Shown piece by piece: positions 1-35,165 of a DNA stretch of 35,165 nt. Numbering within the stretch: the first letter of the stretch is position 1; each line of letters opens with the position of its first letter. The DNA comes from Clostridiaceae bacterium (GTDB taxonomy: Bacteria; Bacillota; Clostridia; DSM-8532): positions 1 to 35,165 of the forward strand of contig JAAYAD010000039.1 in NCBI GenBank assembly GCA_012719545.1, written 5' to 3'. The notes beneath the pieces are model-generated. The model ran no database searches. It was not told the origin of the DNA and saw only the letters and a program-made list of their open reading frames with translations. A program made the translations under genes and the position numbers.

Positions 1-42
1 AGGAACAGAATACTTCATGTTATGGCATAAGCCTTTACATAC

Positions 43-78
43 AAAACTGGCAGACAACCAAATATGATCATCTGCCAG
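43..78 (-). terminator. second hairpin downstream of eno
   Basis: Arms 47-54 and 71-78 pair perfectly (CTGGCAGA with TCTGCCAG) around a 16-base loop, and on the minus strand a short TTTT follows. It lies about 60 bases past the much stronger eno terminator, so it may be a backup terminator. The large loop and short U-tract keep this tentative. Confidence 0.4.
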
Positions 79-134
79 CAATACATACGTTACTTCATTT
101 TACTTTGTTCCACCCCAACAATTGACGTAGAACC

Positions 135-170
135 TAAAAAAGGCTGTATACGTTTTGTATACAGCCTTTT
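135..170 (-). terminator. intrinsic terminator of eno
   Basis: Perfect 14-base-pair stem (138-151 with 157-170) around a 5-base loop. On the minus strand the stem runs straight into a T-tract (141-135). It starts 15 bases after the eno stop codon, the standard position for a Rho-independent terminator. The opposite strand also has a TTTT after the stem, but no gene is visible on plus to use it. Confidence 0.92.
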
Positions 171-185
171 GGTTGAAATCAATTA

Positions 186-1505
<1,320 letters not shown>

Positions 1506-1556
1506 CTATTAAACTCCTTTCATTTCAATTGTTTGTTAAATTAATAACTACATAAT

Positions 1557-1585
1557 AGAATACATTAAGAGATTTCAAATGTAAA
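1557..1585 (-). promoter_or_regulatory. sigma-A-type promoter of eno
   Basis: On the minus strand TTTACA (1585-1580) is followed after exactly 17 bases by TATTCT (1562-1557), giving a leader of about 45 bases before the eno ATG. Seen by eye only; no start-site data. Confidence 0.65.
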
Positions 1586-1666
1586 GATATTCCGCCTTAC
1601 GCATTCATTTAAAGTTTGATATATATAATAAAGTTTTATACTGACAAGGAATCTTTTCCCGATTCT

Positions 1667-2233
1667 TTATTTTAAATTCAGTATTTCAAAATTCTTTATG
1701 ATGTAATTAATACCCGAAATTATTGTCATAACAACTGCTGCGTACATCAGCACCATTCCAAGAGGAAAATCCGTTATCAATGATACAGGGAAATTCCTAA
1801 GAAGTAGTGCCACAATAGCTACAATCTGAATAACGGTTTTTATTTTCCCTAATCTATCCGCCGCAATTACAACTCTTTGACTTGCGGCTACCAGCCTGAA
1901 TCCTGAAACAATAAATTCGCGGGCTATTATGATAAATACCATCCAAACAGACAGATTGTCTGTCTTAATCAATGCAATAAGGGCAGCTGTGACTAAAAGT
2001 TTGTCCGCTATTGGATCCAAAAACTTGCCCAGTTCCGAGACTTGACCATATTTGCGGGCAAGTCTTCCGTCAACCATATCGGTTAAAGCAGCCAACACAA
2101 AAATAAGAGTTGCCGCATACCTTCCCCACTGGTCAATACCTAAAAACTGGCCAAACCAGCCAGGCATAAGGAAAAACAGGAAAACAGGAGTCGCAATAAT
2201 TCTGCATAAAGTTATTTTATTTGGGAGATTCAT
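1667..2233 (-). CDS. pgsA: CDP-diacylglycerol-glycerol-3-phosphate 3-phosphatidyltransferase
   Basis: Makes phosphatidylglycerol phosphate from CDP-diacylglycerol and glycerol-3-phosphate at the inner face of the membrane, the committed step to phosphatidylglycerol and cardiolipin. The 188-residue protein has the CDP-alcohol phosphatidyltransferase signature around residues 52-78: DMVDGRLAR, a conserved G, then FLDPIADK, supplying the metal-binding aspartates. Several hydrophobic segments follow (about 75-95, 100-115, 135-145, 155-178). It starts 24 bases after the rimO stop, with a modest GGTGG ribosome site, and is very likely co-transcribed with rimO. In many Firmicutes rimO-pgsA is followed by cinA and recA; here eno follows instead. 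Confidence 0.95.
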   Translation of the reverse strand: MNLPNKITLCRIIATPVFLFFLMPGWFGQFLGIDQWGRYAATLIFVLAALTDMVDGRLARKYGQVSELGKFLDPIADKLLVTAALIALIKTDNLSVWMVFIIIAREFIVSGFRLVAASQRVVIAADRLGKIKTVIQIVAIVALLLRNFPVSLITDFPLGMVLMYAAVVMTIISGINYIIKNFEILNLK

Positions 2234-2257
2234 TTTATAGCCACCATTCCATCTTAC

Positions 2258-3601
2258 TTATTTAATAACTGCTTCCCCCACAAGATCGTATCCATCAACA
2301 CACAGAATTTTCACGGGAACTATTTGTCCCTTCTCAAGAGGTTCAGCGGATGTAAGATAAATCACAGGATCTATTTCGGGAGTCTCAGCATATGACCTGC
2401 CAACATAAAAAATGCCATCATCTGCCACTCCATCGATAATTGTATCATAAACCTTACCGATTCGTGAACTATTATATTTCTCGACGTTTTCCTGCTGGAT
2501 TTCCATAATAGCATTGCGACGGGCTTCTTTAACTTTCTTGGGAAGATGCCCTTTCATTTTATATGCGGGAGTACCTTCCTCCTTTGAGTAAGCAAAGACA
2601 CCCAGGTGCGCAAAATGGCTCTCCCTTACAAAATCGCAGAGCTCATTAAAATCTTCTTCGGTTTCACCCGGAAAACCTGCGATTAATGAGGTTCTTAATA
2701 CAACACCAGGTATCCTCTCCCTGATTTTAGCCAAAAGATTAATTATATATTCCCTGGTTCCCCTGCGACCCATTGCCTTTAATATCCTGTCGGATATATG
2801 CTGGATGGGAATATCAAAATATTTGCAAAGCTTTGGATTTACCCTCATCTCTTCAATCAAGGCATCGTCAATAAGTTCAGGATAGCAGTAAAGAAGCCTT
2901 ATCCATTCAATTCCTTTAACCTTGCTGATTTCACGTATTAATTCAACCAGCCTTGGTTCTCCAAAAAGATCCCAGCCGTAGCGGGTAACATCCTGGGCTA
3001 CAAGAATAATCTCCTTTTTGCCCTGCTCTGCCAGAGCTTTGGCTTCCCTTATGATGCTTTCAATGGTTCTGCTTCTGTAATCGCCCCTGAGGCTTGGAAT
3101 AATGCAGTATGTGCATCTGTTGCTGCAACCTTCGGCTATTTTAAGGTATGCATAGGGAAGGTCATTGCTGGAAAGCCTTGATAAATCAAGATAGTCCACC
3201 TTATCAGGAATATCTGCGTAAACCTGATTAATGGGTGCATCAATTTCATAACACTTAAGTAAAATATCGGGAATTTCCTGAATGCTGCCGGTACCAACAA
3301 CCACGTCCACCTCAGGAATTTCCTTTATAATTTCATCCTTGTACCTTTCTGCCATACATCCTGTAACTATAAGGGTGTCAAGCTTTCCTGTCTCTTTGTA
3401 GCGTGCTGCCTCAAGAATGCTTATTACAGCCTCTTCCTTTGCATCACCAATAAAGGCACAGGTATTCACTATAATGACGTCAGCCTCTTCATGCTTGTCG
3501 GTAAATTCAAAGCCGGCGTCCTTTAAAGTTCCCAGAATTATTTCACTGTCCACCAGGTTTTTAGGGCATCCCAGTGACACAAGACCAATTTTGCGCTTCA
3601 A
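2258..3601 (-). CDS. rimO: ribosomal protein uS12 methylthiotransferase RimO (TTG start)
   Basis: Radical SAM enzyme that adds a methylthio group to a conserved aspartate of ribosomal protein S12. The N-terminal UPF0004 domain carries its Fe-S cysteines at 12, 48 and 82 (LGCPKNLVDSE, VNTCAF, VTGCMAER). The radical SAM motif CSNRCTYC follows at 159-166 and a C-terminal TRAM-like region ends the protein. LGCPKNLVDSE fits RimO rather than MiaB. I chose the TTG at 3601 because GGAGG sits 8 bases before it and the protein then opens MKRKIGLVSLGC as in other RimOs. An upstream in-frame ATG at 3667 would add 22 unlike residues and has no ribosome site. The result is 447 residues, a normal family length. 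It is first in an operon with pgsA. Confidence 0.95.
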   Translation of the reverse strand: MKRKIGLVSLGCPKNLVDSEIILGTLKDAGFEFTDKHEEADVIIVNTCAFIGDAKEEAVISILEAARYKETGKLDTLIVTGCMAERYKDEIIKEIPEVDVVVGTGSIQEIPDILLKCYEIDAPINQVYADIPDKVDYLDLSRLSSNDLPYAYLKIAEGCSNRCTYCIIPSLRGDYRSRTIESIIREAKALAEQGKKEIILVAQDVTRYGWDLFGEPRLVELIREISKVKGIEWIRLLYCYPELIDDALIEEMRVNPKLCKYFDIPIQHISDRILKAMGRRGTREYIINLLAKIRERIPGVVLRTSLIAGFPGETEEDFNELCDFVRESHFAHLGVFAYSKEEGTPAYKMKGHLPKKVKEARRNAIMEIQQENVEKYNSSRIGKVYDTIIDGVADDGIFYVGRSYAETPEIDPVIYLTSAEPLEKGQIVPVKILCVDGYDLVGEAVIK

Positions 3602-3689
3602 TATAATATCCTCCAAAACATTGTCTGTAATATTATCCTTCAAAACTATACCATAAACCTGTCCCATTAAAAAGCATTAATTCAAATGG

Positions 3690-3716
3690 AAAAAGCAGGC
3701 ATCGTGCCTGCTTTTT
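3690..3716 (-). terminator. terminator of the serA-LUD operon
   Basis: A 12-base-pair perfect stem (3690-3701 with 3705-3716) with a 3-base loop; the inner part is GCAGGCA/TGCCTGC and the outer part is A5/T5. It lies 20 bases downstream of the LUD stop and upstream of rimO, so it separates the two minus-strand operons. Its A/T flanks would also let it work on the plus strand. Confidence 0.85.
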
Positions 3717-3735
3717 AATTATAATAATGTAATTA

Positions 3736-4377
3736 TCAGTATCCAAGGTCTTCGCCAACCAGAATAAGCTTAATCCTGTTTTTGGCCTTCTGCCATCCCA
3801 ATATTACATAGGAACTGCATATGCGATCCTCTGATTTGCAGTCCATGCAGGTGCCAGTCTTTGCGCAGGGTGTGTTTTTGCTGAGCCTTACAGCATTAGC
3901 CGGAGCTGCTATGTTTCTTAACCTTTCATATGCTTCATCCATATTATTTACTATTTTATTTATGCCTGCCACCACAATGACGCTTTTAGGCCCATAAATC
4001 ATGGCTGCAACACGGTTTCCGTTACCATCCACGTTATAGAGCCTGCCGTCCAGTGTAATGGCATTGGTGCTTGTAATATAGGCGTCTGCAAAGAAGGACT
4101 GCCTGTAGATTTCCTCCATCTGCTCCCTTGTAAGTCCTTCGGCATACCGGTCCAGAAAATTGTAGCGGCCGGATCTTAAGTGGTCAATAACTCTGGCTTC
4201 AAAAAGAGACATAGAACCACCTAAGGCGACCGTCTCGCCTTCTTTTACAAGCTCGGCAATTTTACCGGGCACCTCTTCTTTGGAAGAAAGATAAATGGCC
4301 AGCATATTATTCTTTTGAAGATTTTCCATTACCTTATGTACTCGTTTATCAACTATGCTCTTTAAATGCTGATCCAT
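3736..4377 (-). CDS. LUD-domain (DUF162, LutC/YkgG-like) protein
   Basis: A 213-residue stand-alone LUD-domain protein. The family includes LutC/LutB of the lactate utilisation complex, but no lutA or lutB lies nearby, so a role in lactate oxidation is not supported. Typical features are the N-terminal helical region, EGETVALGGSMSLFEARVIDHLR around residues 46-68, and the Gly/Ala-rich centre MIYGPKSVIVVAGINKIV. Near the C-terminus is a cysteine cluster, CAKTGTCMDCKSEDRICSS (about 170-190), suggesting a metal or Fe-S site. It starts 23 bases after serA with a CAGGGGATG ribosome site and shares the serA transcript and its glycine riboswitch. A link to serine/glycine metabolism is therefore inferred from context only; the substrate is unknown. 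Confidence 0.8.
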   Translation of the reverse strand: MDQHLKSIVDKRVHKVMENLQKNNMLAIYLSSKEEVPGKIAELVKEGETVALGGSMSLFEARVIDHLRSGRYNFLDRYAEGLTREQMEEIYRQSFFADAYITSTNAITLDGRLYNVDGNGNRVAAMIYGPKSVIVVAGINKIVNNMDEAYERLRNIAAPANAVRLSKNTPCAKTGTCMDCKSEDRICSSYVILGWQKAKNRIKLILVGEDLGY

Positions 4378-4400
4378 TATTACATCCCCTGCCTGTTAAT

Positions 4401-6005
4401 TTAAAAATATAATTTTGAAACCTTAAGGATACCGTCAACGGTACGCAGCTCATTAATCAGTTCATCGGGTACATCGCTGTCTACACTTACAAAGGATACG
4501 GCCTTGTTGCCTTTTTCCTTTCTGCCCCACTGCAGGGCTGCAATGTTTATGTTGTTCTGGCCCAAAAGAGTTCCCACTTTTCCTATTATACCAGGAACGT
4601 CCTTGTTTTGGATAGCCAATACATAATTTGTAGGTTCAAAGTCAAGCTTATAGCCGAAGAAGTCAACAATTCGGATTGCATCCTTGGCAAAAACAGTTCC
4701 TGATACTGAAAGAATGCCGCTCTTTCTGTGGAATTTAACAGTAATGAGGTTTGTATATTTTTCAAGCTGGCTGGATTTGCTTTCAACAAGGTCAATTCCC
4801 ATTTCGTTAAGTTTAAGGGGGGCATTGACATAGTTAAGCTGAGTTTCGCTTACAACCGACAAGAACCCTTTGATAATACCGAGTGTAATCATTTTGGTTG
4901 GCTTTTCAACCAGATCCCCGCTATATATAACTTCAATCTTATTGACTCTTTCCTGCTCAGCCTGATAATAGATGGCACCAAGCTTTTCACCAAGACTGAT
5001 ATAGGGCTTAAGTTCGTTTAAGTCGCCTGAAATTGGAGGCATGTTTACAGCAGATACAAATTCACCGTTAAGAACAGCTTCCACATTCTTGGCAACACCC
5101 AATGAACAGTTCAGATTGGCCTCCTTAGTTGATGCGCCAAGATGGGGAGTAAAAATAACCTGATCAAGATCCAGCAATGGATTCCAGTAATCCTGCTCCT
5201 CAGGTTTTTTGTTGAAGTTGGGCTCTACTTCCTGAACATCCAGAGCCGCACCTGCCACATGTCCTGAAACAATAGCGTTGTAAAGGGCCTTTTCATCAAT
5301 CATTCCGCCGCGGGCAACATTTACTATGCGAACACCCTTCTTGCAAATTGCAAGCTCTCTTTCACCTATAAGATTCTTGCTCTCAGGAGTTTTTGGAATA
5401 TGTATTGTAATAAGATCAGCAATCTTAAGAAGATCATCCAGAGTTTCCATGCGGGTAATTCCCAATTGAGCTACCCTCTCATCGGATATGTAAGGGTCAT
5501 ATCCAACAACCTTCATGCCTGCTCCCAAAAGCTTCTTTGCAACAATTGAACCTATCTTTCCAAGACCTATTACACCGGCTATTTTACCGTCAAGCTCTTC
5601 ACCAACAAATCTGTTTCTTCTGAAATCCCTGTTCTTTGCCGCATGATATGCCTGGGGGATATTTCTGAATACGGAATAAATCAGCGCTACGCTCATTTCT
5701 GCCGCTGCCATGGTGTTTCCTTCAGGAGTATTGACAACTGTAATACCGCGCTGTGTACATGCATCAAGGTCAATATTGTCAACGCCGTTGCCTGCTCGGC
5801 CTACAACCTTAAGATTCACACCCCGTTCAATAATATCTCTCTTAACCTTTGTAGCACTTCTTACTATGAGTGCGTCATACTGTCCTATTACTTCAAGGAG
5901 TTCCTCATGGGAAATACCGAACGGAGTATCCACCTCAAAGCCTTTGCTTTTAAGGTAGTCAATGCCATCCTGTGCCATCTTGTCGGTAACTATTATTTTA
6001 GCCAT
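4401..6005 (-). CDS. serA: D-3-phosphoglycerate dehydrogenase (long, ACT-containing form)
   Basis: Oxidises 3-phosphoglycerate to 3-phosphohydroxypyruvate with NAD, the first step of serine synthesis. The 534-residue protein is of the long Bacillus/Mycobacterium type. An N-terminal catalytic domain (NGVDNID, then the NAD-binding GVIGLGKIGSIVAKKL near 145, NVARGGMIDEKAL, and the catalytic-His segment TPHLGASTKEA) is followed by an intervening regulatory domain and a C-terminal ACT domain (VLAIQNKDVPGIIGKVGTLL), where serine feedback would act. The start is the ATG at 6005, 7 bases after AGGAGG; a TTG two codons earlier is too close to that site. A tandem glycine riboswitch and a terminator precede it, so expression should respond to glycine. 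A LUD gene follows in the same operon. No serC is visible. Confidence 0.96.
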   Translation of the reverse strand: MAKIIVTDKMAQDGIDYLKSKGFEVDTPFGISHEELLEVIGQYDALIVRSATKVKRDIIERGVNLKVVGRAGNGVDNIDLDACTQRGITVVNTPEGNTMAAAEMSVALIYSVFRNIPQAYHAAKNRDFRRNRFVGEELDGKIAGVIGLGKIGSIVAKKLLGAGMKVVGYDPYISDERVAQLGITRMETLDDLLKIADLITIHIPKTPESKNLIGERELAICKKGVRIVNVARGGMIDEKALYNAIVSGHVAGAALDVQEVEPNFNKKPEEQDYWNPLLDLDQVIFTPHLGASTKEANLNCSLGVAKNVEAVLNGEFVSAVNMPPISGDLNELKPYISLGEKLGAIYYQAEQERVNKIEVIYSGDLVEKPTKMITLGIIKGFLSVVSETQLNYVNAPLKLNEMGIDLVESKSSQLEKYTNLITVKFHRKSGILSVSGTVFAKDAIRIVDFFGYKLDFEPTNYVLAIQNKDVPGIIGKVGTLLGQNNINIAALQWGRKEKGNKAVSFVSVDSDVPDELINELRTVDGILKVSKLYF

Positions 6006-6041
6006 ATCCAAACCTCCTGCTATTTATGGGGTTCATTAAAT

Positions 6042-6071
6042 AAAAAAGCCAAACCTTTTATGTTTGACCTT
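6042..6071 (-). terminator. leader terminator of the glycine riboswitch
   Basis: On the minus strand AAGGTCAAAC pairs with GTTTGGCTTT (two wobble pairs, 7-base loop), followed directly by a six-base T-tract ending at 6042. It lies between the riboswitch and the serA ribosome site, so it is the likely expression platform. I could not resolve a convincing antiterminator by eye, so whether glycine turns serA on or off is not settled. An extra 8-base-pair hairpin (about 6101-6122) lies between aptamer 2 and this terminator. Confidence 0.8.
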
Positions 6072-6127
6072 GAAAAAGACTCTGTATGAAAAGCAAAGAT
6101 AAGCATGGCTTGTGCATGCTTAAAGAG

Positions 6128-6279
6128 CTCTGTCCTTTTGCCTGAGAGTGTCATCCAAATATCGGACTTGCCCCTTCGGCGCCTTCCATTAGGTCTCTCC
6201 AGAGGTCCGTCGGGCTAAGGTCTATTTACCTGAGAGATTTACTCCTTCGGTGTGCCGTAAAAGCCGCTCTCCCTTAGCC
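6128..6279 (-). promoter_or_regulatory. tandem glycine riboswitch upstream of serA
   Basis: Two consecutive glycine aptamers on the minus strand. Aptamer 1 (6279-6213) is closed by a perfect 8-base-pair P1, GGCTAAGG with CCTTAGCC, and contains CCGAAGGAG and CTCTCAGG. Aptamer 2 (6204-6128) is closed by CTCTG with CAGAG and holds the class hallmarks GCGCCGAAGGGGCAAG and ACTCTCAGGCAAAAGGACAG. A short linker joins them, as in the cooperative gcvT-type arrangement. Glycine riboswitches most often control glycine cleavage or glycine transport genes; here the element leads into serA and a LUD gene. Identity is firm from the conserved cores; the direction of control is not. Confidence 0.95.
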
Positions 6280-6298
6280 TTCATCCGGTTATTAAGTT

Positions 6299-6327
6299 GT
6301 TATGTCACAATCAAAATAGGTATTCAA
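6299..6327 (-). promoter_or_regulatory. possible promoter of the serA riboswitch transcript
   Basis: On the minus strand TTGAAT (6327-6322), a 17-base spacer and CATAAC (6304-6299) would start RNA about 10 bases before the first aptamer. A second candidate, TTGATT-17-TATTAT, lies roughly 40 bases further upstream. Neither is a perfect match, so the choice is uncertain. The rest of 6328-6589 is AT-rich with no credible gene. Confidence 0.35.
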
Positions 6328-6589
6328 TAAGTTATGTTTATAATAACGCTAAGGATTATAAAAATCAATAGATGCAATTAGTTTTTGACATTTATTTCAC
6401 AAATGCAGGTTACTTTACCATGATATTTAATTAAATTACACAATAATGTTTTGCCAATTAATTCTATGCTTATCTCATTTTCTTAATTAACATCCTTAAG
6501 TTTCTGGCTCAAAAGTTTGTCAGGTTACAATAGTGCCTTATCTAGCCTGTCCGAGTGCCAAATTGGGAAAAACGCAAAATTATGCCGTG

Positions 6590-6618
6590 TTGAAAAGGGT
6601 GTGTATGTTTATTACAAT
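6590..6618 (+). promoter_or_regulatory. sigma-A-type promoter of galE
   Basis: TTGAAA (6590-6595) and TACAAT (6613-6618) are separated by exactly 17 bases. The predicted start near 6625 leaves a leader of about 65 bases before galE. It is the best plus-strand match in the 390-base gap between the riboswitch and galE. Confidence 0.65.
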
Positions 6619-6690
6619 ATGAATGACACTTATTTTTGGACATAATTGCTGTAAGGAATATTTTTAAAGAACTTTCAGGAGGATGGACAG

Positions 6691-7701
6691 ATGGCAGTAT
6701 TGGTTACGGGGGGAGCCGGCTATATAGGTAGTCATACCTGCGTCGAGCTTTTAAACGAAGGATATGAGGTTGTAGTTATTGACAACCTTTCAAATGCAAA
6801 CGAAATAGCCCTTGAACGGGTCCAGGAGATAACAGGGAAAAAGCTTACCTTTTACAAAAAGGACTTATTGGACAGAGAAGCCCTGGATGAAATATTCACA
6901 AAAGAAAATATTGATTCGGTAATTCATTTCGCAGCCCTTAAGGCAGTGGGCGAATCGGTTGAAAAGCCTTTGGAATACTACTACAACAACATAACCGGAA
7001 CATTGATTTTGTGCGATGTAATGAGAAAACATAAAGTCAAGAATCTGGTATTCAGCTCTTCAGCAACAGTTTACGGAAATCCCAAAACTGTTCCCATTAA
7101 AGAAGATTTTCCCCTTTCGGCAACAAATCCTTATGGTTATTCAAAGCTTGTAACAGAGCAAATCTTAAAAGATCTTCACAAATCAGACCCTGAATGGAAC
7201 ATTATTCTTCTTCGTTATTTCAATCCCGTTGGAGCCCATAAAAGCGGCAGAATTGGAGAGGATCCCAAGGGAATTCCCAATAATCTTGTCCCATATATAA
7301 CCCAGGTAGCTGTCGGAAAGCTTGAGTGCCTTAATGTATTTGGAAATGATTACGATACTCCCGACGGAACAGGGGTGCGTGATTATATACATGTGGTGGA
7401 CCTTGCCATAGGCCATATAAAAGCTCTGGAGAAACTAAAGGAAAAGAGGGGAATCCTGGCATACAATCTTGGTACGGGTAAAGGATACAGTGTTCTGGAA
7501 ATGGTCAGAATGTTTTCAGAAATATGCGGCAAGGAAATAAAATATCAGATTAAGCCAAGAAGACCCGGAGACATTGCCATCTGCTATGCAGATCCTTCCA
7601 AAGCGCAGCAGGAGCTTGGCTGGTCCTGTCAAAGAGGACTTAGGGAAATGTGCGAAGATGCCTTAAGATGGCAGCTGAATAATCCCAATGGTTACGAATA
7701 A
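6691..7701 (+). CDS. galE: UDP-glucose 4-epimerase
   Basis: Interconverts UDP-glucose and UDP-galactose (Leloir pathway and supply of galactose units for surface polysaccharides); cytoplasmic and NAD-dependent. The 336-residue length is typical. It begins with the Rossmann glycine motif [11 protein letters not shown], then [17 protein letters not shown], the catalytic serine region SSSATVYG, and the YGYSK catalytic Tyr/Lys pair, an extended short-chain dehydrogenase pattern. [18 protein letters not shown] and [11 protein letters not shown] are characteristic of GalE itself. AGGAGG lies 8 bases before the ATG. It is transcribed alone on plus, with no other galactose gene adjacent, so a housekeeping role in sugar-nucleotide supply is the likeliest reading. 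Confidence 0.95.
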
Positions 7702-7762
7702 ACAGGGACTTAAGTAGAGGCATCTGCCTTACAAGTACCCATAAATTTAAGCCATAAAAATT

Positions 7763-7802
7763 AAGTCCGCAAGGCTAACAAAGTATACAGCCCTGCGGAC
7801 TT
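7763..7802. terminator. bidirectional terminator between galE and ftsY
   Basis: Arms 7763-7776 and 7789-7802 pair over 14 positions with one mismatch (AAGTCCGCA-AGGCT type), with a 12-base loop. TTAATTTTT follows on plus and AATTTTTA on minus. It sits between convergent galE and ftsY and can serve both. Confidence 0.8.
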
Positions 7803-7879
7803 TAATTTTTGCAGTATGTCGTATATTTTATATTTAATTAATGATTAATTACTTTGAATTGCCTGAGTTAACTTGCTAG

Positions 7880-7902
7880 GGATATCCTGGCGTATACGCC
7901 AG
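7880..7902. repeat. adjacent perfect palindromes just after ftsY
   Basis: CTGGCGTATACGCCAG (7887-7902) is a perfect 16-base palindrome ending one base from the ftsY stop codon and sharing one base with a second palindrome, GGATATCC (7880-7887). There is no U-tract, so it is not a standard terminator; it could be a protein site or an mRNA 3' stabilising hairpin. Its function is unknown. Confidence 0.4.
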
Positions 7903-7903
7903 T

Positions 7904-9076
7904 TTACATTTCAGTGCCAAAAAGTGCTTCAACGAATTTTTCAGGGTTAAATGGCTGAAGATCTTCCATCTGCTCTCCAACGCCTATGAACTTAACAGGT
8001 ACATTCAGTTCTGATTTGATTGACACAACTATACCGCCCTTTGCCGTTCCGTCAAGCTTCGTCAAAATAAGGCCTGTAAGCTGTGAAACCTCGGAAAAGG
8101 TTTTTGCCTGCTGAACAGCATTCTGACCCGTTGTAGCATCAAGTACCAGCAAGGTTTCAATGTCCGCACCGGGAAGCTCTCTTTGAATAACACGGAATAC
8201 CTTTTTAAGCTCTTCCATGAGATTCTTTTTGGTGTGGAGTCTTCCTGCTGTATCGCAAATCAGTACATCCGTTCCCTTGGATTTGCAGTGCTGGATAGCA
8301 TCAAAAATAACTGCTGAAGGATCTGCTCCTTCACTGTGCTTAATTATCTCTACCCCTGCCCTCTTTGTCCATATCTCAAGCTGGTCAATGGCAGCGGCTC
8401 TGAAGGTATCGGCAGCCGCAACAGTAACTTTCTTGCCCTGTTTTTTAAGCATATGAGCAAGTTTTCCAATGGATGTGGTCTTTCCCACACCATTAACGCC
8501 TATAACCACTATAACCGAAGGCCTTGTATCAAGCTTTAAGCCGACATTTTCAAAGGTAAGACTGTCAGCAATAATCTCCATAAGGGCCTTTCTTACCTGG
8601 CTTGCCTCGGTTATTTTCTCTCTTTTTACCTTTTCTCTGAGCTCGGAGATAATATTAAGGGAAGCATTGATTCCGATATCGGAGGTTATCAATACCTCCT
8701 CCAGTTCCTCAAACAGCTCCTCGTCCACTTTTCCAAAGGAGGTAAGTATCTGGTCAATCTTTGTGGTAATTGAATCCCTTGTTTTCTTAAGGCCACTTTT
8801 AAGCCTTTCAAAGAGGTTCTGCTTCTTTTCAGGCTTTTCTTCGGGTTCTTCTGCCTGTTCCTCAGAAAAAGTTTCGATTTCTTCATTACTTAAAGGAATT
8901 TCCTCAACTTCCGGTTCTTCCGCCTCTTTTTTTGCCAGTTCTTCTTGTGCTTGCTCAAAATACGTCGCAAAATCCTCAGATTCCTGCTCTATATTCTGCT
9001 CTAATATTTCATTCTGGGCAGCCTCTTTTTCAGCCTCTGTTTTTTTCTTTCCCCAGTTAAACCACTTAATGGCCAT
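7904..9076 (-). CDS. ftsY: signal recognition particle receptor FtsY
   Basis: GTPase that docks ribosome-SRP complexes at the membrane for co-translational insertion. The 390-residue protein opens with MAIKWFNWGKKK, a short amphipathic membrane-targeting helix. A strongly acidic A domain (about 13-85, rich in Glu) follows, then the helical N domain (about 90-180) and the GTPase G domain. G1 is GVNGVGKTTS (193-202), with later VAAADTFRAAAIDQLE, the G3 motif DTAGRL, and TKLDGTAKGG. FtsY rather than Ffh is indicated by the acidic N-terminus and the lack of a methionine-rich M domain. It lies 147 bases downstream of smc, as in the Firmicute rnc-smc-ftsY cluster, though rnc is not here. Confidence 0.96.
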   Translation of the reverse strand: MAIKWFNWGKKKTEAEKEAAQNEILEQNIEQESEDFATYFEQAQEELAKKEAEEPEVEEIPLSNEEIETFSEEQAEEPEEKPEKKQNLFERLKSGLKKTRDSITTKIDQILTSFGKVDEELFEELEEVLITSDIGINASLNIISELREKVKREKITEASQVRKALMEIIADSLTFENVGLKLDTRPSVIVVIGVNGVGKTTSIGKLAHMLKKQGKKVTVAAADTFRAAAIDQLEIWTKRAGVEIIKHSEGADPSAVIFDAIQHCKSKGTDVLICDTAGRLHTKKNLMEELKKVFRVIQRELPGADIETLLVLDATTGQNAVQQAKTFSEVSQLTGLILTKLDGTAKGGIVVSIKSELNVPVKFIGVGEQMEDLQPFNPEKFVEALFGTEM

Positions 9077-9223
9077 TTATACACCTGTCCTTTCAAGCTT
9101 AAACTATTTAATCAAATTTATTTATTGGCTTACCATATAAAACTTTACCTATTATGCTCCTTTTTATGTCCCCATTAGTTAAGAATCGTCCTGTAAATTA
9201 TGAATTAAAACTAAGGCCATGAT

Positions 9224-12200
9224 TTACCCCGCATATTCCTTAATGGCGGTTCCGTCCAGTTTCATGGAAACCACCTTGGATACGCCGTGCTCCTGCATGG
9301 TAACGCCGTACAGGATGTCTGCCGCCTCAATAGTACCCTTTCTGTGGGTTATGGCTATAAACTGGAGCTTATCGGTATAGCGGCGTATATATTCTGCAAA
9401 CCTGTAAACATTGGCATCGTCCAAAGAAGCCTCTATCTCGTCAAGTATGTAGAAGGGCGCAGGCCTCATTTTCAGTATGGCAAATATGAGGGCTATTGCC
9501 ACCATGGCTCTTTCTCCGCCCGAAAGCAGCATCATGTTCTGAAGCTTCTTTCCGGGAGGCTGAACAATAATATCGATATTGCTCTCCAATACGTTTTCCG
9601 TATCAGCAAGCTGAACTTCGGCATATCCACCCTCAAACAGCTCCTTGAAAACCTGATTGAAATTCTTGTTAATGAGCTCAAACTGTTCGAGGAATTGCTT
9701 TTTCATAAGGCGCGTAATGTCCTGGATTACCCTTTCAAGCTTTTCCTGAGATTTCACCAGGTCATCATGCTGGGTTTTCATGAAGCTGTAGCGTTCCTTT
9801 GTCTTGGAATAATCCTCAATTGCGGCCACATTTACCGGACCTAGTTCACGGATTTCATTCTTGATTTCATTGATCCGGGTCTGAACCGCTCTTGTATTTT
9901 GAATTTCCTGTCTTAAGCTTAAGGCATTTCCGTAAGTTAATCCATACTCATCCCAAAGCCTGTTCTGGACTGTCTCAAGCTCGCTTTCCATTTTTGCCTT
10001 TCTGGCTTCAAGGCGCCCCTGCTCCTCCTGCAGTTTTACAATAGTTTCATTGTGGGCTGTAACCCTGTCCAGCATTCCTGAAAGCTCTTCTTCAAGTACC
10101 TTTATTTCATCAGAAAGGCCGTCGGTTTTAAGTTCTTTGCCGGTCTTTTCCTCCTTAAGCCGCGCAATTTTCTCCTGAACACCCTGTATTTCTGCCTTTA
10201 AATCGTTAATCTTTTCAATATTTCTCTTCTTTTCGGCCTCTCTTTTTGAAAGGTTAGCTATTATCTCATTCTTTTCAGCCTCAAGGTGAACTATCTGTTC
10301 ATTTACATTCTGCTTGCTCTCTGCAATTGAATTGACAGAAACACGATAATCGTTGATATCTGCATGAAGCTCATCTCTTTTGGCCTGCTCGTCCCTGTTT
10401 CTTATATTGTGATCCTGTATTTTCTCTTTTAAAGCATTTATGTCATCCTCAATTGCCTTAATTCTTAAAGCTTCCCTTTCGCTTTCAGCCTTGATATCTT
10501 CAAGCTGCTTTGAAATTTCAATATCCTGCTGCTTAAGCATTTCAATGCGTGCAGAAAGCTTCTTCATATTGTCCTGTATTGCGGCAATATGATTCTCATC
10601 TCTTAAGCGAACCAGTTCAAGATCGGAAAGGCTTTTTTGCTCCCTTTCCATATCGGTGCTTATAGCCTTAAGCTCTTTTTCAAGGCTTACTACCTTTTCA
10701 TCCACTTCACGCTGCACCGATAAAAGCTTAGCTATCTCTTCCTCAATTTCTTTTATAACACGGTTTCTACCAATTAAGCTGCTGGACTTGCTTCCAACAC
10801 TTCCGCCTGTGATTGAACCTCCCGTGTTGAGGATTTCTCCGTCAATGGTTACAATACGGAAAGAATAGTTGAACTTTCTTGCCATATTGATTCCGGCATC
10901 CATGCTGTCCACTATCACGGTTCTGCCCAGAAGATTCAGAATTATATCGTTGTACTGCTTGTCACATTGAATTTTATCGGACGCAATGCCTTCAAACCCT
11001 TCCATTCCTTTAACCTCAGAAAGAATGTTGGGTTCAAGGGTTCTTGGCTTTATGGATGTTTTGGGCAGGAAGGTCACCCTGCCTAAGTGGTTTTTCTTTA
11101 GATATTCAATGGCCATTTTGGCAGAGTATTCATCTTCAGTTACTATGTTCTGAAGTGCCCCGCCCAAAGATACTTCAATGGCAGTTTCATAACGCTTGTC
11201 AACGGTTATAAGCTGGGCCAAAACACCATGAATACCCTTTAATCCGTTTTCATGGGCGGCATGGATAATATTCCTGACACTGTTGCTGTAGCCCTCCATT
11301 TTCTCTGCCATATCGGTAAGAACCTTGTGCCTGGACTCCAGAGAACCTGCCTCCCGCCTAATCTGCTCATGCCTGTTTTTAAGCTCCTGATAGGCTTTCT
11401 GGGTTTCAGCCTTCTTTCTTTCGAGCTCATCCAATACTTTTTTGGATGCAAGAATACTTTCACGGGTCTTTTTAAGGCCTTCTTCAAGGTCCTCCTTCTT
11501 CATTGCTTCCCGGTCCTTCTCAAGAACCGACTGGCGAATGTCGTCCTGAAGTCGCTTTTGCAGCTGGATGCAATTGTCAGCATCATTTTTAAGGTTATTA
11601 AGATTGATTTTTGCATCAGAAAGTTCATCCTGCTTATCCATGATAGCCTGTTTGGCCTCTTCAATAAGCCGGTCTCCCTCGTCAAGCCGTGCAAGAATTT
11701 CACTCATCTTGTCGTTGGCTTCCTTAAGAAGCTGTGAAAAATGAGCTTCATCCTTTTCAAGGCTTAAAAGACGCTTCTTCTTTTTCTCTATTTCAGATTC
11801 AATTTGATTTATGCGTTCCTTGATGGATTCTATATCCTGACCGAAAGTTTCATTATTGGATGTGAGATGGTTTATCTTTTCCTCACAAAGCCTTATATGC
11901 CCTTCTTTTTTCTCTATGTCGGTATCCAGGGCATGGATGGAGAGACGAAGCTCCTCAAGCTCTGCTTTTAGCTTTTCCAGGTGCTCGTTCTTGCTCCGGT
12001 TTTTATTCTTTATATTTTCAATTCTGCGTGTCTCATCATCAATCTGCTCTCTTATTAAGCTAGCCTGGCTTTCAACCTCTTCAATCCTGACCTTCAGCTT
12101 GTCAATTGTATCAAGGAAAAGGCTTACTTCAATACCCTTTAATTCATTGCTCAAATCTATGTACCTTCTGGCAACTTCGGCCTGCTGTGCCAAGGGGCCC

Positions 12201-12805
12201 AACTGGCTTTCAAGTTCAGTTAATATGTCACTTATGCGAAGAAGGTTTTGCTTTGTGTTTTCAAGCTTTTTTTCCGCCTCTTTTTTGCGTGCCTTGTATT
12301 TTGTAATGCCTGCAGCCTCTTCAAATACGAGCCTTCTTTCCTCCGATTTGGAGCTCAAAATTTCATCAATACGGCCCTGTCCAATAATGGAATAACCCTC
12401 ACGCCCCACACCGGTATTCATGAAAAGCTCCTGAATGTCTTTTAAGCGGCAGGGCGTTTTATTAAGAAAGTATTCACTTTCTCCGGATCTGTAAATGCGC
12501 CGGGACACGGTAACTTCTGTAAAGTCCACAGGAAGCGTGTTGTCAGAGTTGTCAATGGTCATGGATACATAAGCAAAGCCCAGAGGTTTGCGGTATTGAG
12601 TACCAGCAAAAATAACGTCCTCCATTTTGCTTCCTCTTAAGGTTTTGACGCTTTGTTCTCCCAATACCCACCTTACTGCATCGGCGATATTGCTTTTTCC
12701 GCTTCCGTTAGGCCCGACAACAGAAGTAAGCCCTTTGTTGAAATCCAATACTATTCTATCTGCAAACGACTTAAATCCTTGTATTTCCAGGGATTTTAAA
12801 TACAA
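9224..12805 (-). CDS. smc: chromosome segregation ATPase SMC (TTG start)
   Basis: Core subunit of the SMC-ScpAB condensin, which compacts and helps segregate the chromosome. The 1193 residues match bacterial SMC length (about 1190). Walker A is GPNGSGKSN (31-39). Long heptad coiled coil runs from about 165 to 500 and 680 to 1030, broken by the hinge (GLKGIHGVLAQLITVD to SITGGSVGSKSS). The C-terminal head has LSGGERAMVAIALIFAI and the Walker B segment FYILDEIEASLDDANV. I prefer the TTG at 12805, 8 bases after AGAGG, which gives the usual opening MYLKSLEIQGFKSFADRI. A GTG three codons earlier overlaps that ribosome site. It has its own promoter; ftsY follows on the same strand. Confidence 0.97.
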   Translation of the reverse strand: MYLKSLEIQGFKSFADRIVLDFNKGLTSVVGPNGSGKSNIADAVRWVLGEQSVKTLRGSKMEDVIFAGTQYRKPLGFAYVSMTIDNSDNTLPVDFTEVTVSRRIYRSGESEYFLNKTPCRLKDIQELFMNTGVGREGYSIIGQGRIDEILSSKSEERRLVFEEAAGITKYKARKKEAEKKLENTKQNLLRISDILTELESQLGPLAQQAEVARRYIDLSNELKGIEVSLFLDTIDKLKVRIEEVESQASLIREQIDDETRRIENIKNKNRSKNEHLEKLKAELEELRLSIHALDTDIEKKEGHIRLCEEKINHLTSNNETFGQDIESIKERINQIESEIEKKKKRLLSLEKDEAHFSQLLKEANDKMSEILARLDEGDRLIEEAKQAIMDKQDELSDAKINLNNLKNDADNCIQLQKRLQDDIRQSVLEKDREAMKKEDLEEGLKKTRESILASKKVLDELERKKAETQKAYQELKNRHEQIRREAGSLESRHKVLTDMAEKMEGYSNSVRNIIHAAHENGLKGIHGVLAQLITVDKRYETAIEVSLGGALQNIVTEDEYSAKMAIEYLKKNHLGRVTFLPKTSIKPRTLEPNILSEVKGMEGFEGIASDKIQCDKQYNDIILNLLGRTVIVDSMDAGINMARKFNYSFRIVTIDGEILNTGGSITGGSVGSKSSSLIGRNRVIKEIEEEIAKLLSVQREVDEKVVSLEKELKAISTDMEREQKSLSDLELVRLRDENHIAAIQDNMKKLSARIEMLKQQDIEISKQLEDIKAESEREALRIKAIEDDINALKEKIQDHNIRNRDEQAKRDELHADINDYRVSVNSIAESKQNVNEQIVHLEAEKNEIIANLSKREAEKKRNIEKINDLKAEIQGVQEKIARLKEEKTGKELKTDGLSDEIKVLEEELSGMLDRVTAHNETIVKLQEEQGRLEARKAKMESELETVQNRLWDEYGLTYGNALSLRQEIQNTRAVQTRINEIKNEIRELGPVNVAAIEDYSKTKERYSFMKTQHDDLVKSQEKLERVIQDITRLMKKQFLEQFELINKNFNQVFKELFEGGYAEVQLADTENVLESNIDIIVQPPGKKLQNMMLLSGGERAMVAIALIFAILKMRPAPFYILDEIEASLDDANVYRFAEYIRRYTDKLQFIAITHRKGTIEAADILYGVTMQEHGVSKVVSMKLDGTAIKEYAG

Positions 12806-12842
12806 TGACAACACCTCTTGATTTTATAAGAGCAATATTTTT

Positions 12843-12870
12843 ATTTTATCACAGAATGACAATTTATCAA
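12843..12870 (-). promoter_or_regulatory. promoter of smc
   Basis: On the minus strand TTGATA (12870-12865) and TAAAAT (12848-12843) have a 16-base spacer, and TGA directly before TAAAAT makes an extended -10. It lies between the citrate synthase terminator and smc, leaving a leader of about 30 bases. Confidence 0.6.
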
Positions 12871-12912
12871 CTTATATGGCAATATGGCGCCCCAATCGGC
12901 ATAATGCACGGC

Positions 12913-12963
12913 AAAAAAAATCTCCTGATGTACAGGATTCTTAATCCATGCTACACAGGAGAT
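12913..12963 (-). terminator. intrinsic terminator of the citrate synthase gene
   Basis: A 12-base-pair stem with one bulged base (12920-12932 with 12952-12963) and a 19-base loop, followed on the minus strand by eight T residues (12920-12913). It lies about 40 bases after the citrate synthase stop and before the smc promoter, so it separates the two transcripts. Confidence 0.85.
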
Positions 12964-13004
12964 ACCACAATGCTGTTTATATATTAGGGATAAATTTGGC
13001 TTTC

Positions 13005-14375
13005 TTATTCTCTGTCGCTGAGCTTGACATAAGGAACAGGCTTTTTAATATTCTTATAGGCCGGACGTATAATCTTTCCTCCGTTTAAATGTTCCTCAAT
13101 GATATGGGCGCACCAGCCCGCAACTCTTGCAACTGCAAATATGGGAGTATTCATCTCAATGGGTATGCCAAGCATGTCGTAAACAAAGCCGGAATAGAAA
13201 TCAATATTTGCACACATGGGCTTATCGATGTTTTTAATTTCTCTGAATACCTGGGGAGCCAATTTTTCAACCCTGGTATAAAGCTCAAACTCATCGGTTC
13301 TTCCAACTTGCTTTGCAAGCTTTTCGGCTTCTTTTTTAAGAAGGATGCATCTGGGGTCGGACAATGTATATACCGCATGGCCCATACCATAAATAAGCCC
13401 CGACCTGTCAAAAGCTTCTTTTCTGACAAGCTTTGTAATATATTCGCGTATCTGTGTTTCGCTTCCCCAGTCCTTTACTTCCTTCTTGAGTTCATTCATC
13501 ATGCCCATTACCTTAAAGTTGGCACCGCCGTGCTTGGGACCTTTAAGGCTTCCTATGGCAGCTGCCACAGATGAATAAATATCGGTTCCGGATGATGAAA
13601 CTACATGGGCAGCAAAGGTTGAGTTATTTCCTCCGCCATGCTCTGCGTGGAGAACCAACGCCAGATCCAGAATCCTGGCTTCAAGTTCATTATACTCACC
13701 TGAGGGACGAAGCAATTTAAGTATATTCTCAGCGGTGCTGAGTTCAGGACATGGATTATGTATGTAAAGACTTTTTCCCTCAAGATAGTGAGCCTTTGCC
13801 TGATACCCGTATGCCGCAAGAATAGGGAACTTGGAAATTAATTCAACGCTCTGTCTTAAGAGATTCTTTACGCTTGTATCATCAGGATTTTTATCATATG
13901 AATACATCACCAGTACAAGCCTTGCCAGCTTGTTCATAACATCCTGGCTTGGAGCGCTTAAGATATTGGCCCTCACAAAGTCGTCGGGTATTTTTCTGAA
14001 GCTTCCAAGAACGTTGTTGAACTGCTGCAGTTCCTTTTTGTTGGGAAGGCTTCCGTATAAAAGAAGGTAAGCGCATTCTTCAAAACCAAAGCGGCCTTCG
14101 GAAACAAAGCCGTCAACAAGGTCATATATATCTATTCCCCTGTAAACAAGCCGGCCTTCCACAGGTATTTTTTCATTCTCATCAAACACATAGGCGTGAA
14201 CCTCACCTATTTCAGTGAGTCCCACAAGCACGCCGGATCCGTCTTCATTTCTCAACCCTCGCTTAACGTTGTATTTACTGTAAACGCCGGGTTTAAATCT
14301 GGTTACGACTTCAACTTTTTCGCCTAATGTAGCAAAGTAGTTTTCCAATTCAGGCTGGGTCAATTCTTTGTACAT
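13005..14375 (-). CDS. citrate (Si)-synthase
   Basis: Condenses acetyl-CoA and oxaloacetate to citrate. The three catalytic residues can be placed: His282 in GPKHGGAN, His333 in GMGHAVYTLSDPRC, and Asp392 in NIDFYSGFVY, so this is the ordinary Si-type fold and not the unrelated Re-citrate synthase of some clostridia. At 456 residues it is longer than the roughly 370-residue Bacillus enzyme; the extra length is mostly an N-terminal region before LVYRGIDIYDLV (about 77). AGGAG lies 7 bases before the ATG. It has its own promoter and terminator, and with the neighbouring acn and icd completes the path to 2-oxoglutarate. The gene name could be gltA or citZ, so I leave it blank. Confidence 0.93.
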   Translation of the reverse strand: MYKELTQPELENYFATLGEKVEVVTRFKPGVYSKYNVKRGLRNEDGSGVLVGLTEIGEVHAYVFDENEKIPVEGRLVYRGIDIYDLVDGFVSEGRFGFEECAYLLLYGSLPNKKELQQFNNVLGSFRKIPDDFVRANILSAPSQDVMNKLARLVLVMYSYDKNPDDTSVKNLLRQSVELISKFPILAAYGYQAKAHYLEGKSLYIHNPCPELSTAENILKLLRPSGEYNELEARILDLALVLHAEHGGGNNSTFAAHVVSSSGTDIYSSVAAAIGSLKGPKHGGANFKVMGMMNELKKEVKDWGSETQIREYITKLVRKEAFDRSGLIYGMGHAVYTLSDPRCILLKKEAEKLAKQVGRTDEFELYTRVEKLAPQVFREIKNIDKPMCANIDFYSGFVYDMLGIPIEMNTPIFAVARVAGWCAHIIEEHLNGGKIIRPAYKNIKKPVPYVKLSDRE

Positions 14376-14453
14376 ATAACCGCTCCTACCCCTTTACTGA
14401 TTGATGGTTAATTAAATACCGGTCATGCATAAATATACTCAACATTTCATATT

Positions 14454-14482
14454 ATTCTATACAATTAAATCATGGCAGTCAA
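14454..14482 (-). promoter_or_regulatory. sigma-A promoter of the citrate synthase gene
   Basis: On the minus strand TTGACT (14482-14477), a 17-base spacer and TAGAAT (14459-14454) form one of the best consensus matches in the window. The leader is about 70 bases, with AGGAG before the ATG. Confidence 0.75.
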
Positions 14483-14784
14483 TAGGTTTTTGCAATTATC
14501 ATCAGTCAAAATTTCATATTATAACCTTCACTTTTTTAGATAAATCAACAACATATTTTTTATATTTCTTTCGATTTGCCATGCCCAGACGTATTATGAC
14601 TTTTCTTAGATTCACAAGTTAAATCGGATAAGATATGCGTTATGAATGTATCAATTTATCATTATACATTTTCAGAGATATATCAACATTTGATTTATTA
14701 GTATAGCCATGTATATTCATAAAGAACTATGCATAAATATGCGCATATAAATTGCTTCTATTGCTTCTTTAATATCAGTCATAT
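14483..14784. other. AT-rich intergenic stretch with no gene seen
   Basis: About 300 bases between the HAD terminator and the citrate synthase promoter. It is AT-rich, with no ORF carrying a ribosome site and no recognisable RNA. It contains a short palindrome, ATATGCGCATAT, near 14735-14746 of unknown meaning. Confidence 0.5.
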
Positions 14785-14828
14785 ATAAAATACAGGACAG
14801 ATAATTACATTAAACTATCTGTCCTGTA
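14785..14828 (-). terminator. terminator of the acn-icd-HAD operon
   Basis: A perfect 13-base-pair stem (14791-14803 with 14816-14828; core ACAGGACAGATA) with a 12-base loop, followed on the minus strand by TTTTATATAT. It lies about 40 bases after the HAD stop codon. The U-tract is interrupted, so it may be leaky. Confidence 0.65.
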
Positions 14829-14869
14829 TCCCTTAAACTATGTATAGCAACGGGCTTTTCATTTTATGG

Positions 14870-15682
14870 CTAAAGGTAAGAATCAATTATTTTTAGTACC
14901 TGAGGAATGCATGGGGTGTTGTGATGGGAAATTATATGCTGTACAGCTTCTTTGGCAATTGATGTGGCATTATCCACCGCAATTCCCACATCAGCAGTTT
15001 TTAACATCTCCGCATCATTGTCGTTGTCCCCTACTGCAAAAACCATGCGCCATTTGTCCTTATATTCACTTTTAAGTTTTTGCAGAGCATTTCCTTTGGT
15101 CACACCACGGTACATGACATCCAAAAGCTCGTGCTCCGAAAACATAATGTTGATATCCCGGATGTTAAGGCCCAGGATATACGCTTTAATTTCTTCCAAT
15201 AACGTGTGTTCGCCTGCGAAAAGAACCTTGATCCAGCCCTTTTCAACTCTTTTCAAATCCGCCTCGATACCAACAAGTCCTTCTCTTTTAAGCTGAGCCC
15301 TTATTATATCGTTATTTCTGATTACAAAGGCATCATTTGTTGTGTTTATCTCTATTCCGCATTCAGGATATTTTGCCTTAACAACTTCAATTACTGGTTC
15401 AAAGCCTTCAGAAATCAATGCCTTAAGCAGTTCTTTCCCCTCTCTGTGGTCGTAAACCAAAGCTCCGTTAAAAAATATGGATGGCGTGTTGATTGGAAGC
15501 TCCGGAAACCTCAAATATACAGTCCGACCCATGCGGCCGGTAGCCACACCGAACTGCCCTCCATTTTCCACAAAGTATCTTACGGCTTTCAGGTTTTCGG
15601 CCGAAAGCTCCCTTTGGTCATTCAGGAGGGTTCCGTCCAGGTCGGAGAATAAAACTATTCCGTCATACTTCATAGAGTTCAT
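14870..15682 (-). CDS. HAD-superfamily hydrolase, Cof/YidA subfamily
   Basis: A 270-residue Cof-type haloacid dehalogenase-like phosphatase; such enzymes hydrolyse small phosphorylated metabolites (sugar phosphates, nucleotides, cofactors). Motif I is FSDLDGTLL, with the Asp nucleophile and general acid two residues apart (14 and 16). Motif II is the threonine of [10 protein letters not shown]2B-type cap fills the middle, and the Lys of GNALQKL and motif [12 protein letters not shown] lie toward the C-terminus. The start overlaps the end of icd: ATG at 15682 overlaps by 20 bases and ATG at 15673 by 11, both without a strong ribosome site. Translation is therefore probably coupled to icd. The substrate cannot be told from sequence; co-transcription with acn and icd is the only clue. 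Confidence 0.88.
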
Positions 15683-16877
15683 CCAGGTTCTTTCTGATTG
15701 CCAGCAGGAATTCCTTTGTATTTACTATTTTTTTGTCTTCCAATGTTGATAACGCCGCTAAATCCTTTGTCATTACGCCTTTTTCAATGGTCATTTTTGA
15801 AGCCTTCTCAAGCTTTTCGGAGAATTCAACCAGCTCAGGGATATTATCCAGCTGCCCTCTTTTCTTAAGAGCACCGGTCCATGCAAAAATGGTGGCCATG
15901 GAATTGGTTGAAGTTTCCTTGCCCTCAAGATGCATGTAATAGTGTCTCTGGACAGTTCCGTGAGCAGCTTCGTACTCAAAGCAGCCATCGGGTGAAACCA
16001 GCACAGATGTCATCATGGCAAGGCTTCCAAAGGCTGATGCAACCATGTCGGACATTACATCGCCGTCATAGTTCTTGCATGCCCAGATAAATCCTCCCTC
16101 GGAGCGGACCACTCTTGCAACCGCATCATCTATGAGGGTATAGAAATACTCTATATTGGCTTCCTTGAATTTTTCCTTGTACTCGGCATCAAATATATCC
16201 TGGAAAATATCCTTAAAGGTATGGTCATATATTTTGGAGATGGTATCCTTAGTTGCAAACCACAAATCCATCTTCTTATCCAACGCGTAGTTAAAACAGG
16301 AGCGGGCAAAACTTTCAATGGATTTTCTGGTATTGTGCATACCCATTATAACTCCGCATCCGGTAAAGTCATGGATGGTCTTCCTGGTCTCATTGCCGTT
16401 TGCGTCTGTAAACACAATTTCTGCTTTCCCGGGGCCGGAAATTGCCATCTCCACGTTTTTATACACATCGCCGTAAGCATGACGTGCTATGGCAATGGGC
16501 TTTTTCCATGTCTTAACGAAGGGCTCTATACCATTGACAATAATGGGCTCCCTGAAAACGGTGCCGTCAAGAATGGCGCGGATTGTACCGTTGGGGCTCT
16601 TCCACATTTCCTTCAGGTTATATTCCTTTACCCTTGCCGCATTTGGGGTGATGGTGGCACATTTTACCGCAACCCCGTATTTTTTGGTGGCCTCGGCAGA
16701 GTCAATGGTAACCTGGTCATTGGTCTTGTCACGGTATTCAAGACCCAAATCATAATATTCGGTTTTTAATTCAACATATGGCTCCAAAAGTATTTCCTTA
16801 ATCCATTTCCAGATGACACGGGTCATTTCGTCCCCGTCCATCTCGACTAAGGGTGTCTTCATTATAATTTTAGCCAT
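15663..16877 (-). CDS. icd: NADP-dependent isocitrate dehydrogenase (eukaryote-like type II)
   Basis: Oxidatively decarboxylates isocitrate to 2-oxoglutarate, yielding NADPH. The 404-residue protein resembles the homodimeric type II enzymes of mitochondria and Thermotoga rather than the E. coli type. Visible marks are [15 protein letters not shown], the substrate-phosphate segment [20 protein letters not shown], the metal/substrate Asp region [30 protein letters not shown], and [10 protein letters not shown], whose Arg-His pair is the NADP-specificity signature of this clade. AGGAGG lies 9 bases before the ATG. It is 50 bases downstream of acn and overlaps the HAD gene. In this context it most likely supplies 2-oxoglutarate for glutamate and NADPH for synthesis. 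Confidence 0.96.
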
Positions 16878-16927
16878 CTATGCTTTCCCTCCTAATCTCG
16901 GCATTATTTTCACTTGTCAGCTAAACG

Positions 16928-18850
16928 TTAATTAAACTGTTTTCTTATCCAGGGGAGCTTTCCTCCGCATTTTAAAATCTCTGCGTCCATATCGGACAGG
17001 GTGTGCTCAAGTTCAATGGTTGTATTTTTGGTAAGGTTCCTTAAAATGCAGGTACCCTTCAAGTCCCCTATATCTATCTCAAGATTGTCGCCTTCATCTA
17101 TTGAGTCATAGTCGGCAGGATTTTTGAAGGTAAGAGGTACAATGCCGAAATTAATGAGGTTGGCAAGATGTATCCTTGCAAAGCTCTTCACAATTACGGC
17201 TTTTACTCCCAGGTATTTGGGCGCAAGGGCAGCGTGCTCACGGCTTGAACCCTGTCCATAGTTCTCCCCGCCTATGATGAAGCCGCCGCCAGACTCACGA
17301 GCCTTCCTGTAAAAGTCGGGGTCAACAGCTTCAAACACGAATTTGGAAATCTCGGGTATATTGCTTCTGAAAGGAAGAACCTTTGCGCCTGCGGGCATAA
17401 TGTGGTCGGTGGTAATATTGTCTCCCACCTTAATGAGGGTCTTTCCCTTTAAGGTTGTTTCAAGAGGTTCAAAGGATGGCAGTGGCTTAATGTTGGGTCC
17501 TCTTACAATCTCAACCTTTCTTGCCTCTTCCTCAGGCAATGGCGGTAAAATCATATTGTCGTTGACAATAAACTTCTCGGGAAGAACCACAGGCTCATAA
17601 TCGCCCAGATCCCTTGGGTCGGTAAGAACTCCGGTCAGAGCGGTTGCCGCAGCAGTTTCAGGGCTTACAAGATAAACCTTTGCATCCTTTGTTCCGCTTC
17701 TTCCTTCAAAATTGCGGTTGAAGGTTCTTACCGAGACAGAACCGGATGCCGGGGCACAGCCCATTCCGATACAGGGGCCGCACGCGTTTTCCATAATTCT
17801 TGCTCCTGCCCTGACAAGGCTTGTATAGTCTCCTTCCTCAATCAGGTGCTCCACAACCTGACGTGAGCCCGGACTTATAAATACATGGAGCTTATCTGAA
17901 ATAGTCTTATTCTTAAAAATACGTGAAACTATCTTTAAATCCCTTAATGAAGAGTTGGTGCATGAACCTATGGCTACCTGGTCAACCTTTATGGGGCCTA
18001 CCTCACGCACTTTTTTCACGTTTCCGGGGCTGTGGGGCAAAGCAACCATTGGTTCAATTTCCGAAAGATTTATCTCGATAATCTCATCGTAAACAGCATC
18101 GTCATCGGGAGCCAAAGGAACAAAATCCTTTTCGCGTCCCTGGGCTTTCAAGAATTGCCTTGTTACTTCATCACTGGGGAAGATACTTGTGGTGCAGCCT
18201 GTCTCAGTACCCATATTGGTGATTGTGGCACGATCTGGCACGCTTAATGTGGCAACACCTTCTCCGAAATATTCAAATACCTTTCCTACATTGCCCTTAA
18301 CATCCACACGGGCAAGTACTTCAAGAATAACATCCTTGGCTGAAACCCAGGGGTTGAGCTTTCCGGTAAGCTTAATTCCCACAATTTTTGGGTATTTTAT
18401 TCTGAATGGCGCACCTGCCATAGCGCAGGCTACATCAAGGCCTCCCGCTCCCATGGCAAAGCAGCCAATACCTCCTGCCGTTGGGGTATGGCTGTCAGAT
18501 CCTATAAGGGTATTGCCCGGAATGGCAAACCGCTCAAGAAAGAGCTGATGGCATATGCCGTTGCCGGGTTTTGAAAAATATATTCCATATCTCTTGGCTA
18601 TTGATTCCAGAAAGAGATGATCATCCGCATTTTTAAAGTCTGTCTGAAGTGTGTTATGGTCTACAAAACTTACGCTGAACTGGGTTTTCACCCTGTCAAT
18701 GCCTATGGCTTCAAATTGCAGATAGGCCATTGTGCCGGTAGCATCCTGAGTCAGGGTATTGTCAATTTTAAGAGCCACCTCGAAACCTGCCTTGGCTTCT
18801 CCTTCAACAATGTGCCTGGAAAGAATTTTCTCAGTAATTGTTCCTGCCAC
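16928..18850 (-). CDS. aconitate hydratase (short, Aquifex-type; GTG start)
   Basis: Isomerises citrate to isocitrate through a [4Fe-4S] cluster. The 640 residues fit the compact aconitase group (about 640-660) rather than the 890-residue AcnA. The cluster cysteines are in IGSCTNSSLRDL and NACGPCIGMG. Active-site segments include LIGSDSHTPTAGGIGCFAMGAGGLD, FNRNFEGRSGTKDAKVYLVSPETAAA, and, in the C-terminal swivel domain, GENYGQGSSREHAALAP. The start is GTG, about 10 bases after AAGGA; nearby ATG codons are in another frame. It is the first gene of acn-icd-HAD, with a promoter just upstream. A homoaconitase or isopropylmalate isomerase role is less likely given the adjoining icd and citrate synthase. 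I leave the symbol blank, since acnA and acnB names do not fit this subgroup well. Confidence 0.93.
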   Translation of the reverse strand: MAGTITEKILSRHIVEGEAKAGFEVALKIDNTLTQDATGTMAYLQFEAIGIDRVKTQFSVSFVDHNTLQTDFKNADDHLFLESIAKRYGIYFSKPGNGICHQLFLERFAIPGNTLIGSDSHTPTAGGIGCFAMGAGGLDVACAMAGAPFRIKYPKIVGIKLTGKLNPWVSAKDVILEVLARVDVKGNVGKVFEYFGEGVATLSVPDRATITNMGTETGCTTSIFPSDEVTRQFLKAQGREKDFVPLAPDDDAVYDEIIEINLSEIEPMVALPHSPGNVKKVREVGPIKVDQVAIGSCTNSSLRDLKIVSRIFKNKTISDKLHVFISPGSRQVVEHLIEEGDYTSLVRAGARIMENACGPCIGMGCAPASGSVSVRTFNRNFEGRSGTKDAKVYLVSPETAAATALTGVLTDPRDLGDYEPVVLPEKFIVNDNMILPPLPEEEARKVEIVRGPNIKPLPSFEPLETTLKGKTLIKVGDNITTDHIMPAGAKVLPFRSNIPEISKFVFEAVDPDFYRKARESGGGFIIGGENYGQGSSREHAALAPKYLGVKAVIVKSFARIHLANLINFGIVPLTFKNPADYDSIDEGDNLEIDIGDLKGTCILRNLTKNTTIELEHTLSDMDAEILKCGGKLPWIRKQFN

Positions 18851-18883
18851 TTTACCATCATCCTTTTTTGCGTTTATTAGTAG

Positions 18884-18913
18884 ATTATACCTTATTGTTT
18901 AAAAAACAAGCAA
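18884..18913 (-). promoter_or_regulatory. acn promoter with overlapping inverted repeat
   Basis: On the minus strand TTGCTT (18913-18908), an 18-base spacer and a perfect TATAAT (18889-18884) precede acn. The spacer and the edge of the -35 are covered by the inverted repeat TTGTTT-AAA-AAACAA (18895-18909), a possible operator. The remainder of the 303-base gap up to 19153 holds the divergent DUF4364 upstream region (TACAAT at 19110-19115 is a weak -10 candidate there) and nothing else I can name. Confidence 0.5.
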
Positions 18914-19153
18914 TATGTATAAGTTAAAGGGTGGGCTCATTATTCCTGCAGAAATTTATTACAACTGCATAATTTTATTTTTAAAATTGCAATTTTTATT
19001 TTCACATACTGCAATTTTCAGAGCTGAATAAGTTTGCAGGACAATAAATTAACATACTCTTTTAGTACCTTTCCTATTCTTCCTATAGCTTAAGCAGTTT
19101 AATTTGTAGTACAATAATCTCGGTTTACTTTTGATTGAAGGAGGCTTTAAGGA

Positions 19154-19723
19154 ATGGACATAGAAAGCAGGGAAAAAGCCGAAAACAAAGTTCTGCTTTT
19201 ATACTTTCTTGACCGGGTCAAGATTCCGGTAAGCAATATGCAGTTGACACGTATAATGCTGGAAAATCGTTATATGAATTACTTCCTTCTTCAACAGAAT
19301 CTTCATGAAATGAGGATGGACAATCTCATTGTAACAGAAACCCGGGATAATATAGACTATTACAGCTTGTCGGCTGAAGGTGCCAAAATGCTTGAATTAT
19401 TCAAGGACCTGGTTCCCTACGGCATCAGAACCAGAATTGAGGAAAACATTGACTCAATCCGTTCATTTATACGCCTTGAAACTTCAATTATCGCCGAGTA
19501 TACCCTGGAGAACGAGAATGAATACCAGGTTAAATGCCGTATTGTAGAGGATTTTAACCCACTCATTGATATACGTATTTCTGTGGGTTCAAGAGAAGAT
19601 GCCCGCTCCATATGCCAAAACTGGAAATCCCATGCCAAGGAAATATATCCTCAGGTAATTGGTGTGCTTCTAGGAAAAGAAATAGATAATTCATCAAACA
19701 ATACTGCGCAGCAAACTGAATAG
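19154..19723 (+). CDS. DUF4364 family winged-helix-like protein
   Basis: A 189-residue protein matching the DUF4364 family, widespread in Clostridia and of unknown function. The N-terminal half reads as a winged helix-turn-helix: NKVLLLYFLDRVKIPVSNMQLTRIMLE, then YFLLQQNLHEMRMDNLIVTE, then a wing (DNIDYYSLSAEGAKMLELF), like PadR-type regulators. The C-terminal half (about 110-175) is a beta-rich region ending in LLGKE. AGGAGG lies 9 bases before the ATG. It is divergent from acn and stands alone. A DNA-binding role, perhaps on its own upstream region or the acn promoter, is an inference from fold and position. No clear terminator follows; a short bulged hairpin near 19756-19780 lacks a U-tract. 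Confidence 0.8.
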   Translation: MDIESREKAENKVLLLYFLDRVKIPVSNMQLTRIMLENRYMNYFLLQQNLHEMRMDNLIVTETRDNIDYYSLSAEGAKMLELFKDLVPYGIRTRIEENIDSIRSFIRLETSIIAEYTLENENEYQVKCRIVEDFNPLIDIRISVGSREDARSICQNWKSHAKEIYPQVIGVLLGKEIDNSSNNTAQQTE

Positions 19724-19879
19724 TTCTGTTAAACGGAATAGCCAGACAGGATGCAATTTCAGCACCTGTTAATTCTGTATGGCATATGCTTAAGTGAAAA
19801 ACATCAGTTTCTACTGTGAAACCTTGAGAAAATATATCAGTTAATGTAAAGAAATGGCTGATGTGGGCAGACTTTTAGC

Positions 19880-20668
19880 TCAATAATCAATAAGCATGGA
19901 TTTGATAAAGGCAAAAAATTCTCGAAGATAGCTGTTAACCAGTATTACAGAAGGTGTGGGTGCAGAAATGGCGTATGCCTCAAACCCAAAGCGTTTTGCC
20001 AGAATTTTAGATCTTAAAACATGAAAATCATTGGTAACAAATATTACTTTTATGGACTTTTCAAAAGATGGGTCAATTAATCTTCTTGTGTATTCAAAAT
20101 TCTCACGGGTGCTTGTTGATTTGTCCTCAACAATAATCTTTTCTTCGGGTACACCTCTTTCCAGCAGGTACGCCTTCATGGCCACCGCTTCCGGATAGGG
20201 CTCATTTGGTCCCTGTCCTCCGGAAACAATAATGTTTGCATGAGTATTTTCCTCATAATATGAAATGGCCTTATCAAGCCGTGAGGCAAGGGACAAAGTA
20301 GGTCTTCCGTCAGGCCATATCCCGCATCCCAGCACTATAACAAAGTCCACTTTTCCAGCAAGCTCGGCTCTGTGAGTTATGGGAGCCATGATAATTAGAG
20401 CTTCCACAACTATGAAAAACAGAACAGAGGCAATAACGACTATTGTCACAATCAATCTTATTGCCTCGTTGCTGATAAGAGGCTCATTAAAAAAAGCAAG
20501 CCTGTAGGAATAAAAAAAGCAACCGAGACTTATAAGAACCGCAGTAATAATGCCAAAGTTAACATCGGTAGAATATCTCCATGCATAATAGGAATTTATG
20601 CAAAGAAAGATTCCTGCCATTATTAATAAAGCAGCCAATATCATTTTAAAGACTTTTTTCATTGACAT
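19880..20668 (-). CDS. YdcF/SanA-like DUF218 membrane protein
   Basis: A 262-residue protein with three or four N-terminal membrane segments (about 8-28, 38-55, 68-95) followed by a DUF218 domain. The domain shows VDFVIVLGCGIWPDGRPTLSLASRLDKAISYYEE, IIVSGGQGPNE, EAVAMKAYLLERGVPEEKIIVEDKSTSTRENFEYT and VIFVTNDFHVLRSKILAKRFGF, the standard YdcF-family blocks. Relatives are linked to cell-envelope functions, with E. coli SanA tied to vancomycin resistance, but the reaction is unknown. The start shows only a weak ribosome site; ATG at 20668 or two codons later are both possible. It lies 76 bases downstream of the cyclophilin gene and may share its transcript. Confidence 0.85.
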   Translation of the reverse strand: MSMKKVFKMILAALLIMAGIFLCINSYYAWRYSTDVNFGIITAVLISLGCFFYSYRLAFFNEPLISNEAIRLIVTIVVIASVLFFIVVEALIIMAPITHRAELAGKVDFVIVLGCGIWPDGRPTLSLASRLDKAISYYEENTHANIIVSGGQGPNEPYPEAVAMKAYLLERGVPEEKIIVEDKSTSTRENFEYTRRLIDPSFEKSIKVIFVTNDFHVLRSKILAKRFGFEAYAISAPTPSVILVNSYLREFFAFIKSMLIDY

Positions 20669-20744
20669 TCTTACTTCAACTCTATTCCCGATTACTTTTA
20701 TAAATTCCGGAAATTTATTAACTTACCAAACTTCTGAGTTTTGG

Positions 20745-21479
20745 TTATTCTTTACCGAATTCCTTTATCTCAATGGTTTTTATTACAACGTCCTCCAGGG
20801 GCTTATCATCATCATTGGTCTCTACTTTTGCAATTTTGTCCACTACATCCATGCCTTCATAAACCTGACCAAATACGGTATGTCTGAAATCCAGCCATGG
20901 AGTACCGCCGTTTTTATAAAGCTCTACGAGAGCTTCAGGATAACCGCCCTGCCTTAAAGCTTCAATTTCGTCATCTTCCATGGTTTTCTTCTGAACTATG
21001 AAAAACTGGCTTCCATTGGTGTCTTCACCGGAATTGGCCATACTTAATGCACCGCGGTAATTGAAGAGGTCATAGGAGAATTCATCCTCAAAGGGTTTTC
21101 CCCAAATGCTTTCTCCTCCTGTGCCATCACCCTTGGGGTCGCCGCCCTGGATCATAAAATCGTCAATAACACGGTGGAATATAAGGTTGTCATAATAACC
21201 GTTCTTTGCATGGGTTGTAAAGTTCTCAACAGCCTTGGGCGCCTTCTCAGGAAACAGCTTGACTTTAATATCGCCCATGCTTGTCTTGATAATTGCAATG
21301 GTATCCCCTTTCTGGGGTGGCATAAACTGATATCCGGGTGTTAAAGTAATTTTGTTCTCCCCCTCTCCTATTGTTATGGGTGTCGGTCCGCCTGGTGCCG
21401 CATTATTCTTGCAGCCGGCAATAATTATGCCGAACAATAATACGAATAAAGTGCTTTTAATGATTCTGCCTATATTCAT
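20745..21479 (-). CDS. lipoprotein peptidyl-prolyl cis-trans isomerase (cyclophilin type)
   Basis: A 244-residue predicted lipoprotein: a positively charged start (MNIGRIIKS), a hydrophobic stretch, then the lipobox IIAGC with the lipid-attachment Cys at 23. The cyclophilin domain follows: [22 protein letters not shown] holds the active-site Arg and the QGGD signature, with [19 protein letters not shown] and [25 protein letters not shown] after it. It should catalyse proline isomerisation during folding of exported proteins on the outer face of the membrane. A good AAGGAGG site is 15 bases from the ATG, longer than normal; an in-frame stop right before the ATG rules out an earlier start. A promoter with perfect TATAAT lies about 110 bases upstream. 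Confidence 0.93.
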
Positions 21480-21589
21480 TATATTTTTTTAAATCCTCCT
21501 TAATATTTCTCCGTTAATGTTCTATAATACAAGTATAGAATATAGTATATTTAGAAGGGGAAAAATGAGCCCTTCAAAAAGACCGTATT

Positions 21590-21618
21590 ATTATAACACA
21601 GATTTAAAGCATTATAAA
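21590..21618 (-). promoter_or_regulatory. likely promoter of the cyclophilin gene
   Basis: On the minus strand TATAAT (21595-21590) is preceded by TGT (an extended -10) and, after 17 bases, by a weak -35 TTTATA (21618-21613). The leader would be about 105 bases. No comparably good plus-strand promoter for trxA stands out in the same gap. Confidence 0.45.
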
Positions 21619-21702
21619 CTAGTAACTTTAATACGAAAAATCAGCATATTAATGCGATATAAAGGCAGTAATTACTAACTTGCAGAAAGGAGTTGGACGT
21701 CC

Positions 21703-22014
21703 ATGGACGTAAGACATGTAACAAAGAATGAATTTGATTCCGAGATAGCTAATTCCAAATTACCCGTTCTGGTAGATTTCTGGGCGCCCTGGTGCGGTCC
21801 GTGCAGAATGCTGTCGCCGGTTCTTGATGAACTTGCAGGAGAACTTGCAGGACAGGTTAAGATATTAAAAGTAAATGTAGATGAGGAGCCTGAGCTGGCA
21901 AGCAAATACGGAGTCATGAGCATCCCCACCGTTATAGCATTTAAAGAAGGCAAGGCTACAAAGAAAGTAGTTGGCTTTAGAAGCAAGGAAGAATTTAAGA
22001 ATATGATTCTGTAA
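21703..22014 (+). CDS. trxA: thioredoxin
   Basis: A 103-residue thioredoxin with the active site WCGPC (cysteines 31 and 34) in the block VLVDFWAPWCGPCRMLSPVLDELA, the buried Asp-containing strand KVNVDEEPELASKYGV, the cis-proline loop SIPTVIAFKEG, and a C-terminal helix. It is a cytoplasmic thiol-disulphide reductant for ribonucleotide reductase, peroxidases and general repair. AAAGGAG lies 10 bases before the ATG. It is monocistronic on plus, followed by two hairpins. No thioredoxin reductase gene is in the window. Confidence 0.96.
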   Translation: MDVRHVTKNEFDSEIANSKLPVLVDFWAPWCGPCRMLSPVLDELAGELAGQVKILKVNVDEEPELASKYGVMSIPTVIAFKEGKATKKVVGFRSKEEFKNMIL

Positions 22015-22048
22015 TAAATACGGTCGTTTTTAAAAGTGCTATATTCAT

Positions 22049-22076
22049 TGGGCAATAAGCAAAACTTTATTGCCCA
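22049..22076 (+). terminator. first hairpin after trxA
   Basis: A 10-base-pair perfect stem, TGGGCAATAA with TTATTGCCCA, and an 8-base loop, 35 bases after trxA. The following sequence (TACCCTTTGTTAATT) is only weakly U-rich, so it may be a partial terminator or a 3' stabilising hairpin. Confidence 0.45.
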
Positions 22077-22126
22077 TACCCTTTGTTAATTCAAAATGCT
22101 TGTTTACTTAAAGAAATAAAAACAGC

Positions 22127-22156
22127 GAAAAAAGACAGGTTAACCTGTCTTTTTTC
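22127..22156. terminator. bidirectional terminator between trxA and phoR
   Basis: A 30-base perfect palindrome, GAAAAAAGACAGGTT with its complement; as RNA it makes a 13-base-pair stem with a TTAA loop and six T residues in the outer arm on either strand. It sits between convergent trxA and phoR and ends the phosphate gene block. Confidence 0.9.
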
Positions 22157-22222
22157 TTGCCGCTTGTTCTTATAAATATAACTTTCTTCACTTGATATCA
22201 AAATTAATTTTTACTTAATATC

Positions 22223-23998
22223 TCAATTATGCTTTGGTAACCGGACAATAAAATCGCTTCCCTCTCCCTCTTTGCTTTCTACCCGCACAGAACCGTCATA
22301 CAACTGTGCTATATGCTTTACAATTGAAAGCCCAAGACCGGTACCGCCCATTGCCCTTGACCTGCCTTTGTCAACCCTGTAGAACCTTTCAAATATGCGA
22401 TCGGTATGCTCCATGGGAATTCCTATGCCGGTGTCCCTGACATGTATCTCTATATGCTTTTCAAAGGATTCTGCCCAAATCTTTACAAGCCCTCCAGTCT
22501 TATTATATTTAATGGCATTATCCATTAAATTAATCATGAGCTGTTTAATTCGGTGGCGGTTAGCTTCAAGGATCATATCAGGCGAAATGTTTACTTCTAT
22601 TGTTACTCCTTTTTCGTTAGCTGCGTTGTGAAGCATTGACTCCACTTCATTTACCAGAGGCAGAAGTTCAACGCTCTGCCTTTCATTGTCCTTATTCATA
22701 TGCTCAATCTCGGACAGCTCCAGAATGTCGTTAATAAGGTTTCTCAGGCGTGTTGCCTCTATATCAATAATATCCAGGAACTTCTCGGCCACCTCATGTT
22801 CATGGAGAGCCCCGTTTTTAAGAGTCTCAACAAAGCCCTGTATGGAAGTTAAAGGTGTTTTAAGCTCATGGGTGACGTTTGAGACGAATTCGGCTCTCAT
22901 TTCATCGAACTTGCGCATCTGCGTAATGTCATTTATAAAGGCAAGAGCACCTGTGTTATGACCTTTATCCTCATCCTGATATATGGGTGAAACATGAACT
23001 GACAACTGCATGCGCCTTCCGCCATGATATACATGCATCTCTTCCTTAATGATTTTGTTTCCGGTTATGGCTTTGAGCAATAGTTCATTAATCTTCCTGT
23101 TTCTGATAACCTGCACCAAAGGAAGTCCTACCGGATTTGCAATTTCTGGTCCGCAAAAAATACGGACGGCAATAGGATTTATCATTAAAATCTGCATGCT
23201 TCTGTCAACTGCAATAAGGCCGTTGTTCATGCTGCTGATTATGGCATCAACCCTAGCATTTCTCTCCTTTAACTCCTTGATGACGTGTTCAATGGCATGG
23301 GTCATGCTGCTTAAGGTTAACGAAAGCTGACCCACTTCATCCTTAGGTCCAATACGGGTTATGCCATGGGGCTCGACGGTATTTCCGTATTCCTTGACAA
23401 GCCTGGCTAAAGGCTTTACAACATAGCCAGAAAACTTTAAGGCCATCAGGGAAGATATAATCATTGCGGCAAACACCGTTATGATGGCATAAAAAAGGAT
23501 GACATTGCGTATTTCATTGACATATTCCACCGATGTAGAAATACGCACCACCTTGTCTAGCTCTCCGGAATAATAGGCAAGATAAATTAACTGGATTCCT
23601 GTGGTTTCGCTTTTTCGGATGTTCACACCTATACCATCCATAAGAGCTTTCTTAACCTCTGGCCGGTCCAGGTGATTTTCCATTGTATTTGAAGGGGCTC
23701 TGGAATCCGCAAGAACATTTCCGTTTCTATTAATAATTGTGATACGTCTGTCCGACTCAGGGTACTGATCCTGGTCGCTTGTAGTCAAAAGCCCTGCCAG
23801 CTTTTTTAAATTGGCATCATTGATGCCCTCCTGCCCATACCCGCTTAAGATATGTGCTATAAGAACAGCATCATGTTTAAGACTGTTTTCAACCTCCCTT
23901 ATATAAACCTGGGAGGAATAGCGATAGGTAACAAGAGCCACAACAGACGAAACAATAACCGCAAGAACTATATAAAGAGCTACAATGCGCCGTCTCAT
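22223..23998 (-). CDS. phoR: PhoR-type membrane sensor histidine kinase
   Basis: A 591-residue sensor kinase, named PhoR from its architecture and neighbours. An N-terminal membrane helix (about 4-24) and a second (about 168-188) flank an extracytoplasmic sensor domain. A HAMP-like linker, a PAS domain (about 250-355, SMNNGLIAVDRSMQILMINP), the HisKA box FVSNVTHELKTPLTSI with His377, and the ATPase domain with N box LMINLMDNAIKYN and G boxes RDTGIGIP and GGTGLGLSIVKHI follow. The start is the ATG at 23998, 6 bases after AAAGG; a TTG seven codons earlier lacks a site. Unusually, it is separated from its likely partner phoP by cdaA-ybbR. It may share transcription with ybbR, 116 bases upstream. 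A different partner cannot be excluded. Confidence 0.85.
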   Translation of the reverse strand: MRRRIVALYIVLAVIVSSVVALVTYRYSSQVYIREVENSLKHDAVLIAHILSGYGQEGINDANLKKLAGLLTTSDQDQYPESDRRITIINRNGNVLADSRAPSNTMENHLDRPEVKKALMDGIGVNIRKSETTGIQLIYLAYYSGELDKVVRISTSVEYVNEIRNVILFYAIITVFAAMIISSLMALKFSGYVVKPLARLVKEYGNTVEPHGITRIGPKDEVGQLSLTLSSMTHAIEHVIKELKERNARVDAIISSMNNGLIAVDRSMQILMINPIAVRIFCGPEIANPVGLPLVQVIRNRKINELLLKAITGNKIIKEEMHVYHGGRRMQLSVHVSPIYQDEDKGHNTGALAFINDITQMRKFDEMRAEFVSNVTHELKTPLTSIQGFVETLKNGALHEHEVAEKFLDIIDIEATRLRNLINDILELSEIEHMNKDNERQSVELLPLVNEVESMLHNAANEKGVTIEVNISPDMILEANRHRIKQLMINLMDNAIKYNKTGGLVKIWAESFEKHIEIHVRDTGIGIPMEHTDRIFERFYRVDKGRSRAMGGTGLGLSIVKHIAQLYDGSVRVESKEGEGSDFIVRLPKHN

Positions 23999-24025
23999 AA
24001 ACAACCTTTCATGTATCAAATATAA

Positions 24026-24054
24026 ATGCCATGCTTATTTAAATAAGCAGGCAT
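24026..24054. repeat. AT-rich imperfect palindrome between ybbR and phoR
   Basis: TGCC-A-TGCTTATTT pairs with AAATAAGCAGGCA over 13 base pairs with one bulged base, centred on ATTTAAAT. It lies 28 bases upstream of the phoR start. There is no proper U-tract, so it is more likely a weak terminator, a processing hairpin or a protein site than a strong terminator. Confidence 0.4.
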
Positions 24055-24114
24055 ATATTCCATTAGTCAATGATATGCTCATTTAAGTATATAAAACACT
24101 ATTATAATTATATT

Positions 24115-25371
24115 TTACGGATTTGGGGTTGGTGTAGTGGATGTTTCAGTCGTAGTACTTTCTATGACTATTTCGACGGTATATTCCCCAACCAGAGTTA
24201 CATCAACTGGAAGCTTTACCATAAGCGGAATCTCGTGTCTTCCATCCTCAAAGCCGTTAACCTGGACAGATAATACTATATCCGTGGTTTTTACACCATT
24301 CACAGCTTCAGGTGTACCTTTAATAGTTATAGGAATTGGATCGTTGGTGACCCTGTAAACCCTAGTTCCTGACATATCGCTTCCATAGATGGATATCTGG
24401 CGTGCAGGCACATTAAAGGTGCGGGTAGCCAGCTTTTCTATAACTATTTCTGCTGTCAGCTGCTCTGCATCCGAATCCATTATTTTTGTATCATTAGGAG
24501 TTATCAAAGTAAGCGGCACCTGAAAAGTGGATGTTTTTCCTGTTATATCAACAGCTTCAGCATTAACTTTGGTTATCCCTTCCAACACGCTCTTTTTCCC
24601 AATCACCCTGATTCCGGGAAGAGAATAGCGTACTTCCTTAAGATAATAGTCATCGCCAGGTCTTCCCCGTGTTGCAGCCACCACAGGAACGCGTTTTGCC
24701 AAATCAAACCTGACTATTACAGGTATTTGCCCTTCAAATTGCCTTATTGGCTGCCCCTCGGCATCAAGAGCTATACCTCTCATAATTAATTCCCCGGTAT
24801 CTCCAATTTCATCCAGATTAACTTTTGCAACCACCTTATCTACTTTTGTAATGCTGCTTTCAAGCTCTTCAAGAACCACGTTGGCAGGCTCAACGGATAA
24901 ATTTACAAGTTCGTAGCCTGCCGGCAGCTTTCCTGTAAATTCAATATTCACAGGATACTGCTTTCCAATAATGCGTTCAAAGGTTAAGGTCACAGAGGAT
25001 GGATTGACAGCAGTTATAAATATGTCCTCATCTCCATGGTATTCGGGCATGTCTATATTAATGGTCCTGGTACCGGGAGATGTAATGCCCGATAAATCGA
25101 TGGATGCCTTAAAATCATTGGCGGTAACAGCCCTTACCTTGTTGCTTCGTCCCCTTATCTTTATATCCAGTGTCAATGGAAGGGTATTTCCCACCAGTTG
25201 AAGATTGTTCTGCCTTAAAACCTGAGCGTTATTTGACAGGGGTATGGAAAGGCTTCTTTCCTCAAACGGATTTTCTTTATCCAGAACAAGAAACCATATA
25301 AAAATGGCAATTAATACCGAGATAACTCTAATGACCGAATCTTTTTCAAACAAATCGTTAATTTTGCTCAT
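24115..25371 (-). CDS. YbbR-domain protein (CdaR-like), membrane anchored
   Basis: A 418-residue YbbR-family protein. One N-terminal membrane helix (about 13-30, VIRVISVLIAIFIWFLVL) is followed by repeated YbbR domains of about 80-90 residues; I can make out four, the repeats carrying patterns such as YPVNIEFTGKLPAGYEL and VPVVAATRGRPGDDYYL. The C-terminal tail is Thr/Pro-rich. In Bacillus and Listeria the YbbR protein next to cdaA binds and modulates the diadenylate cyclase at the membrane. The start overlaps the end of cdaA by 14 bases, so the two are translationally linked. The usual third gene, glmM, does not follow; phoR does. Confidence 0.92.
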   Translation of the reverse strand: MSKINDLFEKDSVIRVISVLIAIFIWFLVLDKENPFEERSLSIPLSNNAQVLRQNNLQLVGNTLPLTLDIKIRGRSNKVRAVTANDFKASIDLSGITSPGTRTINIDMPEYHGDEDIFITAVNPSSVTLTFERIIGKQYPVNIEFTGKLPAGYELVNLSVEPANVVLEELESSITKVDKVVAKVNLDEIGDTGELIMRGIALDAEGQPIRQFEGQIPVIVRFDLAKRVPVVAATRGRPGDDYYLKEVRYSLPGIRVIGKKSVLEGITKVNAEAVDITGKTSTFQVPLTLITPNDTKIMDSDAEQLTAEIVIEKLATRTFNVPARQISIYGSDMSGTRVYRVTNDPIPITIKGTPEAVNGVKTTDIVLSVQVNGFEDGRHEIPLMVKLPVDVTLVGEYTVEIVIESTTTETSTTPTPNP

Positions 25372-26236
25372 CCTGCTTCACCTTTCTGAAATAAAAAAGC
25401 TTTCGGTCGTTGTCGCTTTCCAACAGGAATTTGCTCAGGGCTTTTCTAAGCATATCGGGGGTAAGATTCCTTGTAAGTCCCCCGTTATGAGCGTAGGAGA
25501 TTTTCCCCGATTCTTCCGATACAACTACGGCTATTGCGTCCGATATCTCCGTGATTCCCAAAGCGGCACGGTGGCGGGTGCCAAGCTCTCGGCTCAATCC
25601 TGCATTCTGTGTCAAGGGAAGATAACACGCAGCAGCCTTTATGATATTTGAGCTTATTATAACAGCTCCGTCATGCAAGGGGGTTTTGGGTGTAAAAATA
25701 TTGCACAATAATTCGGATGAGAGGGCAGCATCCATTTTTGTGCCTGTGTTTACAATATCCCCTATCTTGGTCTCCCTTTCAATTATAATAAGTGCCCCCA
25801 CATAATCCTCTGAAAGCTTTGTGCAAGCCTTGACAATGGACTCTATTGATGAAATGGTTTTTAAACGCTCCTCATCATCCTTGCGCAGCATGAAATCCTT
25901 AAATCCGCTGCTTCCAAGCTTCTCAAGAGCTCTTCTCAATTCGGGCTGGAAAAGTACTATAAGACCGAAACCGAAAATCTGCAGTGCCCCCTGCAAAAGG
26001 AAGGCTATTGTTTTTAGCCCCATCATCTGGGATATCCTTGAGATGGCAAGAATCAAAACCAGGCCCTTTACAAGCTGAATGGCTCTGGTTTCACGAACCA
26101 ACTGGATAATTTTGTAAACGCCATAGGACACAAGGGATATCTCAATGAGCATTCTTAATATGTCCAATGGACCATCAAGACCAAAAAAGCTCATCATGTA
26201 GCTAAAAAAATCCTGGAAGGTTCCGTTATCAGGCAC
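25358..26236 (-). CDS. cdaA: diadenylate cyclase CdaA (GTG start)
   Basis: Makes cyclic di-AMP from two ATP. The 292-residue protein has three N-terminal membrane helices (about 25-45, 53-70, 76-98) and a DAC domain with the catalytic motifs DGA (189-191, in PLHDGAVIIS) and RHR (221-223, in GTRHRAALGITE). Both are intact, so it should be active. In Firmicutes c-di-AMP controls potassium and osmolyte uptake and wall homeostasis. The start is GTG, 8 bases after AAGGAG. It overlaps ybbR downstream and lies 177 bases downstream of phoP, with a possible promoter in the gap. The placement between phoP and phoR is unusual; the common context is cdaA-ybbR-glmM. Confidence 0.96.
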   Translation of the reverse strand: MPDNGTFQDFFSYMMSFFGLDGPLDILRMLIEISLVSYGVYKIIQLVRETRAIQLVKGLVLILAISRISQMMGLKTIAFLLQGALQIFGFGLIVLFQPELRRALEKLGSSGFKDFMLRKDDEERLKTISSIESIVKACTKLSEDYVGALIIIERETKIGDIVNTGTKMDAALSSELLCNIFTPKTPLHDGAVIISSNIIKAAACYLPLTQNAGLSRELGTRHRAALGITEISDAIAVVVSEESGKISYAHNGGLTRNLTPDMLRKALSKFLLESDNDRKLFYFRKVKQDEQN

Positions 26237-26278
26237 TGCACAAGCTCCTTAACAAAAATAGTCCTATCTATAAAGTAA

Positions 26279-26307
26279 ATTATATCCTTTTGTAAAATAT
26301 TTTTGTA
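26279..26307 (-). promoter_or_regulatory. possible promoter of cdaA-ybbR
   Basis: A perfect TATAAT on the minus strand (26284-26279) lies 42 bases before the cdaA start, but the -35 at 17 bases spacing (TACAAA) is poor. The phoP-cdaA gap has no strong terminator, so read-through from the pst-phoU-phoP transcript is equally possible. Confidence 0.35.
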
Positions 26308-26413
26308 TACAGTAATTTTGAATGTAATACAAATGCAATATATTTTTCTTAAATACTAAATTTCGTTTATCTTGCTTCTGCCTAAAAGGCTTTTTCAGCT
26401 TGCGCATCAGATT

Positions 26414-27109
26414 TTAAATAAACCGGTACCCTACTCCCCTGACAGTTTCTATATATTCGGGCTTGCTGTCATCATTTTCTATCTTCTGGCGTAAGTACCT
26501 TATATGCACATCAACCGTTCTGGTTTCCCCATAGTAGTCAAAGCCCCAGACCTTTTCCAGAAGCACTTCACGGGTCATTACCTTGCCCCGGTTCTGCATC
26601 AGTATTTTTAACAGTTCAAATTCCTTAAGGGTAAGATCCAGCTTTTGATCCCCCTTATATACTTCATGACGCTCAACATCTATTTTTATATCCCCTGCAG
26701 TCAAAACCTCAGGTTGTATCTCATAAGGCTTCTCGGAACGTCTGAACAGAGCCTTTACCCTGGCAACAAGTTCCCTTATTGAAAAAGGCTTCGTTATGTA
26801 GTCATCAGCTCCAAGTTCAAGACCCAGGACTCTATCAAACTCTTCGCTTTTAGCTGTCAGCATGATAACAGGAAGTTTGGAAAGCCTTGAATCCTTCCTT
26901 ATTTCTCCAAGTATTTCATAGCCATCCATATCCGGAAGCATGATATCCAGTATAAACATATCAGGAATTACCGTCTCGCAATGGGCAAGCATTTCCTCAC
27001 CGCTTGAAAAGGTGATGACACTGTAACCATTGGCCTCCAGATTATATTTTATAAGCTGTTGTATATGGCTTTCATCTTCCACAATATATATCGTCCGTTT
27101 TACAGACAT
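26414..27109 (-). CDS. phoP: PhoP-type response regulator (OmpR family)
   Basis: A 231-residue two-domain regulator. The receiver domain has the acidic pair in IYIVEDE, the phospho-accepting Asp55 (FILDIMLPDMDG), the Thr of MLTAKSE, and the conserved Lys in DDYITKPFS. The C-terminal winged helix is OmpR/PhoB type (LTLKEFELLKILMQNRGKVMTREVLLEKVWGFDYYGETRTVDVHIRYLR). It should switch on phosphate-starvation genes by binding Pho boxes, such as the one before pstS. The start is the ATG at 27109, 9 bases after AGGAG; the ATG three codons earlier abuts that site. It starts 12 bases after phoU, so it is part of the pst operon and could be autoregulated through it. Confidence 0.92.
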   Translation of the reverse strand: MSVKRTIYIVEDESHIQQLIKYNLEANGYSVITFSSGEEMLAHCETVIPDMFILDIMLPDMDGYEILGEIRKDSRLSKLPVIMLTAKSEEFDRVLGLELGADDYITKPFSIRELVARVKALFRRSEKPYEIQPEVLTAGDIKIDVERHEVYKGDQKLDLTLKEFELLKILMQNRGKVMTREVLLEKVWGFDYYGETRTVDVHIRYLRQKIENDDSKPEYIETVRGVGYRFI

Positions 27110-27121
27110 GGTAAACATCTC

Positions 27122-27808
27122 CTATTCATCTTTTTTCTCTAAATCCTTCCGATTATCAGGATGCTGCAAATGCCTGTGTTTTCCGGTTTCATTATATACT
27201 GCCCATTCACTTATGTTGGTGGCATGATCTCCAATCCGCTCAAGATATTTTACAATGAACATTATATCAATAAGGGGCTCCACCGACCCAGTTTCTGATT
27301 TTATCTGGCTTGCTATGTCCATGATAAGCACATTGAAAAAATTATCCACTTCATCATCATCCCTGCATACCTCTGTTGCCAGCTCCACATCCTGATTTAT
27401 AAAGGCATCAATGCTCCGCCCTACCATGTTTCTTGCCTTTTCAGCCATAAGGTATATGTCAGGATTAATTTTCACAGGCTTATCCTTTAGTCTTAAAATT
27501 AATTCAGAGATATCGGCTGAATGGTCCCCTATTCTTTCAAGGTCGGTAATCATTTTAAGTGTGGAACCTATAAATCTTAGGTCTCCCGCAAGGGGCTGCT
27601 GCAGAGCAAACAAACTCAGGCATTTCTTTTCAATCTTATTTTCAATGTTGTCTATATCGTTGTCACGCTCAATTACTTCCTGAGCAACTTCTACATCCAA
27701 TTCTCTCAAAGCGTATATGGTTTTGTCTACAGACTCTTCCACAAGTCCGCCCAATATTCCTATTTCGTTCTTTAATTCCTGTAAGCTTCTGTCAAGATTA
27801 TGCCTCAT
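27122..27808 (-). CDS. phoU: phosphate uptake and signalling regulator PhoU
   Basis: A 228-residue protein of two tandem three-helix PhoU repeats. Metal-binding acidic runs are visible in each: ERDNDIDNIENKIE in the first and CRDDDEVDNFFNVLI in the second. PhoU links the Pst transporter to the sensor kinase and dampens the Pho response when phosphate is plentiful. The ATG at 27808 is chosen because AAAGG lies 9 bases before it; the ATG three codons upstream overlaps that site. It follows pstB after a 93-base gap with no clear promoter or terminator, and phoP follows 12 bases on. Confidence 0.94.
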   Translation of the reverse strand: MRHNLDRSLQELKNEIGILGGLVEESVDKTIYALRELDVEVAQEVIERDNDIDNIENKIEKKCLSLFALQQPLAGDLRFIGSTLKMITDLERIGDHSADISELILRLKDKPVKINPDIYLMAEKARNMVGRSIDAFINQDVELATEVCRDDDEVDNFFNVLIMDIASQIKSETGSVEPLIDIMFIVKYLERIGDHATNISEWAVYNETGKHRHLQHPDNRKDLEKKDE

Positions 27809-27901
27809 AATTCCCATCCTTTCATAAATATTGGGTGGGAGTCAGGACAATAGTTTATTTGCCATGCTTAATTTTTACCTATAAAAATGGCTTTAAAACA
27901 A

Positions 27902-28660
27902 TTATCCGAATCTCCCCGTAATATATCTTTCAGTTCTCTCATCCTTAGGCTTGTTAAATATCTGCTCGGTGGAGTTATACTCAACCAGTTCGCCCAAAAG
28001 GAAGAATGCTGTTTTGTCAGAAATACGTCCTGCCTGCTGCATGTTATGGGTAACTATTACTATGGTGTATTTCTTTTTCAGTTCCTCGCACAAATCCTCT
28101 ATTTTGGACGTGGATATAGGATCCAGAGCAGATGTCGGTTCATCCATTAAAATTACCTCAGGCTCTGTTGCCAGGGTTCGGGCGATGCAGAGCCTCTGCT
28201 GCTGTCCTCCCGATATCCCCAATGCGCTTTTATTGAGCCTGTCTTTAACTTCATCCCAAAGAGCTGCCGCCTTTAGGCTATCTTCCACAATCTCATCCAG
28301 AACGGCTTTTTTCCTTATGCCGTGAATCCTCGGCCCATAGGCGACGTTATCGTATATAGACATGGGAAAAGGATTTGGCTTCTGAAATACCATGCCCACC
28401 TTTTTCCTTAGCTCCACCACATCTATGTTTCCTAATATTTCGTTGCCGTCAAGCTTAATGCTTCCTTCAATATGTACGTTTTCAATCAAATCATTCATCC
28501 TGTTGAGGGTCTTTAAAAAGGTTGATTTTCCGCAGCCAGAAGGGCCTATTAAAGCTGTTATTTCACCCTCGTATATTTGCATATTTATATTTTTCAGGGC
28601 ATAGAAAGTCCCATAATGAAGATTAAGATTCTTAACATCTATTTTTACTTTCTTTTTCAT
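27902..28660 (-). CDS. pstB: phosphate ABC transporter ATP-binding protein
   Basis: ATPase subunit of the high-affinity phosphate importer. The 252-residue length is standard. Walker A is GPSGCGKST, followed by the PstB-typical [12 protein letters not shown]. The Q-loop is [21 protein letters not shown], the ABC signature [16 protein letters not shown], Walker [14 protein letters not shown], and the switch His is in [14 protein letters not shown]. The start is the ATG at 28660, 9 bases after AAAGG. It is 21 bases downstream of pstA and in the same operon. Confidence 0.97.
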
Positions 28661-28681
28661 AGTTATCATCCTTTTGACTAA

Positions 28682-29548
28682 TCAGATTGTTGGTCCCAAG
28701 CCTTTTGTTCTGCCGTTTATAAACCTTCTTGTAAGCCTGTTGGCCGCAAAATTCAGCGCGGCGATAATAATCATCAGAATTGTGCCTGTGGCAAATGCGC
28801 TCACAAAGTCAGCCTCCTCAAGGGCGACCATGTAAAGGTGTACCGACAAGGTTCTTACGCTGCTTGTTAACAGCTTGTCAAAAGCTGGAATTCTTGCCAC
28901 CGATCCCACCGTATATATGACCGCGGCAGTCTCCCCTATTACGCGCCCCATACTTAAGATTACCGCAGTAAGGATTCCAGGCATGGCACTGGGAAGCACA
29001 ACCTTAAAAATTGTCTGAAGTCTTGTAGCTCCCAGGGCAAGACTTCCTTCACGGTAACCCGGATCAACTGATAAAAGGGCTTCCTCAGTTGTTCTTACAA
29101 TTATGGGAAGAACCATGATACTTAAAGTGAGAGCTCCCGACATTACTGAGAATCCCAGGTTGAGAGTGTTTTTAAAGAATATATATCCAAAAAGGCCGTA
29201 AATAATGGAAGGTATACCGGCAAGGCTTTCGGTGCCAAACCTTATAATTTTTACAAATAAGCCCTGTTTTGCATATTCGGTAAGGTAAATGGCGGCAAAA
29301 ACTCCCACCGGAACCGCAATTATTATGGTTGTGAAAATTAAAAGGAGAGTTCCCACAATCATGGGGAGAATGCCTGTCTCACCCTTATACAGATTATAAT
29401 TGCCTGTAATAAACTCCCAGCTGATTCCTGAAATTCCTCTGGATACTATGTATATAACCATCCCCGCCAGAAAGCCTACGGTAATAAGGGAGAACAGCCA
29501 TATTAAAACTTTCAGAATCAAATCGGTTAATTTTCGTCTTTTGCTCAA
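28682..29548 (-). CDS. pstA: phosphate ABC transporter permease PstA (TTG start)
   Basis: Membrane subunit of the phosphate importer; 288 residues with about six membrane helices. The first (about 12-34) follows a basic N-terminus. The BPD-type coupling loop EGSLALGATRLQTIFKVVLPSAMPGILTA (about 165-195) contacts PstB. AGIPSIIYGLFGYIFF is characteristic of the PstA/PstC pair. The start is a TTG, 7 bases after a GGGGGG run, and lies 13 bases from pstC. An ATG close by is in another frame. It pairs with PstC to form the channel. Confidence 0.95.
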   Translation of the reverse strand: MSKRRKLTDLILKVLIWLFSLITVGFLAGMVIYIVSRGISGISWEFITGNYNLYKGETGILPMIVGTLLLIFTTIIIAVPVGVFAAIYLTEYAKQGLFVKIIRFGTESLAGIPSIIYGLFGYIFFKNTLNLGFSVMSGALTLSIMVLPIIVRTTEEALLSVDPGYREGSLALGATRLQTIFKVVLPSAMPGILTAVILSMGRVIGETAAVIYTVGSVARIPAFDKLLTSSVRTLSVHLYMVALEEADFVSAFATGTILMIIIAALNFAANRLTRRFINGRTKGLGPTI

Positions 29549-29561
29549 TCCTCATCCCCCC

Positions 29562-30455
29562 TTATTTCCTGTCCAGAGATTTTCTTACAACAAAGTTTAG
29601 AATAAGGTTCAGAAAAATAATAAATACAAACAGGACTACTCCTATGCCAAAGAGAACCGACTGGTGAAAGGGTCCTGCATAGGACATATCCTTGGCAATT
29701 GTTGCCGTCATGGGACTTACGGTATCCAAAAGGGATTTTGGCATATTGGGTATGTTTCCGCAAACCATAATTACCGCCATAGTCTCCCCTATGGCACGTC
29801 CCATGCCCAGAACCACAGATGACAAAATTCCTGACTTTGCGGCAGGAACCATAACCTTGAACACAGTTTCCATTTTGGATGCACCCAAAGCAAGGGAGCC
29901 TTCCTTGTATTCCTTTGGCACAGCCCTTAAAGCTGTTTCAGATATGTTTACAATGGTTGGAAGAACCATAACAGAAAGTATAATTATCATGGCCAGAAGG
30001 CCTGTTCCTGTGGGACTTTTAAAATGTGTCCTTATAAAGGGAACTATCACTGTAAGGCCGAAAAAACCGTACACAACTGAAGGAATTCCTGCCAGAAGCT
30101 CAATTGCCGCCTTTAATAGCCCGTATATCCTTTTTGGCGCCATCTCAGCAAGCATAATTGCCGTAAATATGCCAATGGGCACACCCACAATTATTGCGCC
30201 AAGCATTCCAAAAAGGGATGCCAAAATCATGGGAAGTATTCCATAGCTTGGCTCCTTGAATGTAGGAGCCCACCTGGTTCCAAATAAAAAATTGGATATT
30301 CCTATTTTCAGTATTGGCGGAACACCTTCAATGAAAATGTAAAAGCATATTACTGCAACTGAAATAATCATCATGAAAGCAGATAATGCAAAAATAAGCT
30401 CTATAGCTTTTTCATATGTAAACTTGCGCTTGTTCCCTGATATGCAGCCATTCAT
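29562..30455 (-). CDS. pstC: phosphate ABC transporter permease PstC
   Basis: The other membrane subunit of the phosphate importer; 297 residues and six predicted helices, the first at about 19-42. It has the Pst permease block LLAGIPSVVYGFFGLTVIVPF and the coupling loop EGSLALGASKMETVFKVMVPAAKSGILSSVVLGMGRAIGETMAV. That PstC precedes PstA is the usual order and matches the longer cytoplasmic N-terminus seen here. CGGAG precedes the ATG at normal spacing. It follows pstS after a 73-base gap containing a stable hairpin. Confidence 0.95.
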   Translation of the reverse strand: MNGCISGNKRKFTYEKAIELIFALSAFMMIISVAVICFYIFIEGVPPILKIGISNFLFGTRWAPTFKEPSYGILPMILASLFGMLGAIIVGVPIGIFTAIMLAEMAPKRIYGLLKAAIELLAGIPSVVYGFFGLTVIVPFIRTHFKSPTGTGLLAMIIILSVMVLPTIVNISETALRAVPKEYKEGSLALGASKMETVFKVMVPAAKSGILSSVVLGMGRAIGETMAVIMVCGNIPNMPKSLLDTVSPMTATIAKDMSYAGPFHQSVLFGIGVVLFVFIIFLNLILNFVVRKSLDRK

Positions 30456-30486
30456 TTTATCACTCCGTTTTTTCTAAAAGCAAAGG

Positions 30487-30515
30487 CAGGCAGACCTGTG
30501 AAAAAGGTCTGCCTG
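30487..30515 (-). terminator. pstS-pstC intercistronic hairpin (partial terminator or stabiliser)
   Basis: A 10-base-pair, GC-rich perfect stem, CAGGCAGACC with GGTCTGCCTG, and a 9-base loop, 14 bases after the pstS stop. On the minus strand it is followed by CCTTTGCTTTT, a broken U-tract. This suggests partial termination and/or protection of the pstS mRNA end, which would give more binding protein than permease. Confidence 0.6.
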
Positions 30516-30528
30516 GCATTAATTCAAA

Positions 30529-31410
30529 TTATTTTTCTACAGGTATTGCTTCTTTTGAAATAATTTCTTTTCCTTCATCTGAGAAGATAAAGTCTATAAA
30601 TGCTTGTTCCAAAGCATCAGGCTTACCTTTTGTCACTATATTAAAGGGTCGCTTAACAGTATATGTGCCGTTTATTACATTATCAACTTCAGCCTGTACT
30701 CCATCAATGGCGAGAGCCTTGACAGTATTGTCTGTATAGGCAAGAGAGATGTATCCTATTGCGTTAGGGTTCTGGGAAATAATTGTTTTGACTTCTCCGG
30801 TCTTGGCAGCTTCCTGATCTGCCTTAACCTGTTCTGTTACATCAAAGAGGGTTTCAAAGGCTTCTCTGGTGCCGGAGGCGGCATCCCTTGCCACTACCAC
30901 TATGGGCGCATCGGCTCCGCCCACTTCCTTCCAGTTGGTGATTTCCTTCTTATATATTTTTGCTATCTGTTCCCTTGTAAGATTCCCAACCTGGTTTTGG
31001 TTGTTTACAATAACAGCTATGGCATCTTCGGCAATTTTAATAACCTCAATACCCTGGCTCAATTCTTCAGCCTTGACTTCTCTTGAAGAAGTTCCGATAT
31101 TGGCAGTGCCGTCGATTGCTGCCTTTATGCCGGCGCTTGAGCCGTCGCCAATGTATTCAATTGTTACCTTAGGATTTTTTGCAGTATATGTGTCGATAAG
31201 CTCCTGGAATATCTTCTGCATTGATGTTGATCCTTCAATCAACAACTTGCCGGAAAGTACCGGGCCAGAAACTTCAGTATCGTCCGAAACATTTTCATTC
31301 TTGTTTGAATTATCATACGGATTGGTTTCCGGTTTATTATCGTTCTGACATGCTGAAAAAGTAAAGACTACAGCTACTAATATAACAAGTGCCAATATTT
31401 TTTTTACCAT
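30529..31410 (-). CDS. pstS: phosphate-binding lipoprotein PstS
   Basis: High-affinity phosphate-binding component of the Pst importer, anchored outside the membrane by a lipid. The signal peptide MVKKILALVILVAVVFTFSAC has its lipobox Cys at 21, followed by a low-complexity Asn/Glu/Asp linker. The mature protein has the phosphate-site segments GSTSMQKIFQEL, GDGSSAGIKAA, TSSREVK and VVARDAASGTREAFE. The ATG at 31410 is preceded by AAAGGAG at 10 bases and gives a clean signal peptide; an upstream TTG at 31443 would add 11 charged residues before it. At 293 residues it is a normal length. It is the first gene of the pst-phoU-phoP unit behind a Pho box. Confidence 0.95.
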   Translation of the reverse strand: MVKKILALVILVAVVFTFSACQNDNKPETNPYDNSNKNENVSDDTEVSGPVLSGKLLIEGSTSMQKIFQELIDTYTAKNPKVTIEYIGDGSSAGIKAAIDGTANIGTSSREVKAEELSQGIEVIKIAEDAIAVIVNNQNQVGNLTREQIAKIYKKEITNWKEVGGADAPIVVVARDAASGTREAFETLFDVTEQVKADQEAAKTGEVKTIISQNPNAIGYISLAYTDNTVKALAIDGVQAEVDNVINGTYTVKRPFNIVTKGKPDALEQAFIDFIFSDEGKEIISKEAIPVEK

Positions 31411-31463
31411 TCTATGTTTTCTCCTTTCACTCTGTAAGTACAACTAGAATATAGCTCGCCATT

Positions 31464-31501
31464 ATTATGAGAAAATCATAGAAAGGTTAAACCAATGTTA
31501 A
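31464..31501 (-). promoter_or_regulatory. Pho box and promoter of the pst operon
   Basis: On the minus strand TTAACA-TTGGT-TTAACC (31501-31485) places two TTAACA-like hexamers exactly 11 bases apart, the spacing and sequence of Bacillus PhoP boxes. The second overlaps a -35-like TTTAAC, and CATAAT (31469-31464) follows after 16 bases as a -10. This is the layout of a PhoP-activated promoter. It begins only 3 bases after the end of holA. Confidence 0.7.
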
Positions 31502-31503
31502 TT

Positions 31504-32604
31504 CTATATATTGCTTAACAATAGCTCCAGAGCCAGCCTTGCATCTATGAGACCTTTTTTGTAGCTTGTTTCAGCCTCCATGCAGCTTTTTAGAAGCTTT
31601 CTTAAGTATTTTTCCTCCATTTGCCTTGCCTGTCCGACCATTATTTTAAGGGCATACGGGTGCTTTCCCTGAAAGTACCGGTTTATCTGATGCTCAGCCC
31701 CCTTATTCAGAAGAACCTTGAGCTTTAATAATTCTCCCGTCTGCTTGGAAAGCATTGAAAGAATCTTTTGCTCCGGCTCCTTTAACTGGAGCATTTCATC
31801 CAGAAGATTAAGTGCTTTTGGCGCGTTTTTCTTTGCTACCGCATCTAAAAGATCAAAAATAACGCTTTTAATGGTTGGTGAAGCCATAAGCTTAATATCT
31901 TCAAGGGTAATCTCTTTTCTGTCACCGGCGTAAGAGCATATTTTTATTATTTCGTTTTTTAAAGCATACATATCGGGTTCATTTATGCCGACCAAATGCA
32001 TGGCTGCATCGGATGAAACGGACTTGCCAAATGTCTTAAAGCCCTTTGCCACCCATGGAACCAGTTCATTTTCACCAAGGCGGTTAAATTCGGCAGCAAC
32101 TCCATATTTCTGAACTTGCTTGAATAAACCAAGCCTTTTATCCACCTGGTCTTCAATAAAAATTAAGCATGTGGTTTCAGGTATGAGAGGAATGTATGTC
32201 TTTAGGGCTTCCTGGTTTTTACTTCCCTGAGTGCCCTGCTCCCTTGATTCATCCTCACCTTCACCCTGTTCTGAATCCATTGAAGTACCCTTTCCTTTCT
32301 TTGCTGAAAAGAGCATGGAGTTTTTAACCAGCACCAGCTTTTTATCGGCAAAAACCGGGAAGGTATCGCAGGAATCAATTATATCTTCAACAACTACCTT
32401 GTTTTCAAAAACTACAAAATTAAGTTCCTTTGTTTCATTTGAGAGAACCACTTTCTTAAGCTCGTCAACATAATAATCAATGAGAAAGGGCTCATTGCCA
32501 TAGAAAAGATACACCCTTCCGGGATTTCTGTTCTTTATATGGTCCTTAAGAATGGCAAGAACCTCACTGTTCTTACCTTTGGATGCCGATGTTTTGCCAG
32601 CCAT
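31504..32604 (-). CDS. holA: DNA polymerase III delta subunit
   Basis: Clamp-loader delta subunit, which opens the sliding clamp ring. The 366-residue protein shows the family order: the N-terminal segment GRVYLFYGNEPFLIDYYVDELKK, FPVFADKKLVLVKNS, an AAA-like domain without its own Walker A (as normal for delta), and the C-terminal collar domain EPEQKILSMLSKQTGELLKLKVLL to YKKGLIDARLALELLL. An insert at about 101-133 is acidic, Ser/Gly/Gln-rich and probably disordered; it accounts for the extra length over a typical 330-345 residues. The GGGGG ribosome site lies inside a terminator-like hairpin whose U-tract touches the ATG. It lies 67 bases after thrS. Confidence 0.92.
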   Translation of the reverse strand: MAGKTSASKGKNSEVLAILKDHIKNRNPGRVYLFYGNEPFLIDYYVDELKKVVLSNETKELNFVVFENKVVVEDIIDSCDTFPVFADKKLVLVKNSMLFSAKKGKGTSMDSEQGEGEDESREQGTQGSKNQEALKTYIPLIPETTCLIFIEDQVDKRLGLFKQVQKYGVAAEFNRLGENELVPWVAKGFKTFGKSVSSDAAMHLVGINEPDMYALKNEIIKICSYAGDRKEITLEDIKLMASPTIKSVIFDLLDAVAKKNAPKALNLLDEMLQLKEPEQKILSMLSKQTGELLKLKVLLNKGAEHQINRYFQGKHPYALKIMVGQARQMEEKYLRKLLKSCMEAETSYKKGLIDARLALELLLSNI

Positions 32605-32632
32605 AAAAAAACCCCCGATTATTCATCAGGAG
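32605..32632 (-). terminator. terminator-like hairpin containing the holA ribosome site
   Basis: On the minus strand CTCCTGAT pairs with ATCGGGGG (8 base pairs with two wobble pairs, loop GAATA), followed by seven T residues ending right at the holA ATG. By form it is an intrinsic terminator for thrS. Yet its GGGGG arm is the only plausible ribosome site for holA, so folding would both stop transcripts and hide the site. Confidence 0.7.
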
Positions 32633-32635
32633 TTT

Positions 32636-32641
32636 ATTATA
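32636..32641 (-). promoter_or_regulatory. possible extended -10 promoter of holA
   Basis: TGGTATAAT on the minus strand is an extended -10 with a perfect TATAAT, just upstream of the holA hairpin; no good -35 accompanies it. RNA starting about 7 bases on would begin almost at the hairpin. Confidence 0.4.
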
Positions 32642-32671
32642 CCATATGACAATAAATATTTTTCGGCTTAT

Positions 32672-34582
32672 TTAAGCGTGGGTTCTTATCTCCTCCACAA
32701 CCTTTGAAATAAAGGCATCTACAGTCATGGAGCCTATATCGCCGTCTTTTCTGGATCTTACCGAGACAGTTCCGCTTTCAAGTTCCTTATCGCCGATAAC
32801 AAGCATATAGGGAACCTTTTCAAGCTGAGCTTCACGAATCCTGTATCCGATTTTCTCGTTCCTTGCGTCGATTTCAACATCCACATCCTGCTGGCGAAGC
32901 TTATCTGCAATTTCATTGGCAAAAGCCTGATGCTTTTCAAGAAGCGGGATAACTTTAACCTGAACAGGAGCAAGCCATACAGGGAAAGCACCGCCGTAAT
33001 GCTCAAGGAGCACGCCAAAGAACCTTTCAATTGAGCCTAAAAGTGCTCTGTGGATCATATAGGGACGCTGTCTGCTTCCGTCGGCTGCAACATAGGTAAG
33101 ATCAAAACGTTCAGGTTCGTTAAAGTCAAACTGGATGGTAGAGCACTGCCATTCACGGTTCAAGGCATCCTTTATTTTAATGTCTATCTTTGGACCATAG
33201 AAAGCTCCGCCGCCTTCGTCAATATCACATTCCAGGCCTTCCGCTTTAACCGCTTCCTCCAAAGCCTTTGTGGCGTCTGCCCACATTTTTTCGTCTCCAA
33301 CGGATTTATCCTTTGGTTTTGTAGCAAGGTAGATTTTATATTTGTCAAAGCCGAATTCATGAAGCATGGAAAGACAGAACCTTAAAACCCTGCGAATTTC
33401 ATCAGGCATTTGTTCAGGAGCGCAGAACAGGTGAGCATCATCCTGGGTAAAACCTCTAACTCTCAGCAATCCATGGAGAACACCACTTTTCTCATAGCGG
33501 TATACGGTGCCCAATTCTGCCCATCTGTAGGGCAAATCGCGATAGGAGTGCAGTTTATTTTTATAAATAGCTATGTGGAACGGACAATTCATTGGCTTCA
33601 CGTAAAAGTCCTGGTTATCTACTTCCATAGGAGAGTACATACTCTCCTTGTAAAATCCAAGGTGTCCGGAAGTCTCCCAAAGTTCGCCGCGTCCAATATG
33701 AGGAGTATACACAATATCATATCCGTTGCGCAAATGCTGTTTTCTCCACAAATCCTCAATGCGAAGCCTTACACGGGCTCCCTTTGGATGCCATATTACA
33801 AGGCCGGGACCAATCTGCTCGTTCATGGAGAAGAGATCCAGCTCTTTGCCAAGGCGCCTGTGATCACGTTTTTCTGCTTCTTCCAGCATTTTGATGTATT
33901 CTTCAAGCTGGCTTGCCTTTGGAAAAGAAATACCGTATATACGCTGGAGCATCTTATTCTTCTCATTGCCGCGCCAGTAAGCACCTGCCTGCTGCATGAG
34001 CTTAAAGGCCTTTATCTTTCCTGTTGACATAAGATGTGGTCCTGCGCAGAGGTCGGTAAATTCTCCCTGCCTGTAGAAGGATATTTCAGCATCTTCAGGA
34101 AGCTCATTGATAAGCTCAATTTTATAGGGCTCATCTTTCATCAGTTCCAGAGCTTCCTCCCTGGAAAGAGTAAAGCGCTCAATAGGATAATCTTCTTTTA
34201 TAATTTTTTGCATCTCGGCTTCAATTACCTTTAAGTCCTCGGGAGTAAAGGTTTTTTCCGAATCAAAATCATAGTAGAAGCCGTTTTCAATGGAAGGTCC
34301 AATGGCAAGCTTTACATTGGGGAAAAGCCTTTTGACAGCCTGAGCCATGATATGGGAAGTGGTATGCCAATAAGTGGCTTTTCCTCCCTCACTGTCAAAG
34401 GTAAGCAGGTTTAGCTTGCAGTCCTCATTTAAAGGGGTGGATAAATCTTTAACCTGTCCGTTTACCTCACCTGCAACTGCAACACGTGCAAGCCCCTCGC
34501 TTATATCCCTGGCAATTTCAATAATGGTTGTTCCTTTTTTATAGCTTTTAACGCTTCCATCCTTTAAAGTTACCTGTATCAT
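32672..34582 (-). CDS. thrS: threonyl-tRNA synthetase
   Basis: Charges tRNA-Thr. The 636-residue protein has the full ThrS layout: an N-terminal TGS domain (MIQVTLKDGSVKSYKKGTTIIEIA, 1-60), the editing SAD domain (HTTSHIMAQAVKRLFP and DLCAGPHLMSTG, about 70-225), the class II catalytic core (PMNCPFHIAIYKNKLHSYRDLPYRWAELGTVYRYEKSG, with the zinc Cys and motif 2, and motif 3 MIHRALLGSIERFFGVLLEH), and the C-terminal anticodon-binding domain. The ATG at 34582 is 5 bases after GAGAGGTG. A longer frame from 34663 would add 27 residues encoded by the leader terminator and is rejected. Expression is controlled by a threonine T-box. Confidence 0.97.
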   Translation of the reverse strand: MIQVTLKDGSVKSYKKGTTIIEIARDISEGLARVAVAGEVNGQVKDLSTPLNEDCKLNLLTFDSEGGKATYWHTTSHIMAQAVKRLFPNVKLAIGPSIENGFYYDFDSEKTFTPEDLKVIEAEMQKIIKEDYPIERFTLSREEALELMKDEPYKIELINELPEDAEISFYRQGEFTDLCAGPHLMSTGKIKAFKLMQQAGAYWRGNEKNKMLQRIYGISFPKASQLEEYIKMLEEAEKRDHRRLGKELDLFSMNEQIGPGLVIWHPKGARVRLRIEDLWRKQHLRNGYDIVYTPHIGRGELWETSGHLGFYKESMYSPMEVDNQDFYVKPMNCPFHIAIYKNKLHSYRDLPYRWAELGTVYRYEKSGVLHGLLRVRGFTQDDAHLFCAPEQMPDEIRRVLRFCLSMLHEFGFDKYKIYLATKPKDKSVGDEKMWADATKALEEAVKAEGLECDIDEGGGAFYGPKIDIKIKDALNREWQCSTIQFDFNEPERFDLTYVAADGSRQRPYMIHRALLGSIERFFGVLLEHYGGAFPVWLAPVQVKVIPLLEKHQAFANEIADKLRQQDVDVEIDARNEKIGYRIREAQLEKVPYMLVIGDKELESGTVSVRSRKDGDIGSMTVDAFISKVVEEIRTHA

Positions 34583-34610
34583 AGTTACACCTCTCAATTC
34601 TGCAGTAAAT

Positions 34611-34641
34611 AAAAAAACTCCCATCCGTTCAAGGATGAGAG
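34611..34641 (-). terminator. T-box leader terminator of thrS
   Basis: On the minus strand CTCTCATCC pairs with GGATGGGAG (9 base pairs, one wobble, loop TTGAAC), followed by seven T residues (34617-34611). It is the default-off structure of the T-box; the alternative antiterminator would use the T-box sequence just upstream. Confidence 0.9.
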
Positions 34642-34872
34642 CATAACGCCCACATGGTTCCACCTTGATTACAGGAATAAATTTGAAATATTCCTGTCAC
34701 TCAATGGGATTATAACGGAATCACCGTGAAGACATACTAAAACTTTCCGCCTTCAAGCTCCGGGGTGGTACAAAAATTATGTCGCATAGAAAGGCTTTCA
34801 GCCGCTGACCTTTCCTCTCTTTATGCTCCGGGTAATTTTTGCTTGTCCCCTTCATGGCTATTATCAATATTA
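34611..34872 (-). promoter_or_regulatory. T-box riboswitch controlling thrS
   Basis: A leader of about 260 bases with the T-box core AAGGTGGAACCATG at 34666-34653 and a terminator beyond it. UGGA in the core would pair with an NCCA end whose discriminator base is U, as in bacterial tRNA-Thr. Stem I includes GACAAG, the arm pair CAAAAATTA/TAATTTTTG (34841-34833 with 34779-34771), AGAGAGG, and the apical GCGGCTGAAAGCC. The internal loop above a GGGG/CCCC stem holds ACC (34769-34767), a threonine codon followed by a purine, the probable specifier. Uncharged tRNA-Thr should permit read-through into thrS. Confidence 0.92.
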
Positions 34873-34877
34873 ATAAT

Positions 34878-34907
34878 ATAATATTCCAATGCTCTCTTAA
34901 TTGTCAA
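34878..34907 (-). promoter_or_regulatory. sigma-A promoter of the thrS leader
   Basis: On the minus strand a perfect TTGACA (34907-34902), an 18-base spacer and TATTAT (34883-34878) would start RNA near 34871, at the head of the T-box leader. The stretch 34908-35024 beyond it is AT-rich and shows nothing else. Confidence 0.75.
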
Positions 34908-35024
34908 GCCAAAGGCCATTAATTAAGATGTCCATATTTTTTGATAGAATACGATTTAATAGTCGGATTAAACTTTTTGGTGCTGAATTTTATCCAGAAA
35001 TTAATTAACATGTATTATAAAATT

Positions 35025-35057
35025 GGGGCTGTCTCAAAATAACATTGAGATAGCTCC
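35025..35057 (+). repeat. IS end with internal hairpin
   Basis: GGGGCTGTCTCAA (35025-35037) faces TTGAGATAGCTCC (35045-35057) across a 7-base loop: 13 pairs if two G-U wobbles are counted on the plus strand. GGGGCTGTCTCAAAA-type ends are familiar from IS1182-like elements. As RNA the hairpin is followed by TTGTTTTTATC and could block transcription entering the element. Confidence 0.6.
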
Positions 35058-35124
35058 TTGTTTTTATCTCTAAAAACACAAAAGACAGGTCCAAAAGACC
35101 CGTCAAATGCGGTAGAATATAGTT

Positions 35125-35165
35125 GTGAATCCAATATCACTACAACAAGACTATACCAAAAATAG
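35125..35165 (+). CDS. IS1182-like transposase, N-terminal fragment
   Basis: Only 13 codons are present: GTG then NPISLQQDYTKN, cut by the window end. From memory this matches the N-terminus of clostridial IS1182-family transposases (MN-x-ISLQQDYTKN). GTG at 35125 is the only reasonable start here, because an in-frame TAG lies four codons upstream; no strong ribosome site is seen. Whether the gene is intact beyond the window is unknown. Confidence 0.65.
   Translation, partial: MNPISLQQDYTKN

Follow-up and report, generated by a model that had tools for sequence, protein, structure and literature searches.

Why should cdaA and ybbR, the genes for c-di-AMP synthesis, lie between the two genes of a predicted phosphate two-component system? 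CdaA is often the sole source of c-di-AMP in Firmicutes, and its tuning beyond the complex with GlmM and YbbR is poorly known. We examined this question in a 35,165-nucleotide stretch of DNA from a Clostridiaceae bacterium (contig JAAYAD010000039.1), hereafter the window. In the dacA/cdaA-ybbR-glmM operon of Firmicutes, cdaA and ybbR are adjacent and cdaA encodes the housekeeping cyclase (PMC6368335, PMC8573169). The window genes are likewise adjacent, on the same strand, and overlap by 14 nt. However, glmM does not follow them; it is on another contig (G000:C15:2589-3911), and phoP and phoR flank the pair. The source genome comprises 2.95 Mb in 102 contigs and is 99.99% complete.

Open reading frames and family models bear out the order phoU-phoP-cdaA-ybbR-phoR described in an earlier note on this DNA. 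All genes are on the minus strand and adjoin pstSCAB, giving pstS-pstC-pstA-pstB-phoU-phoP-cdaA-ybbR-phoR:

31485-31501, minus strand: PhoP-box-like direct repeat TTAACA-N5-TTAACC upstream of pstS, also found in G004 and G011
30529-31410, minus strand: pstS, phosphate-binding lipoprotein (TIGR02136, 225.6 bits)
30487-30515, minus strand: strong stem-loop of 11 pairs, 3' of pstS (z -4.40)
29562-30455, minus strand: pstC (TIGR02138)
28682-29548, minus strand: pstA (TIGR00974)
27902-28669, minus strand: pstB (TIGR00972)
27122-27817, minus strand: phoU (TIGR02135, 212.5 bits)
26414-27109, minus strand: phoP, OmpR/PhoB-class response regulator (PF00072 and PF00486, orthologue alignment)
25358-26236, minus strand: cdaA, membrane diadenylate cyclase (TIGR00159)
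24115-25371, minus strand: ybbR, also called cdaR (PF07949)
22223-23998, minus strand: phoR, sensor kinase with a PAS domain, PnpS/PhoR type (PF00512, PF02518, NF046044, alignment)

Several starts were revised. For pstS, ATG 31410 was preferred to the first-listed 31443, having the better ribosome site and signal peptide. The phoP start was set to 27109, which fits the orthologues and leaves 12 nt after phoU. The start of cdaA is GTG 26236, preceded by AAGGAG. Orthologue alignment placed the phoR start at ATG 23998 rather than TTG 24019. The stem-loop between pstS and pstC is likely an attenuator, mRNA-end or differential-expression element within the pst operon.

As in clostridial pst-phoU-phoPR operons, pstSCAB-phoU-phoP are in order behind the PhoP-box-like repeat at pstS. 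Unlike those operons, phoP and phoR are split by cdaA-ybbR. Assignment of the split pair rests on an OmpR/PhoB-class regulator and a PAS-type kinase adjoining pst-phoU; the response to phosphate is predicted. For phoR the best NCBIfam model is PnpS (NF046044), at 395 bits just below its cut-off of 400, and the NCBIfam PhoB and PhoR models score under their cut-offs. Elsewhere in the genome (G000:C43) there is a WalRK-like pair accompanied by a YycI-family gene. Hence, the window genes are not a misread walRK.

CdaA has an N-terminal membrane part and a DAC domain with the DGA (189-191) and RHR (221-223) motifs, which are invariant. It scores 260 bits against the cut-off of 189 for TIGR00159 and 149.9 bits for PF02457; the CdaA_N model falls slightly under its cut-off. 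The protein matches a solved diadenylate cyclase over near its full length and, judging from the motifs, should make c-di-AMP. Its gene is the only one in the genome with a DAC domain. No c-di-AMP riboswitch was found near the operon; riboswitch matches in the window were a T-box leader upstream of thrS (34628-34864, minus strand) and a glycine riboswitch aptamer (6120-6212, minus strand). In B. subtilis CdaA, Arg126 contacts GlmM; the sequence aligned here agrees with the solved chain around this residue. By contrast, Asp, Glu, Gln or Asn occupies the position throughout the family of the window genome, and Arg or Lys is present in only 22 of 82 other aligned CdaA proteins. We considered whether unlinking of glmM had removed the contact residue. 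The idea was dropped, as neither clade of the family has Arg126 and most Clostridia outside it also lack the residue; its absence thus does not track the rearrangement.

The earlier note regarded the gene order as unusual and proposed a survey of clostridial genomes. The comparison covered the cdaA regions of 55 further genomes and of 80 named loci, two sets that overlap. Loci were assigned to the family by record for Thermoclostridium caenicola (L111) and otherwise by group codes and matching contigs. The order phoP-cdaA-ybbR-phoR occurs in the window genome and in G004, G010, G011 and G015, amounting to five species in two genera (G015 represents the other genus). These species are represented by metagenome-assembled genomes and have no isolates. 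In G009 the contig ends after phoP-cdaA-ybbR. A single-strain peculiarity or assembly error is ruled out, as contigs of five further species from separate assembly projects agree (that of G009 as far as ybbR). Adjacent phoP and phoR were found in all 24 comparison loci, comprising 19 from other Clostridia and five divergent phoPR copies of the family. Hence, the split in the window is derived.

The pho-linked loci differ in detail. A FAD-dependent oxidoreductase gene (PF21688) separates ybbR from phoR in G004, G011 and G015, where this chain of genes overlaps or is spaced by no more than 13 nt. The window and G010 have no such gene, and in G010 the gap between ybbR and phoR is 24 nt. Genome G010 (99% complete) keeps phoP-cdaA-ybbR-phoR (L036:7478-12266); pstA, pstC and a stand-alone phoU were not found in it. 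Oxidoreductase genes of this type were located at L050:5317-6897, L033:8867-10636 and L082:2179-3918. Many Clostridia have such a gene with cdaA-ybbR; the window lacks it at this spot.

Other family members show different neighbourhoods. Other species of the window's genus have thrS-holA-cdaA-ybbR at the same spot, with no pho genes. The genus of T. caenicola, a species in culture as DSM 19027, has thrS-holA-pstB-cdaA-ybbR, and pstSCA lies beyond thrS in the divergent orientation. Thus, in L111, L108, L109, L112 and L145, pstSCA and pstB flank thrS-holA and pstB adjoins cdaA. A sister clade has a distinct run: cdaA-ybbR, then genes for a Na/Pi cotransporter (nptA), a Pit transporter (pit) and a PhoU-like protein (DUF47), then glmM. 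The nptA, pit and PhoU-like genes form an operon-like run at L061:10609-14134 (G020), with matching loci L068, L071, L073 and L083. G018 and G023 have the cotransporter only, G017 has the Pit gene only (on a short contig), and some contigs end early. Linkage of cdaA to phosphate genes was seen in 10 of 10 sister-clade species. Beyond the family, glmM comes after cdaA-ybbR, and the FAD oxidoreductase gene often intervenes. None of about 80 outside loci, some of them duplicates, has phosphate genes within 6 kb of cdaA; the one match among 81 loci labelled as outside, L145, was reassigned to the family by identity and layout. In the literature searched, which covered few subscription journals, neither the cdaA-phoPR nor the sister-clade arrangement is described, and we found no phosphate response of cdaA or c-di-AMP.

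In a tree of CdaA and YbbR the family forms two clades: the nptA/pit clade, with 10 species, and another with 19. In the larger clade, the first lineage to branch off (G015) carries the pho order, which recurs here and there among the other members. This distribution points to an arrangement ancestral to the clade, most simply explained by a single origin followed by at least three losses. As G015 sits on a long branch, with support of 93/86, the depth of this origin is less sure than the spread within the window's genus. One of the losses also left a trace. In four pho-less relatives (G001, G002, G006 and G012), DNA after holA begins with a pstS promoter and a partial TTAACA-N5-TTAAC repeat, the relic of the PhoP box at pstS, running into the cdaA promoter. 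These relics are deletion scars. On this comparative evidence, the gene order noted earlier is an old, family-level arrangement, which is more than had been claimed for it.

The earlier note proposed that a transcript running through from phoP would raise c-di-AMP synthesis in phosphate starvation. As that note supposed, no strong terminator separates phoP from cdaA. The 177-nt gap (26237-26413) contained no terminator-like site in a scan of the minus strand and folds no better than shuffled sequence. Hence, Pho read-through into cdaA is possible. The 116-nt gap between ybbR and phoR holds the AT-rich palindrome reported before. A role for the palindrome as terminator was ruled out: it has no T-run, the scan predicts no terminator, and many shuffled sequences fold as well as the gap does (z -1.58). 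The same note held that a strong start site in the phoP-cdaA gap, with no read-through, would count against its proposal. A conserved predicted promoter that it had missed lies there, directly before cdaA, and comes close to that situation. The relevant elements are:

26321-26338, minus strand: 11-bp direct repeat TTGCAT-N5-TTACAT, a response-regulator-type box, conserved at a fixed distance
26279-26309, minus strand: cdaA promoter, with TATAAT at 26279-26284 and a -35 of TATACA at 26304-26309 or TACAAA at 26302-26307 (17-nt spacer)
24028-24052: AT-rich palindrome in the ybbR-phoR gap

The -35 of the cdaA promoter is weak. The direct repeat lies exactly 54 nt upstream of TATAAT. It is the sole exact match to its pattern in the 2.95-Mb genome and is unlikely by chance in this gap (Markov p about 0.0005). 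A spacing of 53-54 nt is kept in pho-linked, T. caenicola-type and glmM-linked sister-clade loci. The repeat was found in G009, G010, G004 (one mismatch) and five genomes of the T. caenicola type; six of eight sister-clade loci inspected have it exactly or with one mismatch. It is also kept in genus-7 species without cdaA-linked phoPR. Conversely, G011 has the full phoP-cdaA-ybbR-phoR order, yet the box is absent at the usual place. Eight genus-1 species without pho genes at the cdaA locus no longer have it; in seven of these, TTGCA is now placed as an ordinary -35 element, at a spacing of 17 nt from TATAAT. A conserved predicted promoter thus belongs to cdaA itself, in species with and without pho genes nearby, and the gene need not rely on the Pho transcript.

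On balance, we favour the following explanation, which as a whole we hold with moderate confidence. An ancestor that gave rise to one branch of the Thermoclostridium family would have had a pst-phoU-phoP-phoR operon after thrS-holA, and this operon would have taken in a housekeeping c-di-AMP cassette. This cassette, cdaA-ybbR with the FAD-dependent oxidoreductase gene, would have brought its own promoter and become lodged between phoP and phoR. The one pointer to this direction, rather than pho genes gathering around the cassette, is phoP-phoR adjacency elsewhere. Most likely, cdaA now runs mainly from its own promoter with the PhoP/WalR-type box. The phoP gene would probably be on the phosphate-regulated pst-phoU-phoP transcript and phoR on the cdaA transcript, tying the amount of the phosphate sensor kinase to the c-di-AMP operon. 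Overlaps, or gaps of no more than 24 nt, along cdaA-ybbR-(FAD oxidoreductase)-phoR in relatives suggest transcription of phoR from the cdaA promoter. In the window, phoR may have its own start within the palindrome-bearing gap. Read-through from the PhoP-boxed pst promoter in phosphate starvation could add a cdaA-ybbR-phoR transcript, which would give phoR positive feedback and increase c-di-AMP synthesis; this is the least certain step. The read-through mechanism is retained as one of several possible readings. Its route stands in the lack of a visible terminator, but the conserved promoter directly before cdaA weakens the case for it.

Which regulator binds the box is a separate question from which transcripts carry cdaA and phoR, so our confidence in this explanation and in its alternatives overlaps. 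PHO boxes comprise a pair of 11-nt repeats that have a 7-nt core (PMC4415409). The cdaA box, a perfect 11-bp direct repeat, has this architecture and a fixed distance from TATAAT. Were phosphorylated PhoP to bind 26321-26338 and activate cdaA, the gene would be a true member of the Pho regulon and c-di-AMP would rise in phosphate starvation. Loss of the box in the eight genus-1 species that lack cdaA-linked phoP and phoR fits this idea, as does the conversion of TTGCA to a -35. However, pstS has a different repeat, TTAACA-N5-TTAAC. The cdaA box also persists in the genus-7 species, and in sister-clade genomes where neither pst nor phoR of the window type was found (exactly in G016; with one mismatch in G014 and G025). 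This argues, weakly since a divergent regulator could escape the search, against PhoP as the only binder. Hence, we dropped TTGCA-N6-TTACA as proof of Pho control, and consider direct regulon membership improbable. A site for WalR (YycF) also seems unlikely, if less so. Here, cdaA would be under cell-envelope control and its position in the Pho operon would have no direct regulatory meaning. On the opposite strand the box reads TGTAAT-N5-TGCAAT, which departs at a single position from the WalR consensus TGTWAH-N5-TGTWAH (PMC9210968), and its location is conserved. The genome has its separate WalRK-like pair and YycI-family gene, and the box is independent of the presence or proximity of phoPR. 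Against this, one mismatch to the consensus is common by chance and the eight genus-1 species have lost the box. Near matches elsewhere were also considered as markers of a cell-wall regulon; the 20 of 53 inspected showed no clear pattern and were not clearly before cell-wall hydrolase genes.

The arrangement might instead have no functional meaning. Neutral shuffling would have placed the cassette, with its own promoter, in the pho operon by chance; pho genes would then have been lost repeatedly with c-di-AMP unaffected. Conservation indicates that the cdaA promoter works without pho genes, and eight genus-1 species kept thrS-holA-cdaA-ybbR while losing the pho genes there. However, G010 kept phoP and phoR around cdaA-ybbR though pstA, pstC and a stand-alone phoU were not found. 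Moreover, chance would have to account for the second cdaA-phosphate linkage, universal in the sister-clade species sampled and absent from the outside loci. We regard shuffling as a possibility to be taken seriously, albeit short of probable.

The sister clade has the same cassette in the same family, again adjoined by phosphate genes. There, the Na/Pi cotransporter, Pit and PhoU-like genes replace Pst and PhoPR, and linkage to glmM is retained. This different linkage suggests, and is the best reason to take seriously, a functional connection. The earlier idea that two signalling systems are joined thus gains from the sister clade, but loses in that cdaA may be expressed independently of the Pho transcript. 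Tentatively, c-di-AMP synthesis and phosphate homeostasis in this family could be one circuit, built twice: with PstSCAB-PhoU-PhoPR and with NptA, Pit and the PhoU-like protein. Phosphate limitation would then alter cdaA output via PhoP, via read-through or via the level of PhoR made from the cdaA promoter.

Placement of cdaA-ybbR in or beside phosphate genes suggests a link between the c-di-AMP and phosphate systems of this family of anaerobic, mostly uncultured bacteria. The locus is a clear example of a two-component pair that may be divided over two transcripts. With the only cyclase inside a phosphate operon, and the transporters of the sister clade in the cdaA-glmM operon, phosphate becomes a candidate for an input to, or an output of, c-di-AMP signalling. 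The lineage comprises relatives of cultured Thermoclostridium species, in which the link can be tested.
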